Shown piece after piece: positions 1 through 64,000 of a DNA stretch of 64,000 bases. The position numbers were made by a program, and so were the translations under genes. Numbering within the stretch: position 1 is the first letter of the stretch; each line of letters opens with the position of its first letter. The notes beneath the pieces are model-generated. The model was given only the letters and a program-made list of their open reading frames with translations. It was not told where the DNA came from and did no database searches. The stretch is from Abditibacteriota bacterium (lineage in GTDB: Bacteria > Armatimonadota > UBA5829): positions 1 to 64,000 of the forward strand of contig JAFZNQ010000004.1 in NCBI GenBank assembly GCA_017552965.1. The letters are read 5' to 3'.

Positions 1-549
1 CTCCAGGGTCTGGGGCACCTCGCCCGGCTTGTAGCCGTTAGCTTCCAATATCTCCGGGTGATAGAATATGCCCAGGAGGCCCATGGAGGTGGGTATGGCG
101 TAGAGCTCGCCCTTGTAGCGGGCTATCTTGTTGGTGATGGGAAAGGCGTTCTTCTCAAAGAACTCCTTGTCTTCCTTGCTCATGACCTCTTCCATGGGGG
201 TCAGGAGGCCGCTGTCCGCCCACTGGGGTATGACAGCCTCCCACTGGACCATGATGTCCGGGGGATTGCCGCCCGCCACGCTCATGAGCAGCTTTTGGTT
301 GGCGCTGCTGGGCAGCGAGAGGGGCACCACCTCATATTTGTCCTGATAGGCGTTGAAGTATTCGCATATCATCTCCGCCTGCTTGGCGTAATCGCCGGTC
401 CACTGATGCCAGAAATAGACTGTCTCCCTCTCGGGCATCTTGGCCAGCTTGGGGGCGGGGATGCACATAATGGCTATGACCGCCAGCGCCAGCAAACCGC
501 CGAGTACGGCCTTTACCTTGTCCTTGCGGCTCATTTCGTTCCAATCCAT
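1..549 (-). CDS. Extracellular sugar-binding protein of an ABC importer (partial, C-terminus outside window)
   Basis: The first 183 residues of a family 1 solute-binding protein that would capture an oligosaccharide or sugar for the two adjacent permeases. A basic N-terminus is followed by one hydrophobic segment (about residues 13-32) that could be an uncleaved anchor or signal peptide; the Cys in it lacks a canonical lipobox. After it come TVYFWHQWTGDY, the PPDIMVQWE segment and the YAIPTSMGLLGIFYHPE segment, typical of this fold's first lobe. The start ATG at 549-547 overlaps the stop of the upstream permease by one base (TGATG), so it is translationally coupled. The binding protein is last in its operon, whereas it is usually first. 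No ATPase gene is visible here. The reading frame stays open to base 1. Confidence 0.85.
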   Translation of the reverse strand, partial: MDWNEMSRKDKVKAVLGGLLALAVIAIMCIPAPKLAKMPERETVYFWHQWTGDYAKQAEMICEYFNAYQDKYEVVPLSLPSSANQKLLMSVAGGNPPDIMVQWEAVIPQWADSGLLTPMEEVMSKEDKEFFEKNAFPITNKIARYKGELYAIPTSMGLLGIFYHPEILEANGYKPGEVPQTLE

Positions 550-1412
550 CAGCTCTTACCTCCCGTAGTGGCGATGCCCTGCACAAAGGTCTTCTGGGCC
601 AGGAAGAAGATGACTATGATGGGCAGGGTAAACACGCAGCTGGCTGCCATGAGCTCGGCCCATCTGCCTCCGTAGGAGGACATGAACTGCTGCAGGCCGT
701 AGGCTATGGTGTATTTCATAGGGTTGTTGATATACAGTAGGGGCCCGAAGAAATCGTTCCAGGACCCTATGAACTGAAACAGGGCCACCGTAGCCAGGGC
801 GGGCTTGGCCAGGGGAAGTATCACCCGGCTGAATATGGTCCACTCAGAGGCGCCGTCCAGGCGGGCGGCCTCGGACAGCTCTTCGGGGATGGTCATAAAG
901 AACTGCCTCAGCAGGAATATGAAAAAGGCTCCGCCGAAAAAGCTGGGCACTATGATGGGCAAAAAGGTGTCGTACCAGCCCAGATTTTTGAATATGACGA
1001 ACACCGGTATCATGGTCACCTGCCCCGGCAGGGCCATGGTGGCCAGCATGGTGTAAAACAGGGCGTCCCTGCCGGCAAATTTCATGCGGGCAAAGCCGTA
1101 GGCCACCATGCTGCTGCTGAGCACCGCGCCTATGACGCAGAAAAAGCAGATGACGATGGTGTTCTTGATATACTGCAAAAAGGGCACGCTCTTCATGGAC
1201 TGGGGATAATTATCCCACACCACCGGGTCGGGCACCAGATCCGAGACCCTGAAGCCTCTCTCTGCCTGGGCGGGGTCAAATATCTGGTCATCGCCCTTCA
1301 GGGAGGTGGACACCATATACACAAAGGGCATCATGAAGGGCAGGCAGAATACTATGAGAAATATGTACAGCAGCGCTTTTTGGAGCGGCGTTTTTTTGTT
1401 GATGATATCCAT
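549..1412 (-). CDS. Sugar ABC transporter permease, MalG/UgpE type
   Basis: An inner-membrane permease of 287 residues, the usual length for the MalG-type subunit. Several hydrophobic segments are visible, starting with ALLYIFLIVFCLPFMMPFVY. The cytoplasmic EAA loop (EELSEAARLDGASEWTIF, about residue 178), which docks on the ATPase, is followed by ILPLAKPALATVALFQFIGS. It should pair with the MalF-type permease just upstream; stop TAA and start ATG of the two genes are directly adjacent. The sugar is not deducible from sequence, but the CBM9-like proteins upstream and the glycosidases nearby suggest a plant-derived oligosaccharide. Confidence 0.92.
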   Translation of the reverse strand: MDIINKKTPLQKALLYIFLIVFCLPFMMPFVYMVSTSLKGDDQIFDPAQAERGFRVSDLVPDPVVWDNYPQSMKSVPFLQYIKNTIVICFFCVIGAVLSSSMVAYGFARMKFAGRDALFYTMLATMALPGQVTMIPVFVIFKNLGWYDTFLPIIVPSFFGGAFFIFLLRQFFMTIPEELSEAARLDGASEWTIFSRVILPLAKPALATVALFQFIGSWNDFFGPLLYINNPMKYTIAYGLQQFMSSYGGRWAELMAASCVFTLPIIVIFFLAQKTFVQGIATTGGKS

Positions 1413-2297
1413 TTACTGACCTCCGTAATGCACCCAGGACTTCTGGAATTTGAACAGGAGGGCCGTGATGGCCACTATGATGATAAACAGTATCCAGGCC
1501 ATGGCGGAAGCGTAGCCCATATCCAGATAGCGCCAGGCTCTGTTGAAGAGATACAGCGAATAGAACATGGTGCTGTCCTCGGGTCCGCCCTTGGTCATGA
1601 TGAAGGCCTGGGTAAAATACTGGAAGGAGCCTATGACGCCCATGATCAGATTGAAGAATATCACGGGGCTGATGAGGGGCAGGGTGATGTGCCTGATCCT
1701 CTGCCACCAGTTGGCGCCGTCTATCACCGAGGCTTCGTACAGCTCGCCCGGCACGTCCTTCAGGCCGGCCAGATAGATGATCATGCTGCCGCCCACGCCC
1801 CACATGCCCATGAATATGAGGGAGCCGAAGGCGTAGCGGCTGTCGCCCAGCCAGTTGGCGCCCTCAATGCCAAAGCGGGCCAAAAAGGTGTTGATGAGGC
1901 CTATGTTCGGATTGAGGAGCCACATAAACACCACGCTGGTGGCCACCACCGGCACGATGGACGGGATGTAAAACAGGGTGCGGAAGACCTCGATGCCCTT
2001 GATGTTGTTGTTGAGTATGATGGCCAGAAACACGCCGAACACTATGCCCAGAGGCACGGCGATAAGGGCGTATTTGATGGTGATCCACAGGCTCTTCCAG
2101 AACACGGGGTCGTTGGTAAAGAGCTCCTGATAGTTCACCAGGCCTATCCACACCGGGCTGGACAGCACGTCGTAGCGGGTAAAGGACAGATAGATGCTGG
2201 AGATGAACGGGCCCACCGTAAACACCAGAAAGCCTATCAGCCAGGGCGCTATGAACAGATAGCCCGCCAGGTTTCTCTTGAATCTCAGTTTGTGCAC
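1413..2297 (-). CDS. Sugar ABC transporter permease, MalF/UgpA type
   Basis: A 294-residue inner-membrane subunit with the short N-terminus typical of UgpA/LacF-like MalF proteins. The N-terminal membrane segment (LAGYLFIAPWLIGFLVFTVG) is followed by at least five others, and the EAA loop lies at residues 181-198 (GELYEASVIDGANWWQRI). It forms the translocation pore with the downstream MalG-type permease. It starts 10 bases after the stop of the CBM9-like gene, so the two genes probably share a transcript from the promoter at 3795-3823. Confidence 0.92.
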   Translation of the reverse strand: MHKLRFKRNLAGYLFIAPWLIGFLVFTVGPFISSIYLSFTRYDVLSSPVWIGLVNYQELFTNDPVFWKSLWITIKYALIAVPLGIVFGVFLAIILNNNIKGIEVFRTLFYIPSIVPVVATSVVFMWLLNPNIGLINTFLARFGIEGANWLGDSRYAFGSLIFMGMWGVGGSMIIYLAGLKDVPGELYEASVIDGANWWQRIRHITLPLISPVIFFNLIMGVIGSFQYFTQAFIMTKGGPEDSTMFYSLYLFNRAWRYLDMGYASAMAWILFIIIVAITALLFKFQKSWVHYGGQ

Positions 2298-2307
2298 ACA
2301 ATGCCTC

Positions 2308-3069
2308 CTATTCTGTGAATATCATATCGTTCCAATATTTCTGGTCGTGAAAGCTCACCACGGAGCCGGTCAGCAGCCCCGCCGCGGACAGCTCCTTCCC
2401 CTTGTCCGGCAGATACACGGAATAATCGTATCTGGCGGGCAAAAAGCGCCACACGTCCCCGGGGCGGGGAGGGGCCTTGCTCTCCAGGGCCTCAAAGGGG
2501 ATGGCGCACTGGAGTATCCAGTATTCGTCCTCGTCAGAGGGGTCGTTGAGGGTGCCCTTTATCAGGACCTCGGTCCTGAGGCCCCGGCAGTCCCACCGGC
2601 TCCACCGGTGGTCCCCGCCGGCAAAGAGGGGGCGGGGCTGAAAGGAGTCATACACGGTCCCCAGGGCGTTGATCTCAAAATTGTAGTAGGCGTCGCTCCC
2701 CGGGTCCGTGTTGAAAAACAGCTCCAGAGCGTCGTCCTCATAGGTCCGGGCGTCCCTCTCTGTGTGGAAGGCGAATATATCCCGGTCCATAGCCTTCCAG
2801 CGCACGAAGAGATACCGGTCGCTCCACAGCAGCCGGGCGTCCGTGGCGCAGGAGGCGGGACCGTCGGTCCCCGCCAGATACCAGCGGGTGGGCTCCGCCT
2901 TTTTCCACAGGAGGGAGTCAAAGTCCGCGAGGTCCGGCTCCCGGTCTATGTGGCGGACCCGGTAAGGGCCCCCGTCCTTTTCCGCGGCGGACGCGCCGCC
3001 GCAGAGGAACAGAGCCAGGCACACGCCCAGGAGCAGCAGCGTGACGGCCGCCGGTCTCATTTTGCCCAT
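2308..3069 (-). CDS. CBM9-like carbohydrate-binding protein, secreted paralog
   Basis: A protein of 253 residues with a cleavable signal peptide (about residues 1-29, hydrophobic LLLLGVCLALFLCGGASA). The rest is a single domain resembling the family 9 carbohydrate-binding-module-like DOMON fold: the early RWYLAG and LLWSDRYLFVRWKAMDRDIF strands, DDALELFFNTDP, YYNFEINALG and the late EYWILQCAIPFEAL strand are typical. It is a tandem duplicate of the gene at 3079-3759, with long stretches of near identity (for example FAGGDHRWSRW). A role in periplasmic or surface binding of plant polysaccharide near the ABC importer is inferred. No catalytic motif is seen. An alternative start nine bases downstream (MRPAAV) is possible. 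Confidence 0.7.
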   Translation of the reverse strand: MGKMRPAAVTLLLLGVCLALFLCGGASAAEKDGGPYRVRHIDREPDLADFDSLLWKKAEPTRWYLAGTDGPASCATDARLLWSDRYLFVRWKAMDRDIFAFHTERDARTYEDDALELFFNTDPGSDAYYNFEINALGTVYDSFQPRPLFAGGDHRWSRWDCRGLRTEVLIKGTLNDPSDEDEYWILQCAIPFEALESKAPPRPGDVWRFLPARYDYSVYLPDKGKELSAAGLLTGSVVSFHDQKYWNDMIFTE

Positions 3070-3078
3070 GGAGTCCTC

Positions 3079-3759
3079 CTATCCCGTGAATATCATGTCG
3101 TTCCAGTAGCGGGAGTCGTGATAGCTCACGGGGGAGCACTTGATGACCCCCGTGGCCGACAGCTCCAGCCCGTCGCCGGGCAGATACACGGAATAATCGT
3201 AGCGGCACAGCATGAAACGCCACACGTCCCCTTCCTCCGGGACCGGCTTGCCTCCCAGCTCCAGCTCCTCAAAGGGGATGGCGCACTGCAGCAGCCAGTA
3301 TTCGTCCTCGTCCGAGGGGTCGTTGAGGGTGCCCTTGACGTATATGGCCGTCCTGAGGCCCCGGCAGTTCCACCGGCTCCACCGGTGGTCCCCGCCGGCA
3401 AAGGAGCGACGGGGCTGATAGGAGTCATACACAGCGCCCAGGGCGTTGATCTCAAAGTTGTAATAGGCTTCCTTGGCGGGATCCGTCTTGAAAAACAGCT
3501 CCAGCACGTCGTCGTCGCAGGTGCGGGAATCCCTCTCGGTGTTGCAGGCAAATATGTCCCGGTCCCAGGCCTTCCAGCGGACGTAGAGATACCGGTCGCT
3601 CCACAGCAGGCCGGCCTCGGTGGCGCTGACGGGAGGGCGGTCCGTCCCGGCGGCGTACCAGCGGGTGGGCTCCGCCTTGTCCCACAGGGAACAGGCAAAA
3701 TCCTCCACGTCTATGTCCTTGTCTATGCGGCGGACGGGATAAACAGGCGTATTACTCAT
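3079..3759 (-). CDS. CBM9-like carbohydrate-binding protein, paralog without signal peptide
   Basis: A 226-residue paralog of the downstream secreted protein. It carries the same domain (LLWSDRYLYVRWKAWDRDIF, DDVLELFFKTDP, YYNFEINALG, LLQCAIPFEEL) but starts directly at MSNTPVYPVRRI with no signal peptide, so as annotated it would be cytoplasmic. It is the first gene of the ABC operon, 36 bases downstream of a TTGATT/TATGAT promoter. The loss of the signal could be real, or an upstream non-ATG start could exist, but the promoter sits too close to allow much extension. Its function is unknown beyond the CBM9-like fold. Confidence 0.65.
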   Translation of the reverse strand: MSNTPVYPVRRIDKDIDVEDFACSLWDKAEPTRWYAAGTDRPPVSATEAGLLWSDRYLYVRWKAWDRDIFACNTERDSRTCDDDVLELFFKTDPAKEAYYNFEINALGAVYDSYQPRRSFAGGDHRWSRWNCRGLRTAIYVKGTLNDPSDEDEYWLLQCAIPFEELELGGKPVPEEGDVWRFMLCRYDYSVYLPGDGLELSATGVIKCSPVSYHDSRYWNDMIFTG

Positions 3760-3794
3760 ATGGCACCCCGGCTATTTGATGTGTTTACGTATTC

Positions 3795-3823
3795 ATCATA
3801 GCATATTTGCCGGGGCAAATCAA
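3795..3823 (-). promoter_or_regulatory. Predicted sigma70-type promoter of the CBM9/ABC operon
   Basis: On the minus strand a TTGATT -35 box (3818-3823) and a TATGAT -10 box (3795-3800) are separated by 17 bases. Transcription would start near 3788, about 30 bases before the start codon at 3759. Confidence 0.7.
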
Positions 3824-3833
3824 ACGCCGGAGC

Positions 3834-3863
3834 AAAAAAAGCCGCCCGGCATCAGTCGGGCGG
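3834..3863 (-). terminator. Intrinsic terminator after the first DUF805 gene
   Basis: Read on the minus strand, a 7-bp stem CCGCCCG/CGGGCGG with an 8-base loop is followed directly by a seven-T run, 16 bases after the stop codon at 3880. Confidence 0.85.
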
Positions 3864-3879
3864 TCCATAGGCGCGCTTG

Positions 3880-4320
3880 TTACCCTGCGTCGGGAAGATC
3901 GCCGGGATCGGTGTCCAGCAGCGTCTCTTCCTTGGGGTCCGGGCCGTAATTGTTGGGGCCTTTGTCTCCGGCCTTGCACTCCAGGATCAGCAGCCAGATG
4001 CTGCCGATGATGGGGAGGATGGGGATCAGTATCCACCAGGCGCTCTTGCCGATGTCGTGGAGACGGCGCACCAGAACGCCCAGCCCCGGCAGCAGCAGCA
4101 GCAGGCCCAATATGGAGGACAGGATGCCCGGATCCGTCTCTGACGGCAGGTCTATCTGCAGCTTCAGGGCGCCGTCGATCAGGGATATCACGGTGGTCAG
4201 GATCCAGACTACCAGCTGATACTCCCAGAACTCGCGTCTTCTGGCCCTGCCGGAAAACCGGCAGTATTTTTTGGTGATGATCTCGGCAAAGTTGCCGATG
4301 CATTCGCTAGCAAAGCTCAT
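3880..4320 (-). CDS. DUF805 family inner-membrane protein (copy 1)
   Basis: 146 residues. The N-terminal soluble segment ends in the DUF805 hallmark FSGRARRREFW (about residues 22-32), followed by membrane helices (YQLVVWILTTVISLIDGA, ILGLLLLLPGLGVLV), the second hallmark VRRLHDIGKSAWW, a last helix pair, and the closing GPNNYGPDPK motif. These are the conserved parts of the YhaH-like family, whose biochemical role is unknown. It is one of three adjacent paralogs and has its own near-perfect promoter and terminator, so it is transcribed alone. Confidence 0.92.
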   Translation of the reverse strand: MSFASECIGNFAEIITKKYCRFSGRARRREFWEYQLVVWILTTVISLIDGALKLQIDLPSETDPGILSSILGLLLLLPGLGVLVRRLHDIGKSAWWILIPILPIIGSIWLLILECKAGDKGPNNYGPDPKEETLLDTDPGDLPDAG

Positions 4321-4356
4321 TTTTCTCTCCTGTGTAATGCGATATTATACGCGTTT

Positions 4357-4385
4357 ATTGTAGCATACCTGCAAAAAACTGTCAA
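4357..4385 (-). promoter_or_regulatory. Predicted strong promoter of DUF805 copy 1
   Basis: Minus strand TTGACA (4380-4385), 17-base spacer, TACAAT (4357-4362). It lies between two DUF805 genes and drives the one starting at 4320. Confidence 0.85.
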
Positions 4386-4400
4386 GCAGCCATGCGCCCG

Positions 4401-4820
4401 CTATGCCTCCGCATCCGGTCCGCCGGCGGCAGGAGCGGCAAAGGCCTTGGGGTCCGGACCGAACCCGTTGGGACCTCTGTCCCCCTCCAGGCAGGCCAGC
4501 ACCAGCAGCCATATGGCTCCGACGAAGGGAATCAGGACTATCAGCAGCCAATACCAGTCCCTGCCCGTGTCGTGGAGCCGGCGCACCGACAGGCCCAGCC
4601 CCGGCAGCAGCAGCGCCAGTCCCGACAGGGCGGACAGCGCTCCCGATTCGCCTATGCGGAGATGAAAGGCGTTGTCAATGACCTGCAGGATCAGGCCGAT
4701 GATGAACTCTGCCAGCACATACAGCCAGTATTCCCTCCGGCGGGCCCGGCCGGAAAACAGGCAGTATTTTTTGGTGACGATCTCCACAAAGTTGGCCATG
4801 CATTCGTTCAGAAAGCTCAT
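4401..4820 (-). CDS. DUF805 family inner-membrane protein (copy 2)
   Basis: 139 residues from the ATG at 4820-4818, chosen because a GGAGGAAGAT ribosome-binding site precedes it and because MSFLNECMANF aligns with the start of copy 1 (MSFASECIGNF). FSGRARRREYW, VRRLHDTGRDWYW and GPNGFGPDPK mark the family. Hydrophobic segments are LAEFIIGLILQVIDNA, ALSGLALLLPGLGLSV and WLLIVLIPFVGAIWLLVLA. It follows copy 3 by 43 bases and probably shares its promoter at 5364-5392. Function unknown. Confidence 0.92.
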   Translation of the reverse strand: MSFLNECMANFVEIVTKKYCLFSGRARRREYWLYVLAEFIIGLILQVIDNAFHLRIGESGALSALSGLALLLPGLGLSVRRLHDTGRDWYWLLIVLIPFVGAIWLLVLACLEGDRGPNGFGPDPKAFAAPAAGGPDAEA

Positions 4821-4863
4821 ATCTTCCTCCTTTGTAAAATATGTATCGCAGACCCGCCGCCCG

Positions 4864-5334
4864 TCAGTCCCGGGGAGCCGGGCCATACTCGTTTTTTCCT
4901 TTGGTGCCGGGCAGGGCCAGCAGCGCGATGAGCAGCGCCAGGCCCGCGGCAAAGAGCAACATAAACACCGGCAGCAGCGGCTGCCTCAGAAAAGGACGAT
5001 AAATTTCCAGCAGGATCCCCATGGCGGTCAGAAACCCGGGGACCACCGCCGCCAGCGCCCATTTGCCGCTTCTGCCCGTATCGTGGAGCCTGCGCACTGC
5101 GGCGCTGACCTGGCCCACCAGCAAAAAGAGCCCTATCACTATGGTGTTGATGCCCACGTGCAGTATGACGGTGTTGTTGGAGAGCCTGATATTGCTCCCG
5201 ATGACAAAGTCTATGATCAGGGTCGCCAGGTTCAGGATAATGCAGATCAGCACAAAGCGCCAGAATTCGCTTCTGCCCGCCCTGCCCTCCAGCCGCAGGT
5301 AATCGGCGCTGAGGTATTCGTCAAAAAAGGTCAT
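4864..5334 (-). CDS. DUF805 family inner-membrane protein (copy 3, diverged)
   Basis: 156 residues, the most diverged of the three paralogs. It keeps the family core: LEGRAGRSEFW (about residues 16-26), VRRLHDTGRSGKWAL and the terminal KNEYGP. It carries extra hydrophobic sequence near the C-terminus (LLPVFMLLFAAGLALLIALLAL), so topology may differ from copies 1 and 2. First gene of its transcript, 30 bases downstream of a near-consensus promoter. Function unknown. Confidence 0.9.
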   Translation of the reverse strand: MTFFDEYLSADYLRLEGRAGRSEFWRFVLICIILNLATLIIDFVIGSNIRLSNNTVILHVGINTIVIGLFLLVGQVSAAVRRLHDTGRSGKWALAAVVPGFLTAMGILLEIYRPFLRQPLLPVFMLLFAAGLALLIALLALPGTKGKNEYGPAPRD

Positions 5335-5363
5335 ATGTGTCTCCCGGCGTATATGTTTTATTT

Positions 5364-5392
5364 ATTATAGCACAGGGGGGGCAAAAAGTCAA
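5364..5392 (-). promoter_or_regulatory. Predicted strong promoter of DUF805 copies 3 and 2
   Basis: Minus strand TTGACT (5387-5392), 17-base spacer, TATAAT (5364-5369). Confidence 0.85.
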
Positions 5393-5430
5393 TTTTTTGC
5401 CCCGGGGGCCCTGTTTCCCTCCCGTGTATG

Positions 5431-5439
5431 TGCTATACT
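5431..5439 (+). promoter_or_regulatory. Predicted extended -10 promoter of the GH28/GH2 operon
   Basis: TGC-TATACT (5431-5439) is an extended -10 element 33 bases before the TTG start codon at 5472. No good -35 hexamer stands 16-18 bases upstream. Confidence 0.55.
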
Positions 5440-5471
5440 GAATATGACATTCACATCCGGAGGAAAACAGC

Positions 5472-6872
5472 TTGACCACAGTCCTTTTGCTTTTTCTGAC
5501 TCTTCTGGCAGTCCCGGCGGCCTGCAAATGCCTTACCTTTTACGCCGGGGACCACGCCGCCTGCGACAGCAGCGTCATCCACGGAGGCGGCACCGACGAC
5601 ACCGCGGCCCTGCAGGGCCTTCTGGACAAGGCCCGGGACGGGGTGACCTCCGTAAGGCTCATCATGGACGGGGCCTCCCTCATCACGGGGCTCACGGTGT
5701 ATTCCAACACCACCATAGAGTGCATCAATCCCTCCTGCGGCTTCTTTTTGGCGGACGGCAGCAACTGCCCTCTCCTGAAAAACGAATTCTTCGACAAGTG
5801 GTTTGACCACGAGCCCGCCAACCGGAATATCACCATATCCGGGGGCACCTGGAACCACAACGCCAGGGGGCAGGCGCACGACGTGCCCATCCCGCCCGAA
5901 AGGGAATACCCGCGGCAGGACCCCAGCGAGCCCACCCCCTGGTGGGTCATGGCCTTCATGTTCTGCGGGGTGGAAAACTTTGTCATGAAGGACGTCACCA
6001 TCCGCAACCAGCGCACCTTTGCCATGGCCATGAAGAACTGGCGTTTCGTGAACATAGACAACGTGAACATCATCCTGGACGAATACATGCCCGCCAACAA
6101 CCAGGACGGCCTCCACTTCCTGGGGCCGGGCCGGTTTCTCTCCCTGAAAAACATCACGGGCACCGCCGGGGACGACATCATAGCCCTGGGCCCCGACGAG
6201 ATAGAGGGCGAGTGCTCCATCAGCGACGTGATGATAGACGGCCTGCACATGAACCATTCGGACCAGGGCATCCGCATGCTGTGCGGCCGCAAGGGCACTC
6301 TGGACCGGGTGCTCATCAAAAACGTCACCGGCACCTACCGGGGCTACGGCTTCATCATGAACCCCTGGTTTGACAGCGAGTCCGGGGGCTGCTACAAAAA
6401 CATCATCATAGACACGGTGGACATACGGGCGGACGACCAATGCTACGACTACATGCCTCCCTTTATCTTCCGGCTGGGAGGGAACATGGAGCACATCACC
6501 TTCCGCAACGTCCACTATCACGGCAGCCTGCCCCAATACATAGCCGAGATAGGGGGCATGGGCTTCCGGCACGAGCCCCCCAACGCCCTGAACCGCACCC
6601 GCATACGGGATCTGGTGCTGGAGAACGTGTATATTTACGACGACCCGGCGGACCACAGCTATATCTGCTGCCAGGACAGGGTGGACGCCCTCACCCTGCG
6701 CAACTGGCGGGTGAACAACAAGGGCAGCCGGGGCTGCCTGCTGGAGCTCACGGACACGGCGTCGGTGGGCGAGCTGCGCATGGAAAGCATCATCACCCGG
6801 GGCCTGAAGACCCTGACGGACAGGCCCGACAGGATACAGAATATTCACAAAAGAGGAATCATCACCCTATGA
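5472..6872 (+). CDS. GH28-like right-handed beta-helix glycosidase, secreted paralog 1
   Basis: 466 residues starting at TTG (5472), preceded by GGAGG at 5459-5463. Residues 1-18 are a signal peptide. The N-terminal GGGTDDTAALQGLLDKA segment is the pectate-lyase-superfamily cap, and the rest is repetitive beta-helix. Polygalacturonase-like motifs can be placed: NNQDG at 209-213 (the N-x-D motif), GDD at 233-235, and DQGIR at 264-268. The GHG motif of classical GH28 and the Lys of its RIK motif are not found, so substrate or mechanism may differ from polygalacturonase. Followed by two paralogs and a GH2 enzyme, it likely attacks a pectin or rhamnogalacturonan side structure. The stop overlaps the next start (ATGA). 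Confidence 0.75.
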   Translation: MTTVLLLFLTLLAVPAACKCLTFYAGDHAACDSSVIHGGGTDDTAALQGLLDKARDGVTSVRLIMDGASLITGLTVYSNTTIECINPSCGFFLADGSNCPLLKNEFFDKWFDHEPANRNITISGGTWNHNARGQAHDVPIPPEREYPRQDPSEPTPWWVMAFMFCGVENFVMKDVTIRNQRTFAMAMKNWRFVNIDNVNIILDEYMPANNQDGLHFLGPGRFLSLKNITGTAGDDIIALGPDEIEGECSISDVMIDGLHMNHSDQGIRMLCGRKGTLDRVLIKNVTGTYRGYGFIMNPWFDSESGGCYKNIIIDTVDIRADDQCYDYMPPFIFRLGGNMEHITFRNVHYHGSLPQYIAEIGGMGFRHEPPNALNRTRIRDLVLENVYIYDDPADHSYICCQDRVDALTLRNWRVNNKGSRGCLLELTDTASVGELRMESIITRGLKTLTDRPDRIQNIHKRGIITL

Positions 6873-8227
6873 ACCACATCTATTACGCATCGGACTACGC
6901 GGCGCTGGACAGCCACGTGGAAAAGGGCGGCGGCACCGACGACACCGCGGCCCTGCAGGGCATTCTGGACAAGGCCCGGGACGGCAGGACCCCGGTCAAG
7001 CTCATCATGGACGGGGCCGCCCTCATCACGGGCCTGACCATCTGGTCCAATACCACCATTGAGTGCGTCAACCCCTCCTGCGGCTTCTTCCTGAAGGACG
7101 GCAGCGACCGGGCCCTTCTGAGGAACGGCAACGCCGACTTTTACTGCGCCCCGGAGGACCGGGACAGAAACATCACCATCTCCGGCGGCACCTGGAACCA
7201 CAACGCCCGGGGCCAGCGGCACGACGTGCCCTGCCCGGACGACGAGCAGCACATCTATCAGCTGCAGGACAAGGAATACATGCCCACCAAGTGGGTGCTG
7301 GCCTTCGAGCTCTACGGAGTGGAAAACGTGACCATGAAGGATATGACCATCAGGAACCAGCGGACCTTTACCCTGCTGATGGCCAACTTCAAATTCGTCA
7401 ACATTGACAACGTGAACATAGTCCTGGACGACTATATGAGCGCCAACAATCAGGACGGGCTCCACTTCTTCGGGCCGGGGCAGTTTCTCAACCTCCGCAA
7501 CATCACCGGCACCTCCGGGGACGACTTCATAGCCATCGCTCCCGACGAAAGGGACGGCAAGTCCTCCATCACCGACGTGATGATAGACGGGGTGCACCTG
7601 AACAACGCCGACCAGGGCATCCGGCTGCTGTGCCGGGGCGAGGGCGAGCTGGACCGGGTGCTCATCAAAAACGTGACGGGCACCTTCCGGGGCTACGGCT
7701 TCATCATCAACCCCTGGTTCCCGGGGAACGGGGGCCACTACAGGAACATAGTCATAGACACGGTGGACCTCCACTGCCGGGATCTGGCCTACGACTATAT
7801 GCGGGGCTTTGTGTTCAAGCTGGGGGGCAACATAGACAATCTGGTGCTGCGCAACGTTCACTATCACTCCGAGGTGCCCCTGTATCTCATAGACGCCGGC
7901 GGCCACTACATGAGGCCCCTGCCCTCCGACGGGGAAAACCCCACCCTCATAGACAATCTGGTGCTGGAGAACGTGTATATCTGCGGCGACAGGCAGAGCC
8001 ACGACTACATACGCGTCAGGGACAGGGTGAACAGCCTGGTCATATCCAACGTGCAGCTGCAGGACTGCCACAACCCGTCGGGCGCCCTGATCAGGACCGG
8101 GGAAAACGGCTCCCTGGGCAGCCTGTATATAGACGGCTTCACCGGCGAAGGGCTGGGAGAGCTGTATCCGGAGGAGACGGCGGAGCAGGCGGAGTATATC
8201 GCCGAAAACGATATACAGGTGAAATAG
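6869..8227 (+). CDS. GH28-like beta-helix glycosidase, paralog 2 (no signal peptide)
   Basis: 452 residues from the ATG at 6869, which overlaps the previous stop by four bases (ATGA). A longer upstream frame exists but lies inside the preceding gene. The protein starts directly in the cap region (MNHIYYASDYAALDSHVEKGGGTDDTAALQG is paralleled in paralogs 1 and 3; here quoted positions 1-31 are the evidence) and has NNQDG, SGDD and DQGIR in the same order as paralog 1, again without GHG. There is no signal peptide, so as annotated it stays in the cytoplasm, which is unusual for a polysaccharidase and may indicate action on imported oligosaccharides. Confidence 0.75.
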   Translation: MNHIYYASDYAALDSHVEKGGGTDDTAALQGILDKARDGRTPVKLIMDGAALITGLTIWSNTTIECVNPSCGFFLKDGSDRALLRNGNADFYCAPEDRDRNITISGGTWNHNARGQRHDVPCPDDEQHIYQLQDKEYMPTKWVLAFELYGVENVTMKDMTIRNQRTFTLLMANFKFVNIDNVNIVLDDYMSANNQDGLHFFGPGQFLNLRNITGTSGDDFIAIAPDERDGKSSITDVMIDGVHLNNADQGIRLLCRGEGELDRVLIKNVTGTFRGYGFIINPWFPGNGGHYRNIVIDTVDLHCRDLAYDYMRGFVFKLGGNIDNLVLRNVHYHSEVPLYLIDAGGHYMRPLPSDGENPTLIDNLVLENVYICGDRQSHDYIRVRDRVNSLVISNVQLQDCHNPSGALIRTGENGSLGSLYIDGFTGEGLGELYPEETAEQAEYIAENDIQVK

Positions 8228-8231
8228 CCCT

Positions 8232-9596
8232 ATGAAAAACATCTATTACGCATCGGACTACGCGGTCCTGGACAGCCACGTGGAAAAGGGCGGCGGCACC
8301 GACGACACCGCGGCTCTGCAGAGCATTCTGGACAAGGCCCGGGACGGCAGGACCCCGGTCCGGCTGGTCATGGACGGGGCCGCCCTCATCACGGGCCTGG
8401 TCATATGGCCCAACACCACCATAGAGTGCATCAATCCCTCCTGCGGCTTCTTTCTGGCGGACGGCAGCAACCGGGCCCTTCTGAGGAACGGCGACCCGGA
8501 CTTTTACGGCGAGAGGCGGGACAAAAACATCACCATCAGCGGGGGCACCTGGAACCACAACGCCCGGGGGCAGGAGCACCACATAGAGCTGCCCGGGGAC
8601 CCCTATGAGGAGCACCTGAAGCGGAATCATTTCAGCTATCTGGTGACGGAGTGCAAGCACATATTCGCCTTTGAGTTCTACGGCGTGGAAAACGTGACCA
8701 TGCGGGATATGACCGTCATGAACCAGCGGACCTACGTGATGCTCATGGCCAACTTCCGGTTCGTCACCATCGAAAACGTGAACGTGGTCCTGCGGGACTA
8801 CATGAGCGCCAACAATCAGGACGGCTTTCATTTCTGGGGCCCGGGACAGTTTCTCACCCTGCGCAACCTGACGGGCACTGCCGGGGACGACTTCATAGCC
8901 CTGGCCCCCGACGAGGCCGACGGCAAGTCCTCCATCACCGACGTGATGATAGACGGGGTGCACCTGAACGACTCGGACCAGGGCATCCGGCTGCTGAGCC
9001 GGGGCGAGGGAGTATTGGACCGGGTGCTCATCAAAAACGTGACGGGCACCTACCGGGGCCTGGGCTTCATCATCAACCCCTGGTTCCCCGGCCCGGGAGG
9101 CCGTGTCAGGAACGTGGTCTTTGACACGGTGGAACTGCGGTGCATAGAGCCGGCCTACGACTACATAGACCCGTTTCTGTTCAAGCTGGGAGGCAATATA
9201 GAAAATCTGACCCTGCGGCACATACACTTTCACGCGGACGTGCCCGCCTGGCTCATTGACGCCGGGGGCCACTACATGAGGCGGATGCCCTCCGATGAGG
9301 AAAACCCCACCCTCATAGACAACCTGTCCCTGGAGAACGTGTATATCCACGGGGACCCCTTCACCCACGACTACGTCAGGATCAGGGACCGGGTCAACAC
9401 CCTGACGGTGCGCAACGCGCTGATCACAGGCGGAGCGGACCGCAAGGGCGCCTTTATCACCGGCGCCGAAAAGGGCTCCGTGGGCAGCCTGATCATAGAC
9501 GGCTTCACGGCGGAAGGCATGGAGACCCTGTGCTCCGACGACCTGGCCGAAGGAGCGGACGAAGTGACCGAGAGCCGGGTCAACGTCAGGAGCTGA
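8232..9596 (+). CDS. GH28-like beta-helix glycosidase, paralog 3 (no signal peptide)
   Basis: 454 residues, closest to paralog 2. It has the cap motif GGGTDDTAALQ, then NNQDG, AGDD and DQGIR, and lacks GHG. It starts four bases after the stop of paralog 2 and, like it, has no signal peptide. Long identical DNA stretches between paralogs 2 and 3 near their starts point to a fairly recent tandem duplication. The likely role is hydrolysis of a galacturonate- or rhamnose-containing oligosaccharide, inferred from the fold and the operon only. Confidence 0.75.
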   Translation: MKNIYYASDYAVLDSHVEKGGGTDDTAALQSILDKARDGRTPVRLVMDGAALITGLVIWPNTTIECINPSCGFFLADGSNRALLRNGDPDFYGERRDKNITISGGTWNHNARGQEHHIELPGDPYEEHLKRNHFSYLVTECKHIFAFEFYGVENVTMRDMTVMNQRTYVMLMANFRFVTIENVNVVLRDYMSANNQDGFHFWGPGQFLTLRNLTGTAGDDFIALAPDEADGKSSITDVMIDGVHLNDSDQGIRLLSRGEGVLDRVLIKNVTGTYRGLGFIINPWFPGPGGRVRNVVFDTVELRCIEPAYDYIDPFLFKLGGNIENLTLRHIHFHADVPAWLIDAGGHYMRRMPSDEENPTLIDNLSLENVYIHGDPFTHDYVRIRDRVNTLTVRNALITGGADRKGAFITGAEKGSVGSLIIDGFTAEGMETLCSDDLAEGADEVTESRVNVRS

Positions 9597-9598
9597 GG

Positions 9599-12500
9599 AT
9601 GCTGAGGCTTGCTCTGCTGCTGACTATCCTGTGCCTGGCCCTGTGCCGCTGCCTGACGGCCGGGGAAATGCGGTCGGTCATTCTGGACACGGGCCATTTT
9701 GACTGCAGCACGGTCATAGGCGAATACGGCGACGGCCGGGTGTTTTCCGAAGGCATAGACTTCCTGCTGGACCGGGAGCCCTCCGGGGCCGTCCTGCGGG
9801 CATACGTGTGGGCGGGCAGCCGGGCCCTCCGGAAGGACGGAGAGCCCGCGTCCCTGTGGGCGGAGGTCAACGGAGGCAGAGTGCCCTTTGACCTCGCGGG
9901 AGCGGAGAGAGACGCCCACGTGTGGATAGCCGCCCCCATCCCCGACGGGCTCCTGCATAAGGGCTCCAACAGGATAGAGCTGCAGTCCGACTGCCTGTCC
10001 CGGGGCAACCGCACCGCCGAAAGCATGGACATGCTGGGCAGCTGCAGAGGCCTGAACAGGGGCAGCTTTACCCGCATTTCCTCCCCGGACCCGTCCCCCG
10101 TCACAGACAGGAGCTGGTGCATCCGGGTGGAATACCCGGCGGAAGACCGGCAGGCCTCCCGGGTAAGGTCGGTGTATATAGACGCCCCGGAGGAAGCGGC
10201 GGCAGGCCGCGCGGTCCCCGCCCGGCTCATGGCCCGCCTGGCAGACGGCTCAGTCATAGAAGCGGGCCCCCTCTCCTGTCCGGAGGGAGGCAGCGTCTAT
10301 CCCGACGGCAGCTTTGCGGCGGACAGCTCCGGGGAATACGTCCTCAGGGGCGAATACGGAGGCAGGACCGCCTCCCGGACCGTCAGGGTCCGGCGGCAGG
10401 CGCCTCCCTTCGTGGAGGCGCCGGACAGCCCCCGGCGGTTCCGGAACGTCTTCCCGGCAGGCAGCATAGACCTGACGGGCCTGTGGGACTTTCACAAGGG
10501 GGACGCCCCGGGCCTGGAAACGGATCTCGTCACCCCCTGGGAACAGATATACGTGCCCGGCGCCTGGCAGGCCCAGGGCTACGGCCCGGGCTTTCACGGG
10601 CCCGGCTGGTACAGGCGGGCGGTGCATATCCCCGCCGGGGACCGGCGGGTGCGGCTGCGTTTTGAAGGGGCCGCCACCCTGGCGCAGGTGTACGTGAACG
10701 GGCGCTTTGCCTTTGAGCACAGGGACAACTGGTCCCCCTTTGAGGGAGACGTCACTCATCTGGTGCGCCGGGACGACCTGAACTATATCACGGTGCGGGT
10801 GGAGGAGCAGTCCGGCTATTTCAGCGCCGGCTTCCCCTTTGAGGTGGCCATGCACTACGGCGGGCTGTGGCAGAGCGCCTCGGTGTATTTCACCGGGGGA
10901 GCCGCCATCACGGACCTGGCCGCCCGGCCTCAGCTGGGCGAGGAGCCGGGAGTGTGGGTGTCCCACGAGGAAGAAGGAGCCTCCGACAGGTGCGTGTTCA
11001 CCGTGTCCTTCCGGGGCAAAAAGATAGGCGAGAGGACAGGGGACGGCTTTGTGCCCATTCCCTCCCCCCGGCTGTGGAGCCCCGAGAGCCCTTCCCTCTA
11101 CACCCTCACCTGCCGGGCCGAAAAGGACGGCGCCGTGAGCCATGAGAAGACCATCCGCTTCGGCATGCGCAGCGCGGAGGTCAGGGACGGCAGGATATGC
11201 CTGAACGGCAGGCCCCTCTATCTCCGGGGCATCCTCCAGTGGGGGGTGTATCCCGGCCTCATGAGCGTGTGCCCCGACGACGACACGGTGCGCCGGGAGT
11301 TCCGGGAGCTGCGGGCGGCAGGCTTCAATATGGTGAAGATATGCCTGTTTGTCATGCCGGACAGCTACTATGACATAGCCGACGAGACCGGCATGCTCAT
11401 CTGGCAGGAATACCCTGTGTGGAAGCACTTCCCCGTCAGCGGCAGCGACTATCCCGCGGAGGAATATCTGGCCCTCTACGAGGCCTGGGCCAAAAAGGAC
11501 CGCAGCCATCCCTCGGTCATACTCAGGGACCTGGCCTGCGAGGCCCACGACCCCGACCCGGAATTTGCCTCCCGGGCCTTTGATCTGGTAAAGAGCCTCA
11601 TTCCGGACTGCATACTGGAGGACAACTCCGCCTATTTCAGCAGCGGCAAGACGGACATATGGGACTGGCACATCTACGCCGAGCTGCCCCAGTATCCCGG
11701 GCTGCTCCGGGGCCACCTGGCCCCCAGGGTGCGCCGGGACCCCAAGCCCTACGTGACCGGCGAGGACATAGACTGCGACACCCTCAGAGACCCCGAGGCC
11801 CTGGAGCGCAGGCTGTCCGGCCCCGACGGCGCCGCCTGGTGGGTGAACACAGACACCCTGCGGGGCTTCAGGAACAGGATCAACGGCCTGCTGGGCGGGG
11901 ATGTCTTCGGAGAGCTGGTGAGGCGGTCCAACCGGTTTTCACTCTTTGTCCGCAAGGCTACCGCCGAGCAGATGAGGAGCGTGGCGGAGACGGACGGCTA
12001 CGTGATCACCGCCCTGCGGGACAACCGGCTGACCCGGCCCGGCTTTTACGACGACCTGGGGCAGCCCAAGTGGCGGGGGGACGAATGGACCCCCTTCAAC
12101 GGCGACAACGTGCTGCTCCTCTCGGCAGACAGGGACAACCTGTGCTGGCAGACGGGAGAAGAGCTGCGGCTCTCCGTGGACCTGTCCCACTTCGGCAAGC
12201 CCCTGTCCGGCGCCTGGACCCTGACCCTCGCGGGCAAGGGGGGCGAGCCGGTCCGGACCTCCGGCGCCTTCCGGGGCGAGGGAGGCGGCATAGAGCCCGT
12301 GGGAGTCCTGACAGCCGCGGCGCCTCCCCTTGACAGGGCGGAAGCCTGGACCCTCACCGCCCGGATAGAAGCGGAGGGGGAAGCCCCCGTGGTGAACAGC
12401 TGGCGCATATTTCTGTTCCCCAAGGCGGAGCCGGTGGCAGGCGCGGTCCGCTACGGAGCCCCGGCCCTGGAGAAGCTGGTGCCCCGGGAATACACGGGGA

Positions 12501-12940
12501 CGGAGGAGGGGCCCATCGTCACGGACCGGCTGGACTCAGTCACTGAGGAGGCCCTGGAGCAGGGCCGCGCGGTGATATACTTAGCCCCGGAGGAGGACGA
12601 TGCCCTGCCCCGGCGCGAGGCTCTCTTCTGGAGGGAAAACGCCCACTTCGTTCAGGAAGGCGGGCTCATGGGGACCTTTCCCCTGGGGCCGGACCGGATA
12701 CCGGAGCGCCAATTCATAGGCCTCACCACCTCCCGGCCCTTTGACGCCTCCGGAGACCCGGAAGCCCTGCCCGTGTGCTGGCAGTTCAACTGCCGGGAAG
12801 GCCTGGCCGCCGAGCTGTGCTCCGTGTACGAGACCCGGCGGGGCAAGGGGCGGCTCATAGCCTGCGCCCTGCACATAGACCCGGATTCCCTGCCCGGCGC
12901 CTACCTGCTGCGGCAGATGGCAGAAGCCGCCGGACAATGA
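9599..12940 (+). CDS. Secreted glycoside hydrolase family 2-like protein
   Basis: 1113 residues from the ATG at 9599, two bases after the previous stop; a signal peptide (about residues 1-21) confirms this start. An extra N-terminal region of about 280 residues precedes the GH2 modules: jelly roll (GLWDFHKGD, WYRRAVHIP, VYVNGRFAFEHRDNWSPFEG), Ig-like domain, then TIM barrel from the GRPLYLRGILQWGVYPG segment (about residue 536). HPSVILRDLACEAHDP holds the likely acid/base Glu (about 647), in place of the usual GNE, and PYVTGEDID the likely nucleophile Glu (about 720). The C-terminal 350 residues are beta-rich. It could be a beta-galactosidase, glucuronidase or mannosidase; substrate not determined. 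Last gene of the glycosidase operon. Confidence 0.8.
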   Translation: MLRLALLLTILCLALCRCLTAGEMRSVILDTGHFDCSTVIGEYGDGRVFSEGIDFLLDREPSGAVLRAYVWAGSRALRKDGEPASLWAEVNGGRVPFDLAGAERDAHVWIAAPIPDGLLHKGSNRIELQSDCLSRGNRTAESMDMLGSCRGLNRGSFTRISSPDPSPVTDRSWCIRVEYPAEDRQASRVRSVYIDAPEEAAAGRAVPARLMARLADGSVIEAGPLSCPEGGSVYPDGSFAADSSGEYVLRGEYGGRTASRTVRVRRQAPPFVEAPDSPRRFRNVFPAGSIDLTGLWDFHKGDAPGLETDLVTPWEQIYVPGAWQAQGYGPGFHGPGWYRRAVHIPAGDRRVRLRFEGAATLAQVYVNGRFAFEHRDNWSPFEGDVTHLVRRDDLNYITVRVEEQSGYFSAGFPFEVAMHYGGLWQSASVYFTGGAAITDLAARPQLGEEPGVWVSHEEEGASDRCVFTVSFRGKKIGERTGDGFVPIPSPRLWSPESPSLYTLTCRAEKDGAVSHEKTIRFGMRSAEVRDGRICLNGRPLYLRGILQWGVYPGLMSVCPDDDTVRREFRELRAAGFNMVKICLFVMPDSYYDIADETGMLIWQEYPVWKHFPVSGSDYPAEEYLALYEAWAKKDRSHPSVILRDLACEAHDPDPEFASRAFDLVKSLIPDCILEDNSAYFSSGKTDIWDWHIYAELPQYPGLLRGHLAPRVRRDPKPYVTGEDIDCDTLRDPEALERRLSGPDGAAWWVNTDTLRGFRNRINGLLGGDVFGELVRRSNRFSLFVRKATAEQMRSVAETDGYVITALRDNRLTRPGFYDDLGQPKWRGDEWTPFNGDNVLLLSADRDNLCWQTGEELRLSVDLSHFGKPLSGAWTLTLAGKGGEPVRTSGAFRGEGGGIEPVGVLTAAAPPLDRAEAWTLTARIEAEGEAPVVNSWRIFLFPKAEPVAGAVRYGAPALEKLVPREYTGTEEGPIVTDRLDSVTEEALEQGRAVIYLAPEEDDALPRREALFWRENAHFVQEGGLMGTFPLGPDRIPERQFIGLTTSRPFDASGDPEALPVCWQFNCREGLAAELCSVYETRRGKGRLIACALHIDPDSLPGAYLLRQMAEAAGQ

Positions 12941-12956
12941 CCGAGAGGCCGCCGGC

Positions 12957-12986
12957 GAGACAAAACCGCCGGCTATCTGATATAAT
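12957..12986 (+). promoter_or_regulatory. Predicted promoter of the metallophosphoesterase gene
   Basis: GAGACA (12957-12962, weak -35), 18-base spacer, TATAAT (12981-12986), 26 bases before the start codon at 13013. Confidence 0.6.
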
Positions 12987-13012
12987 AGAATTGTAGATAT
13001 ATGGAGGAAAAT

Positions 13013-14203
13013 ATGAGAACATTCTTAATGCTTATGGCGCTGGCCCTGTGCCTGCTGCCCCTGACGGCCTTTGGCGCCGACATCAAGGCTGGCCCCCGGG
13101 TCATTTTTAAGATCGACAGCCCTTCCAAGAGCTATACGGCCGCCGAGAGGGCGCGGATCATTCAGGAAAACATAGACAAGGTGCTGCTGTCCCCGGAGGT
13201 GCCTCAGCTGAAGGCGGTGGAGCAGCCCGACAAGAGCATGGCCGTGTATGACGGCAGCTTCAAGATCGGCGACGTGCTGAAGGAAGACGCGGCCAAAAGC
13301 GGCCTGACCGTGGCCGAAGAGGCGGACAAGTGGATCAAGGCCATCAAGGCCGTGTACGGCGTGTATGCCAACAGGGACCGCAAGTTCATCCTGTCCAGCG
13401 ATATACACAACTGCCACATCGACTGGTACGAGGTGCCCACCCAGACCCGTATGCTCTACTGGGTGAAGGCCATCACCATGGAGCAGAACAAGGGCAAGGC
13501 GGACGGCCTGTTTTTGCTGGGCGACTTTGCTCTGGACTACTGGTTCGCGGGGGGCTCCTACAACAAGGGCGTCAGCAACGTCACCGTGTTTTTCAACAAA
13601 TACGTGAAGGCTCTGCCCAACGCCCTGCCCGTATATCCCGTGCCGGGCAACCACGAGCAATACACCAACGCGAAGTGGAAGGAGATCACCGGCTTTGACC
13701 GCCAGTACACCGTGAACATGGGCAACTGCCTCTTCATCATGCTGGACTCCTTCTCCGGCGAGCTGGGCCCCGACTATGACCACGACGGCAAATACGTGAA
13801 TCTCGACGTGAGCTACATCAAGAGCATGCTGGCCAAATATCCCGCCAAATACGTCTTTTTGTGCTCCCACTGGTTCGACGCCAACGAATCGGAGGAATTC
13901 AAGAACCTGGTGGCCACCGAGCCCCGCATCATATGCATGTTCTGCGGCCACGACCACCAGTTCAGAGTGGAAGAACGGGGCGCCGAATGGGGCAACAAGC
14001 CCATCTTGCACACGGGCGAGTTTTCCTACGCCGGCGGCGTGGAGGACAAGGACAGCGTGTGCTGGGGCTACCGCGTGCTGACAGTGGCGGCGGACGGCAC
14101 CGTGTCTTCCGAGTATATCTCTCCCGCCCACACGGTCCTGCCCGACGGCACCAGGCAATTCGTGCCCGAGAAGATATACGCCAAGTGGAGCGCCAAGTAT
14201 TAG
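13013..14203 (+). CDS. Secreted calcineurin-like metallophosphoesterase
   Basis: 396 residues from the ATG at 13013; the ATG at 13001 lies on the GGAGG ribosome-binding site and is less likely. A signal peptide (MRTFLMLMALALCLLPLTAFGA) sends it out of the cytoplasm. After a helical N-terminal region of about 110 residues come the metallophosphoesterase motifs in order: SSDIHNCH (D-x-H, about residue 129), LLGDFALD (GD), GNHEQ, LCSHWF and CGHDHQF. All metal-ligand motifs are present, so it should be an active binuclear-metal phosphohydrolase; the substrate is unknown. It has its own promoter and stands alone, 99 bases before the prepilin-like gene. Confidence 0.88.
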   Translation: MRTFLMLMALALCLLPLTAFGADIKAGPRVIFKIDSPSKSYTAAERARIIQENIDKVLLSPEVPQLKAVEQPDKSMAVYDGSFKIGDVLKEDAAKSGLTVAEEADKWIKAIKAVYGVYANRDRKFILSSDIHNCHIDWYEVPTQTRMLYWVKAITMEQNKGKADGLFLLGDFALDYWFAGGSYNKGVSNVTVFFNKYVKALPNALPVYPVPGNHEQYTNAKWKEITGFDRQYTVNMGNCLFIMLDSFSGELGPDYDHDGKYVNLDVSYIKSMLAKYPAKYVFLCSHWFDANESEEFKNLVATEPRIICMFCGHDHQFRVEERGAEWGNKPILHTGEFSYAGGVEDKDSVCWGYRVLTVAADGTVSSEYISPAHTVLPDGTRQFVPEKIYAKWSAKY

Positions 14204-14232
14204 ACTCGCCGTCGGGAACAAAACCTGCCGTA

Positions 14233-14257
14233 AAAGTATCTTATAAGTAAATACTTT
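14233..14257. repeat. Inverted repeat upstream of the prepilin-like gene
   Basis: AAAGTAT and ATACTTT are separated by 11 bases that include the palindrome CTTATAAG. It sits 46 bases before the start codon at 14303. It could be an operator or a weak terminator; no convincing -35/-10 pair is visible in this gap. Confidence 0.4.
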
Positions 14258-14302
14258 GCATACATCGAGATACACCCGACGAACGCAATCAAGGAGAGCT
14301 AC

Positions 14303-15049
14303 ATGAAAAAAGGTTTTACCCTTATCGAACTGCTGGTGGTCATAGCCATTATCGCTATACTGGCCTCCATCCTTTTCCCTGTGTTCAACAACGCCATGGA
14401 AAAGGCGCGCCAGACCCAGTGTCTGAGCAATACCAAACAGATAGCCCTGGCCTTCACCATGTATGAAGGCGACTGGAACCAGTGCCTGCCCGTCATTTCC
14501 CGGGATGCCGTGACCGCCTATGGCGACGGCGGCGACTGCACCGAAGGCTACGACGGCCACTGGAGAGCCCCGGACCAGCGCTTTGTGGACTGGGCCAAGA
14601 TCTACTCCTACAGAGCCCAGCTGAACGCCTACGCCAAGAACGGCAAGATATTCTTCTGCCCCAGCGACGGCTACGAAGCCGAAGAGAACGACTGCTGGGA
14701 AGTGGCCTGCAACATCACCAGCTACCACTACAAGCTGCAGTTTGCCGGCGCCTCCTTCTTCGGCTGGGGACCCAACGGCGCCGCGAAGCCCTACAAGGCC
14801 ACCTTCTTTGACCGGCCCGCCCAGATAGTGGTGACCTATGAGACCTTCTCCAACCATGACAAGAAGGACCAGGGTATGGACTCCAGATACAACGTGACCT
14901 TCCTGGACGGACACGCCAGAAGCGCCGTGCTGAGAGAATTTGCCCCTCACGGCGACCCCCACTGGATGACCGGCTACGTGGACGGCAGCGGCAACTACGT
15001 GCAGGGCCCCGGCAACAGGACCGCCAAGGCCTACGACTGCGCAAACTAA
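14303..15049 (+). CDS. Prepilin-like protein with N-terminal methylation motif and DUF1559/H-X9-DG region (copy 1)
   Basis: 248 residues. Residues 1-25 are a type IV prepilin/pseudopilin leader and helix: MKKG, cleavage expected before the [20 protein letters not shown] segment with Glu at +5. The remainder resembles the short DUF1559 pseudopilin-like proteins abundant in Planctomycetes, Lentisphaerae and Armatimonadetes, ending with the VTFLDGHA signature. It would be processed by a prepilin peptidase and displayed at the membrane or outside. No secretion or pilus assembly genes are near. GGAGAG precedes the start and a strong terminator follows the stop. Confidence 0.88.
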
Positions 15050-15064
15050 ACCCACAGACAAAAG

Positions 15065-15091
15065 ACGGAGGCGCGCGCCTCCGTTTTTTTT
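15065..15091 (+). terminator. Intrinsic terminator after the prepilin-like gene
   Basis: ACGGAGGCGC/GCGCCTCCGT is a perfect 10-bp palindrome stem followed by a run of eight T. Confidence 0.92.
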
Positions 15092-15096
15092 GTCAC

Positions 15097-15230
15097 CGTC
15101 ATCCCGGCGGAAATGGCAACATATCAAACGCATCAGCGTTTGGCCATTTCCGGGAAGGGACCTCGGGCGGGACCCATTTGCCCTTACATTGCTCTGTCGC
15201 AGACAGAGAGGGCAAATGGGGAGGACCCGG
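15097..15230 (+). repeat. Structured intergenic repeat, family 1, copy A
   Basis: A 134-bp element starting CGTCATCCCGG and ending GAGGACCCGG, nearly identical in its first half to 63373-63505. It folds as two nested stem-loops: CGGAAATGGC/GCCATTTCCG enclosing CAAACGC/GCGTTTG, and CCATTTGCCC/GGGCAAATGG enclosing CTCTGTC/GACAGAG. The enclosed hairpins vary between copies by compensatory changes. No coding gene fits here. Confidence 0.85.
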
Positions 15231-15277
15231 CAAAAGCAGTGACGTGAAGCACGATCATCCCGGCGCGCTCTCTCCGC

Positions 15278-15352
15278 CGTCATCCCGCGCCATTGGCTCT
15301 GCCAAGGACGCTCAGAGATCCACGGGGGCACCGACAGCATTTATGCCGTTGG
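15278..15352 (+). repeat. Structured intergenic repeat, family 2, copy A
   Basis: Starts CGTCATCCCGCGCC and is about 85-90% identical over roughly 60 bp to the reverse complement of 43334-43400. The two copies diverge after GGGGGCACCGAC, where each has a different hairpin. Confidence 0.75.
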
Positions 15353-15442
15353 GGGGTCCGTACAAGGCGGAGAACCGCGAGCGATAGTCACGGACCAAGC
15401 GGGGTGACCCGGGGCATGGGCGGAAAATATTTCCGGGCCTGC

Positions 15443-15472
15443 TTGACAAGGGCCCCGGCGGTCTGATATAAT
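15443..15472 (+). promoter_or_regulatory. Predicted promoter of the T-box/aromatic amino acid operon
   Basis: TTGACA (15443-15448), 18-base spacer, TATAAT (15467-15472). Transcription would start about 15479, giving a leader of roughly 340 bases before trpE. Confidence 0.85.
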
Positions 15473-15479
15473 AATATTG

Positions 15480-15784
15480 TAATTTATTACGCAAACCGTT
15501 GACGCGGAGATAAAGGCAGCCACGCCTCTACAGAGAGCCTGCGATGCTGAGAATCAGGTGAGAAACGCACTGTCAAATGGACCGCTGAGGGTGCAGTCAA
15601 ATGTGCATGGGCACAGAGTATTCTGCAACGTGTGGGCATACGTCAGTTGCCGGGGATATGTTGGTATCCTGCCAAGCGCGCGGGTCATTCCGCGAATTCA
15701 AGGTGGCACCGCGGATAGTGTCAGTATTCAGATCTATTCGTCCTTGACAGACAAATCACTATGCTGTCAGGGGCGTTTTATTTT
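15480..15784 (+). promoter_or_regulatory. Tryptophan-specific T-box riboswitch (trpE leader)
   Basis: The T-box sequence AAGGTGGCACCGCGG stands at 15700-15714. Upstream, stem I features are present: AGAGAG with a CCTG/CAGG distal hairpin carrying GCTG (the GNUG loop) around 15534-15557, and a specifier loop with UGG followed by ACCGCTGAG (codon at 15578-15580). Downstream is the competing terminator at 15739-15784. UGGC in the T-box can pair with a GCCA tRNA end, as expected for tRNA-Trp with discriminator G. Uncharged tRNA-Trp would stabilise the antiterminator and allow transcription of the whole aromatic operon. The Trp specificity fits trpE as first gene. Confidence 0.95.
15739..15784 (+). 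terminator. T-box regulated intrinsic terminator
   Basis: CGTCCTTGACAG pairs over 12 bp (two G-U) with CTGTCAGGGGCG (15764-15775), followed by TTTTATTTT. Its 5' strand overlaps the sequence needed for the alternative antiterminator. Confidence 0.9.
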
Positions 15785-15819
15785 GCTCCTGCAGACAAGC
15801 CGGAGGAATCAAAAAAACT

Positions 15820-17298
15820 ATGAAATTCAAGCCGAGTCCGGAAGAGGCCCTGTCAGCGGCCGCCTCCGGAAAGTACCGAGTCATGCCCCTGAGCTGCGAG
15901 ATACTGTCCGACTTCACCACGCCCATCGAGGCGGTGCGGGTCCTCAAGAAGGCGTCCCGCCACTGCTTCATGCTGGAGTCGGCGCAGGCCAGCGAGACCT
16001 GGGGCCGCTACACCTTTTTGGGCTATGACCCCAAGATGCTCATCACCTGCACAGCCGGACGCACCGAGGTCACGGATCAGGACGGCTCCCGGCGGGTCAT
16101 GACGGGCAGCCCTTCTGACTGTCTCAGAGCTATCCTGCGGGATCACGCGGGCTGCCGTTTCGACTGGCTGCCCCCCTTCGCCGGCGGGCTGGTGGGCTAC
16201 TTTGCCTACGACTACATCACCTACGCCGAGCCGGGGCTGCGGCTGAATGCCCGGGACACCGAGGAATTCAAGGACATGGACCTGATGCTCTTTGACAAGG
16301 TCATCGCCTTTGACCACCTCAGGCAAAAGATAGTGCTCATAGCCAACGTGGACCTGTCGGACCCCAGGACCGGCTACGACAAAGCCGCGGCGGAGCTCAC
16401 CGAAATGGCCCGGCTGCTGCGCCGGGGCGAAAAGCACACGGAGCCCGGCGGCCGCCTCACCACCCCTGTGACCCCTCTCTTCGAAAAGGAGGAGTTTTGC
16501 GACATGGTGCGGCGGGCCAAGCGGCACATCAGAGAGGGCGACATATTCCAGATAGTCCTGTCCAACCGGCTGTCTGCGGGCTTTGAGGGCAGCCTCTTCG
16601 ACGCCTACCGGCTGCTGCGGGCCATCAATCCCTCGCCCTACATGTTCTATTTTTCCGGCACCGACGTGGAGGTGGCGGGGGCTTCGCCGGAGACTCTGGT
16701 GAAGCTGCAGGACGGGGTGCTCCACACCTTCCCTCTGGCGGGCACCCGGCCCCGGGGCAAGACTCCCCGGGAGGACAAGGCCCTGGAGGCCGAGCTGCTG
16801 GCAGATGAAAAGGAGCTGGCCGAGCACAACATGCTGGTGGACCTGGGGCGCAACGACCTGGGCAAGATAAGCCGCTTCGGCACCGTGAGGGTGGAGGCTC
16901 TCCGCACGGTGGAGAGGTTTTCCCACGTGATGCACATAGGCTCCACCGTCCGGGGCGAGATAGCCCGGGGCAAGGACGCTCTGGACGCCATCGAGGCGGT
17001 GCTGCCGGCGGGCACTTTGTCCGGGGCCCCCAAGATAAGGGCCTGCCAGCTCATAGACGAGCTGGAGGACAACAAGCGGGGCATCTACGGCGGAGCCATA
17101 GGCTACATAGACTTCGGCGGCAACATGGACACCTGCATCGCCATCCGCATAGCCTACAGAAAAAACGGCCGGGTCTTCGTCCGCAGCGGCGCGGGCATCG
17201 TGGCGGACTCCGATCCGGAAAAAGAATATGAGGAGTGCCTCAACAAGGCCCGGGCGTCCCTCAGGGCCCTGGAGCTGGCCGGGGAGGAAGACCTATGA
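15820..17298 (+). CDS. trpE: Anthranilate synthase component I
   Basis: Converts chorismate with ammonia to anthranilate, first step of tryptophan synthesis, together with TrpG. 492 residues, normal length. The N-terminal domain has the LES element of the tryptophan feedback site (CFMLESAQ, about residues 47-54), and the C-terminal chorismate-binding domain shows IFQIVLSNRL, the SPYMFYFSG segment, FPLAGTRPRGKT, DLGRNDLGK, HVMHIGSTVRG, GTLSGAPKIRA and GAIGYIDF. GGAGGA precedes the ATG by 11 bases. First gene after the T-box. The stop overlaps trpG (ATGA). Confidence 0.98.
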   Translation: MKFKPSPEEALSAAASGKYRVMPLSCEILSDFTTPIEAVRVLKKASRHCFMLESAQASETWGRYTFLGYDPKMLITCTAGRTEVTDQDGSRRVMTGSPSDCLRAILRDHAGCRFDWLPPFAGGLVGYFAYDYITYAEPGLRLNARDTEEFKDMDLMLFDKVIAFDHLRQKIVLIANVDLSDPRTGYDKAAAELTEMARLLRRGEKHTEPGGRLTTPVTPLFEKEEFCDMVRRAKRHIREGDIFQIVLSNRLSAGFEGSLFDAYRLLRAINPSPYMFYFSGTDVEVAGASPETLVKLQDGVLHTFPLAGTRPRGKTPREDKALEAELLADEKELAEHNMLVDLGRNDLGKISRFGTVRVEALRTVERFSHVMHIGSTVRGEIARGKDALDAIEAVLPAGTLSGAPKIRACQLIDELEDNKRGIYGGAIGYIDFGGNMDTCIAIRIAYRKNGRVFVRSGAGIVADSDPEKEYEECLNKARASLRALELAGEEDL

Positions 17299-17870
17299 TC
17301 CTGCTGATAGACAACTACGACAGCTTTTCCTACAATCTGTATCAGATGACCGGAGAGATAGAGCCGGACATCCGGGTGGTCCGCAACGACGAGCTGACCC
17401 CGGCTGAGATACGGCAGTTGGCGCCGGACAAGATCATACTGTCCCCGGGCCCCGGCAGGCCTGAGGACGCGGGCTGCATCATAGACGTGGTCCGGGAATT
17501 GGGGGGCGTCATCCCCATACTGGGGGTCTGCCTGGGGCACCAGGCCATCTGCGCCGCCTACGGCGCCCGCATCACCTACGCCCGGGAGCTCATGCACGGC
17601 AAGCAGTCCCGGGTGACCCTGGACAAGGGCTGCCATCTCTTCACCAATTGCCCCGAGCCCGCCTACGTGGCCAGATACCATTCCCTGGCGGCGGACCGGG
17701 ACACCCTGCCCTCCTGCCTGCGGGTCTGCGCCGAGACGGCGGACGGCGAGGTGATGGCGGTGATGCATGAGGACTATCCCGTGTACGGGCTGCAGTTTCA
17801 TCCCGAATCGGTGCTGACCCTGTGCGGCAGGACCATACTGTACAACTTCATCAGAGAGGTAAAGAAATGA
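17295..17870 (+). CDS. trpG: Anthranilate synthase glutamine amidotransferase subunit
   Basis: Class I glutamine amidotransferase that supplies ammonia to TrpE. 191 residues from the ATG at 17295, which overlaps the trpE stop (ATGA); the protein begins [15 protein letters not shown], the standard family start. The catalytic Cys is in GVCLGHQAI and the His-x-Glu dyad in [10 protein letters not shown]. It is a separate protein here, not fused to trpE or trpD. It could also serve PabB if one exists elsewhere. The stop overlaps trpD (ATGA). Confidence 0.97.
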
Positions 17871-18889
17871 TAAAGGAAGCCATAGTAAAGATAGTGGGCA
17901 AGGGCGACCTCACCTACGACGAAGCCTACGCCGTCATGAACGAGATAATGAACGGGGAGACCACCCCCACCCAAAACGCCGCCTTTTTGTCGGCTCTGTC
18001 CGCCAAAAACGCCCGGGCGGAGACCACCGACGAGATAGCGGGCTGCGCCACGGCCATGCGGGACCACGCCACCCCGGTGGAGACGGGCATGGACATCTTC
18101 GAGATAGTGGGCACCGGCGGGGACAACGCGGGCAGCTTCAACATCTCCACCGTGTCCGCCCTGGTGGCGGCGGCGGGAGGCTGCAAGGTGGCCAAGCACG
18201 GCAACAGGGCCGCCTCCTCCAAATGCGGCACCGCCGACTGTCTGGAGGCCCTGGGGGTAAACATCAGCCAGAGCCCCGCCAGATGCGTGGAGCTGCTGCG
18301 GGAGGCGGGCATGTGCTTCTTCTTTGCCCAGAGATACCACACCTCCATGAAATACGTGGGGGCCATCCGCAAAGAGCTGGGCTTCCGCACCGTGTTCAAC
18401 ATCCTGGGGCCCCTCACCAACCCGGGGCGGCCCTCCATGCAGCTCCTGGGCGTGTATGACGAATACCTGGTGGAGCCTCTGGCCCAGGTCCTGGCGGACA
18501 TGGGCGTCCGGAGGGGCATGGCGGTATATGGCAGGGACCGGCTGGATGAGATATCCCTCTCCGCCCCCACCAAGGTCTGCGAGATCAGGGACGGCTGGTT
18601 CCGCTCTTACGTGATCAAGCCGGAGGATTTCGGCCTGGAGCAGTGCCGCAAGGAAGACCTGCGGGGCGGCGACCCCGGGGAAAACGCCCGGATAGCCCTC
18701 TCCATACTCCACGGGGAAAAGGGTCCCAAGCGGGACGCCGTGCTGCTGAACGCGGGCGCGTCCCTCTACATCTGCGGCAAGGCCTCCGGCATAGGGGAAG
18801 GCGCCCGGCTGGCGGCGGAGCTGCTGGACTCCGGCAAGGCCTTCGGCGTCCTGCAAAAGCTCATAGACGTGAGCAACCGGCCCGAATAG
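17867..18889 (+). CDS. trpD: Anthranilate phosphoribosyltransferase
   Basis: Transfers phosphoribose from PRPP to anthranilate. 340 residues from the ATG at 17867 (ATGA overlap with trpG). The [14 protein letters not shown] phosphate-binding loop (about residues 79-92), [21 protein letters not shown] and the downstream [18 protein letters not shown] segment are diagnostic. Length is typical. trpC starts one base after its stop. Confidence 0.98.
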
Positions 18890-18890
18890 C

Positions 18891-19676
18891 ATGAACATTC
18901 TCGAAGAGATAGCCGCCTACGCCCGGCTCCGGGTGGAAAAAGACAGGGAGGCGGCGGGCCTCTCCGCCCTGCGGGAGCAGGCGGAAGCCCTGCCCGGCGG
19001 AGGCGACAGGTTTTACGCCGCCGCGGCCAAACCGGGCCTCTCCTTTATCTGCGAGATAAAAAAGGCCTCCCCCTCCAAGGGGCTCATAGACCCCCTGTTC
19101 GACTACCGGGGCATCGCCCGGGAATACGACGCCGCCGGCGCCGACTGCATCTCCTGCCTCACGGAGCCCCGGTGGTTCCTGGGGTCCGACGGCATATTCC
19201 GGGAGGTCCGGGGCCTGACGGATATACCCATGCTGCGCAAGGACTTCGTCATAGACGAATACCAGATATTCCAGGCCAAGGTCCTGGGGGCCGACTGCGC
19301 GCTGCTCATCTGCGCCCTGCTGCCCCCCGCGACCCTGGCCCGGTGGGTGGCTCTCTGCGAGTCCCTGTCCCTGGCGGCTCTGGTGGAGGCCCACGACGCC
19401 GACGAGATACAGATGGCGGCAGACGCGGGGGCCCGCATGATAGGGGTCAACAACCGCAACCTGAAGGACTTTTCCGTGGACCTGTCCAACGCGGCGCGCC
19501 TCCGGGACCGGATACCGGCGGGCTGCCTTTACGTGTCCGAAAGCGGCATCGGAGGCCCCGACGACGTGGCGGCCCTGAAGGACACGGGCGCCGACGCGGT
19601 GCTGGTGGGCGAAGCCCTCATGAGGGCCCCGGACAAAGGGGCCTTTCTCGCCGGGCTCAGGCGGGCGGCAGAGTGA
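18891..19676 (+). CDS. trpC: Indole-3-glycerol phosphate synthase
   Basis: Closes the indole ring from CdRP with decarboxylation. A single-domain (beta/alpha)8 barrel of 261 residues. FICEIKKASPSKG holds the catalytic Lys, followed by ISCLTEPRWFLGS, LRKDFVIDEYQI, VEAHDADE, GVNNRNLKDFSVD and SESGIGGPDDV, all family signatures. Not fused to TrpF, which follows with a GTGA overlap. Confidence 0.98.
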   Translation: MNILEEIAAYARLRVEKDREAAGLSALREQAEALPGGGDRFYAAAAKPGLSFICEIKKASPSKGLIDPLFDYRGIAREYDAAGADCISCLTEPRWFLGSDGIFREVRGLTDIPMLRKDFVIDEYQIFQAKVLGADCALLICALLPPATLARWVALCESLSLAALVEAHDADEIQMAADAGARMIGVNNRNLKDFSVDLSNAARLRDRIPAGCLYVSESGIGGPDDVAALKDTGADAVLVGEALMRAPDKGAFLAGLRRAAE

Positions 19677-20275
19677 AGATCAAGATCTGCGGCCTGTTCC
19701 GCCCCGAGGACGCCCTCATGGTCAACGAATTCCCTCCGGACTATGCCGGCTTCATCCTGCATTTCCCCCGGAGCCGCAGGCACGTGACCTGCGGGCAGGC
19801 GGCGGAGATCAGGGGGCTCCTGCGGCCGGAGATAGGGGCTGTGGGGGTCTTTGTGGACCGGCCGCCGGAGGAGGTGGCCAGCGCGGCGGAGCAGCTGTCG
19901 CTCGACGCGGTGCAGCTCCACGGCAGCGAGGACGAGGACTATATAGCCGCCCTGCGGCGGCTCATCTCCCTGCCCGTGTGGAAGGCCTTTGTGGTCCGCA
20001 GCGCCGACGACGCGGACAGGGCTCTCCGGAGCAGCGCCGACGAGATACTCCTGGACGGGGGCATGGGCCAGGGCAGGGGCTTTGACCTCTCTCTCACGGA
20101 GGGCTTTGGCCGGCCCTTCATCCTGGCGGGGGGCCTGACCCCCGAGTCCATCCCCGGGGCGGCCCGCATACCGGGCGTCATCATGGCGGACCTGTCCTCC
20201 GGCGTGGAGACCGGCGGGGTGAAGGACAGAGAAAAAATCAGGGCGGCGGTATCGGCCGCCCGCAATGCGAGGTAA
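19673..20275 (+). CDS. trpF: Phosphoribosylanthranilate isomerase
   Basis: Amadori rearrangement of PRA to CdRP. 200 residues from a GTG start at 19673 that overlaps the trpC stop (GTGA). The protein begins VKIKICGLFRPEDA, whose KICG Cys is the general base; the general acid Asp is in the MADLSSGVE segment. VQLHGSED and LDGGMGQGRGFD are also typical. The longer frame upstream lies within trpC and is rejected. Confidence 0.95.
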   Translation: MKIKICGLFRPEDALMVNEFPPDYAGFILHFPRSRRHVTCGQAAEIRGLLRPEIGAVGVFVDRPPEEVASAAEQLSLDAVQLHGSEDEDYIAALRRLISLPVWKAFVVRSADDADRALRSSADEILLDGGMGQGRGFDLSLTEGFGRPFILAGGLTPESIPGAARIPGVIMADLSSGVETGGVKDREKIRAAVSAARNAR

Positions 20276-20280
20276 ACCGA

Positions 20281-21369
20281 GTGGACAAGCTGGAAGAGGC
20301 CAGGCTGGCCATACAGCAGGCAGACAGAGAAATAGCGGCCCTCTTCGAAAAACGCATGGAGGCCGCAAAGGTGGTGGCCGCCTACAAAAAGGAGCGGGGG
20401 CTGCCCATATTCGTTCCCGAGGTGGAAAAGGCCCTGGTGGAAAAGAACGCCGCCCTGATCGCCGACCCGGCGGTGAGGGCCCACTACGTGCGGTTTTTGC
20501 AGCACACCTTCAACGCCTCCAAACGCTATCAGAGGGAGCTCATCTCCGGAGTCCGCATCGCCTACAGCGGCATAGGGGGCTCCTTTGCCAGCATAGCGGC
20601 TGAGCGCATCTTCCCCGAGGGGGAAGCGGTGGGCTTCCCCGGCTTTCCCGAGGCCTACGGCGCCGTGGAGCAGGGAGACTGCGAGCAGGCGGTGCTCCCT
20701 CTGGAAAACAGCTACGCCGGCGAGGTGGGGCAGGTGGCGGACCTGATGTTTCAGGGCTCTCTCTACGTCAACGCGGTCTATACCCTGCGGGTCAGGCACA
20801 ACCTGCTGGCCCTGCCCGGGGCCCGGCTGTCGGACATCCGCCGGGTGGTCAGCCATCCCCAGGCCCTGGCCCAGTGCAGGGAATACATCAGGGCCCGGGG
20901 CTTCGACACGGAGGAAGCGGGCAACACGGCGGTGGCCGCCGAAGCGGTAGCCTCCGGCACGGACATCCACACGGCCGCCATAGCCGGAGCGGAGACGGCG
21001 GAGCTCTACGGCCTGACGGTGCTGGACCACGACATACAGACCAGCTTTCAGAACGCCACCCGCTTCGGCGTCTTTTCCCGGGTGCAGAACGCCCGGTCCC
21101 AAAAAAACAGCCGGTTCATACTCATGTTCACGGTGCGCAACGAGGCCGGCTCCCTGGCAAAGGCCATAGACGTGGTGGGCAGGCGGGGCTTCAATATGAG
21201 CGCCCTGCGGTCCAATCCCCTGAAGAGCCTGGCCTGGCAGTATTATTTCTATTTGGAAGCCGGCGGAGACATATTCTCCCCCGAAGGCAGCAGCATGCTG
21301 GAGGAGCTGAGAGCCAACTGCGACATGCTGAAGATAGTGGGCAGCTACCCCGAACCCGAAGAGATATAG
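20281..21369 (+). CDS. pheA: Bifunctional chorismate mutase/prephenate dehydratase
   Basis: Makes phenylpyruvate from chorismate. 362 residues from a GTG start, five bases after trpF. Residues 1-90 are an AroQ-class chorismate mutase (LAIQQADREIAALFEKRM, the AYKKERGLPI segment). Residues about 92-270 are the dehydratase (AYSGIGGSFAS, LPLENSYAGEV, SHPQALAQC, NATRFGVF with the catalytic Thr-Arg-Phe). Residues about 277-355 are an ACT domain (NEAGSLAKAIDVV, ALRSNPLKSLAWQYYFY) that probably binds Phe. The canonical ESRP of the ACT domain is replaced by RSNP. Confidence 0.96.
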   Translation: MDKLEEARLAIQQADREIAALFEKRMEAAKVVAAYKKERGLPIFVPEVEKALVEKNAALIADPAVRAHYVRFLQHTFNASKRYQRELISGVRIAYSGIGGSFASIAAERIFPEGEAVGFPGFPEAYGAVEQGDCEQAVLPLENSYAGEVGQVADLMFQGSLYVNAVYTLRVRHNLLALPGARLSDIRRVVSHPQALAQCREYIRARGFDTEEAGNTAVAAEAVASGTDIHTAAIAGAETAELYGLTVLDHDIQTSFQNATRFGVFSRVQNARSQKNSRFILMFTVRNEAGSLAKAIDVVGRRGFNMSALRSNPLKSLAWQYYFYLEAGGDIFSPEGSSMLEELRANCDMLKIVGSYPEPEEI

Positions 21370-21382
21370 TGAGGAAAAGCCT

Positions 21383-22408
21383 ATGACACTCCACGTAGAC
21401 ACGGACAAGGGCGGCTATGACGTCATCATAGAGCCCGGCTGTCTCGCCTGCGCCTCGGACCTGCTGGACCTGGACAGAAAGGCGCTGATAGTCACGGACG
21501 AGGGCGTGCCGCCCCAATACGCCCGCAGCCTGGCCCGGCAGTGCCGGGAGCCCCGCCTGGCAGTGGTCCCTCAGGGAGAGGGCAGCAAAAGCGTACAGGA
21601 ATGGGAACGCCTGCTGAGGCTCATGCTCCGGGAGGGCTTTACCCGCCGGGACTGCGTGGTGGCCGTAGGCGGCGGGGTGCCGGGAGACCTGGCGGGCTTT
21701 GCCGCCGCCTGCTACATGCGGGGGGTGGACTTTTACAACGTCCCCACCACGGTCCTGTCCCAGGTGGATTCGTCCATAGGCGGCAAGACCGCCGTCAACC
21801 TGGACAGCGTCAAGAATATAGTGGGAGCCTTTTACCCTCCCCGCAGGGTGCTGGCGGACCCGTCCCTGCTGGAGACCCTGTCCCCCAGACAGACCGCCAA
21901 CGGTCTGGCGGAGGCCCTGAAGATGGCGGCCTGCTTCGACCCGGAGCTCTTCGGCCTCTTTGAAAATGCAGACCCCCGGGCCTCTCTGGCCACGGTCATA
22001 GAGCGCTCCCTCGCCATCAAGCGACGGGTGGTGGAGGAGGACGAACGGGAACAGGGCCTGCGAAAGGCGCTGAACTTCGGCCACACCATAGGCCACGGCA
22101 TAGAGGGAGAGGCCGCCGGCCTGCTCCACGGCGAATGCGTGGCTCTGGGCATGCTGCCCATGGCGGACCCGGGGATACGGGAAAGGCTGGCCCGGGCCAT
22201 GGCCAGGCTGGGGCTTCCCGGCGGCACCTCGGCGGACCCCGCCCGGGTGCTGGAGCGGGTGCTCCACGACAAAAAAGCCTCCCGGTCGGGAGTGGTGGCG
22301 GTGCTGCTGCGGGACGCGGGCCGCTTTGAGTTTCAGACCCTGTCCCCGGCGGAGCTGGCGGAGAGGATAGCCCGGGTCCCCGGGATCCCGGAGGGAGGTC
22401 AGGCATGA
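21383..22408 (+). CDS. aroB: 3-dehydroquinate synthase
   Basis: Second step of the shikimate pathway, DAHP to 3-dehydroquinate, NAD and divalent metal dependent. 341 residues. GEGSKS, GGGVPGDLAGFAAA, PTTVLSQVDSSIGGKTAVN, LKMAACFD, the EDEREQGLRKALNFGHTIGH metal-ligand segment and the LLHGECVALGM His are all present. GGAAAAGCC precedes the ATG. The stop overlaps aroC (ATGA). Confidence 0.97.
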   Translation: MTLHVDTDKGGYDVIIEPGCLACASDLLDLDRKALIVTDEGVPPQYARSLARQCREPRLAVVPQGEGSKSVQEWERLLRLMLREGFTRRDCVVAVGGGVPGDLAGFAAACYMRGVDFYNVPTTVLSQVDSSIGGKTAVNLDSVKNIVGAFYPPRRVLADPSLLETLSPRQTANGLAEALKMAACFDPELFGLFENADPRASLATVIERSLAIKRRVVEEDEREQGLRKALNFGHTIGHGIEGEAAGLLHGECVALGMLPMADPGIRERLARAMARLGLPGGTSADPARVLERVLHDKKASRSGVVAVLLRDAGRFEFQTLSPAELAERIARVPGIPEGGQA

Positions 22409-23523
22409 AAAACACCTTTGGCAGCGCGGTGACCCTCACCATATTCGGCGAGAGCCACGGACCGGAGATAGGGGCTGTGCTGGACGGCCTGGCCCCCGGC
22501 ATGGAGGTCAGCGGGGACAGCATCAGAAAACAGCTGGACAAGAGGCGCCCGGCGGGAGCCATATCCACGGCCCGCAGAGAGGCGGACGAATTTCACATAG
22601 CCAGCGGAGTCTTTGAGGGCAGGACCACCGGCACGCCTCTCACCATAATCATACCCAATGCCGACGTCCACAGCCGGGACTACGCGTCCCTGCGCCACAC
22701 GCCCAGGCCCGGCCACGCCGACTACACGGCCCAAGTGAAATACAGGGGCTTTCAGGACTACCGGGGCGGAGGCCACTTCAGCGGCCGCATCACCGCGGCC
22801 CTGTGCGCCGCCGGGGGCATACTGCTGCCGGCACTGGAAAAGAAGGGCATCCTCATAGGCTCCCACATCGCCGCGCTGGGCGGGGGAGAGCCCCTGCTCC
22901 GGGACCAGGCCTTCTCCGGCGACGAAGCCCTGCTCACAGAGCAGCTCCGCAGCCTGGACTGCAAGGACTTCCCCGCGCTGGACCCCGAGGCCGAAAAGGC
23001 CATGCGGGAGCGGATACTGGAGATGAGGGACCTGCATGACAGCTGCGGCGGCATACTGGAGGGCTGCATAGCGGGCCTCCCCGCCGGCACCGGCGAGCCC
23101 TGGTTCGACACGGTGGAGGGAGTGCTGTCCCACGCGCTCTTTGGCATACCCGCCGTCAAGGGAGTGGATTTTGGGGGGGCCTTCGACCTGGCGGGCCTCC
23201 CGGGCTCCGAATACAACGACGGCTTTTGCCTGTCCGACTCGGGAGAGGTGAGGACCTCCACCAACCACAACGGGGGAGTCAACGGAGGCATAGCCAACGG
23301 CATGCCCATACTGTTCAGGGTCATGGTAAAGCCTACCCCCTCGGTGTTCCTGCCCCAGGCCACGGTGGACCTGGAGAAGGGGACCGGCGCCACCCTGTCC
23401 CTGTCCGGCAGGCACGACCCCGCCGTCATACACAGGGCGGCGGCCGCTGTCAACTGCGCGGCGGCTCTGGCGGCGGCGGACCTGCTGACCGTCCGGTACG
23501 GCGCAGACTATTTAGGAGAATGA
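22405..23523 (+). CDS. aroC: Chorismate synthase
   Basis: Final shikimate-pathway step, EPSP to chorismate, using reduced FMN. 372 residues. FGESHGPEIG near the N-terminus, RRPAGAISTARREAD, TTGTPLTIIIPNAD, TPRPGHADYTAQVKY and STNHNGGVNGGIANGMPI are signatures. The middle motif GGGHFSGRITAALCAAG is the variant seen in some anaerobic Firmicutes, not the GGGRSSARET form. Four-base ATGA overlap with aroB. Confidence 0.97.
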   Translation: MKNTFGSAVTLTIFGESHGPEIGAVLDGLAPGMEVSGDSIRKQLDKRRPAGAISTARREADEFHIASGVFEGRTTGTPLTIIIPNADVHSRDYASLRHTPRPGHADYTAQVKYRGFQDYRGGGHFSGRITAALCAAGGILLPALEKKGILIGSHIAALGGGEPLLRDQAFSGDEALLTEQLRSLDCKDFPALDPEAEKAMRERILEMRDLHDSCGGILEGCIAGLPAGTGEPWFDTVEGVLSHALFGIPAVKGVDFGGAFDLAGLPGSEYNDGFCLSDSGEVRTSTNHNGGVNGGIANGMPILFRVMVKPTPSVFLPQATVDLEKGTGATLSLSGRHDPAVIHRAAAAVNCAAALAAADLLTVRYGADYLGE

Positions 23524-23524
23524 T

Positions 23525-24763
23525 ATGGAATACGGCTGCATAGGCAAGAGCCTGCCCCACAGCTTCAGCAAAGAGATACACGCTCTCATAGACAGCTACC
23601 GCTACGAGCTCCGGGAGCTCCGGCCGGAGGAGCTGGCCGGCTTTTTGAAGGAGGCGGATTTCAGAGGCGTCAACGTCACCATCCCCTACAAGGAGGCGGT
23701 GCTGCCCTATCTGTCGGAGATATCGGAGAGCGCCCGGGCCATAGGGGCTGTGAACACCATAGTCAACCGGGACGGCAGGCTCCTGGGCTTCAACACGGAC
23801 TTTTCGGGCATGGACGCCCTCCTGAGGCATGCGGGCCTTGACCTCAGGGGCAAAAAGGTGCTGATACCGGGCACCGGAGGCACCTCCCGCACGGCTCTGG
23901 CCCTGGCAAGGGCCCGGGGAGCCCGGGAGATATACAGGGTGAGCCGCTCCGGAAAAGACGGGGCTCTGTCCTACGACGAGGCCATGGACCGCCACGGGGA
24001 CGCGGAGATCATCATCAACACCACCCCCTGCGGCATGTTCCCGGACCACAGGGCCAAGCCCCTGAGCCTTGAGCCCTTTGCCCGGCTCGAGGGAGTCATA
24101 GACGCCATCTACAACCCCCTGCGCACCGAGTTGGTCCTGGATGCCCTGAGCCGGGGCGTCAGGGCGGAGGGAGGCCTCTATATGCTGGCGGCCCAGGCCG
24201 TGTATGCCGCAGAGCTGTTTCTGGACAAACGATACCCCGCGGGCCTCACGGACAGCATCTGGAAAAAGGTGCGGGGCGACAAGGAAAACATAGTGCTCAT
24301 AGGCATGTCCGGCGCCGGCAAGACTGCCGCCGCCGGGGCCCTGAAGCGCATCACCGAGCGGCCTATGGAGGACACGGACCTGATGGTGGAACGCCGGACC
24401 GGCATGAAGATCAGGGACATATTCGCCCGATACGGCGAGGAGCATTTCCGCCGGCTGGAGAGCGAGGCCATCGACTCTCTGTCCGGGGAGACCGGCATGA
24501 TCATTTCCACCGGCGGGGGAGCGCCCCTGCGGCCGGAAAACCTGTCCGCCCTGAAGAAAAACGGCAGGATAGTCCTGCTGGAGCGGGACCCGGAGGACAT
24601 ACTCCCCGACCCCTCCAGGCCTCTGGCGGACACGGAGGAAAAGATCAGGGCCCTCTACGCCGCCCGGTATCCCATATACAGGGCGGCGGCGGACGCTGCG
24701 GTGCGGGTCTCGGGCACCCCGGACGCCACGGCCATGGAGATACTCAGAGAGAGGCTGTCATAG
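23525..24763 (+). CDS. aroE/aroK: Shikimate dehydrogenase-shikimate kinase fusion
   Basis: Two pathway enzymes in one 412-residue chain. Residues 1 to about 255 are AroE: GKSLPHSFS, VNVTIPYKE with the catalytic Lys, GAVNTI, GFNTDF, GTGGTSRTALALA (a variant NADP loop) and YNPLRTEL. Residues about 257-412 are AroK: IGMSGAGKT Walker A (about 259-267), EDTDLMVE, RYGEEHFRRLESEAI, STGGGAPLRPEN. The junction at about residue 256 is short. It catalyses dehydroshikimate to shikimate and its phosphorylation. Starts one base after aroC. Confidence 0.95.
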   Translation: MEYGCIGKSLPHSFSKEIHALIDSYRYELRELRPEELAGFLKEADFRGVNVTIPYKEAVLPYLSEISESARAIGAVNTIVNRDGRLLGFNTDFSGMDALLRHAGLDLRGKKVLIPGTGGTSRTALALARARGAREIYRVSRSGKDGALSYDEAMDRHGDAEIIINTTPCGMFPDHRAKPLSLEPFARLEGVIDAIYNPLRTELVLDALSRGVRAEGGLYMLAAQAVYAAELFLDKRYPAGLTDSIWKKVRGDKENIVLIGMSGAGKTAAAGALKRITERPMEDTDLMVERRTGMKIRDIFARYGEEHFRRLESEAIDSLSGETGMIISTGGGAPLRPENLSALKKNGRIVLLERDPEDILPDPSRPLADTEEKIRALYAARYPIYRAAADAAVRVSGTPDATAMEILRERLS

Positions 24764-24779
24764 ACCGGAGGGCACAGCA

Positions 24780-26399
24780 TTGAACATACTCGTCATCAAC
24801 GGCCCCAACCTCAATATGCTGGGGATAAGGGAGCCGGGCATATACGGCAAGGGCACCTACGGGGACCTGTGCCGCAGGATAGAAGCCCACGCCGCGGCCA
24901 TCGGCGCAAACGTGGAGCTGTATCAGTCCAATCACGAGGGAGACCTGGTGGACAAGATACAGCAGGCCCTGGGCGCTGCCGACGGCATAGTCATCAATCC
25001 GGGAGCCTACACCCACACCAGCGTGGCCCTGCTGGACGCCCTCAAGGCGGTCGGCCTGCCCGCGGTGGAGGTGCACATATCCCGGGTGGAGGAGCGGGAG
25101 GCCTTCAGACAGATATCCTACGTCAGGGACGCCTGCCTGAAGACCATCACCGGCCACGGCTTTGACGGCTACACCGAGGCCGTCAGCTTTCTCGCGGCCA
25201 TTCTCCGGACCCCGGGCAGGACCGTCTGCATCAAGCCGGGCAAGGCCTCCGGCACCGTCACGGCCCCGCCGGCCAAGAGCATGGCCCACCGGCTGCTCAT
25301 AGCCGCCTTTCTGGCGGAGGAGTGCGGCGGCGGCAAATGCCGCATAGGCAACCTGGCCCCCTCCGACGACATACTGGCCACGGAGGGCTGCATAGAAGCC
25401 GCGAAAAAATACCTCCGGGGCGACACGGACTCCCTGACCATGAACGCAGGCGAGTCCGGCTCCACCCTCAGGTTCCTGATACCCTGGGCCCTGACCCTGT
25501 CGGACAAGGTGGTCTTCACCGGGTCGGAGCGGCTGCTGGAGAGGCCTCTGTCCGTGTATGAGGACATCTGCGCGGAAAAGGGCTTTCTCTTCGAAAAGGG
25601 GCCCCGCTCCCTGACCCTGAGGGGCTCTCTCGGCCCCGGGACCTACAGGATGAGGGGCGACGTCTCCAGCCAGTTCGCCAGCGGCCTGCTGTTTGCCCTG
25701 CCCCTGCTGGACGGGGACAGCCGCATAGAGTTTACCACCCCGCCGGAAAGCCTGCCCTATATACGGATGACCCTGCAGGCGCTGGACATGTTCGGCGTCC
25801 GGGCGGCGCTGGAAGAGGGAGGCGTCACGGTCCCCGGCAGACAGAAATATATCCCCCGGGACGCCGACGCGGAGGGCGACTGGAGCAACGCCGCCTTTCT
25901 GAAGGCCCTGGACCTCTTCGGAGGCAGCGTCCGGGTGGAGGGGCTGGACCCGGATTCCCTGCAGGGCGACAAGGTCTGCGTGGAGTATTTCCGCCGCCTG
26001 GCCGACGGCGGGGCCGAGCTGGACATATCCCAGTGCCCCGACCTGGGGCCGGTGCTGTTTGCTGCGGCGGCGGGGCTCACGGGCGGCCGCTTTACCGGCA
26101 CGAAGCGCCTGAGCATCAAGGAGTCCGACAGGACCCGGGCCATGGCGGAGGAGCTGGCCAAATTCGGCATACGCTGCCTGGAGGAGGACAACGCGTTCAC
26201 GGTGTTTCCGGGCAGCCTCACGGCCCCCGCAGAGCCCCTCTGCGGACACAACGACCACAGGATAGTCATGGCCCTCTCGGTGCTGCTCACCGTCACGGGA
26301 GGCGCCGTCAGCGGCGCCGGGGCGGTAAAGAAGAGCTGGCCGGACTTTTTTGACGCGCTGAAACAACTTGGAGTAACATGGTATGCAGTGGATAAGTAA
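24780..26399 (+). CDS. aroQ/aroA: Type II 3-dehydroquinase-EPSP synthase fusion
   Basis: 539 residues starting at TTG (24780) with GGAGGG ten bases before. Residues 1 to about 142 are a type II dehydroquinase: NGPNLNMLGIREPGIYG with catalytic Tyr, INPGAYTHTSVALLDAL, VEVHISRVEEREAFRQ. Residues about 150-539 are EPSP synthase: PPAKSMAHRLLIAA, NAGESGSTLRFLIP, KESDRTRAMAEEL, CGHNDHRIVMALSV. It does two non-consecutive steps. EPSP synthase motifs look intact; the class (glyphosate sensitivity) is not judged. This fusion is not a common arrangement as far as I know. The 3' end overlaps tyrA by 17 bases. Confidence 0.94.
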   Translation: MNILVINGPNLNMLGIREPGIYGKGTYGDLCRRIEAHAAAIGANVELYQSNHEGDLVDKIQQALGAADGIVINPGAYTHTSVALLDALKAVGLPAVEVHISRVEEREAFRQISYVRDACLKTITGHGFDGYTEAVSFLAAILRTPGRTVCIKPGKASGTVTAPPAKSMAHRLLIAAFLAEECGGGKCRIGNLAPSDDILATEGCIEAAKKYLRGDTDSLTMNAGESGSTLRFLIPWALTLSDKVVFTGSERLLERPLSVYEDICAEKGFLFEKGPRSLTLRGSLGPGTYRMRGDVSSQFASGLLFALPLLDGDSRIEFTTPPESLPYIRMTLQALDMFGVRAALEEGGVTVPGRQKYIPRDADAEGDWSNAAFLKALDLFGGSVRVEGLDPDSLQGDKVCVEYFRRLADGGAELDISQCPDLGPVLFAAAAGLTGGRFTGTKRLSIKESDRTRAMAEELAKFGIRCLEEDNAFTVFPGSLTAPAEPLCGHNDHRIVMALSVLLTVTGGAVSGAGAVKKSWPDFFDALKQLGVTWYAVDK

Positions 26400-27240
26400 A
26401 GGCAATATTCTCATAGCGGGCCTGGGTCTCATGGGCGGCAGCTACGCCATGGCCCTGTCCCGTCTGGGCTATCACGTGACGGCCATAGACACCCGCCCCG
26501 AAGCCATCGGCTACGCCCTGTCCCGGGGCATCATCAAGGAGGGCAGCACCCGGGTGGAGCCCGGGCTGGTGACCGGAGCCGACGCGGTGATCTTTGGCCT
26601 GTATCCCCACGTGTTCAGGGAATGGATAGAGGAGCACGGGCATCTGTTCCGTCCCGGAGCCATGCTCACCGACGTCACCGGCGTCAAGAGCGCCGTGGTT
26701 TACGACGTGCAGAGGCTCCTGCCTCCGGGAGTGGAATTCATACCGGCCCATCCCATGGCCGGCCGGGAGGTCTATGGCGTGGAAAACAGCGACGACCGCA
26801 TCTTTCACGACGCCAACTTTATCGTGACCCCCACGGACAGCAATACTCCCGAAGCGGTGGAGTGGTGCAAGGACCTGGGGCGCATACTGGGCTTTCGGAA
26901 AATATCGGTGCTGTCGCCGGAGGAGCACGACGAGATGATAGCCTTCCTCTCCCAGCTCACCCACTGCATAGCCGTCAGCCTGATGACCTGCACCGACAAC
27001 AGGCATCTGGCAGACTACACCGGCAACTCCTTCCGGGACCTGACCCGCATAGCCCGGATCAACGAAAACATGTGGAGCGAGCTGTTCGTCATGAACAAAA
27101 AGCCCCTGCTGGACAAGATGGACCGCTTTATAGAGGAGATCAGGGAGTTCCGGGACGCCCTGGACAGGGACGACACGGAAACAATGCGGGAAAAGATGCG
27201 TCTTTCCACAGAGCGAAGGGCCTGGTTTGACGTAAAATAA
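26383..27240 (+). CDS. tyrA: Prephenate dehydrogenase
   Basis: Oxidative decarboxylation of prephenate to 4-hydroxyphenylpyruvate for tyrosine. 285 residues, no ACT domain. The Rossmann loop GLGLMGGSYAMAL is at about residues 13-25; the substrate-site AHPMAGREVYGVENS, the FLSQLTHCIAVSL helix and SFRDLTRIARINENMW follow. The ATG at 26383 lies inside the 3' end of aroQ/aroA; another ATG at 26378 is in a frame that stops at once and is rejected. Confidence 0.95.
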   Translation: MQWISKGNILIAGLGLMGGSYAMALSRLGYHVTAIDTRPEAIGYALSRGIIKEGSTRVEPGLVTGADAVIFGLYPHVFREWIEEHGHLFRPGAMLTDVTGVKSAVVYDVQRLLPPGVEFIPAHPMAGREVYGVENSDDRIFHDANFIVTPTDSNTPEAVEWCKDLGRILGFRKISVLSPEEHDEMIAFLSQLTHCIAVSLMTCTDNRHLADYTGNSFRDLTRIARINENMWSELFVMNKKPLLDKMDRFIEEIREFRDALDRDDTETMREKMRLSTERRAWFDVK

Positions 27241-27260
27241 GGGATAGTGAGGTCAGACTT

Positions 27261-28289
27261 ATGAATATGGATTTTTATCGCAAGCTCGCCATACCTCTGG
27301 AGGTAAAGGAGATGTTTCCCGTCACCCGGAAGGTCAGCGAGACCAGAGAGCAAAAGGTGCTGGAGCTGAAGCAGATACTGGACGGCCGCAGCGACAGGTT
27401 AATACTCGTCATAGGCCCCTGCTCCGCCGACAATGAGGACAGCGTGCTGGACTATATATCCAGGCTGGTGCCGGTGCAGGAGAGGGTGAAGGACAAGATC
27501 ATGATAGTCCCCAGGATATACACCAACAAGCCCCGCACCACCGGGGACGGCTACAAGGGGCTGCTGCACCAGCCGGACCCCAACGAGAAGCCCGACCTGT
27601 TCAAGGGGCTCATAGCCGTCAGGGAAATGCACATGCGGGTGGTCAACGAGACCGGCTTTGGCTGCGCCGACGAGATGCTTTACCCGGACAACCACAAATA
27701 TCTGGACGACATCCTGGTTTACGTGGCAGTGGGCGCCCGGTCGGTGGAAAATCAGGAGCACCGGCTGACGGCCTCCGGCATAGACGTGCCCGTGGGCATG
27801 AAAAACCCCACCGGCGGAGACCTGTCCGTGATGATGAACGCCATCACGGCGGCCCACCATCAGCACACCTTTATCTACAGGGGCTGGGAGGCCCATTCCT
27901 TCGGCAATCCCTACGCCCACGCCATACTGAGGGGCTACACCGACAAGCACAGGCAAAACCACCCCAATTATCACTATGAAGACCTGGAGCTGCTGTGCGA
28001 TTTTTATGACAAGAGCGGCCTGCCCAACCCGGCGGCGCTGGTGGACACCAACCACAGCAACTCCGGCAAAGACCCTATGCGGCAGCCCCTTATCATCAGA
28101 GAGGTGCTGCAGAGCCGCCGCTACAACCGGCGCATCAGGGACCTGGTCAAGGGCTTCATGATAGAGAGCTACATAGAGACCGGCTCTCAGGAGGTGGGCG
28201 GAGGCTGCTACGGCAAATCCATCACAGACCCCTGCCTGGGCTGGGAAGAGACCGAGGAGATGATCCTGCGGGCGGCGGATATGCTGTAA
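27261..28289 (+). CDS. aroF: DAHP synthase, class I (AroFGH type)
   Basis: Entry enzyme of the shikimate pathway, condensing PEP with erythrose 4-phosphate. 342 residues, the size of the alpha subfamily (E. coli AroF/G/H). [87 protein letters not shown] and [10 protein letters not shown] are diagnostic. Feedback specificity cannot be read from sequence. It is unusual that the first enzyme is encoded late in the operon. Confidence 0.96.
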
Positions 28290-28302
28290 GGAGATATATA
28301 CC

Positions 28303-29487
28303 ATGAGCAAAGGACGCTTTGGCATCCACGGGGGCCAGTATATCCCCGAGACCCTGATGAACGCCGTCATCGAGCTGGACGAGGCTTACCTCAGCTGCAA
28401 GGACGACCCGGACTTCCGGCGGGAACTGTCGGAGCTGCTGAACGAATACGCCGGCAGGCCCTCGCGGCTCTATTTTGCCCGGCATATGACAGAGGACCTG
28501 GGCGGGGCAAAGATATATCTGAAACGGGAAGACCTGAACCACACCGGCGCCCACAAGATCAACAACGTGCTGGGCCAGGCCCTGCTGGCCAAGAAGATGG
28601 GCAAGACCCGCCTCATAGCAGAGACCGGAGCCGGCCAGCACGGCGTGGCCACCGCCACGGCGGCGGCCCTGTTCGGCATGGAGTGCGTGGTGTTTATGGG
28701 CGAGGAGGACACGGTGCGCCAGGCCCTGAACGTCTATCGCATGCGGCTGCTGGGAGCGCAGGTAGTGCCGGTCAGCACCGGCACCGCCACCCTGAAGGAC
28801 GCAGTGTCCGAAGCCTTCCGTGAATGGACCAACAGGATATCGGACACCCACTACTGCCTGGGCTCGGTGATGGGGCCCCACCCCTTCCCCACCATAGTCC
28901 GGGACTTTCAGGCCGTGATCTCCGCCGAGATCAAAGAGCAGATGCTGGAGCGGGAAGGCAGGCTGCCGGACGTGGTGGCCGCCTGCGTGGGCGGCGGCTC
29001 CAACGCCATAGGCTCCTTTTATCACTTCATAGAGGACCGCAGCGTGCGGCTGGTGGGCTGCGAGGCGGCGGGCAGAGGCGTGGACACCTTTGAGACCGTG
29101 GCCACCATAGCCACCGGCAGAGAGGGCATATTTCACGGCATGAAGTCCTATTTCTGTCAGGACGAATACGGCCAGATAGCCCCGGTGTATTCCATATCCG
29201 CGGGCCTGGACTATCCGGGCATAGGCCCCGAGCACGCCTGGCTCCACGACACGGGCAGGGCCCAATACGCGCCGGTCACCGACGAAGAAGCGGTGGAGGC
29301 CTTTGAGTATATGGCCCGGACCGAGGGCATCATCCCCGCCATCGAATCTGCCCACGCGGCCGCCTGGGTCATGAAGGAGGCCCCCTCCATGCCCCGGGAC
29401 GCCATCGTGGTGATCACTCTTTCGGGCAGGGGCGACAAGGACTGCGCGGCTATAGCCCGCTACAGGGGAGAAGACATCCATGAGTAA
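28303..29487 (+). CDS. trpB: Tryptophan synthase beta chain
   Basis: PLP enzyme joining indole and serine. 394 residues, the TrpB1 type that pairs with Trp[30 protein letters not shown] with the PLP Lys (about residue 84), [26 protein letters not shown] (PLP phosphate loop), [15 protein letters not shown] and TLSGRGDKD are present. GGAGATATA precedes the start. The 3' end overlaps trpA by eight bases. Confidence 0.98.
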
Positions 29488-30256
29488 GATATACAAGGCT
29501 TTTGAAAAAGGCAAGGCCTTTATACCCTTTATCACCTGCGGCGACCCCGACCTCGCCACCACCGAAGCGGCGGTGAAGGCCGCCGCGGCCAACGGAGCCG
29601 GCCTCATAGAGCTGGGAATACCCTTTTCCGACCCCACGGCGGAAGGCCCCGTGATCCAGGGAGCGAACCTGAGGGCCCTGTCGGCGGGAGTCACCACCGA
29701 CAAGGTGTTCGAACTGGTGAGCCGCCTGAGACAGACCGTGGATATACCCATGGTCTTCATGACCTATGCCAACGTGGTCTATTCCTACGGAGCGGAGCGC
29801 TTTATGGAGCGCTGCAGCCGGGAGGGCATAGACGGCGTCATCCTGCCCGACCTGCCCTTTGAGGAAAAGGGCGAGTTTCTCGCCGCCTGCCGCGCCCGGG
29901 GAGTGGACCTGATCAGCATGATCGCCCCCACCTCCGCCGACAGGATAGCCATGATAGCCAGGGAGGCCGAGGGCTTCCTCTACGTGGTCTCCAGCCTGGG
30001 AGTCACCGGCATGAGGAGCGAGATCACCACCGATCTCGGGTCCATCATAGAGACTGTGCGCCACAACACCTCTGTCCCCTGCGCCATAGGCTTTGGCATA
30101 TCGAGCCCGGAGCAGGCCCGGAAGATGGCCTCCCTTTCCGACGGAGCCATCGTGGGCAGCGCCATCATCAAGCTGCTGGAAAAATACGGCCGGGAGGCGC
30201 CGGAGCGCATCGGCGGATTCGTCAGGGAAATGAAAGCGGCCGTGGACCGGGCCTGA
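29480..30256 (+). CDS. trpA: Tryptophan synthase alpha chain
   Basis: Cleaves indole-3-glycerol phosphate to indole, passing it to TrpB. 258-residue barrel. [30 protein letters not shown] with the catalytic Glu and Asp, [26 protein letters not shown], the [11 protein letters not shown] segment and GFGISSPEQ are family signatures. Last gene of the aromatic operon. No clear plus-strand intrinsic terminator follows; a 26-bp piece resembling the end of the intergenic repeats (30271-30296) lies just after it. Confidence 0.98.
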
Positions 30257-30270
30257 CAGGCCCAACGCTC

Positions 30271-30296
30271 CGCCGTCATCCCGGCGCCTGAGGCGC
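30271..30296 (+). repeat. Short fragment resembling the CGTCATCC intergenic repeat end
   Basis: GCCGTCATCCCGGCG followed by a small GCGCC/GGCGC hairpin between the convergent trpA and nfnB genes; the same end sequence begins the repeats at 15097 and 63373. Confidence 0.5.
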
Positions 30297-30322
30297 AAAA
30301 AAAAGGCCCCCTTCCGGGAGCC
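30297..30322 (-). terminator. Intrinsic terminator after nfnB
   Basis: On the minus strand GGCTCCC-GGAA-GGGGGCC (one G-U) followed by eight T, 17 bases after the nfnB stop. Confidence 0.88.
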
Positions 30323-30338
30323 GGCGGCTTTGAGCCGC

Positions 30339-31712
30339 TCACATATATTTTGCTCTGATATACTCTTCGATGCCTTTGGCAGCTATCCTGCCGGCGCCCA
30401 TGGCGGATATGACAGTGGCGCTGCCGGTGACCACGTCGCCGCCGGCAAATATGCCGGGGATATTGGTCATGCCGGTCTCCGGGTCCACGGGGATGCCTCC
30501 CCAGGAGAGGGTCTCAAGGCCGGGGGTGGTGTCCCTGATGAGAGGATTTGGGGTCTGTCCCAGGGCCACTATGGCGCAGTCGGCCGCGATGACCTCGGTC
30601 TTGCCCGTGGGCCTGGGGCGGCGTCTGCCGCTCTGGTCCGGCTCTCCCAGTTCCATCTCGCTGCACAGGACAGCCTGCAGGGTCTTCTCTCCCAAAAACT
30701 CAGCCGGCCCCAGCAAAAAGCGAAAACGCACCCCTTCTTCGGCGGCGTGGTGTATCTCTTCCTCCCGGGCGGGCATCTCGGCCCGGCTGCGGCGGTATAT
30801 GATGGTCACGCTCTCGGCGCCGGTCCTGAGGGCCGTGCGGGCGCAGTCCATGGCTGTGTTGCCCGCGCCTATCACCACGGTCTTGCCGGGCTTGGGCATG
30901 GGGGTCAGATAGTCGCTGCGGCAGGCCCGCATCAGATTGATCCTGGTGAGCCATTCGTTGCCGGAAAACACGCCGGGCAGGTCCTCGCCCTTGATGCCCA
31001 TGAGCTTGGGCGCTCCGGAGCCGGTGCCCAGAAATACGGCGTGAAAGCCCTCGTCAAAAAGGCTCGTCACCTCAAAGGCTCTGCCGGCGGGGGCGTTCGG
31101 GATGAACTCTGCCCCCAGAGCGCTGATCTGGTCTATCTCCCGGTCCAGCACCCCTCTGGGCAGCCTGAACTCGGGGATGCCGTAGCGCAGCACTCCGCCG
31201 GGCTTGTGCAGGGCTTCAAACACGGTCACCCTGAAGCCCTTCTTTGCCAGAGAGCCGGCCACCGTCAGCCCGGAGGGGCCGGAGCCTACCACCGCCACCC
31301 TGAAGCCGGCAAATTCATCCGTGGCTGCCGGGGAAATGGCGTCGCAGGCGCTGTCCGCGGCATAGCGTTCCAGCCTGCCTATGGCCAGCGGCTTGCCCGC
31401 CCTGGCCAGGATACATTGCTTCTGACACTGCTTTTCCTGAGGGCACACCCTGCCGCAGACTGCGGGCAGAGAGTTGGTCTCCATGATCACCGCCAGAGCG
31501 CCGGCGCTGTCGCCCTCTTTGATCCTGCGTATGAATTCGGGTATATTGACCCCCACGGGGCAGCCCTTCACGCACCGGGGATTCTTGCAGCTCAGACACC
31601 TGGAGGCTTCCAGTTCCGCCAATTCCTTTGTGTAGCCCAGAGCCACCTCGTCAAAGTTGCGGATCCTCTGCGAGGGTTCCTGGCAGGGCATCGATACCTG
31701 CGCCGTGCTCAT
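30339..31712 (-). CDS. nfnB: NfnB/GltD-like FAD/NADPH Fe-S oxidoreductase large subunit
   Basis: 457 residues of the glutamate-synthase small-chain family. N-terminal Fe-S ligands SRCLSCKNPRCVKGCPVG (about residues 36-53) and VCGRVCPQEKQCQKQC precede a FAD Rossmann loop (VAVVGSGPSGLTVAGSLAKK) and an NADP loop (VVIGAGNTAMDCARTALR). Adjacent to and overlapping nfnA, it fits the large subunit of NADH-dependent reduced ferredoxin:NADP oxidoreductase, an electron-bifurcating transhydrogenase of anaerobes. A stand-alone GltD/SudA-type role is the alternative; no large glutamate synthase subunit is nearby. Four-base ATGA overlap with nfnA. Confidence 0.88.
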   Translation of the reverse strand: MSTAQVSMPCQEPSQRIRNFDEVALGYTKELAELEASRCLSCKNPRCVKGCPVGVNIPEFIRRIKEGDSAGALAVIMETNSLPAVCGRVCPQEKQCQKQCILARAGKPLAIGRLERYAADSACDAISPAATDEFAGFRVAVVGSGPSGLTVAGSLAKKGFRVTVFEALHKPGGVLRYGIPEFRLPRGVLDREIDQISALGAEFIPNAPAGRAFEVTSLFDEGFHAVFLGTGSGAPKLMGIKGEDLPGVFSGNEWLTRINLMRACRSDYLTPMPKPGKTVVIGAGNTAMDCARTALRTGAESVTIIYRRSRAEMPAREEEIHHAAEEGVRFRFLLGPAEFLGEKTLQAVLCSEMELGEPDQSGRRRPRPTGKTEVIAADCAIVALGQTPNPLIRDTTPGLETLSWGGIPVDPETGMTNIPGIFAGGDVVTGSATVISAMGAGRIAAKGIEEYIRAKYM

Positions 31713-32596
31713 ATGCTGTTTTCAAGAGCCATTCTCTTTTGCTCCTGCTCCTCTTCAAAATAATATGCCTTGCGTTTTTTCAGCTCGTCCCAGTCCACCT
31801 GATGGGCGTCGAACTCGGGTCCGTCCACACAGGTGTAGCGCACCGCGCCGCCCACCTTCACCCGGCAGCAGCCGCACATGCCGGTGCCGTCTATCATGAT
31901 GGGGTCCAGGCTGGCGGTGGCGGGCACGCCGTATTCTTTGGTCAGGTCGCTCACCGCCCTCATCATGGGCAGGGGACCTATGCACAGCACGCTGTCCAGA
32001 GCCTTCTCCTCCAGCAGCTCCCTGAGCACGTCGGTCACCAGCCCCTTCCGGCCGGAGGAGCCGTCGTCCGTGATCAGCAGCAGCCTGTCGGCAAAGGCTC
32101 TGATCTCGTCTGTGAGGAAAAACAGGCCCTTGGTCCGTGCGCCTATGATCACCGTCACCTCGTTCCCGTGCTCTTTCATGGCTTTGGCCACCGGGTAGGC
32201 GATGGCGGTGCCCACTCCGCCGCCTATAACGGCGACTCTGCCCAGGCCCTCCACCACGCTGGGATGGCCCATGGGGCCCGCCACGGACATGACGGGGTCG
32301 CCCTCCTCCGCCCGGGACAGCTCTATGGTGCTGCGGCCCACAGCCTGAAAGATCACGCTGATGGAGCCTTTGTCCCTGCGGGCGCCGCTGATGGTGAGAG
32401 GTATCCTCTCCCCTTTTTCGTCCCGGCAGATCATGACGAACTGCCCGGGCTTTGCGGCCGCCGCCACCAAAGGCGCATAGATCTCTATCTCCGTAATGGT
32501 GTCCGAGATCCTTCTTTTGGAGAGCACTCTGCTCGCCAGATCCCGGGATCCCACCTCCGAAAGACGGCAGGGACTGCCGTCGGCATGAACTATCAT
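31709..32596 (-). CDS. nfnA: NfnA-like FAD/2Fe-2S subunit (DHODH electron-transfer-subunit family)
   Basis: 295 residues. Ferredoxin-reductase-like FAD domain (PGQFVMICRDEKGERIPLTI), NAD domain (VAVIGGGVGTAIAYPVAKA) and a C-terminal 2Fe-2S site (DGTGMCGCCRVKVGG, TCVDGPEFD). This layout is the small subunit of NfnAB. The ATG at 32596 is preceded by AAGGAGTATCG, so a slightly extended N-terminus relative to the family is accepted. It lies 34 bases behind a pectate-lyase-superfamily gene and is probably the penultimate gene of the 12-kb operon starting at 42326. Confidence 0.88.
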   Translation of the reverse strand: MIVHADGSPCRLSEVGSRDLASRVLSKRRISDTITEIEIYAPLVAAAAKPGQFVMICRDEKGERIPLTISGARRDKGSISVIFQAVGRSTIELSRAEEGDPVMSVAGPMGHPSVVEGLGRVAVIGGGVGTAIAYPVAKAMKEHGNEVTVIIGARTKGLFFLTDEIRAFADRLLLITDDGSSGRKGLVTDVLRELLEEKALDSVLCIGPLPMMRAVSDLTKEYGVPATASLDPIMIDGTGMCGCCRVKVGGAVRYTCVDGPEFDAHQVDWDELKKRKAYYFEEEQEQKRMALENSI

Positions 32597-32630
32597 CGAT
32601 ACTCCTTACCGCCCCCCGCGGGGCGCGTCG

Positions 32631-33932
32631 CTATAGTTTTTCCGTCCTGTTGCCTGCGATCACCTTGTTGGCGCCGGAGGACATATCCAGCAGGGGCCGG
32701 GCCTTGCCGGGCTGCTGCAGCAGGTTGTCCTGCAGGTATATATAGTCCGCCCCCTCGTCTATGATCACCGCCGGCACCTCGCCGGTCCCCATCAGCAGGC
32801 AGTCCTTCACCCACACCCTTTGGGCCTTGCTGCCCAGGCGTATCGCCGGGCTTGCGCTCTGGATGACGCAGTCGGATATGGTGAGCTTGTTGGTATAAAA
32901 GGGCTTCCAGTATATGCCGGAATAATCGTGGTCTATGCCGGTGTAGGCGCCGTCGCCGAAGCCCCGGATCTGGGTGTCCTTGATGACTCCGTTGAAGCCT
33001 ATGGCCTCGGGGAGGACCCGGATGCCCACGCCTCCCTTGTTGACCAGCACGTTGCAGCCCAGCACCGTGAAGCCCAGGACTCCCCGGAAGTCGAAGCCGC
33101 AGTCCACCGCCTCTATCCAGCAGTTGGTAAAGGCGTAGCCCAGGCTGATCACGCTCTCATTGGCGTCCGGCCGGGCCGTGAGGGTCTGGCGGAAAAAGCA
33201 CTTGGCCCCTATCACAAAGCAGGCGTTGAAGGTGGCTCCGTCCTGACGGCCGAAATCAAAGGCTATGAGATGGTGGGCGGCGTAGGCCTTCTCCGTGAAG
33301 GGGCCTATGCGGGAGGGGAAAAAGTGCACGTTCTCAAACCTGTTCACGTCCAGCCCGCCGCTGAGGCGGAAGCCCCGCCAGTGGCAGAAGGCCTTGATGT
33401 TGGCAAAATAGCACTGCCCCGCGTTGGCTCCCCCCGGATAGGGAGTGGACACTCCGATCCAGGCGCCGTCTATGTCTATGTATTCCAGGCTCACGTTGCA
33501 GCCGGCTATCTCAAAGGCCGCATCGTACAGATCGGGCTTTTCCATCTTCTCCGGGGTCAGGTTGTCCGGATAATACACCGCCGCCCCCTTCACCGCCGAA
33601 TAGGAGTTCATGCGGAAGGCGGGGCCGTCCCTGTGCCTGACGTGAAAGGTGGAGGTGGTGTTTTCCCAGCTGTCGCCCTGTCCCAGGAGCACGGTCCGCT
33701 GAGGGATGGTCACGGTCTTTTCCAGCGCCATGACTCCCGCAGGCAGACGCACCACCCCTCCGCCTGAGGGCAGGCTGTCAATGGCCCTTTGCAGGGCTGC
33801 CGCGCAGGGAGCGGCGCCGTCGGCCGTGACGCCGAAGTCAGCCGCCATGACCTCTCCCGACGGCGAGACCGCCGAAGCGCAGAGAGAGCCGGCGCAGAGT
33901 ACCAGGAGCAGCGCGGAGAGCAGTCTGGTCAT
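32631..33932 (-). CDS. Pectate-lyase-superfamily (Pectate_lyase_3-like) secreted beta-helix protein, paralog 1
   Basis: 433 residues from the ATG at 33932, which overlaps the upstream stop (ATGA) and begins a signal peptide (MTRLLSALLLVLCAGSLCASA). MAADFGVTADGAAPCAAALQ and GGGVVRLPAGVMAL are the cap and first strands of the Pectate_lyase_3 domain; the remainder is beta-helix with many aromatic and Cys-bearing turns (for example NRFENVHFFPSR, AFDFGRQDGATFN). No confirmed catalytic triad can be assigned. About half of the residues match the two upstream paralogs. Likely cell-surface polysaccharide binding or cleavage. Confidence 0.75.
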   Translation of the reverse strand: MTRLLSALLLVLCAGSLCASAVSPSGEVMAADFGVTADGAAPCAAALQRAIDSLPSGGGVVRLPAGVMALEKTVTIPQRTVLLGQGDSWENTTSTFHVRHRDGPAFRMNSYSAVKGAAVYYPDNLTPEKMEKPDLYDAAFEIAGCNVSLEYIDIDGAWIGVSTPYPGGANAGQCYFANIKAFCHWRGFRLSGGLDVNRFENVHFFPSRIGPFTEKAYAAHHLIAFDFGRQDGATFNACFVIGAKCFFRQTLTARPDANESVISLGYAFTNCWIEAVDCGFDFRGVLGFTVLGCNVLVNKGGVGIRVLPEAIGFNGVIKDTQIRGFGDGAYTGIDHDYSGIYWKPFYTNKLTISDCVIQSASPAIRLGSKAQRVWVKDCLLMGTGEVPAVIIDEGADYIYLQDNLLQQPGKARPLLDMSSGANKVIAGNRTEKL

Positions 33933-35254
33933 TTGGCAGCCTCCTTTTGTCGCAGGTCTTCGGTCAGGTTGTCCCGCAGGACCACGTCCCTGCCGGAGGG
34001 CCGGGGGCCTCCCCAAAGGGACATGCCGTCGTTTTCCAGCTGAAATATATTGTCGCTCACGGTGCAGCCCGCGGCCTCCGGGTCTATATCCATGGCGGGA
34101 CTGCCGGACAGCAGACACCCCTGCACCCACGCCCGGCAGCAGTTTTTGCCCAGCCGGACGGCGGGGGCCGCCCTCTGGATGATGCAGTCGGACACAGTCA
34201 GCTTGTTCAGGGCGTTGGGAGCCCACCACTTGTATTCCATATCGTATTCCACGCCGGTAAAGGTCTTGCCGGGGTAGCCCCGGATCTGGGTGGAGTTGAC
34301 CACTGCGTTGTAGGCGATGCATTCGGCGCGGACCCTCACGCCCACGCCTTTGTCCTTGACCAGTATGTTGGAGCCGGCTATGGTAAAGCCGCACACGCCG
34401 GCGAAGTCAAAGCCGCAGTCCACGTTTTCTATCCAGCAGTTCATGAAACTGTAGCCCAGGGACTGGCTCCACTTGCCGTCGATGCCGTTGTCCCGGTCCT
34501 GCCTGAAAAAGCCCTTGCCCCTGATGATGAAGCAGGAGTTCATCATGCAGCCGTCCTGCCTGCCGAACTCAAAGCCTATCAGGTTGTCCATGGAAAAGCT
34601 GCCGCCCTTGGCGGTCTGGCTGGGGAAAAAGTGGATGTTCTCAAACCGGTTGATGTCCGCCGCCCCCGTGAGATAAAAGCCCCGATAGTGGCAAAAGGCG
34701 TTGATGTTGGCAAAATAGCACTGTCCCGCATTGGCCCCCCCCTGAGGCGTGGAGCAGAATATCCAGGCCCCGTCCACCGAGATGTATTCCAGGGTATTGT
34801 TGCAGCCTATGAGGACCACGCAGGGGGGATACTCGTCGGGCTGCGCCATCTTTTCGTCGGTGAGATTGTCCGGATACCGCATGCACACGCCCTTTATGGC
34901 GCAGTGGGTCAGCAGGGAAAAGGCGGGGCCCTCCCTGTGCCTGATCACAAAGGTGGTGTGGGTGTTTTCCCAGCCGGCGCCGGCCCCCTCCAGAGTCACC
35001 CTGTCGGGCACCGTGACAGGCTTGTCCATCAGGATGAGGCCCGCAGGCAGCCGCACCACGCCCCCCTGGGTATTTTCGGTGTTCAGAGAGTCCATGGCCC
35101 TCTGCAGGGCCGCGGCGGAAGGGGTCCTGCCGTCGGCCGTGACGCCGAAGTCCGCCGCATTGACCTCTGCGGCAGGCTTGAAGGCCTTTTGCTCGCCGGC
35201 CCACAGGGCCGCCGGCAGGGCCAGCAGCAAGAGTATCACACACAGCTTTTTCAT
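33929..35254 (-). CDS. Pectate-lyase-superfamily secreted beta-helix protein, paralog 2
   Basis: 441 residues with a signal peptide (MKKLCVILLLLALPAALWAG). The domain starts VNAADFGVTADGRTPSAAAL and GGVVRLPAGLILMD. Shared blocks with paralogs 1 and 3 include GGANAGQCYFANI, INRFENIHFFPS, FEFGRQDG and NKLTVSDCIIQ. Four-base overlaps on both sides (ATGA) show translational coupling. Function not known beyond the fold. Confidence 0.75.
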   Translation of the reverse strand: MKKLCVILLLLALPAALWAGEQKAFKPAAEVNAADFGVTADGRTPSAAALQRAMDSLNTENTQGGVVRLPAGLILMDKPVTVPDRVTLEGAGAGWENTHTTFVIRHREGPAFSLLTHCAIKGVCMRYPDNLTDEKMAQPDEYPPCVVLIGCNNTLEYISVDGAWIFCSTPQGGANAGQCYFANINAFCHYRGFYLTGAADINRFENIHFFPSQTAKGGSFSMDNLIGFEFGRQDGCMMNSCFIIRGKGFFRQDRDNGIDGKWSQSLGYSFMNCWIENVDCGFDFAGVCGFTIAGSNILVKDKGVGVRVRAECIAYNAVVNSTQIRGYPGKTFTGVEYDMEYKWWAPNALNKLTVSDCIIQRAAPAVRLGKNCCRAWVQGCLLSGSPAMDIDPEAAGCTVSDNIFQLENDGMSLWGGPRPSGRDVVLRDNLTEDLRQKEAAK

Positions 35255-36618
35255 TGGGCGTCACCCGCCTTGGGCTTTTGCTTCGACAGATCCTCAAAGA
35301 CGTTGTTCTCTGTCACAGTCCCCTTCAGGCCGGGAGGGCACTCAATAGGCCCCGGCCGGGAGGCATCCTCGACCTGGAAAATGTTGTCCTTCACATATAC
35401 GTATTCCGCGCCCCTGTCTATCTGGAGGGCGGGGCTTTTGTCCGTCCCGGACAGCAGGCAGCCCTTTATCCACGCCCTGCGGGCATTGCCGCGGATGCGT
35501 ATGGCCGGCGAGGCGCCCTGTATCTGGCAGTCGGAGACGGTGAGCTTGTTCATGCCGTTGTGGGACCAATATTTCAGCCGCAGGTCATAATCTATGCCGC
35601 AAAATTCATTGTCGCCGCCGAAGCCCCTTATCTGGGTGCCGGTCACGGCTCCGTTGTAGGCTATGGTCTCGGCCGCTATCCTTATGCCGACGCCGCCCTT
35701 GTTGACCAGCACGTTGCAGTTCACTATGTTGAAGCCGCACACGCCTTCTATGTCAAAGCCCGTGTCCACCGCCTCTATCCAGCAGCCGAAAAAGCCGTAG
35801 CCCAGAGAGGCGTTGTAGGGCAGCTCCGCTATACCTCCGCTGGAGCCCGGACCGGGAGAGTCCGTCCCCTGGCGGAAAAAGCCCTTGCCCATGATGATGA
35901 AGCAGTCGGTGAACATGGCTCCGTCCTGCCTGCCGAACTCAAAGCCTATGAGGTTGTGGGCAAAGTAGGCGTCGCCCTCCGTGTATTGGTTGGACCGGGA
36001 GGGAAACAGGTGCACGTTCTCGAACCGGTTGATGTCCGCCGCCCCGCTGAGCCAAAAGCCCCGGTGGTGGCAAAAGCCGTTGATGTTGGAAAAGAGGGAC
36101 TGGCCGTTGTTGGCCCCCGTGCCCGCGCTGGACACTCCGATCCAGGCGCCGTCCAGATTGACGTATTCCAGGCTCACGTTGCTGCCGCGGAGCTCAAAGG
36201 CCGGGTCGTAGCGGTCGGGCCGGCGCATCTTCTCGTCGGACAGGTTGTCCGGGTATTCCACCGACACCCCCTTCACGCCGCAGTAGGACCCCAGGGAAAA
36301 GGCGGGGCCCTCCCTGTGCCTGACGTAAAAGGTGGTGTGGGTGTTTTCCCAGCTGTCGCCCGCTCCGAACAGATACACGTTCTCCTTCACGGTCACGGTC
36401 CTGTCCAGCAGGATGATGCCTGCAGGCAGGCGCACCCTGCCCCCGGCTGCGCCGGGCAGGCTGTCTATGGCCTTTTGCAGAGCCTCGGCCGAGGGGGTCC
36501 TGCCGTCTGCAGCCACGCCGAAGGCGGCGGCGTCCACCGACTGCGAGGGCTCCACCGGGTTGGCGAAGGCGGCCGCAGCCGCCAGGATCAGCGCTATTGC
36601 CGCAGCAAACAGCTTCAT
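35251..36618 (-). CDS. Pectate-lyase-superfamily secreted beta-helix protein, paralog 3
   Basis: 455 residues from the ATG at 36618 (TAATG overlap with the HIT gene), beginning with a signal peptide (MKLFAAAIALILAAAAAFA). VDAAAFGVAADGRTPSAEAL starts the domain; NNGQSLFSNINGFCHHRGFW, INRFENVHLFPSR and FEFGRQDGAMF align with the other two copies. The region around residues 255-275 contains an extra Gly/Pro/Ser-rich loop. Role as for its paralogs. Confidence 0.75.
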   Translation of the reverse strand: MKLFAAAIALILAAAAAFANPVEPSQSVDAAAFGVAADGRTPSAEALQKAIDSLPGAAGGRVRLPAGIILLDRTVTVKENVYLFGAGDSWENTHTTFYVRHREGPAFSLGSYCGVKGVSVEYPDNLSDEKMRRPDRYDPAFELRGSNVSLEYVNLDGAWIGVSSAGTGANNGQSLFSNINGFCHHRGFWLSGAADINRFENVHLFPSRSNQYTEGDAYFAHNLIGFEFGRQDGAMFTDCFIIMGKGFFRQGTDSPGPGSSGGIAELPYNASLGYGFFGCWIEAVDTGFDIEGVCGFNIVNCNVLVNKGGVGIRIAAETIAYNGAVTGTQIRGFGGDNEFCGIDYDLRLKYWSHNGMNKLTVSDCQIQGASPAIRIRGNARRAWIKGCLLSGTDKSPALQIDRGAEYVYVKDNIFQVEDASRPGPIECPPGLKGTVTENNVFEDLSKQKPKAGDAQ

Positions 36619-36953
36619 TATGCGGGGCCCCAGCAGATCTTTTCGCCGCCCAGCAGGTGCAGATGCAGATGCATCACGGTCTGACCGCCGTCCTCCCGGC
36701 AGTTGATCATGAGGCGGTAGCCGCTCTCGCTGATACCCTCCTTGCGGGCCAGCTCCCTGGCCACCTCTATCATATGGGCCACCAGGGACATATCGCCGCA
36801 TTCGTCTATGCAGGGTATATGCTCCTTGGGCACTATTAGGATGTGCACCCTGGCCAGGGGATTGATGTCCCTGAAGGCCGCCGTGGTGTCGTCCTCGTAT
36901 ATCAGGGAGCCGAAGGCTCCGGAGGCTATTTGGCAAAATATACAGTCTGTCAT
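36618..36953 (-). CDS. HIT family (histidine triad) nucleotide-binding protein
   Basis: 111 residues, the normal size of a HinT-like purine nucleoside phosphoramidase. CIFCQIASGAF near the N-terminus holds one half of the zinc-binding Cys pair type; LARVHILIVPKEHI and the catalytic triad MHLHLHLLGG (about residues 95-104) are intact. Cytoplasmic. It sits between the S55 peptidase-like gene (16-base gap) and a secreted beta-helix gene (one-base overlap), with no obvious functional link. Confidence 0.95.
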   Translation of the reverse strand: MTDCIFCQIASGAFGSLIYEDDTTAAFRDINPLARVHILIVPKEHIPCIDECGDMSLVAHMIEVARELARKEGISESGYRLMINCREDGGQTVMHLHLHLLGGEKICWGPA

Positions 36954-36969
36954 CTCTTTATCTCCTTTC

Positions 36970-39900
36970 TCAGCCCAGATTGACCTTCAGCTCCAGGTCC
37001 TTGCTGTTGCCGAAGTCGTCCACCGCTCTCACCTTCACAGTCTTTTCGCCCGTTGCTCCCTCCGGCAGGGCAAAGGAAGCCTCAAAGTCCGTCTCCCGGG
37101 TGTCAAAGACTCCCTTGGGAGACCGGCAGGACATCCACAGGAGCCCGTCATAGGAGAACTGGACCCCCGCTATCACCCCGATGGTGGGACAGGAGGCCTT
37201 GCCCTTGATGGACAGCTTGCCGTTTTCCGCGGCTGCGGCGGCCTCCAGCAGAGGCTCGGAGTTGCATATGAGGGCCTCGGCAGAGGCGACGGCGGCTATT
37301 GCCCCCTCCGGATTGGAGGGCTCGTCGGTCACTTGCAGCTCTATGAGCCAGCGGCCGTCCTCCAGCCCGGCGGTGTCTATCTCCCGGGAGGTCTCGGGCT
37401 TGGCGTCGGCCTTGGGCAGCCCGTCCGCGGCGGGATATATCACCCTGCGGTCTTCCGAGCCGGGCTTCCGGGCAGTTATCACAGGGATCCAGGAATCGTT
37501 GTCCGGGTCGGACACCTCCCATTCCATCTTGGTCTTGCCCGACAGCTTCTGGCCGAAGGCGGGAGCCTTCAGCTTCACGGAGGGGGCCCTGTTGGCCATG
37601 AAGTAGCTCAGGGTGATCTTGTTAAAGGAGCCCTGCAGGCTCTCGTTGAACCTGGCGCAGATCCTGCCTGCCCCGAAGGGGGTATTCTTCTCCAGAGGCT
37701 TGCGGCCGTCCCCCTTGTCCACGGACCAGCTGATGCCGCCGGCGGGGGCGGAGGCCTCCTGCAGGCTCACCGTGGTCCCCAGGTCTATGAGCTCCGTGGA
37801 GTAGATGCACTCGGAGGGATGCAGGCGTATCTCATACACTCCGCCGGGGTTGACTCCCGACAGGTAGGCCCTGCCCTGCCCCGAGAGGGCTATGTCGGAG
37901 AACTGAAACGCTCCCCTGAACTCGTCCACGGCCCAGTTGCCGTCGGGGAAGATGCGTATGACCTGATCCCTGCCGGCAAAATACACGTTGCCCGTCTCGT
38001 CGCTGACCGCCCTGAAGCAGTCGCCTATCTTCTCGGCTATCTTGGTGAGGCCCGAGTTGTATTTGACTATCATATTCTTGCCGGCCACGTAGGCGTACAC
38101 GTCTCCCGAGGGGCTCACGGCCACGCAGTTGACGCTGCCTCCCATGTCGTTCATCAGCACCTGCAGCCCGGAGCCCGTGTATCGCACCAGCTGCTTTTTG
38201 GTGCCTATGATGACGCTGCCGTCGGGAGCGGCGGCAAAATCGGTGGTATATACTCCTCCGTGCCGCAGGGACCGGGACTTCACAAAGTCGGCGGAGCAGA
38301 TGCACAGCTCGTCCGAGTCGGCAAAGCCCACCATCAGCTCCCCGCCTGCAAGAGGAATGACGTCGGATATGTATTTGTGGTCAAAGGCCGCGGCTTCCAC
38401 CGCTTCCCGGCCCTCTATGCGGAACACCTTGCCGGAGGGAGCCGTGGAGGCGTAGAGGCCCCCGGAGGTCTTGATGAGCCTGGTCACCCACAGGTCCTCC
38501 AGGCCGCAGACTTTGGACAGCTTTTCGCCCTCCTTTTTCAGATAGACGCCGGCGGCAAGGCCGGTGCCTATATACAGCCCCTCCTCGGTCTGCAGGGAGC
38601 AGGTGGCCATCTGCTCGGGTACCTGCAGCTCGGAGAGCCGCTCCACCGTGGGATAGATGGCGTTGTCCTTGCCCATGCTGCAGCCGGTGAATTCACCCTT
38701 TGCCAGCTCTCCCTCCTTCAGCTCCAGCTGAGAGGGCCGCTTGGACACGGTGGTCTCGGGCTTCTTGTCCTGAGGCTTGGGCTCTTCTTTCTTGTCCTCC
38801 GGCTTCTTGTCCTCGGCCTTCTCCCCCGGTTTGTCCTCGGCCTTGTCCCCGGACTTGACGGCTTCCTGCTCCTTCTTCACGGTCTCCAGGGCCTCGTCCA
38901 GCTCGCCCGCCAGACGCAGGAGCCCGCTCCGGTCGCCGGCAAAGAGGCTCTCGGGGTCCCGGGGGGACAGTATGCGCGCGGACAGAGGCTTGCCCTGGAC
39001 GTCCTTGGCGCTGACCCCCGTGTTGTTCTTCACGGGCACGGACATGACCACCGCGCCCATGGGGATGTATTCGTCTGTCTTGAACACGGTCTTGTAGTCC
39101 AGCTTTTCCGTGGTGAACACGGAGTTGTTCACGCTGGCAAAGAGCTGATTCATGTAGGGAGGCATATCCCGCAGCTTGTTGCCGGCTACCACCAGCACGT
39201 CGCCGGTGGCGGGAATGAGCCTGATGACCAGCTCGTTGTTCTTGTCAAAGTCCATGGTCTTCTTGAGATATTGCTCAAAGGAGGTGGAGTTGTCCTGAGT
39301 GTCTATGACGCTGATCAGGGTGTTGTTGCCCTGCCTGGAGGTGGGCGCCAGCTCGATGGCGTCGGACAGGGCGCCGCCGTAAACCAGGATGGACAGATTG
39401 CCGTCCTCCAGATTGTCGGGGACGTGCAGGGTCTTGGTCTCCGTGAAGGTGGTCTCGCTGCCGTAGGGCCTCATCACCAGACCTATCTCCAGGTCCTCGC
39501 CGGCCTTCAGCTCCTTCTTGTTCATGAACACTCTCTCGATGTAGGCGTATTTGTTGCCGCTGTCCAGCTCTATGTCCACGTCTATGGACTTCAGCCGCTT
39601 GTAGCCGTATTTGCTCTGGGTGACCTTGGAGAGCACCTTGGTCATCTCAGACATGATCTGCCAGGCTACGTCGGACTCGGAGGTGTAGTAGTTGGTGAAG
39701 GAATATTTCTCGCCGTCGGCCAGCTCAAAATCGTAGGTGGCGCGGCAGTTCACTCCGCTCTGCTGGGGCCGGACCCGGATGTAGGTCTCCACCACGGGCA
39801 TGACGGCGTAGTCCCTGAAGTAGTATTCGCCGCTGGCCACCTTGCACCGGATGGTCTTTTCCCGGCCGGTGGCCCTGTCCCTCACGTGGGTGTTCACGGG

Positions 39901-40794
39901 GGTCATGCTGGCCACGCCGTTGATCTCGCCGGCTATGGCGTAGGGCCTGTCCTGATAGATGCGCCCCACTATGTCCAGAGGCACGGAATATTTGTGGGAT
40001 ATCTCATAGCCCGAATACACGTCCACCACGTAGGCCTTGCACATGGGGATGGAGGTAGGGCCTATCTCGTCCATGGGATGGCCGAAGGCCAGCAGCTTGT
40101 TGCCCGAGCGCCAGGTGACTGTACCGGTGCCCACCGCGTTGATGTCGCCGGTGATGATCACGGCGCCCACCGCGGCTCCGGGCTGCAGGCTGGCTCCCTT
40201 GGCATCGGGCAGGGAGGCCGTGTCGGCCCCGGCCCCCGCCACGGGCACAAAGCCGCTGCCCTTGAAGGTGTCGGCAAACATGCTGCGGGTCGCGGGGCTC
40301 AGGCCCGATACGGACAGAGGTATCTGCAGCCTGGCGGGATCGGACACCCTGCGGGAGCCGGAGGCAGCCCCGCTCTCGTTGAGCCTGGGGTCCAGGGTCT
40401 CCAGCATGTCGTGTATGGGAGTCAGCATGCAGGTGTTTTCCTTGTTCCACCCGCGGCCGTAGGCCACGGCGCCCACCAGCTTGCCGTTGATGTAGCAGGG
40501 GCTGCCGCTCATGCCCTGGATGACCCCGGACATACGCTGGTCTATGAGAGGGTGCTTCAGCTTCACCAGGATGAGGTCGCCTCCGGAATTGGCCTCCTTC
40601 AGGATGCCCCGCACCTCAAAATCGAACCTTTCGATCTTGGTCCCGTGAAAGACCGTGAGGCCGTAGCCCTTCATGCCCCGCTTTATCTGGCTGACAGGCA
40701 TCAGGTCCCGGGTCAGGTCCGCAGGCAGCCCGCTCTGGGCAAAGGCTCCCCACGCAAACACCAGCAATAGCAGCGTCAAAACAAATCTTCTCAT
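36970..40794 (-). CDS. Secreted SpoIVB/S55 peptidase-like multidomain protein with C-terminal beta-propeller
   Basis: 1274 residues from the ATG at 40794; the signal peptide (MRRFVLTLLLLVFAWGAFA) fixes the start. Residues about 30-135 carry an S55-like segment: MKGYGLTVFHG, VIQGMSGSPCYINGKLVGA with the likely catalytic Ser98, TPIHDML. GNKLLAFGHPMDE with a candidate His lies at about 230-243. Beta-rich sequence follows to about 630, then a Lys/Glu/Asp/Pro-rich linker (about 638-688), a region with propeller-like repeats (about 700-1000), and C-terminal Ig-like strands. It is probably a cell-envelope protein; proteolysis is inferred from the Ser motif only. It starts eight bases after the YifB gene. 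Confidence 0.75.
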   Translation of the reverse strand: MRRFVLTLLLLVFAWGAFAQSGLPADLTRDLMPVSQIKRGMKGYGLTVFHGTKIERFDFEVRGILKEANSGGDLILVKLKHPLIDQRMSGVIQGMSGSPCYINGKLVGAVAYGRGWNKENTCMLTPIHDMLETLDPRLNESGAASGSRRVSDPARLQIPLSVSGLSPATRSMFADTFKGSGFVPVAGAGADTASLPDAKGASLQPGAAVGAVIITGDINAVGTGTVTWRSGNKLLAFGHPMDEIGPTSIPMCKAYVVDVYSGYEISHKYSVPLDIVGRIYQDRPYAIAGEINGVASMTPVNTHVRDRATGREKTIRCKVASGEYYFRDYAVMPVVETYIRVRPQQSGVNCRATYDFELADGEKYSFTNYYTSESDVAWQIMSEMTKVLSKVTQSKYGYKRLKSIDVDIELDSGNKYAYIERVFMNKKELKAGEDLEIGLVMRPYGSETTFTETKTLHVPDNLEDGNLSILVYGGALSDAIELAPTSRQGNNTLISVIDTQDNSTSFEQYLKKTMDFDKNNELVIRLIPATGDVLVVAGNKLRDMPPYMNQLFASVNNSVFTTEKLDYKTVFKTDEYIPMGAVVMSVPVKNNTGVSAKDVQGKPLSARILSPRDPESLFAGDRSGLLRLAGELDEALETVKKEQEAVKSGDKAEDKPGEKAEDKKPEDKKEEPKPQDKKPETTVSKRPSQLELKEGELAKGEFTGCSMGKDNAIYPTVERLSELQVPEQMATCSLQTEEGLYIGTGLAAGVYLKKEGEKLSKVCGLEDLWVTRLIKTSGGLYASTAPSGKVFRIEGREAVEAAAFDHKYISDVIPLAGGELMVGFADSDELCICSADFVKSRSLRHGGVYTTDFAAAPDGSVIIGTKKQLVRYTGSGLQVLMNDMGGSVNCVAVSPSGDVYAYVAGKNMIVKYNSGLTKIAEKIGDCFRAVSDETGNVYFAGRDQVIRIFPDGNWAVDEFRGAFQFSDIALSGQGRAYLSGVNPGGVYEIRLHPSECIYSTELIDLGTTVSLQEASAPAGGISWSVDKGDGRKPLEKNTPFGAGRICARFNESLQGSFNKITLSYFMANRAPSVKLKAPAFGQKLSGKTKMEWEVSDPDNDSWIPVITARKPGSEDRRVIYPAADGLPKADAKPETSREIDTAGLEDGRWLIELQVTDEPSNPEGAIAAVASAEALICNSEPLLEAAAAAENGKLSIKGKASCPTIGVIAGVQFSYDGLLWMSCRSPKGVFDTRETDFEASFALPEGATGEKTVKVRAVDDFGNSKDLELKVNLG

Positions 40795-40802
40795 AGAATC
40801 AC

Positions 40803-42326
40803 CTAAAAATATTTTCTGTCCAGGCTTCTGTACTGGACCGCTTCGCCTATATGCGCGGCGCATATAGTGTCCTTTTCCTCCAGGTCGGCCAGGGTCATGG
40901 CCATCTTCAGTATCCGGTCGTAGGCTCTGGCCGAGAGCCTCAGCCTCTTGACGGCTTCGCCCAGCAGGTTCCGGGCTTCGTTGTCTATGGACAGCTCCTG
41001 CAGCATGGCGGGAGTCATGCGGGAATTGGACCACACCCTGGAGCCGGCAAAGCGGCGCAGCTGCCGCTCTCTGGCCCGGATGACTCTCTGCCTCACCGCG
41101 GCGGAGGTCTCGCCGCTGCCCCTCCCCATCAGCTCTCCGGCGGAGAGGCGGGGCATCTCTATATGCATATCTATCCTGTCCAGGAGAGGCCCGGACAGCC
41201 TGTGTCTGTATCGATTGATCTCACCCGGCGAGCACCGGCAGTCCCGCTCGGAATCCCCCAGGTAGCCGCAGGGGCAGGGGTTCATGGCGCAGACCAGCAT
41301 GAAGGAGGCGGGATAGGTGATGCGGCTGTTGGCCCGGGATATGGTCACCACCTTGTCCTCCAGGGGCTGGCGGAGTATCTCCAGGGTCTCCCTGCCGAAC
41401 TCGGGGAACTCGTCCAGAAACAGCACCCCGTTGTGGGCCAGGCTCACCTCTCCCGGCTTGGGATAGGTGCCGCCGCCCGCCAAGCCTGCCGCCGATATGG
41501 TGTGGTGGGGCGCCCGGAAGGGACGGCTGGCCACGAAGGACCGGCCCCTCAGCAGATGGCCGCTGACGGAATAGACGGTGGTGGTCTCCAGAGCCTCTTC
41601 GGGAGTCAGGGGAGGCAGGATGGTGACCAGGCGTTTTGCCAGCATGGTCTTGCCGCTGCCCGGAGGCCCTATGAGCATGATGTTGTGCCCTCCGGCGGCG
41701 GCCACCTCCATGGCCCGCTTGGCCTGCTCCTGGCCCTTGATGTCGCTCATGTCCATGTCCCACTCGCCGGCAGACAGGGTGTTTTGCCATTCGTCGGGAG
41801 GAGCGCAGGGGCTCACGGGCAGGCCCTGAAGTATGTCCACCAGCTCCGTCAGAGTGTTGATGCCGTAGATCTCGGCGTCTTCCACTATGGCTGCCTCTCT
41901 GGCGTTTTCCATGGGGACTATCACTTTTTTGTGGGTCTTGCAGAGGTTCATCACCGCAGGCAGCACTCCGGACACGCCTCGGAGGCCTCCGTCCAGAGCC
42001 AGCTCGCCCAGGATCAGATAGTCCTCCAGAGCTTCCGGAGGGACCTGGCCCGTGGCCACCAGGATGGCGGCGGCTATGGGCAGATCGAAGGAAGGCCCTT
42101 CCTTGCGGATGTCTGCGGGAGCCAGGTTCACGGTGATCCGCCTGGGCGGGAAGTCATAGCCCGAATTGCGGACGGAAGCCTTGACCCGCTCGATGGATTC
42201 TCTGACAGCCGTGTCCGGCAGACCCACCAGCTTGAACTCGGGCATACCCGGAGAGCAGTCGATCTCCACGACCACCTCGGTGACCTCCATTCCGTTTACC
42301 GCGGCGGAAAAAACCTTTGCCAGCAT
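40803..42326 (-). CDS. comM: YifB/ComM family Mg-chelatase-like AAA+ ATPase
   Basis: 507 residues from the ATG at 42326, preceded by AGGAG; a frame nine codons longer exists but lacks a site. The N-terminal ChlI-like domain (MLAKVFSAAVNGME, PEFKLVGLPDTAVRESIERV, RRITVNLAPADIRKEG) is followed by the AAA+ core: GPPGSGKTMLAKRL Walker A (about residue 218), GVLFLDEFPEF Walker B, AMNPCPCGYLGD, LLDRIDMHIE, and a C-terminal helical domain. ComM homologs are helicases that promote branch migration in natural transformation. First gene of the long operon down to 30339. Confidence 0.95.
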   Translation of the reverse strand: MLAKVFSAAVNGMEVTEVVVEIDCSPGMPEFKLVGLPDTAVRESIERVKASVRNSGYDFPPRRITVNLAPADIRKEGPSFDLPIAAAILVATGQVPPEALEDYLILGELALDGGLRGVSGVLPAVMNLCKTHKKVIVPMENAREAAIVEDAEIYGINTLTELVDILQGLPVSPCAPPDEWQNTLSAGEWDMDMSDIKGQEQAKRAMEVAAAGGHNIMLIGPPGSGKTMLAKRLVTILPPLTPEEALETTTVYSVSGHLLRGRSFVASRPFRAPHHTISAAGLAGGGTYPKPGEVSLAHNGVLFLDEFPEFGRETLEILRQPLEDKVVTISRANSRITYPASFMLVCAMNPCPCGYLGDSERDCRCSPGEINRYRHRLSGPLLDRIDMHIEMPRLSAGELMGRGSGETSAAVRQRVIRARERQLRRFAGSRVWSNSRMTPAMLQELSIDNEARNLLGEAVKRLRLSARAYDRILKMAMTLADLEEKDTICAAHIGEAVQYRSLDRKYF

Positions 42327-42357
42327 ATCTGTCTCCTCGCTGAAAATAATCAATATT

Positions 42358-42387
42358 ATTATATACTTATCCCGAGGAGATTGTCAA
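42358..42387 (-). promoter_or_regulatory. Predicted promoter of the comM operon
   Basis: Minus strand TTGACA (42382-42387), 18-base spacer, TATAAT (42358-42363), 32 bases before the start codon at 42326. Confidence 0.85.
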
Positions 42388-42397
42388 ACGGCAGGTG

Positions 42398-42406
42398 TGC
42401 TATAAT
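42398..42406 (+). promoter_or_regulatory. Predicted extended -10 promoter of the SGNH hydrolase gene
   Basis: TGC-TATAAT (42398-42406), divergent from and almost touching the comM promoter. The resulting leader before 42570 is about 155 bases and contains several GC-rich inverted repeats around 42419-42515 of unknown function. Confidence 0.6.
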
Positions 42407-42569
42407 AAATGTGTGCCCCGGGGCGCAGCAGCGCGTATATATGAGGGAGAGCGCGTTTGTTCCGGCAAAGAAGCGCGCGTGCTCCTCAGGCGCCGGACGC
42501 GGCCGGCGGCCCCCCCCTTTGAAAACGGCAGCAAACACACCTTTGTAAAACACATAACGGAGAAATAAT

Positions 42570-43223
42570 ATGATGAGGATACTGTTATCGCTTGTACTTA
42601 TCGCCCTGCTGGGCTCTCAGGTCCAGGCCAACGTAAAGCGGCCCACGCTGGCCAAAAACCGCCGGCCACCCAGGATACTGTTTCTGGGCAACAGCTTCAC
42701 CTATTTTCACGACCTCTACAAGGAGGTGGCCCGCCTGACCGGCGGAGAGACCGCCCAGAACGTGAAGGGCGGCGCGGCCCTGGCCGAACAGCTGAACCCG
42801 GAGACCGAGCTGGGCAAGAACGCCCGGCTCCTCCTGCAGCAAAAGTGGGACTACGTGGTGCTGCAGGAGCAGTCCTCCAAGCCCATGACCAACAGAGAGG
42901 CCTTTCTGGACTCGGCTGCCGGGCTGTGCCTGCTGGTCCGGGAGGCGGGCGCCAAGCCGGTGTTTTACGCCACCTGGCCCTACCAAAAGGGCTCCGAAAA
43001 GCTGGCCTCCACCGGCAGGAGCTACACGGAAATGTTTGTAGCCCTGACCGAAGCCTACCACGAAGCCGCCCGCCAAAATGACGCCCTCATAGCAGACGTG
43101 GGCACCGCCTTTTACAACTCGCAGGAAACGCTCCTCGAGCCGGACAGCTTTCACCCCAACAAGGCCGGCACAGCCCTGGCCGCCGAGATCATCTCCGGGG
43201 TGATAATGAAGGACCGGAAGTAG
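42570..43223 (+). CDS. Secreted SGNH/GDSL hydrolase
   Basis: 217 residues with a signal peptide (MMRILLSLVLIALLGSQVQA). SGNH blocks: ILFLGNSFTYFHDL (block I, Ser nucleophile about residue 42), VKGGAAL, VVLQEQSSKP, and PDSFHPNKAG (block V Asp and His, about 193-202). It resembles esterases/acetylhydrolases with a GNS serine loop. A role in deacetylating plant polysaccharide fits the surrounding glycosidases but is inferred. Single gene with its own promoter. Confidence 0.85.
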   Translation: MMRILLSLVLIALLGSQVQANVKRPTLAKNRRPPRILFLGNSFTYFHDLYKEVARLTGGETAQNVKGGAALAEQLNPETELGKNARLLLQQKWDYVVLQEQSSKPMTNREAFLDSAAGLCLLVREAGAKPVFYATWPYQKGSEKLASTGRSYTEMFVALTEAYHEAARQNDALIADVGTAFYNSQETLLEPDSFHPNKAGTALAAEIISGVIMKDRK

Positions 43224-43247
43224 GACCTGCGGGGAATCGTTGATGAC

Positions 43248-43273
43248 AAAGCGGCTCCTTGCGGAGCCGCTTT
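43248..43273 (+). terminator. Terminator-like hairpin after the SGNH hydrolase gene
   Basis: AAAGCGGCTCC-TTGC-GGAGCCGCTTT, a perfect 11-bp stem 25 bases past the stop. The following T-run is only part of the stem, so strength is uncertain. Confidence 0.55.
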
Positions 43274-43333
43274 GCTGCGCCGGTTCGGCGGTTGAGGGCT
43301 TGTGCTTTCTCTGCCGCGCGGATCCTTGAGCGG

Positions 43334-43400
43334 CCTTCGGCCGTCGGTGCCCCCGTAGATCTCCGAGCGTCCCTGGCAGAGCCAATGGCGCGAGATGACG
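43334..43400 (-). repeat. Structured intergenic repeat, family 2, copy B (inverted)
   Basis: Reverse complement starts CGTCATCTCGCGCC and matches 15278-15340, differing at scattered positions. ATCTC near the start and GAGAT downstream could form the bounding stem. After GGGGGCACCGAC this copy has GGCC/GGCC around a GAA loop where copy A has a different hairpin. The rest of 43274-43552 is non-coding GC-rich sequence with small inverted repeats (for example CCTGCCGGCAGG). Confidence 0.75.
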
Positions 43401-43482
43401 CGGGGGATTATTGCGACCGCGAGGATGACGACCGGTGTTTCCCTGCCGGCAGGCGCGCAGCCCTGCCGGCGCGCAGCATCAA

Positions 43483-43526
43483 AGAGCGCCTTTCGCGGGC
43501 GCTGCTGCGCTCGCAAAAGGCGCTCT
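43483..43526 (-). terminator. Terminator-like long hairpin after the ROK kinase gene
   Basis: On the minus strand AGAGCGCCTTT pairs with AAAGGCGCTCT (11 bp) and an inner GC-rich stem continues it. Only TTTG follows, so it may act as a weak terminator or as part of the intergenic repeat complex. Confidence 0.5.
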
Positions 43527-43552
43527 GGTCCGGATGACGCTATACCGGAGCT

Positions 43553-44527
43553 TTACGCATAGACTCCCTTGAAGGCCAGGGCGGCGGCGCCCAGTATGCC
43601 CGCCTTGTTGCCCAGCTGCGAGGTCACTATGTCGCAGTGCTCGCTGAGGCAGTCGATGGCCAGCTCCATGGCGGTCTCCCGTATGCGGTCAAAGAGTATT
43701 TGGCTGCGGGCTATGCCGCCGCCTATGACTATGAGGGAGGGGTCAAAGCTGTTGATGGTGTTGGCCACGGCTATGCCCATATAGTAGCCCACTTCGCTGA
43801 GGGTCTCGCAGCAGACTATGTCCTTTTCCCGGGCAAACTGGTCTATCATCCGTGGGGTGATATCCATCAGCTTGCCGTCGGTGGCCTCCCACAGCTTGCT
43901 CTTGCGGCCGGACAGCACCTTTTGCATGGCCCTGTTGATGATGGCGTCCCGGTTGCAGAGGGCCTCCACGCAGCCGTATCTGCCGCAGCCGCAGCGGGGG
44001 CCGTGGGATTCGATGATGATGTGCCCCAGCTCCGGCGAAGCAAACATGCCCCTGTAGGCCTCGCCTCTCACGATGAGGCCGCTGCCCACGCCGGTGCCCA
44101 GGGTAAACATGACCATGATCTCCGCGCCCTTGCCGGCGCCGTAGGTGTATTCGCCGAAGCTGGCCACGTTCACGTCGTTGCCCATATAAAACTCATAGCC
44201 CGTCTTTTGCCTCAGGGGCTCGTAGATATTGGCTCCGTCCCAGCCGCTGAAGTTGGGGGACCAGAGCACCACGCCCTCGTCCGCCTTGTGGATGCCCGGG
44301 GCTCCCATGCCGCAGGCTATGATATCCTCGTGGGCCTTGCCCGCCTCTTTGATCGCTCCCTCCACGGAGGCTGCTATCTGTGAGGTGGTCACGTCCACGC
44401 CCTTTTCGGAATAGGAGGGCAATTCCACCTCGCTCAGCAGGTTGCCTTCCCTGTCCGCTACCGAGGAGGTGACGGTGGTGCCTCCCAGGTCTATGCCCAC
44501 TACATACTGTCCTTTGTCATTTCTCAT
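43553..44527 (-). CDS. ROK family sugar kinase (glucokinase-like)
   Basis: 324 residues. N-terminal ATP site GIDLGGTTVTSSVAD, catalytic region SPNFSGWDG and GNDVNVASFGEYTYG, LGTGVGSGLIV, ASPELGHI, and the zinc motif CGCGRYGCVEA (about residues 179-189). No DNA-binding domain, so it is a kinase and not a ROK repressor. It likely phosphorylates glucose or a related hexose in the cytoplasm. Last gene of the operon starting at 48108; overlaps the membrane-protein gene by 11 bases. Confidence 0.92.
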   Translation of the reverse strand: MRNDKGQYVVGIDLGGTTVTSSVADREGNLLSEVELPSYSEKGVDVTTSQIAASVEGAIKEAGKAHEDIIACGMGAPGIHKADEGVVLWSPNFSGWDGANIYEPLRQKTGYEFYMGNDVNVASFGEYTYGAGKGAEIMVMFTLGTGVGSGLIVRGEAYRGMFASPELGHIIIESHGPRCGCGRYGCVEALCNRDAIINRAMQKVLSGRKSKLWEATDGKLMDITPRMIDQFAREKDIVCCETLSEVGYYMGIAVANTINSFDPSLIVIGGGIARSQILFDRIRETAMELAIDCLSEHCDIVTSQLGNKAGILGAAALAFKGVYA

Positions 44528-45284
44528 GTTGCTTCTCCCTATGCGCCAGCAGGGCTGTCTCCCTTATCTTGAGCCAAATAAACAGGGCGCCGAAACACAG
44601 CGCCGCCGTCGGGATCCCGCATTTCACACGCGCGAGCCCGCAGATGGCTCCGAAGCCCAGCAGCATGCCGGCTGCAAAATAAAATATAATCCTTTTATCC
44701 ACGGCGGCCCTTTCCCTTGCCAGCCGCAGAAGGGCGGCCAGCAGGGTCATACAGGCGCACACGCACACGTAGCAGTAAAAATCTCCCGAAGAGGCGGCGG
44801 CCACGGGCAGCACCGCTGCGGCAGGTATCCCCGCCAGCCCCGCGGCAAAGCCTCCCGCCGCACACACCGCGGGCCAGGGCAGCTCAAAATGCAGACAGCA
44901 GCCCAGGATGCCGGTCAGGAGGGCCAGTATCCACAGGCAGATGCCCCAGCGCACCGCCTTCAGCCCCGCCGCGGTCAGGAGCCGGGCGCCGGCAAAGGAG
45001 GCCAGCACCGCCGCCAAAAACATTTCCAGCAGCTCAAGGGGCCGGGCGAGCAGCAGGCCTCTCTGCCACAGGAGGAGCCCCGCCACCCCCGCCAGATTGA
45101 ACAGGTTGATATACACGGCGGCGGGCCCGGGCTTGATCTTCAGCAGGCCCCGGAAGAAAAAGCTGCCCCATTCCCGCAGCGGGCAGCCGCAGAGGAACAT
45201 GAGGAACCCGCCCGCAAAGCCGCCTCCCGTCATGAACAGGCCGCCTCTGTTTTTGTGGATCAGCTCGTATATATCTCTACTCAC
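44517..45284 (-). CDS. Multi-spanning inner-membrane protein of unknown function
   Basis: 255 residues with about seven to eight hydrophobic segments (GGFAGGFLMFLCGC, VYINLFNLAGVAGLLLW, WGICLWILALLTGILGCCLH, AAGGFAAGLAGIPAAAVLP, IIFYFAAGMLLGFGAIC among them). The repeated small-residue motifs GGFAGG and GFAAGLAGIP are somewhat like TauE/SafE (TSUP) exporters, but I cannot confirm that family. Eight-base overlap with the activase gene upstream and 11-base overlap with the ROK kinase downstream, so it is certainly in the operon. Confidence 0.75.
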   Translation of the reverse strand: MSRDIYELIHKNRGGLFMTGGGFAGGFLMFLCGCPLREWGSFFFRGLLKIKPGPAAVYINLFNLAGVAGLLLWQRGLLLARPLELLEMFLAAVLASFAGARLLTAAGLKAVRWGICLWILALLTGILGCCLHFELPWPAVCAAGGFAAGLAGIPAAAVLPVAAASSGDFYCYVCVCACMTLLAALLRLARERAAVDKRIIFYFAAGMLLGFGAICGLARVKCGIPTAALCFGALFIWLKIRETALLAHREKQHEK

Positions 45285-46152
45285 CTATGACCTCGACGCC
45301 CATTTTTCTCAGTGTCTCCCTTGCGGGCTCCGGATCCGCCGGCTCCGCGTCCAGGCTGTAGTCCATGCCCAGCGACGCGTATTTGCCGGCGCCGATCCTG
45401 TGATATTTGAGTATCTCCACGGGGTGCCGCTCCGGCAGGCTCAGGACAAACTCGCCTATCCCGGCGATCTCCGTGTCGTTGACTCCCGGTATGAGGGGGG
45501 TCCTGAATATGATGCGGGCTCCCAGCCCGGAGAGGAAGGCTATATTTTCCAGTATGACGCGGTTGGGAGCGCCGCACCACCGGCGGTGCTTGTCGGGGTC
45601 TATCAGCTTGACGTCCACGTAAAACAGGTCCGTGAGGGGCGCTGCCGCCTCCGGCCAGGCCCGGGAGGTGAAGAGATTGGTCTCCACCGCCGTGTCGAGG
45701 CCCTGTTCTTTGGCCGCCTGCAGCAGGGCCAGGGTAAACTCCGGCTGATAGAAGGGCTCGCCCCCGGATATGGTCATGCCGCCGCCGGAGGTCTCATAAA
45801 AGATCCGGTCCTCCATGACGGTCCGCATCACGTTTTCCACCGTGTCCTCATAGCCAAACAGCTCCCGGGCGCCGTAGGCGCACACCTTGGCGCATTTGCC
45901 GCAGGCTATGCAGAGGCTCCTGTCAAAGGCGCCGGGCTTCATGGCTCCGGTGGGGCACACCCTGACGCACTCGCCGCAGCCGGCGCAGCGAAAGTCATAA
46001 AAGGCCAGCGAAGGCTCCGGGGAGATGGACTCGGGATTGTGGCACCACTTGCAGGAAAGGGGGCACCCCTTCAAAAACACGGTGGTCCTGATGCCCGGAC
46101 CGTCGTGTATGGAAAACTTTTGTATATTAAACAGTCTGCCCGTCGTCTCCAC
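45277..46152 (-). CDS. Glycyl-radical enzyme activating protein (PflA family, with extra ferredoxin domain)
   Basis: 291 residues. The radical SAM motif CPLSCKWCHN (C-x3-C-x2-C, about residues 30-39) binds the SAM-ligating cluster. A two-cluster ferredoxin insert follows (CAGCGECVRVCP, CIACGKCAKVCA), typical of activases for glycerol/choline/other glycyl-radical lyases and not of plain PflA. SGGEPFYQPEF and GVNDTEIAGI are also family features. It would install the glycyl radical on a partner enzyme, but no glycyl-radical enzyme gene lies in this window. Its start overlaps the 3' end of the OGG gene by 26 bases. Confidence 0.93.
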   Translation of the reverse strand: METTGRLFNIQKFSIHDGPGIRTTVFLKGCPLSCKWCHNPESISPEPSLAFYDFRCAGCGECVRVCPTGAMKPGAFDRSLCIACGKCAKVCAYGARELFGYEDTVENVMRTVMEDRIFYETSGGGMTISGGEPFYQPEFTLALLQAAKEQGLDTAVETNLFTSRAWPEAAAPLTDLFYVDVKLIDPDKHRRWCGAPNRVILENIAFLSGLGARIIFRTPLIPGVNDTEIAGIGEFVLSLPERHPVEILKYHRIGAGKYASLGMDYSLDAEPADPEPARETLRKMGVEVIGE

Positions 46153-46999
46153 CTATCTCTCCCAAAAACAAGAATTGCTGGGCCCAGCCCGCCAGGCCGC
46201 CGAAACGGTCCCTGAAGGCTCCCGCCGTCTGCCTGTAAACGCGGGCCGAAAGAGGGGCCTCCGGCAGGCCGAAATATTTGACGCCTATCTGATGTATATG
46301 GGTGTCCACGGGCACCGCCTGCTGAAAGTCCAGGCCGAAGAGGCAGATGCAGTCCGCCAGCTTGGGCCCTATGAAGGGCTGCCCGGTGAGCAGCTCCCGG
46401 GCGCCGGGGTAGTCCAGGCTGCGCAGCCGGGGGAAAAAGTCTGCCGGCAGGCTGCCGGCGCAGCGGCGCATGTTCCGCCCCCGGAAGGCCAGCCCCCTGA
46501 TGGCGGTGAGCCGGTCCTCCTCCTGGGCGCCTATCACCCGGGCGGAGGGGAACTCCTTCCACACTCTGCCCTCTGCCTCTGCCACCGGGGTCCCGCACAG
46601 CTCTCTCAGCTCCCGGAGACCCGCCTTGATGCGGGGTATATTGTTGCAGGCGGTGGCCATAAAGGAGAAAAAGGTCTCCTCCGCGGGCTGCCGCAGGATC
46701 CTCAGGCCCCGCCAGCGCTCTATGAGGGGAGCCAGCCCCGGGTCCGCCTCCGCCAGCCGGCTGTATATCCGGCTCACGTCGCAGTCCAGGCGGAAATAGT
46801 GTCTCAGATATTCTTCGTTGTCCTCCCGCTCCGGCAGGCCTTCCCACAAAAGACAGCCGTCTCCGACCCGGAGACGGAAATATCTGCCCGACGTCACGCC
46901 GCGCCACCAGCCGCCTTCGCATTCCCAGCCGAAGGCCTGGCCGGACTCAAAGCACAGCCCGAGGTCCAGAGGGCTGCCCTCCAGGGGGATGGCGTTCAT
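46127..46999 (-). CDS. ogg: 8-oxoguanine DNA glycosylase, OGG1 family
   Basis: 290 residues from the ATG at 46999 (ATGA overlap with the glycosyltransferase gene). The N-terminal beta domain (SGQAFGWECEGGWWRG) is followed by the HhH-GPD domain: FIGPKLADCICLFGLD contains the Lys expected to form the Schiff base, and AVPVDTHIHQI the catalytic Asp. This is the eukaryote-like OGG1 form found in some anaerobes, not the MutM type. It removes oxidised guanine in the cytoplasm. Its operon partners are metabolically unrelated. Confidence 0.92.
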   Translation of the reverse strand: MNAIPLEGSPLDLGLCFESGQAFGWECEGGWWRGVTSGRYFRLRVGDGCLLWEGLPEREDNEEYLRHYFRLDCDVSRIYSRLAEADPGLAPLIERWRGLRILRQPAEETFFSFMATACNNIPRIKAGLRELRELCGTPVAEAEGRVWKEFPSARVIGAQEEDRLTAIRGLAFRGRNMRRCAGSLPADFFPRLRSLDYPGARELLTGQPFIGPKLADCICLFGLDFQQAVPVDTHIHQIGVKYFGLPEAPLSARVYRQTAGAFRDRFGGLAGWAQQFLFLGEIGGDDGQTV

Positions 47000-48108
47000 T
47001 TGGCGGCGCTCACAGCGTCCTTCAGCAGCTTGCCGTTGGCCTTCCAGGAGTAGTTGTCCTCCACTATTTGCCGGGCGTTCTTCCTCAGCCGGTCGGCAAA
47101 GTCTCTGTCCTGCAGCTTCTCCCAGGCCGCCACCATGTCCGCGGGGGTGTTGGCTATGAGGATGCACTCGTCCGCCGGGGTCACCCGCAGGCCCTCGGCC
47201 CCGTCCTTGGTGGCTATGACCGGCACGCCCGCCGCCATGGCCTCGGTGATCTTGCCCACGGCGCCTATGCCGCCCATAATGGGGATCACCACCGCCTGGC
47301 TGGTCTTGAAGGCCTCTCTGATGTCTCTCACAAAGCCCAGGGGGACCACCTTCTCGTTGAAGAGGGTGTTCTTTTGGGACTCCAGATACCTGCCGGTCAC
47401 GTAGAGGGTGACGCCCCTTTTGTAAAATTCGTCGGCAAAATGGTCTCTGTAATACCTGACGGCGTTCAGATTGCCCTCCTCCGTCACAGAGCCCGTAAAG
47501 AGCAGCCGGTTTTCGTCCGGCATCCAATCCTCCGTGTCAAAGGCCTCCGTGTCTATGGCGTCGGGGAGCACCGTCAGATTGAGGGCGGACTGCTTGTTCA
47601 GATAATACACGTCCCTTTCCCGGGGCAAAAACAGAGTGCTGAATTTGGAGGCCAGCCCGGTCTCTATGGCCGCAGTCTTGGACCATTCAAAGGCGCCGGT
47701 GAGCTTTTTGAACATGCCGCCGCCGCTGTTTTCCTTTTGCACGGCTATATATTCGCAGCGCAAAAAGTCTCCCAGGGCGGGTATTTTGGTCTCAAAGGGG
47801 GCGTACACCGCCGCCTCTATGCCAAATACAAACAGGAGGTCCGGCTTCAGAGCCAGAGTCTCGCGGAACAGCTTTTCCTTGCAGACAGTGTCGGGATGCT
47901 GCCTGAAATCCGAGAGGTGGGCGGGAGGCGGCAGCAGCGCCACAGTCTTGAACAGAGAGCCCTTGTCCTCGGGCTTGGTGTCGCTAAAGCCCATAAAATA
48001 CAGCTCGTGACCCTGCAATTTGAACTGCTTCATGATATAGAGCAGTCTCCTCATCCGCTTGTCACCCGCAGGCTTGGGATATTCGGCGGCGATAAACAGC
48101 ACCTTCAT
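46996..48108 (-). CDS. Glycosyltransferase, GT4-like
   Basis: 370 residues from the ATG at 48108; a TTG five codons upstream is in frame but less likely. The N-terminal half (MKVLFIAAEYPKPAGDKRMR) is a nucleotide-sugar GT-B fold, and the C-terminal half has RLLFTGSVTEEGNLNAVRYY, VVPLGFVRDI and the acceptor/donor block GGIGAVGKITEAMAAGVPVI, where the usual E-x7-E is represented by KITEAMAAG. It transfers an unknown sugar, probably for a surface glycan. First gene of its operon. Confidence 0.88.
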   Translation of the reverse strand: MKVLFIAAEYPKPAGDKRMRRLLYIMKQFKLQGHELYFMGFSDTKPEDKGSLFKTVALLPPPAHLSDFRQHPDTVCKEKLFRETLALKPDLLFVFGIEAAVYAPFETKIPALGDFLRCEYIAVQKENSGGGMFKKLTGAFEWSKTAAIETGLASKFSTLFLPRERDVYYLNKQSALNLTVLPDAIDTEAFDTEDWMPDENRLLFTGSVTEEGNLNAVRYYRDHFADEFYKRGVTLYVTGRYLESQKNTLFNEKVVPLGFVRDIREAFKTSQAVVIPIMGGIGAVGKITEAMAAGVPVIATKDGAEGLRVTPADECILIANTPADMVAAWEKLQDRDFADRLRKNARQIVEDNYSWKANGKLLKDAVSAAK

Positions 48109-48141
48109 AGGGAGGCCTCGCAATAGATATTTGATATTATT

Positions 48142-48170
48142 ATTATACTATAATACCACGATTTTTGCAA
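48142..48170 (-). promoter_or_regulatory. Predicted promoter of the glycosyltransferase operon
   Basis: Minus strand TTGCAA (48165-48170), 17-base spacer, TATAAT (48142-48147), 34 bases before the start at 48108. Confidence 0.78.
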
Positions 48171-48182
48171 ACGGTTTTACGC

Positions 48183-48213
48183 AAAAAAAGAGAGAGCCCG
48201 CGGGCTCTCTCTT
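48183..48213 (-). terminator. Intrinsic terminator after prepilin-like copy 2
   Basis: A perfect palindrome, AAGAGAGAGCCCG/CGGGCTCTCTCTT (13-bp stem limit), followed on the minus strand by seven T; 13 bases past the stop. Confidence 0.92.
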
Positions 48214-48226
48214 GTGATGTCTCGGA

Positions 48227-49120
48227 TTATTCGTCGACGCCGGTGTCACCGTTCTTGTAGTTTCTGTCGGTGTCCTTGCTGATCAGACTCATGTATCTCC
48301 ACATCTCCTGTCTGCCGTTAATGAAGTCATTAACGTTGTTAGGCCAGTTGATGTCCCAGCCTCTGTAAGGAGGCCACTTGGCTCCGCCGCCGAAACCGGC
48401 CGAGGGAGACAGACCGTTGTTCTTCCACCAGAACTGACCAACAGCAACGGTGGAGGCATGGCCGTCACCAAAGGCGCAGACGACTTTGTCGCTGGGCTTC
48501 CAGTAGTCGGTACCGTCAACGAAGTCCATCTGATGGAACGGGAAGGTCTCGTGCATCATGATGTAGTTGGCAGGGAAGCTCATCTTGCCCATGGGTACAG
48601 GAGCAGACATGCCGGCGTTGGAAGCATCACCATGGGTGAAGCCGTTCTGAGGCTGATGGCGTCCGCACTTGTAGATGGAGGAGCGAAGCAGGTAGGAGTT
48701 GATCCTCTTGACCTGAGCGCAGGTGAATTCCTTGTCGGCCTGAGGGTCGGAAGGACAAATGAACATGGCTCCGTTCTTCACGTAGGGGGTCATGATGGCG
48801 CGGAAGGAATACTTGGTCATGTAGTCCTTGTAGGTGGCGTTGCCCGGCCAGGGGTTGGCGTAATGGCACCACCAGGCGTCATAGTCCAGGCTGCCGGCGC
48901 CGGCCATGTCAGTAGCTCCCTGATAAACAGAGGGGAAGCACTCGTCCCAGTCGGACGCGTACATGATCACGGCGGTGGCCAGCTGCTTCACGTTGGAGAG
49001 GCACTGGGTACCTCTGGCCTTTTCTCTCGCCTGAGCAAAAACAGGGAAGAGAATGGCTGCCAGAATGGCGATGATAGCGATAACTACCAAGAGTTCGATA
49101 AGGGTGAAACCTTTCTTCAT
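48227..49120 (-). CDS. Prepilin-like protein with N-terminal methylation motif and DUF1559/H-X9-DG region (copy 2)
   Basis: 297 residues. The leader and helix (MKKG, then the [20 protein letters not shown] segment) are almost identical to copy 1, with Glu at +5 of the expected cleavage site. [29 protein letters not shown] and the late [15 protein letters not shown] (the DG motif) place it with DUF1559 pseudopilin-like proteins. GGAGAATCAA precedes the start. Clear promoter and perfect-palindrome terminator indicate a well-expressed single gene. Its codon use looks somewhat less GC-rich than its neighbours. Confidence 0.9.
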
Positions 49121-49150
49121 TTGATTCTCCTTGTTTTTATTAACAACTAT

Positions 49151-49179
49151 ATGTTATCATCTTTAAAACTATTTTTCAA
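49151..49179 (-). promoter_or_regulatory. Predicted promoter of prepilin-like copy 2
   Basis: Minus strand TTGAAA (49174-49179), 17-base spacer, TAACAT (49151-49156). Confidence 0.7.
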
Positions 49180-49219
49180 GGGGGTTTGTTCCACGAGACT
49201 TGAAAAAAAGCCTGTTTTT

Positions 49220-50152
49220 CTAAAAAATCAGTCCCGACAGGTCCCCCATGAGCCCGTCCGGCACAAAAACCGGGTCGCAATACATATAGACCGGCGCGTC
49301 CGTCATGGTCTCCGCCAGCAGATACAGCTCGGCTATGCCGGGGGCCTCCGTTTCGAAGTGTCCCGCCTCTATGACCAGCACCCCGTCCAGAGCGGCCTCC
49401 ATGAATTGGTGGCGCTTGACCTCGCCGGTGATATAGCAGTCGGCGCCGGCCTTTTTGCATATATCCGCCCCCGCTCCGCCGCAGACGGCCACCCTCTCGG
49501 GCAGCCTGCCGAGGACCCTCGGCTCCAGATACTCCAGATTGGTGCGGAAGGGGATCCGGTCGGCCGCGTATCTCACGGACCGGCCGCAGGCGCAGCCGTA
49601 GAGCGCCTCCAGGCCCTCTCTCAGGCACCGCTCATAGGTCTCCGCCAGGCAATACAGGGGCGGGGGAGTGTGCTCGCCGTATTCCTCCGCCAGGGCCGCC
49701 GCCGCATTGATGGCGCCGTTGCCCAATATGCCTATCCTGCCCAGCCCGGCGGCAGGCTCCTCCGGCTTGGGAATGATGGGTATGGAGCCTTCTACGTCCA
49801 GCAGCCTGCACAGCACGTCGCTGACGCCTCCGGCGGCGGAGTCCAGATTGGTGTGGCACTGGATGAGGGCTATGTCCTGCTTGATGAGGGTCTCCAGAAG
49901 GGCGGTCCTGCTCTCGGCAAAATCCAGCTCCCTCAGAGGCTCGAATATATACGGATGATGGGTGACTATGACGTTGGCGCCGTATTCCGCCGCCCGGTCT
50001 ATGGCCTCCGGCACCAGATCCAGGCAAAACAGACAGCCCTCCAGCTCCCGGTCCTTGTCTCCCAGCGCAAAGCCGGACCGGTCCCAATCCTCCGCCAGGG
50101 AAAAGGGGCACAGCCTGTCCAGCACGCCGTCATAAAAATCTTTTATCCGCAT
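49220..50152 (-). CDS. Nif3-like dinuclear metal-centre protein (YbgI/YqfO family)
   Basis: 310 residues. Metal ligands are visible in VTHHPYIFEP (His-His, about residue 64), CHTNLDSAAGGVSD and the C-terminal EAGHFETEAPG (His/Glu). EDWDRSGFALGD near the N-terminus and VAVCGGAGAD are conserved in the family, which forms toroidal hexamers; biochemical role disputed (annotated as GTP cyclohydrolase 1 type 2). Single gene, divergent from the MFS operon. Confidence 0.93.
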   Translation of the reverse strand: MRIKDFYDGVLDRLCPFSLAEDWDRSGFALGDKDRELEGCLFCLDLVPEAIDRAAEYGANVIVTHHPYIFEPLRELDFAESRTALLETLIKQDIALIQCHTNLDSAAGGVSDVLCRLLDVEGSIPIIPKPEEPAAGLGRIGILGNGAINAAAALAEEYGEHTPPPLYCLAETYERCLREGLEALYGCACGRSVRYAADRIPFRTNLEYLEPRVLGRLPERVAVCGGAGADICKKAGADCYITGEVKRHQFMEAALDGVLVIEAGHFETEAPGIAELYLLAETMTDAPVYMYCDPVFVPDGLMGDLSGLIF

Positions 50153-50200
50153 GATCTTTGCTCCCCGTATAATGATATATATACTGTGTTACCAAATACT

Positions 50201-50209
50201 ATTATACCA
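50201..50209 (-). promoter_or_regulatory. Predicted extended -10 promoter of the Nif3-like gene
   Basis: Minus strand TGG-TATAAT (50201-50209) about 49 bases before the start at 50152; no convincing -35. It lies back to back with the promoter at 50217-50246. Confidence 0.5.
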
Positions 50210-50216
50210 CGGTTCC

Positions 50217-50246
50217 TTGTCCTTTGACAGGCCTGTGTGCTACAAT
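50217..50246 (+). promoter_or_regulatory. Predicted promoter of the MFS/DUF374/dgt operon
   Basis: TTGTCC (50217-50222), 18-base spacer ending TGC, TACAAT (50241-50246), 26 bases before the start at 50272. Confidence 0.6.
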
Positions 50247-50271
50247 AATATATGGCCCGCGGAGGACGACA

Positions 50272-51423
50272 ATGAAGCTTTTTCTGACGGCGCCCAAAAA
50301 CCTCAGGCTGACGGTCATAGCCTCGTTTGTGGTCATGTGCGCCTTTGGCATATACAATGCCACCTATTACAACTTTATCACCGACGTCATCAGGATAGAC
50401 CCGGCGGATCTGGGCAGGCTGGAAGCCTTCAGAGAGCTGCCCGGGCTGCTGATGGTGTTTTTCGGCATACTCACCAGCCGCCTGGCCGACAGGACCACGG
50501 GCATACTGTCCGCCCTGATAGCCGCCGTGGGCTTCGGCGCCTACACCCAGCTCTCGGGAGTGCCCTCCCTGATGCTGTGGACCTTTGTCTGGAGCGTGGG
50601 CATGCACATGTGGTTCCCCCTGCAGACCAGCCTCATCATCTCCTTTGCCCCCCGGGGGGAGGACGGCAGATACGCCGGCTTTTCCTCCTCAGTCACCGCC
50701 GCCGCCCAGGTGACCGGCATGCTGCTGGTGGCCCTGGTGGGCGCCCGGGTGTCCTACGTAGCCTGGTACGCCCTGGTGGCAGGCATGATGATCCCCGGAG
50801 CGGTGATACTGGCCTTCATACCCAGGACCGCCGGCTCCCCCTCCAGAGAGTCCCTCACTCTCCGCAAGAAGTTTCGCCATTATTACGTGCTCACCTTTCT
50901 CGAGGGCTGCAGGAAGCAGGTGTTCATCACCTTTGCCGTGTATGTGCTGACCCGGGAGTTTCATACCCCTGTGAAGATCATCGCCCTGCTGATGCTCCTG
51001 AACAACGTGCTCAACACCTTCGGCTACCCCATAGTCGGCAGGCTGGCGGACAAAATAGGCGAGAGGGTCATACTGAGGACCTCCTATTTCCTGCTGATAT
51101 TCGTCTATCTGGGCTACGCCTTCGGCCGGTCCGTGTGGATACTATACGTCATGTATATACTGGACAACGTATTCTATTTTTCCACCCTGTGCCTGACCAC
51201 CTACCTGAAGAGCCTGGCCACCCGGGAGGAGCTGCTGACCGCCATGTCCACGGGCCAGACCTTCAATCATCTGGCTGCCTGCCTGGTGCCCATAGCCGGA
51301 GGGCTGGCCTGGGCAAAATTCGGCTATTCCTGGACCTTCATGGCCAGCATGCTCATAGTGATCTTTTCCTGCTTCTACGCCGGCCACGTGCCCGCCAGGC
51401 GAAGGGAGGGGCAGGATGCTTAA
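50272..51423 (+). CDS. Major facilitator superfamily transporter
   Basis: 383 residues from the ATG at 50272, preceded by GGAGGACGACA; the 16-codon longer frame has no site. About 11-12 hydrophobic segments are spread over the chain; the loop GILTSRLADRTTG after TM2 is a form of the MFS A-motif and VGRLADKIGERV is its second-half counterpart. A charged cytoplasmic stretch near residue 190 (RESLTLRKKFRHYY) separates the halves. Substrate unknown. It overlaps the acyltransferase gene by eight bases. Confidence 0.9.
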   Translation: MKLFLTAPKNLRLTVIASFVVMCAFGIYNATYYNFITDVIRIDPADLGRLEAFRELPGLLMVFFGILTSRLADRTTGILSALIAAVGFGAYTQLSGVPSLMLWTFVWSVGMHMWFPLQTSLIISFAPRGEDGRYAGFSSSVTAAAQVTGMLLVALVGARVSYVAWYALVAGMMIPGAVILAFIPRTAGSPSRESLTLRKKFRHYYVLTFLEGCRKQVFITFAVYVLTREFHTPVKIIALLMLLNNVLNTFGYPIVGRLADKIGERVILRTSYFLLIFVYLGYAFGRSVWILYVMYILDNVFYFSTLCLTTYLKSLATREELLTAMSTGQTFNHLAACLVPIAGGLAWAKFGYSWTFMASMLIVIFSCFYAGHVPARRREGQDA

Positions 51424-52072
51424 GAAGCTGGGCAACGACCCCCGCATCCGCCGCATAGCCGCTGCTCTGCTGTACCGGATAATGGCCCTGATTTGCCGGT
51501 CCTGCCGGCTGAAGATCGTGGGCGGAGAACACGCCCGGGCCGTCAACGAGGCCGGGGGAGGCCTGCTGCTCATGTGGCACAAGACCCTGGTGATGCCCAT
51601 ATACGCCTGCCGCAACATGGGCATGTCTCCCATGATAGCCAGCTCCAGAGACGGGGAGATCATAGCCTTCTTCGCCCAAAAGATGGGCTATGACCCCGTG
51701 AGAGGCTCCACGGGCAAGGACGACGGAGTCTCCGCCCTGAAGACCACACTGAGGCTGGTGAGGCAAAACAGGATAGTGACCATCACCCTGGACGGCCCCA
51801 CGGGACCAGCCGGGACCGTCCATAAGGGAGCCATAGCCGTGCTGCGAAGGACCGGCTGCCCCTTTGTCCCCCTGGCCTGCGCCATGGCAAACCCCATAGT
51901 GCTGCGCAAGGCCTGGGACAAGCACCGGCTGCCCCGCCCCTTTGACAGGGTGTGCGTGCTCATAGGAGAGCCCCGCCGCCTGCCGGAGGGCCTGTCGGAC
52001 GAGGAGGCGGAGGAATACATACGCGGCGCGGTCAACGACACGGAAAAACAAGCGGAGGAACTGTTAGGATGA
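51416..52072 (+). CDS. DUF374 lysophospholipid acyltransferase-like protein
   Basis: 218 residues. LMWHKTLVMPIY (the W-H-x4 block corresponding to the acyltransferase HX4D region), SSRDGEIIAFFAQKMGYDPVRGS, TLDGPTGPAG and FVPLACAMANP are the DUF374 signatures, a family found near lipid A or glycolipid genes. It probably acylates a membrane lipid on the cytoplasmic face. The stop overlaps the dGTPase start (ATGA). Confidence 0.9.
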   Translation: MLKKLGNDPRIRRIAAALLYRIMALICRSCRLKIVGGEHARAVNEAGGGLLLMWHKTLVMPIYACRNMGMSPMIASSRDGEIIAFFAQKMGYDPVRGSTGKDDGVSALKTTLRLVRQNRIVTITLDGPTGPAGTVHKGAIAVLRRTGCPFVPLACAMANPIVLRKAWDKHRLPRPFDRVCVLIGEPRRLPEGLSDEEAEEYIRGAVNDTEKQAEELLG

Positions 52073-53073
52073 AGGATATATCTCTGTTGCTGGAAAGGCA
52101 GGAGGCCGAGAGGCTGTCGGACATGGCGGCCCTCAGCGCCGACTGGAAGGACTCCCGCCAAAGGCCCGAGCCCCCCTGCCCCGTGCGCACCGTGTTCATG
52201 CGGGACAGGGACCGGATCATACACTGCCGCACCTTCCGGCGCATGGCCGACAAGACCCAGGTCTTCGTGGCCAGGGAGGACATACATTTCCGCACCCGCC
52301 TGACCCATACCCTGGAGGTGTTTCAGATATCCACGGTCATAGCCAGAGCCCTCAGGCTCAACGAAGACCTTACCGCCGCCATAGCCATGGGCCACGACCT
52401 GGGCCACACTCCCTTTGGCCACGCCGGGGAATCCGCCCTGAACGAGATACTGTCCGAGCACGGCATCTCCTTTCACCACGCCCGCCAGTCCCTCAGGGTG
52501 GTGGACACACTGGAACGGCTGAACCTGACGGAGCCGGTCCGGGACGGCATACTGAAGCACTCAAAGGGAGCCTGCGACCTGTCCAACACGGAGGGCAACG
52601 CCTTTACCGCCGAGGGCAGACTGGTGCGCATCTGCGACCGCATAGCCTACATCAACCACGACATTGACGACAGCTTCCGGGCGGGCATCATCACCCCGGA
52701 GGACCTGCAGGCTCTGGACAAGCGGATCCCCGTCACTACCAGCGACCGCATAGCCCTCATGTCCGAGGACATGATCCAGACCGGCCTCACCGAGGGACGC
52801 ATCGGCATGTCCCCCGAAGTGTCGGACCAGATAGACAGACTGAAGGACTTCATGTATGAGCGGGTCTATTTTGCGGCGGGCAAGCTGGGCAACGAGGCGG
52901 TGCTGAAGGAAGAGCTGAAGAGCCTGTTCCGGTACTATATGCGGCACCCCGAGCACATCAACCCCACGGGCTCCTACCCCAACGACCCCTCCCTGCCCGT
53001 GAGAGCGGCGGACTATATCAGCAACATGACCGACACCTACGCCGGAGAGCAGATCAAAAAATACGTGCTCTGA
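52069..53073 (+). CDS. dgt: Deoxyguanosinetriphosphate triphosphohydrolase-like HD protein
   Basis: 334 residues from the ATG at 52069 (ATGA overlap). The family start RDRDRIIHCRTFRRMADKTQ, the HD-domain ligands TRLTHTLEVFQ (His) and GHDLGHTPFGHAGE (HD), and the C-terminal ICDRIAYINHDIDDSFR (Asp ligand) are intact. It hydrolyses dNTPs to nucleoside and triphosphate; substrate preference in this shorter (about 335-residue) type is not certain. Last gene of its operon; no intrinsic terminator is seen in the following 100 bases. Confidence 0.94.
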   Translation: MKDISLLLERQEAERLSDMAALSADWKDSRQRPEPPCPVRTVFMRDRDRIIHCRTFRRMADKTQVFVAREDIHFRTRLTHTLEVFQISTVIARALRLNEDLTAAIAMGHDLGHTPFGHAGESALNEILSEHGISFHHARQSLRVVDTLERLNLTEPVRDGILKHSKGACDLSNTEGNAFTAEGRLVRICDRIAYINHDIDDSFRAGIITPEDLQALDKRIPVTTSDRIALMSEDMIQTGLTEGRIGMSPEVSDQIDRLKDFMYERVYFAAGKLGNEAVLKEELKSLFRYYMRHPEHINPTGSYPNDPSLPVRAADYISNMTDTYAGEQIKKYVL

Positions 53074-53191
53074 GGCCGCTTGAAGATAACAGGCTGCGCC
53101 CCTCCCACCCCGGTGACCCGACATCCCTCTTTCTGTCGGAGCTCCGGTTTTGTCCCGTTCACTTGCACGTCATTTCGCCGCCCCGACCCCG

Positions 53192-53230
53192 CGTCATCTC
53201 GGCGCCTCTACAAGAGGCGGTAAGAGATCC
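53192..53230 (-). repeat. Structured intergenic repeat, family 3, copy A
   Basis: In plus-strand reading it goes CGTCATCTCGGCG, hairpin CGCCTCT-ACA-AGAGGCG, then GTAAGAGATCC. The same flanks surround a completely different hairpin at 60927-60997 (inverted). ATCTC and GAGAT can pair as the bounding stem. The rest of 53074-53318 is non-coding, with a stretch (53260-53310) resembling 60765-60815. Confidence 0.75.
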
Positions 53231-53318
53231 CCTCCAGTGGAACCGCGAGCTCGGGCGCGCACAAGCCCAACGGGACACATGGAAAACGTTCTCCCGCACT
53301 TCTCGTCAGTACTATAGC

Positions 53319-53461
53319 CTGGGTCCTCCCATTTGCCCCTCCGGAATTACACCCAGGTCCCTTCCCGGAAATCGCGTAATGCTGGCGCATTACACATGTT
53401 GCCATTATACCCCACGAATACTTTTATTCGCGGAGACCCCTAAATTTCCGCCGGGATGACG
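53319..53461 (-). repeat. Structured intergenic repeat, family 1, copy C (inverted, rearranged)
   Basis: The reverse complement begins CGTCATCCCGGCGGAAAT like copies A and B, then has a 37-base insertion with its own hairpin (CCGCGAATA/TATTCGTGG), then TGGCAACAT, the hairpin GTAATGC-GCCA-GCATTAC in place of CAAACGC/GCGTTTG, and TTTCCGGGAAGGGACCT. The second stem-loop of the family is mostly deleted, leaving GGGCAAATGGGAGGACCC. Confidence 0.78.
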
Positions 53462-53475
53462 AGAAGTGTTTCTCC

Positions 53476-53504
53476 AAAATAAAAACCGCCCTTGCAGGGG
53501 CGGT
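53476..53504 (-). terminator. Intrinsic terminator after the alpha-L-rhamnosidase gene
   Basis: Minus strand ACCGCCCC-TGCA-AGGGCGGT stem followed by TTTTATTTT; 16 bases past the stop at 53521. Confidence 0.9.
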
Positions 53505-53520
53505 CTTCTTTTTTCCGGCG

Positions 53521-56133
53521 TCAGTCGGCTCTCTGGCCGTCCAGCGGGTACTCAAAGGCGTGCTTGCCGCTGGGCAGGGTGTGCTTTTCATCCAGCACGC
53601 GGTATTCCGTCTCTATCCCCACGGGGATATCCAGCTCCACGTCCAGGGCGCTCTCCGTGTATTCCCACAGCACCCTGATCTCGCCGTACACCGACTGATA
53701 CTTGGTCTCGGCCTTGGTGATGCCCAGGCTTGCCGGCGGGATGCGCACTGTGAGATGCCCGGACCTGTAGTCCAGGCCGCCGATCCTCTTGTAAAGCCAG
53801 GCGTCCACGCTGCCCAGCATGGGATGGGACAGGGACGAGCCGCCCCACCAGTCCTCCCACAGGGTGGTGGCGCGGTTCTGTATCATGAAGCCGTAGGAGG
53901 GATAGTCGGTCTGCTTCAGGATGGCCACGGCCAGGTCGTCCCGGCCTATCTTGGACAGGGCGTCAAAGAGGTATCTGGTGCCGGTGATGCCGCAGTTCAG
54001 GTGTCTGTCGTGCCGCTCTATGTCCTCCACCAGGGCTTTTTCCGTCAGCTCCCGCATCTCCTTGGGAGGCAGGTCAAAGCATATGGCCATGGCCAGCGAG
54101 GTCATGCTGTCGTCAAAGTATCTGCCGTCCTTGCGCAGATATCTGCCGTTGATGGCCTCCCGGACGTTTTCCGCCAGCTTGATATACTCCGTCTGGTCCT
54201 TGCCCACCAGGCCCGTGAACTCGGTCATGAGCTGCAGCAGCCGGTAGAAAAAGATGTTGTTCATGAACATGCGGTCCGTGTTGTAGCAATACACCCCGGG
54301 CTCGGGCTTGTCAGGGGGCACGTCCAGCCAGTCGCCCAGAGCCTGCACCGTGTCGCCGAACAGATAGGAGTTCAGGTGGGACGAGGCGTAGGAGATGTAT
54401 TTTTCCATGTGGGGATAGGCCCTGCGGACCGCCGCTTCGTCCTCGTAGTAGCCCAGCAGCCTGTTGGCTATGACCAGCATGGCCCCGGTCCACTGCACGT
54501 CAAACAGGGAGCCGTCCCGTATGGACCAGTCGGGGTTGGGCACTATGCAGGAGGTATTGCCCGAGGGATACTGGTCGTCGCACATATCCCTGAGCCATTT
54601 GACGTAGGCCTGCTGCATGTCAAAGTTGAGTATGCCGTATTCGCTGGCCAGCCAGCCGTCGCAGGTCCAGCCGTTTTTTTCCCGGTGGGGGCAGTCGGTG
54701 GGGATGGAGTGATAGTTGTTCCTGAAGGTGCGTATGGCCATCCTGTGGATGCTGTTCAGGAGCTCCTCGCTGCACTCAAAGTCCCCCACGGCCTTCAGGT
54801 CCGTGGCCACCTGATAGGCGGTGATGTCCGAGGCCTCCGGCAGATAGCCCAGATTTTTGATGATGATGTACTGAAATCCGTTGTAGGAGAACATGGGTTC
54901 GCAGGTGTCGATGCCTCCCGAGAGTATCACCGTCAGAGTCTGAAACTGTCCCCGGACCAAATGGCCGTTGGTCTCGTCGGAAGGGATGGACATGGGCCAC
55001 TCGGTCTTGTTGCGCTCCGCAAACTCGATGGTCACCTGCCTGCCCGTCTTGCCCTTCATCTGTATCTTGGCCCAGCCGGTAATGTTCTCGGCAAACCGGA
55101 CCACGCACTCCTTGTCGCCTCCGCTGACGGACACGGGAGCATATTTGGCCAGCTTTTTCACGGGAGGCAGCTTTTGCAGGTCGATCTCCGGCACCGTAAA
55201 GCCCGGCACCGCGCAGGCCCTGTCCCAGTCCCCGATGCTGTCCATATAGCTGCAGGAATAGGTGCGCTCCCGCATGTCGTGGAGCTCGCCGCAGCGCACG
55301 TTTTGATATTTTACAAAGCTCTCATGCTGCCTGAAGGAGGTGTCGCTCACAAAGGTCTCCCTCTTGCCGTTGGCATACACCACGTCCATCAGCATGATGA
55401 ACTTGGGCAGGCGGCGCCAGCGGGCGTTCTGAAAGCCCCAGGCGTCCGGCGCGGAGCTGTTGTAAAAGCCGTTGCCCAGCATCACGGAGATGCGGTTTTC
55501 CTTTTTCAAGAGATAGGTGACGTCGTAGGACACGTAGAGGGCCCTTTTGTCATACACGGTAAAGCCCGGGTCCAGCACGTGGTCCGACAGCTTTTTGCCG
55601 TTGAGGGCTATCTCGCAGTAGCCCAGGGCGCAGACGTTCATCTGGGCAAACACCACGTTGGTGCCGCAGACTATGTCTCTCACGAACAGATAGCTCTTGT
55701 CCGGGTCGTGTTCAAGGCGGACGGGCTTGACGTCCTCCGCGTAGCTGCCCCGGCCCTCCGCCGGTATGGAATCGTCGGAGGAGGAGCACAGCCACTCCGC
55801 GCCTTCGAAGGAACGGGCGCCCTCAAAGAGCCCCGTGGTAAACAGCATGGTGCCTCTGGCGGTGTTGTCATAATTGTCGCTGATATAGAGCACCAGGTGG
55901 TACTTGTGCCTTTCCTTCAGGTCGCAGGAGCAATTCATGAAGAAGTTGCAGTGGGTGGAGTAGTTTTCCCACACCTTTTCGCCGGAGATAAAGTCGTAGA
56001 TGAACACCTTGACGGTCTTCTGGACCACGTCCATCCTGTCAGACACCACCTGCCAGCTGAGCAGGAAGGAGGAGCTGTCCAGGCCCACCGGGTCGGCAAG
56101 GCCGTCAATGCGCATATTGGTGATGTTGAACAT
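53521..56133 (-). CDS. Alpha-L-rhamnosidase, GH78 family
   Basis: 870 residues. N-terminal beta domains (LSWQVVSDRMDVVQ, the ALGYCEIALNGKKLSDHVLDPGF carbohydrate-binding region seen here as ALGYCEIALNGKKLSD), the concanavalin-like domain with WAKIQMKG, and the (alpha/alpha)6 catalytic barrel: TDCPHREKNGWTCDGWLASE (about residues 472-491, general-acid region), LGDWLDV, and TTLWEDWWGGSSLSHPMLGS. These are GH78 hallmarks. It removes terminal rhamnose, for example from rhamnogalacturonan. No signal peptide, so probably cytoplasmic and acting on imported oligosaccharides. Three bases after the membrane-protein gene; last in the operon. Confidence 0.93.
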   Translation of the reverse strand: MFNITNMRIDGLADPVGLDSSSFLLSWQVVSDRMDVVQKTVKVFIYDFISGEKVWENYSTHCNFFMNCSCDLKERHKYHLVLYISDNYDNTARGTMLFTTGLFEGARSFEGAEWLCSSSDDSIPAEGRGSYAEDVKPVRLEHDPDKSYLFVRDIVCGTNVVFAQMNVCALGYCEIALNGKKLSDHVLDPGFTVYDKRALYVSYDVTYLLKKENRISVMLGNGFYNSSAPDAWGFQNARWRRLPKFIMLMDVVYANGKRETFVSDTSFRQHESFVKYQNVRCGELHDMRERTYSCSYMDSIGDWDRACAVPGFTVPEIDLQKLPPVKKLAKYAPVSVSGGDKECVVRFAENITGWAKIQMKGKTGRQVTIEFAERNKTEWPMSIPSDETNGHLVRGQFQTLTVILSGGIDTCEPMFSYNGFQYIIIKNLGYLPEASDITAYQVATDLKAVGDFECSEELLNSIHRMAIRTFRNNYHSIPTDCPHREKNGWTCDGWLASEYGILNFDMQQAYVKWLRDMCDDQYPSGNTSCIVPNPDWSIRDGSLFDVQWTGAMLVIANRLLGYYEDEAAVRRAYPHMEKYISYASSHLNSYLFGDTVQALGDWLDVPPDKPEPGVYCYNTDRMFMNNIFFYRLLQLMTEFTGLVGKDQTEYIKLAENVREAINGRYLRKDGRYFDDSMTSLAMAICFDLPPKEMRELTEKALVEDIERHDRHLNCGITGTRYLFDALSKIGRDDLAVAILKQTDYPSYGFMIQNRATTLWEDWWGGSSLSHPMLGSVDAWLYKRIGGLDYRSGHLTVRIPPASLGITKAETKYQSVYGEIRVLWEYTESALDVELDIPVGIETEYRVLDEKHTLPSGKHAFEYPLDGQRAD

Positions 56134-56136
56134 AGC

Positions 56137-56937
56137 CTACAGCTCCTTGTCGTAAAAGCTGCCCTTTTCCAGAGAGAGCCATATCCTGAGGCAGGTGGCC
56201 ATGGAGCCCACTGCCACGCCAAAGGCGATGGCCCGCTGGACCGCCATATTGGGGGAGGTCAGGAGCCAGTAGCCCAGCTTTTCCACTCTGAACACGCTGA
56301 GCACGCCGGACTTGGGCAAAAAGTCGGTGATGGCAGACCCCAGAGGGATCACCGCCAGCATGATGATGGCGGTGGACAGCAGCAGCAGCCCCGTCTCCAT
56401 GCTCTTTATCCTGAAGGCTCTGTAAGAGGCGGACACTATGTAAAAGGCCACCAGGGAAAACATGGCGGCCTGCATGGACACGTAGAGGCCCGAGAAGAAG
56501 ATGTCAAATATCTCCTCGCAGCCCTTGACCCCGGCGTCCATGAGAAAGCCGGAAATGAGTATGCCGAAAAAGCCCGCAAAAAAGCCTATGCCGTTGATGC
56601 GCTCCCCGGAGCCGAACATCACCTTTTTGCCCTGTATCAGAAAGAGGGAGCCCAGGCCCAGCAGCACAGTGAAGCAGCCGGTCACCAGCTGAAAGTTGGC
56701 CACCTTGGGCATGGCGGTGGTAAAGACGTTGTCGTGAGGTATGAGAAACTCCAGCGACAGATAGAGCCCCGCCACAAAGGTCACCGCCGCCACTATGGGC
56801 TTGCGGGCCTTTTTGGGCACCCGGGTGAGCAAAAACAGACCCAGGATGCCCGCCAGCAGAGCCGAAAAGATATACACCCACAGGATCAAGCCCTTCTGCG
56901 GGGTGATGAAAAAGCCGTATATCGCCGACAGGTCCAT
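56137..56937 (-). CDS. Multi-spanning inner-membrane protein of unknown function
   Basis: 266 residues with about seven hydrophobic segments (LILWVYIFSALLAGILGLFL, PIVAAVTFVAGLYLSLEFLI, FQLVTGCFTVLLGLGSLFLI, GIGFFAGFFGILISGFLMDA, MQAAMFSLVAFYIVSASYRA, TGLLLLSTAIIMLAVIPLGS, then IAFGVAVGSMATCLRIW). No family recognised. Its start overlaps the stop of the cyclophilin-like gene by one base (TGATG), which suggests a linked function in the envelope. The short loops leave little extracytoplasmic domain. Confidence 0.85.
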   Translation of the reverse strand: MDLSAIYGFFITPQKGLILWVYIFSALLAGILGLFLLTRVPKKARKPIVAAVTFVAGLYLSLEFLIPHDNVFTTAMPKVANFQLVTGCFTVLLGLGSLFLIQGKKVMFGSGERINGIGFFAGFFGILISGFLMDAGVKGCEEIFDIFFSGLYVSMQAAMFSLVAFYIVSASYRAFRIKSMETGLLLLSTAIIMLAVIPLGSAITDFLPKSGVLSVFRVEKLGYWLLTSPNMAVQRAIAFGVAVGSMATCLRIWLSLEKGSFYDKEL

Positions 56938-57662
56938 CAGCGGTCGAGCTCACCGGGCAGAGCGTCGCTCATCTTCTTGGCGGCTTCCATCTGGAACTCG
57001 GCGGTGGCCTTCATCTCAAACTGGGTGGCGAGACCGTGATCCAGATTGCCCTGCTTCATGATATCCACCAGAGCCTTGTCGTCCTCGGGGGTCTTGGCCC
57101 TCACCGAGCTGGCCACTATGCTGTCGTCTTCGGTCAGATCCTTCACCACGTCCTGGCCCTTGACCACGTAGCCGAATATGGTGTAGCTGTTGATCACGGA
57201 GAAGGAAGGCTCCCTGATGATGAAGATGGAAGTGGTGCCGCTGTCCACCGACTTCTTGTGGGCGAGACCCACGGCGTAATTGCAGGACAGAAGGTTGTTG
57301 GCCTGCTCCAGAGGCAGAGGATTCATGTCCTCGGACACCTCGGCAAACTGCACGTGCCAGTCGTTGGCCTTGATTACCCGGGTATCCTTGAACAGATCCT
57401 TTTTGGCCAGATAAAGCATCCTGGAGGAAGCTTTGGGGATATCCTTTTTGAGGATAGCTATCTCCACGTTGCCGGAGGTGGTCTCCAGCACCATGACCTT
57501 GTTGAAGATCAGAGTGGCGTCCAGCACCTTGGGCCCCGAGTCGTGAGAATGACCCGTTTCCGCAGGATGCTCCTCCTCCTTGGAGGTGTTGATCACGCTG
57601 TTGAACACCGCTACCACGGCCAGCACCGCGATAATAACGATCAAAGACATGTACTTTTTCAT
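56937..57662 (-). CDS. Membrane-anchored cyclophilin-type peptidyl-prolyl isomerase, divergent
   Basis: 241 residues. An N-terminal signal anchor (MKKYMSLIVIIAVLAVVAVF) is followed by a His/Glu-rich linker and a cyclophilin domain from about residue 55: VMVLETTSGNVEIAIL, the DTRVIKANDWHVQF region matching the Arg and Gln of the active site (FHRVI...FVIQ in the family), the SGTTSIFIIREPS strand for SQFFI, and IFGYVVKGQDVVKDL for FGKVIEGMDVV. Several catalytic neighbours differ (no FHR, no GGD), so isomerase activity is uncertain. Probably periplasmic. ATGA overlap with the fumarase beta gene. Confidence 0.85.
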   Translation of the reverse strand: MKKYMSLIVIIAVLAVVAVFNSVINTSKEEEHPAETGHSHDSGPKVLDATLIFNKVMVLETTSGNVEIAILKKDIPKASSRMLYLAKKDLFKDTRVIKANDWHVQFAEVSEDMNPLPLEQANNLLSCNYAVGLAHKKSVDSGTTSIFIIREPSFSVINSYTIFGYVVKGQDVVKDLTEDDSIVASSVRAKTPEDDKALVDIMKQGNLDHGLATQFEMKATAEFQMEAAKKMSDALPGELDR

Positions 57663-58198
57663 TGCTTCACCTGTTTGTCTGTATAAAAATCATTGCCGAA
57701 GGCGTCGTTGATCACCACGAGAGGCAGATCCCTGACCTCCAGCCTTCTTATTGCTTCGCAGCCCAGATCCTCATAGGCTATGACGCTGCACGCGACTATC
57801 CGGCGCCCCAGCAGGGCGGCGGCGCCGCCCGTGGCGCCGAAATAGACGGCGCAGCACTTTTGGCAGGCTTCCCTGACGGCGGAGCTCCTCTGCCCCTTGC
57901 CTATCATGCCCCTGAGGCCCCGCTCCAGCAGAGCGGGAGTGTATTTGTCCATACGCCCGGCAGTGGTGGGACCGGCGGAGCCTATCACCTTGCCGGGAGG
58001 CGTGGGGGTGGGCCCCACGTAATATATCACCTGTCCGTCGAGCTCCAGAGGCAGAGGCCTGCCCTGCTCTATGAGCTCCGTCAGCCGGGCGTGGGCTGCG
58101 TCTCTGGCGGTGTACACCACCCCGGACAGCAGCACTCTGTCTCCGGCCCTCAGGCCCAGACAGTCCTCCCGGGACAGGGGAACGGTCACCCTTTTCAT
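57659..58198 (-). CDS. Class I fumarase/tartrate dehydratase beta subunit
   Basis: 179 residues from the ATG at 58198, which overlaps the alpha-subunit stop (ATGA). LRAGDRVLLSGVVYTARDAA, YYVGPTPTPPGKVIGSAGPT, GRMDKYTPALLERGLRGMIG and YFGATGGAAALL are diagnostic of the C-terminal swivel domain of Fe-S hydro-lyases. It pairs with the alpha subunit to hydrate fumarate or dehydrate L-tartrate; sequence alone does not decide. Confidence 0.95.
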   Translation of the reverse strand: MKRVTVPLSREDCLGLRAGDRVLLSGVVYTARDAAHARLTELIEQGRPLPLELDGQVIYYVGPTPTPPGKVIGSAGPTTAGRMDKYTPALLERGLRGMIGKGQRSSAVREACQKCCAVYFGATGGAAALLGRRIVACSVIAYEDLGCEAIRRLEVRDLPLVVINDAFGNDFYTDKQVKQ

Positions 58199-59040
58199 AT
58201 CACGGCCTCCTTGTGTCTGGCGGCGTGGCACTGAAAGGTGATGGCCACGGGCAGCGAGGCTATGTGGCAGGGATGGCTCTTGACGAACACCGCCAGGGCG
58301 GTAGTCCTGCCTCCGTAGCCGGCGGGCCCTATGTCCAGCTCGTTGACCCGGCGGAGCAGCTCCTCCTCCAGGTCCCTGTCCGCAGGCACGGGATTCACCG
58401 AGCCTATATCTCTCAGCAGAGCCTCCTTGGACAGCCGGGCCGCCACCTCTATGGTGCCTCCCAGGCCTATGCCCAGGATGATGGGCGGACAGGGGTTGGC
58501 CCCCGCCTCCCTGACGCTGTCCAGGATATAGCCGATCACCCCTTCTCTGCCGGCAGCCGGCGGAAACACCTTCACCCGGCTCATGTTTTCACTGCCGCCC
58601 CCCTTGGGAGCCACGGTGATCCGGATCTTGTCGCCCTGCGCCAGCTTCAGATGGATGACGGCGGGAGTGTTGTCGCCCGTGTTGACCCTGTCCAGAGGAT
58701 GCCTGACGCAGGACTTGCGGAGATAGCCCTCCCCGTAGCCCCGGCGGACCCCCTCATTGACAGCCTCGCAGAGATCAAAGTCACAGAGGCACCTGTTGCC
58801 TATCTCCACAAACACCAGAGCGAGGCCCGTGTCTTGACAGACAGGCACCGAGTCGTCCCGGGCTATGCGGACGTTTTCGGCCAGCTCTTCCAGTATATCC
58901 CGGGCCATTTCGCCGGGCTCGCAGCTCCGGGCCTCCAGCAGGGCGGAATACACGTCTTCGGGCAGCCGGGTGCAGGCCTCGATACACAGGTCCCTGACGG
59001 CGTCAACTATCAGACCTCTGTCTATCTGCCGTATATCCAT
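58195..59040 (-). CDS. Class I fumarase/tartrate dehydratase alpha subunit
   Basis: 281 residues from the ATG at 59040, which overlaps the upstream stop by one base (TAATG); a GTG eight codons upstream lies inside that gene. Fe-S ligand region VPVCQDTGLALVFVEIGN, VRHPLDRVNTGDNTPAV, VAPKGGGSENMSRVKV (second Cys position replaced by N/M context typical of this family) and GIGLGGTIEVAARLSK are conserved. Oxygen-labile 4Fe-4S enzyme of the TCA or fumarate branch, consistent with an anaerobe. Confidence 0.95.
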   Translation of the reverse strand: MDIRQIDRGLIVDAVRDLCIEACTRLPEDVYSALLEARSCEPGEMARDILEELAENVRIARDDSVPVCQDTGLALVFVEIGNRCLCDFDLCEAVNEGVRRGYGEGYLRKSCVRHPLDRVNTGDNTPAVIHLKLAQGDKIRITVAPKGGGSENMSRVKVFPPAAGREGVIGYILDSVREAGANPCPPIILGIGLGGTIEVAARLSKEALLRDIGSVNPVPADRDLEEELLRRVNELDIGPAGYGGRTTALAVFVKSHPCHIASLPVAITFQCHAARHKEAVI

Positions 59041-59669
59041 TATTTCTTCTGAGCTTTTCTCCACTCAAAGAAAAGATAGGCCAGTATGGCGGGAGGCAGC
59101 TCCATGGAGTTGCCCAGCTTGTCAAACACGCGGGACAGACAGCGCTCGTGGAGCTGGTCCTTGTTGTTGTCATAATCAAAGTGCTCCAGGCCTTCGTTGA
59201 TGAAGCCCCAGGCAGTGCTCATAAAGTCCGCCTTGGTGGTGTTGAAGCCTCTGTTCTCGCACCGGGCAAAGCCTCTGGTACACTTTTCGCCGATCTCTTC
59301 CCAGTAGGCGTCCACCTTTCTGATGGCCTGTCTGGCAGCCGTGGAACGGCTGACGGCCTTTTTGGCTATCTCGGCGATCTCCTTGATCCTCTGGTACTCT
59401 TCCAGAGAGGAGCCTTCCACTATCTCCAGCACGGTCTCCTGACCTATGTGGTCGGTGAGACACCTTTCTATCAGAGGCAGCACCGAAGCCGCCCTCAGGT
59501 AGCCCGCCTTGGGCAGGTCCTGAGACGCAAAGCCTATGATAAAGAGGCCCGGCTCCTCGTCAATGGGCACAGCCGCTTCCAGGGCCACGAACACCGACGG
59601 GGACATGACGTTGTCCTTGACCGTCTCGATCACATCGGCCCAGATGGTTTTTGCTTTTTCGTTACTCAT
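59040..59669 (-). CDS. Uncharacterised protein with DnaA-domain-I-like N-terminus
   Basis: 209 residues from the ATG at 59669 (GGAGAATACG before it), overlapping the manA stop by eight bases. The first 90 residues (KTIWADVIETVKDNVMSPSV, VALEAAVPIDEEPGLFIIGF, PLIERCLTDHIGQETVLEIV) follow the spacing and hydrophobic pattern of the N-terminal DnaA domain. The rest (about 95-209) is helical and charged with no recognised motif; there is no ATPase or DNA-binding domain. The resemblance is by eye only. It is followed by the fumarase genes. Confidence 0.8.
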   Translation of the reverse strand: MSNEKAKTIWADVIETVKDNVMSPSVFVALEAAVPIDEEPGLFIIGFASQDLPKAGYLRAASVLPLIERCLTDHIGQETVLEIVEGSSLEEYQRIKEIAEIAKKAVSRSTAARQAIRKVDAYWEEIGEKCTRGFARCENRGFNTTKADFMSTAWGFINEGLEHFDYDNNKDQLHERCLSRVFDKLGNSMELPPAILAYLFFEWRKAQKK

Positions 59670-60609
59670 CGTATTCTCCAGAAACGTCGGCAAAGGGTGT
59701 CACCAGACACCTTGAGCCTGTATTGTGTATGGTATATGGATAGCCGGCAGGCACCAATGAAGACATGGAGTCCGGCACCGTGATGCGCCAGTGGTCGCCG
59801 GGGCCCTCTATGGTCAGATCACCGGCCACCGCAGTCACTATATGGTCGTAGTCCAGGGAGTTGACCCTGACGTCGCTCCCCCGGAACTCAGCCACCCAGA
59901 ACAGAGGAAACCGGGTGATGTAGCGCACCTCGTCGGCCTCCACGTCAAAATGCACGTCCAGCACGGGCTTGTCCGTCCGGGCGGACACGGCTGCCGCCCT
60001 GCCCTCCTTCTGATGCAGGGCCCGGCCCCTGTTGTAGTCAAACAGCCTGTAGGTGATCTGAGTCTGCTCGCTGACTTCAAAGCAGACTATGCCCGGCCCC
60101 ACGGCATGGATGGTGCCGGTGGGCACGTTGAAATAGTCTCCGGGCTTCAGATCGTCGTATCTGCGGAGAAGCCCCATGACGGAGTCGGTGTCCGCTCCCC
60201 CCGCCGCCAGGTCGCAGTATTCGCCGGGGTCGGTGCCCTCCTGCACTCCCAGGAAGAGATAGGCGTCGGGAGTGGCGTTCAGGATGTACCACATCTCATC
60301 CTTGGTCTTGCCTTCCTCCGTGGGATGCACCTGCACGGAAAGGGTGTCGGCCGAATCTATGATCTTCACCACCACCGGCAGGCTGATCACAGTGTCCAGA
60401 GGCTTGCCGGCCAGAGGGCCGTTTTTGATGACGCTGACGGTCCTGAGGGACGGGTCGCCGGGGTCCGACGGCCAGGTGGACATGTCCCAGCACTCGCCTA
60501 TATCCGAGGTCATATTTTTTCTTCCCGCATACAGAGCAGACACCCTGCCGGCGCCCCAGACTCTGGGCACCGCTATGGGCTCTGTCAGCAGAGGATAATC
60601 ACACTTCAT
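59662..60609 (-). CDS. manA: Mannose-6-phosphate isomerase, class I
   Basis: 315 residues from the ATG at 60609, preceded by GGGAG. Interconverts mannose 6-phosphate and fructose 6-phosphate using zinc. VWGAGRVSALY, GECWDMSTWP, LSVQVHPTEEGKTKDEMWYI (Zn His and Glu), YFNVPTGTIHAVGPGIV and EVSEQTQITYRLFDYNR are family motifs. It links mannose use or GDP-mannose synthesis to glycolysis. First gene of a seven-gene operon under the promoter at 60644-60672. Confidence 0.95.
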   Translation of the reverse strand: MKCDYPLLTEPIAVPRVWGAGRVSALYAGRKNMTSDIGECWDMSTWPSDPGDPSLRTVSVIKNGPLAGKPLDTVISLPVVVKIIDSADTLSVQVHPTEEGKTKDEMWYILNATPDAYLFLGVQEGTDPGEYCDLAAGGADTDSVMGLLRRYDDLKPGDYFNVPTGTIHAVGPGIVCFEVSEQTQITYRLFDYNRGRALHQKEGRAAAVSARTDKPVLDVHFDVEADEVRYITRFPLFWVAEFRGSDVRVNSLDYDHIVTAVAGDLTIEGPGDHWRITVPDSMSSLVPAGYPYTIHNTGSRCLVTPFADVSGEYDE

Positions 60610-60643
60610 ATATCGCTCCCAAAAATCAGATACATACATTTTT

Positions 60644-60672
60644 ATTATATCCTAATCGGAAATATATTTCAA
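60644..60672 (-). promoter_or_regulatory. Predicted promoter of the manA operon
   Basis: Minus strand TTGAAA (60667-60672), 17-base spacer, TATAAT (60644-60649). Confidence 0.8.
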
Positions 60673-60926
60673 ACGGAGGGCCATTGCTTCTTTATTGCTC
60701 CCGGGCAAAAGAGAAAGGCGCTCTGCTGAACAATACACCGACCACCGCGAGCCTCGGTCACGGACCGGCCCAACGGAACTGCGGAAAACGCTCGACCGCA
60801 CTTCTCCTCAAGCCCCGCGATACGGCCCCTCCCACCAGCCCACTCCGGCCTTGCCGGAGTAAGGAAAGGGCTGGCGGGCCCCGTCCGCAAACCACCCCAA
60901 AAAATCTGCGATTTTTCGGGGACCCC

Positions 60927-60997
60927 GGGATCTCTTACCGCGGCCGGCAGGACGCCAAGGCGTCTGACATATAGCCGGCCGCGCCGAGATGACGCGG
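60927..60997 (+). repeat. Structured intergenic repeat, family 3, copy B
   Basis: GGGATCTCTTACCG, then the nested hairpin GCGGCCGGC/GCCGGCCGC with inner GACGCC/GGCGTC, then GCCGAGATGACG. The flanks equal those of 53192-53230 in the other orientation while the hairpin is unrelated. The preceding 60673-60926 is non-coding and contains other small inverted repeats (for example CTCCGGC/GCCGGAG at 60842-60859). Confidence 0.75.
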
Positions 60998-61048
60998 GGG
61001 AGCCGCAATGCTCTTCATGACAGAACCGCGAGCTGTGGTCACGGACCA

Positions 61049-61326
61049 AGCCGGGGTGGGAGGGGCAGAGCCCCTGCTCAAGCCGAAGGGCAAGCGTCGC
61101 CGTCAGGCGCAAGGCGGAAAAGGCAGAAATGCAGCTTCTTTTCTGCCCCGCCGCTGAGCGCAGACCTGAGGCGCAGACGGGTCCAGGGCAGCAGGCCCTG
61201 GTCGTGAGGGGGGTCCGGGGCGCTTCGAAAAGCCCCGGGCGGGTGTGGGTACGCCGTACCCACGAAAAAAAGGGGGGGTATGCGAAGGGGGGAAGCCCCC
61301 CTTGCCCGGACGAGCCGAGGAACGGA
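61049..61326 (+). repeat. Left arm of a 278-bp inverted repeat flanking the SLH porin
   Basis: This arm matches the reverse complement of 63579-63855 over its whole length with a modest number of substitutions and small indels. Both arms include AGCCGAAGGGCAAGCGTCGC, ATGCAGCTTCTTTTCTGCCC and CTTCGAAAAGCCCCGGGCGG in the same order. No transposase is present. Short ORFs in it (beginning MQLLFCPAAERRPEAQ) are present in both arms but have no gene features. Confidence 0.88.
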
Positions 61327-61360
61327 AAGAGGTGTTGAAAGCAGTTTCAGCTACGGAACG

Positions 61361-61386
61361 GAAAGAAAAAGCCCCTTGCGGGGCTT
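61361..61386 (-). terminator. Intrinsic terminator after the SLH porin
   Basis: Minus strand AAGCCCC-GCAA-GGGGCTT hairpin followed by TTTTTCTTTC, 20 bases past the stop at 61407. Confidence 0.88.
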
Positions 61387-61406
61387 AAAAATCGTGTGTC
61401 TTCAGC

Positions 61407-63116
61407 TTAGAAGTTGACGGACAGCTGTCCGGCCACCAGGTGGCTCTTCTGCCCGAGCAAATCATACTTCATGTACTGATACATCATCCTGACCTTGGCG
61501 CTTTGGCCCACCTTGCGGTTCCAGCCCACGGTGACGGCGTTGTCCCTGAAGGCGTACCTGGCCTGCTCGTATTCGGCGAACACGTTGTCCAGATCGGTCA
61601 GGTCATAGCTCACGCCGGCCTTCAGGTATTTCATGTCGTCATACATGGTCGGGTAAGCGCTGTCGTCCTCCTTGTACTGCTTGTAGGCGCCGTACACCCT
61701 GAAGGCATCGGAGAAGCTGTAAGCAGCGTCGGCATAGAAGCCCTTGTAGTTGTGCTCAACCCAGTAGCACAAGATCCTGTCTATGATGGATAAACCCGCC
61801 CAGCCGGCCTCCACGGTCTTGTAGCCGGCAGAGAGTTCCAGCTTGTCGTTCCGGAAGCCCAGCCCGGCGTCCCAGCAGACGGATGAACGGAAGCTCTTGT
61901 TGGGCTTCTCTTTGAACCAGCCGCCGTCCGCGTAAAACTGTCCGAAGGGCACGTACAGAGTGCCGCCGTAGTACTTGATCTTGTCCGCCTGGAAGGGGAT
62001 CTTGTTCTCGGCGCCCAGCATGTCGAACACCGCGGTCAGGCGGGCGTCGCCGAAGTTGAAGCCGGCCTGGACGCCGCCGTTGCCGCTGATCTTTTGATAA
62101 CCCGTCGGCGACGACGGATCGAAAAAAGCCATCATCTGCCAGTCATGCCAGTCGTACACGGGACGGTTGCCCCATACCCTCAGATCAAAGGCGCCGAAGG
62201 ACTTGCTGTAGTCAAAGCCTTCGAAGACAAAGTTGCCGTCGTCCATCCTGTCGATATCAAAGAAACTGGAATCCTTGTGTCTCTTGAACAGGAAACGGTT
62301 TACCTGGAAGGGCATGCGGCCTACTCTCACGTTGCCCCAGGTCTCGTCGGAAGACTCGGCATACATGTAGTATGGGGTGACGTCGGCCATAGTGTCCTGG
62401 TAATCCTCGGCGCCGCTGAGCTTGTCCAGATAGTCGCCTATGACCAGAGTGGTGTACACGTTCACGTGATCGTTCACTCTGCCCTTGATATCGATCTGCA
62501 CGTCCTTCATGAAGGACTGCTTTCTCTTGAATAACTTGTTGAAATTCGAAAAGCCGTCACTGTCGGCGGCGGCCGCGTCTCCCGAGATCACGGATTCTAC
62601 CATGAAGTTGGCGGAGCCGGTGATCTTGATGCGGGCCTGCTCCTCTTCCAGAGCGGCCACCCGGCTCTTCAGAGCGGCCACGTCGGCCTTAAGAACGTTC
62701 ACGTCCACGCCCAGAGCAGCCAGCTCGGGCTGGAATTCGTCCACGAGAGCTTTGATCTTGCCCAGGGCGTCGGCGGTGGCCAGGCCGGACAGGTCCGCGT
62801 CTTCGCCGGGCACGTAGTCGCCCTTCAGCATATACTTGTCCAGGTCGGACTTTTTGGCAAAGCCGCTGACGTCAAGGCCTTCCTCGCCCAGATAGGGCAG
62901 CAGGCGGGTCAGCACCAGGGCAAATTCGTAGCGGGTCATGGTCCTCTTGCCCTTGAATTCACCGTCGGGATAGCCCACGATGAGTCCGGCGGCCTCCAGC
63001 TCGCTGACAGCATCGTAGGCCCAGTGGTCGCGGGGCACGTCCGAGAAGGTGGTCTGCGCCAGCATAGGGGCGGCCAGAGCAAACGCTATGGCCAATACCA
63101 TAAATAACTTTTTCAT
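61407..63116 (-). CDS. SLH-domain outer-membrane porin
   Basis: 569 residues from the ATG at 63116, preceded by AGAGGATAAAC; the frame is open further upstream but the signal peptide (MKKLFMVLAIAFALAAPMLA) fixes this start. Residues 24-70 are one SLH domain (FSDVPRDHWAYDAVSELEAA, MTRYEFALVLTRLL), expected to bind peptidoglycan-linked polymer. Residues about 117-163 form a coiled coil (VNVLKADVAALKSRVAALEE). The rest is a predicted beta-barrel ending VAGQLSVNF with terminal Phe. This layout matches SLH porins of Negativicutes, Cyanobacteria and Deinococcus-like envelopes. Perfect promoter and terminator imply high expression. Flanked by the long inverted repeats. Confidence 0.92.
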   Translation of the reverse strand: MKKLFMVLAIAFALAAPMLAQTTFSDVPRDHWAYDAVSELEAAGLIVGYPDGEFKGKRTMTRYEFALVLTRLLPYLGEEGLDVSGFAKKSDLDKYMLKGDYVPGEDADLSGLATADALGKIKALVDEFQPELAALGVDVNVLKADVAALKSRVAALEEEQARIKITGSANFMVESVISGDAAAADSDGFSNFNKLFKRKQSFMKDVQIDIKGRVNDHVNVYTTLVIGDYLDKLSGAEDYQDTMADVTPYYMYAESSDETWGNVRVGRMPFQVNRFLFKRHKDSSFFDIDRMDDGNFVFEGFDYSKSFGAFDLRVWGNRPVYDWHDWQMMAFFDPSSPTGYQKISGNGGVQAGFNFGDARLTAVFDMLGAENKIPFQADKIKYYGGTLYVPFGQFYADGGWFKEKPNKSFRSSVCWDAGLGFRNDKLELSAGYKTVEAGWAGLSIIDRILCYWVEHNYKGFYADAAYSFSDAFRVYGAYKQYKEDDSAYPTMYDDMKYLKAGVSYDLTDLDNVFAEYEQARYAFRDNAVTVGWNRKVGQSAKVRMMYQYMKYDLLGQKSHLVAGQLSVNF

Positions 63117-63292
63117 GTTTATCCTCTTGAGATTTTGCGTATCCCGGGGCTGGCAGTATCCTTGTTCCCTGCAAGCCGCCTTGATACAGTCGTAATTTGG
63201 ATCGTCGATTTGACCTTCGGGCACTCACAGCATACTCAAAAACGTGTCACCTCCTCCGGGGCTGCGCCGCATTGACGGTCAAACTCACCTAC
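63117..63292 (-). promoter_or_regulatory. Long 5' leader of the SLH porin mRNA
   Basis: The predicted transcription start near 63286 leaves a leader of about 170 bases. It contains GGAGGAGGTGACACG (63245-63259) and other GC-rich parts, but I recognise no known riboswitch class. It is in frame with the porin for its last 108 bases, without a likely start. Confidence 0.4.
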
Positions 63293-63321
63293 ATTATAAA
63301 AAAACATATGCCTATTGTCAA
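63293..63321 (-). promoter_or_regulatory. Consensus promoter of the SLH porin
   Basis: Minus strand TTGACA (63316-63321), 17-base spacer, TATAAT (63293-63298): both hexamers are perfect consensus. Confidence 0.92.
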
Positions 63322-63372
63322 TCAATAGAGAAAAGTATTTTTCATCTGCCGGAGGGCGTTCCGCCACTCCGC

Positions 63373-63505
63373 CGTCATCCCGGCGGAAATGGCAACAGAT
63401 CAAACGCGCAGCGTTTGGCCATTTCCGGGAAGGGACCTCGGGCGGGACCCGTTTGCCCGTTCCTTGCTCCGGCAAAGCCGGAGAGGGCAAATGGGGAGGA
63501 CCCGG
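63373..63505 (+). repeat. Structured intergenic repeat, family 1, copy B
   Basis: 133 bp, same order as copy A at 15097-15230. Hairpin loops differ: CAAACGC-GCA-GCGTTTG, and CTCCGGC-AAA-GCCGGAG instead of CTCTGTC-GCA-GACAGAG, keeping the pairing. Confidence 0.85.
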
Positions 63506-63578
63506 CTGAAGCAGAGACGGGAAAGACCTGCCAACCCAAAGACCTTTCCGACACTGATACTGCTTTCCTGACCTCGTA

Positions 63579-63855
63579 CCGTTCCACGGCTCGTTCAGGC
63601 AAGGGGGGCTTCCCCCCTTCGCATACCCCCCCTTTTTTCGTGGGTATTGCATACCCACACCCGCCCGGGGCTTTTCGAAGCGCCCCGGACCCCCCTCACG
63701 AGCAGGGCGGGCTGCCCTGCACCCGTCTGCGCCTCAGGTCTGCGCTCTGCGGCGGGGCAGAAAAGAAGCTGCATTTCTGCCTTTTCCGCCTTGCGCCTGA
63801 CGGCGACGCTTGCCCTTCGGCTTGAGCAGGGGCTTCGCCCCTCCCACCCCGGCTT
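63579..63855 (-). repeat. Right arm of the 278-bp inverted repeat flanking the SLH porin
   Basis: Inverted copy of 61049-61326. The 2.25 kb between the arms (61327-63578) contains the porin, its promoter and terminator and the structured repeat at 63373-63505. Confidence 0.88.
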
Positions 63856-63911
63856 GATCCTTGGCCGGCGCTCGCGGTCCTTTCGGGAGCAAGGGAGCCC
63901 GCCGGCCGGGC

Positions 63912-63943
63912 AAAAAAAAATCAAAGCCCCTTGCGGGGCTTTG
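63912..63943 (-). terminator. Intrinsic terminator after the second SLH porin
   Basis: Minus strand CAAAGCCCC-GCAA-GGGGCTTTG (9-bp stem), then ATTTTTTTTT; same hairpin core as the terminator at 61361-61386. Confidence 0.9.
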
Positions 63944-63962
63944 AAAAGCGTATGTCTTCAGA

Positions 63963-64000
63963 TTAGAAGTTAACAGACAGCTGACCGGCCACGATGTGGC
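63963..64000 (-). CDS. Second SLH-type porin (C-terminal fragment, runs out of window)
   Basis: Only the last 12 codons are inside the window. They read HIVAGQLSVNF-stop, against HLVAGQLSVNF-stop in the porin at 61407, and the terminator downstream is also shared. So a tandem paralog continues beyond base 64000 on the same strand. Nothing more can be said of its length or integrity. Confidence 0.75.
   Translation of the reverse strand, partial: HIVAGQLSVNF

Follow-up and report, generated by a model that had tools for sequence, protein, structure and literature searches.

The 64-kb window studied here (the whole stretch of DNA that was analysed) carries copies of a three-armed repeat of ~155 nt, which we read, with a probability of about 0.55, as a REP/REPIN-like mobile DNA repeat, dispersed and non-autonomous, that has expanded into a three-way junction and whose tag-bearing strand, once folded, is read by its shape. 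The source genome (G000) is a draft MAG of a rumen bacterium (2.78 Mb, 138 contigs, 97% complete), and two genomes of the same genus, G001 and G002 (yak-rumen Abditibacteriota), served for comparison. An initial DNA search of the source genome gave ~43 strong copies, of which 27 were aligned to one structure of 46 pairs to give a covariance model (CM R1). At E ≤ 0.01, the model matched at least 113 places in the source genome, a lower bound that includes partial copies and comes from scoring the best 144 candidates, and at least 43 places in G002. No match to the model was found in G001 or in 25 other genomes of the class, leaving G000 and G002 as the only positives among 28 genomes scanned. 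The 12-mer CGTCATCYCGGC occurs 266 times in the source genome, 26 times in G002, not at all in G001 and one to six times in the other genomes tested; its reversed control occurs 0 times in the source genome. Many of the copies sit at the ends of contigs, where repeats that break an assembly are expected. Rfam gave no match to the repeat, either at the gathering threshold or at a loose E-value, and the exact 24-nt core was absent from genome and viral collections. A looser, gapped pattern appeared only in yak-rumen Abditibacteriota, apart from scattered single matches in other taxa, whose best covariance-model score was 21 bits and which were taken as chance, as were two single viral matches.

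Two whole elements lie in the window on the forward strand, copy 1 at 15092-15246 (173.6 bits with CM R1) and copy 2 at 63368-63521 (169.4 bits). On the reverse strand are copy 3 (53302-53466, 40 bits), with an arm A of the GTAATGC type, a degenerate arm B and a 12-bp outer stem, and copy 4 (60804-60999, 62.2 bits), with a G+C-rich arm A of the CGCGGCCGGC type. The three copies described in the earlier note are real, and this fourth one had been missed. In copy 1 (forward strand throughout), the 5' end is formed by a CGTC tag followed by AT-CCC, which opens arm A (15097-15105). Arm A (15102-15160) consists of a basal stem TCCC/GGGA, an outer stem CGGAAATGGC/GCCATTTCCG (15108-15117/15143-15152), a 5' bulge AACATAT (15118-15124) and an inner hairpin CAAACGC/GCGTTTG, and arm B (15164-15229) of a stem CGGG/CCCG, a stem CCATTTGCC/GGCAAATGG, a 5' bulge CTTACATTG (15183-15191) and an inner hairpin CTCTGTC/GACAGAG. 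The outer stem P1 closes the element by pairing CGTCA (15097-15101) with TGACG (15240-15244). Folded as RNA, copy 1 reaches -72.3 kcal/mol (z = -5.6 against dinucleotide shuffles), and copies 2 and 3 have z-scores of -4.6 and -4.8. All stems proposed earlier from three copies, including CGGAAATGGC/GCCATTTCCG, CCATTTGCCC/GGGCAAATGG and both inner hairpins, were found where they had been placed, and compensatory pair changes indeed number three in one hairpin and two in the other. Copy 3 is a less clean third example than had been assumed: its stems are present, but it is without the second inner hairpin and carries a separate ~40-nt hairpin inside its first arm. Likewise, what had been described as shared flanks are the common ends of the element, that is, the outer pairing stem, and not common neighbouring genes.

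Across the family, the fold consists of an outer stem and a pair of arms, both of which bulge on their 5' side only. Arm A comprises a basal stem TCYC/GRGA, a 10-bp stem (P2a), a bulge of 6-7 nt (AACATAT, ATATGT) and a 7-bp inner hairpin (P2b), and arm B a 4-bp stem (P3), an internal loop, a 9-bp stem (P4a), a bulge of 8-10 nt (NNTTCCTTR) and a 7-bp inner hairpin (P4b). In the 27-copy alignment, 95.0% of the cells paired, against 85.8% in shuffles, and 106 cells were doubly changed, against 30, with double changes in 19 pairs. Sliding the partners by one to three columns reduced pairing to below 46%. Of five measures of covariation, four were higher than in any of 500 column shuffles or any slid structure, and the fifth (further pair types) did not rise above shuffles. 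The stems in G002 are different; 93% of cells pair there and 32 of 46 pairs show double changes, in an alignment that was fitted to the model and so leans towards its structure. We also performed a tree-based, R-scape-like test of all column pairs in 80 full-length copies, with 40 null alignments simulated along the inferred tree as the reference. Thirteen column pairs had E < 0.05, and 12 of these 13 were predicted base pairs, distributed over P2a, P2b, P3, P4a and P4b; the E-values are approximate because exchange between copies violates the tree. Such exchange alone would not pick out complementary positions. The genome-wide search with a covariance model proposed in the earlier note recovered a large family, and a lack of covariation was not seen. 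P1 aligns poorly in the model, its register differing between copies, and was tested apart: the longest complement within a copy's own ends averaged 5.93 bp, compared with 5.09 (sd 0.13) for swapped partners, and the P1 types CCCCGCG, CACTTCTCGTC, CTCACGGC, CCCACGGC and TCCGCCG all recur with their own complements.

The arms behave as modules. Within arm A, the outer stem comes linked to its inner stem, CCCAAATCGC invariably with GTAATGC and CCAAAACGGC with CAAACGC, whereas arm A and arm B types are widely mixed, with 61 different combinations among 80 copies. Part of what looks like compensation in a copy is thus the swap of a ready-made arm, although paired changes were still needed for the different arms to arise. 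As stems also swap in this way, several paired changes may have been one event, and the original inference from three copies was weak; once 80 full-length copies are considered, the covariation holds as numerous separate changes across five helices. A small hairpin of ~37-40 nt, GGGGTCCCC-stem-GGGGTG(T/G), which has exchangeable stems of its own, is nested at varying positions in many copies (loci L003-L124, for example L028:540-1120). In the window it interrupts arm A of copy 3 (TTAGGGGTCTCCGCGAATAAAAGTATTCGTGGGGTATAAT, 53404-53443, reverse strand), the uninterrupted copies representing the empty site, and a further example (GGGGTCCCCGAAAAATC-GCA-GATTTTTTGGGGTGG) lies inside copy 4 (60892-60926, reverse strand).

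Mobility is suggested by empty sites, by nested insertions and by the polar placing of tag stubs. At the site of copy 4, the genes on either side are collinear in G002, where ~76 nt and no repeat stand in place of ~735 nt; this is a two-sided empty site or a loss. The other three sites in the window each have one flank that is orthologous in G002 with no element beside it (one-sided empty sites). Furthermore, a bare tag stub, CGTCATCYCG, stands 21-37 nt upstream in the same orientation in 18 of the 52 copies with full flanks, compared with one in the opposite orientation. These stubs consist of CGTCATCCCGGCG plus a few bases (for example at loci L085, L089, L093, L095, L104 and L109), and the polar arrangement looks as if copies arrive directly 3' of a tag already in place. 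No target-site duplication could be established; joining the flanks of copies in repetitive surroundings yielded mostly copy-to-copy or self matches and no clean empty site.

Searches for mobilising machinery agreed with the earlier view that neither a transposase nor a known RNA family fits. A Y1 HUH transposase (RAYT, PF01797) was absent from the source genome and was detected in 5 of 14 controls, reverse transcriptase (PF00078) was absent from all three genomes of the genus, and DDE_Tnp_1 was not found; positive controls for the latter two worked. A match to IS110 was rejected as a BadF/BcrA-type ATPase. Each of the three genomes, and thus also the element-free one, has a single rve gene. 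In the source genome, this integrase-core gene lies at the start of contig C114 (L170, G000:C114:14-289), and three copies of the repeat follow within 1.1 kb. As the source genome is a draft, a mobilising gene could be missing from the data.

Among known repeats, the closest in build are the CGTC-tagged REPs, a superfamily with a CGTC tag, a stem starting with A and T and no dedicated transposase (Di Nocera et al. 2013, PMC3733652), which includes dRS3 of Neisseria and RPE-4/RPE-6 of Rickettsia and is named there in Proteobacteria, Chlorobi, Bacteroidetes, Spirochaetes and Thermotogae, with Armatimonadota not mentioned. Like these, most copies of the present repeat have a 5' CGTC tag followed by a stem starting with AT; the family is high-copy, extragenic and palindromic, varies in stems, loops and tails, and has no associated transposase that we could find. 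Whereas CGTC REPs are single hairpins in units of 20-40 bp, with a stem of 8-9 bp and a loop of 4-5 nt, here ~155 nt form three helical domains, the left arm being a long bulged hairpin to which a second arm and an outer stem are added. The tag of CGTC REPs is unpaired; here, most copies have the tag, and in a part of them CGTC(A) forms the outer stem together with the 3' end. Most copies have the stem start CAT...AT(C), at least 53 of 80 copies having T as the first base of the junction, and an A.C stands in the GGGACC type. REPINs, which consist of a pair of GTAG-tagged REPs in inverted orientation and are moved by RAYT, show compensatory changes in their spacers (PMC3116915), and E. coli TnpA-REP requires an unpaired bulge in the REP stem (PMC8266576). 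The present family resembles REPINs in being a folded intragenomic repeat population with compensatory hairpin changes, the spread of REPINs having been attributed to a single-stranded intermediate, and differs in its CGTC tag, with no GTAG, and in the absence of a Y1 transposase (PF01797). As far as the tables of its description go, bcr1 of the Bacillus cereus group (147-167 bp; PMC2267715) is likewise dispersed, intergenic, of similar size, conserved in fold and taxonomically limited; by those tables, the present element is set apart by two exchangeable bulged arms and many more copies. We therefore file the element as an elaborate REP-like palindromic repeat that works like a REPIN and is a member of neither CGTC REPs nor REPINs.

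In the mechanism that we propose, the 5'-CGTCAT strand, when single-stranded, would fold into the outer stem and two bulged arms, and a putative enzyme or process that copies or inserts the element would recognise the element's tag, one-sided bulges and shape, whatever the letters of its stems. Because only shape would be read, stems could drift in compensating pairs and whole arms could be exchanged by recombination. The mobilising enzyme may be the host's own or borrowed. Integron attC sites are likewise recognised as folded single-stranded DNA and combine variable stem sequence with one-sided unpaired bases, as does the element here; attC sites occur in arrays of cassettes alongside an integron integrase, and no such setting was seen here. 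More speculatively, the recognition unit might itself be a single-stranded three-way junction with interchangeable arms, the family a combinatorial set of shapes, and the enzyme of a type that has so far not been connected with palindromic repeats.

The earlier note had held that the folded form is selected or required for spread. The covariation supports the view that the fold is what is kept, be it as RNA, as single-stranded DNA or partly as a by-product of hairpin-templated repair. If the repeat were a structured non-coding RNA or a 3'-end structure that stabilises mRNA, with selection acting on transcripts of one orientation and multiplication being secondary, this would account for compensatory changes in five helices, conserved unpaired bulges and a conserved G.U on the tag strand, and copies 1 and 3 do closely follow genes and terminator-like hairpins that point the same way. 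We nevertheless consider such an RNA unlikely. Each bulge is confined to the 5' side (78 of 80 copies have 0 nt opposite that of arm A), and 50 of 80 copies retain, across several different stem sequences, a G.T pair at the third place of P4a; both features mark the CGTCAT strand as the one probably read. Outside this pair, G.U cells (32) are matched by A.C cells (31), unlike a helix selected as RNA, which would usually show an excess of wobbles. Orientation to neighbouring genes is mixed (same/same 10, same/opposite 9, opposite/opposite 5), on rough gene calls that included a shadow frame across copy 1, and counts of copies inside genes were not used. The lack of any element in G001, of conserved copy sites in G002 and of an Rfam match also speaks against RNA. 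On these observations we favour folded single-stranded DNA, and the constraint looks like one on such DNA more than on RNA. Both DNA strands fold almost equally well, which counts against the preferred reading.

Pairing could also be passive, if a nascent strand switched template within a hairpin, so correcting the quasi-palindrome, and gene conversion spread the result with no selection on the fold. Multi-copy hairpins favour both processes, and few half-way states, near-equal numbers of G.U and A.C and stems that differ by whole blocks all fit; template switching is a serious rival for the stems. However, it tends towards perfect palindromes, and would not readily keep the one-sided bulges and the G.T that persist across stem sequences; nor does it easily explain spread or link the halves of P1, which covary ~140 nt apart. 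As an account of the family we regard it as quite improbable. Very unlikely, too, is an ordinary MITE of a DDE transposon with the outer stem as terminal inverted repeats: an outer stem of 5-12 bp, intergenic location and nested copies would suit it, but the stem sequence is not fixed and its varied types come with their complements, no DDE_Tnp_1 was found, the sole rve gene is common to the element-free genome and no duplication was seen. When a MITE, a REPIN-like element and a structured RNA were originally suggested, the REPIN-like or MITE idea was a good lead, the left arm being built like a CGTC-tagged REP, but a DDE MITE, whose terminal repeats should be fixed, is not supported.

On the preferred reading of a mobile repeat read by shape, the family bears on CGTC palindromes at large, which span several phyla and which no enzyme is known to move. 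Here, one genus combines an exploded, elaborate CGTC version with a close element-free relative, and because this relative exists, a comparison of the three genomes limits where the enzyme has to be sought. The family also serves as a compensatory-mutation experiment run by nature, in which tag, bulges, one G.T and topology are kept and the letters of the stems are free. Should a single-stranded three-way junction and a new kind of enzyme prove true, this would also answer what moves CGTC REPs.

Other repeats occur in the same DNA. A shorter, related three-armed element (GTCATCCCGCGCCATTGGCTC...; 15273-15371, forward strand) scored 21.1 bits with CM R1 and was supported by a module scan; a related inverted copy lies near 43340-43407 (68-nt inverted pair I3, 88%). 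At 53192-53300 (forward strand, limits drawn by eye), the same kind of left arm is joined to another right half (...CCCCTCCAGTGGAACCGCGAGC...AACGGGACA). This third repeat type, also seen at loci L092, L108 and L007, has the same CGTCATCTCGGC arm, a right half CCCCTGTA.TGGAACCGCGAGCC...ACGGACC and an outer stem TGTCCCGTT/AACGGGACA. A long inverted repeat (61019-61361 / 63543-63884; 259 nt at 93% plus 96 nt at 86%) flanks a gene for an SLH-domain protein (61407-63224, reverse strand); related sequence is found at other places in G002, where the SLH gene is multi-copy on two contigs. Finally, two tandem triplicate blocks with ~1.35 kb per unit lie in coding sequence at 5522-9404 and 32715-36559.
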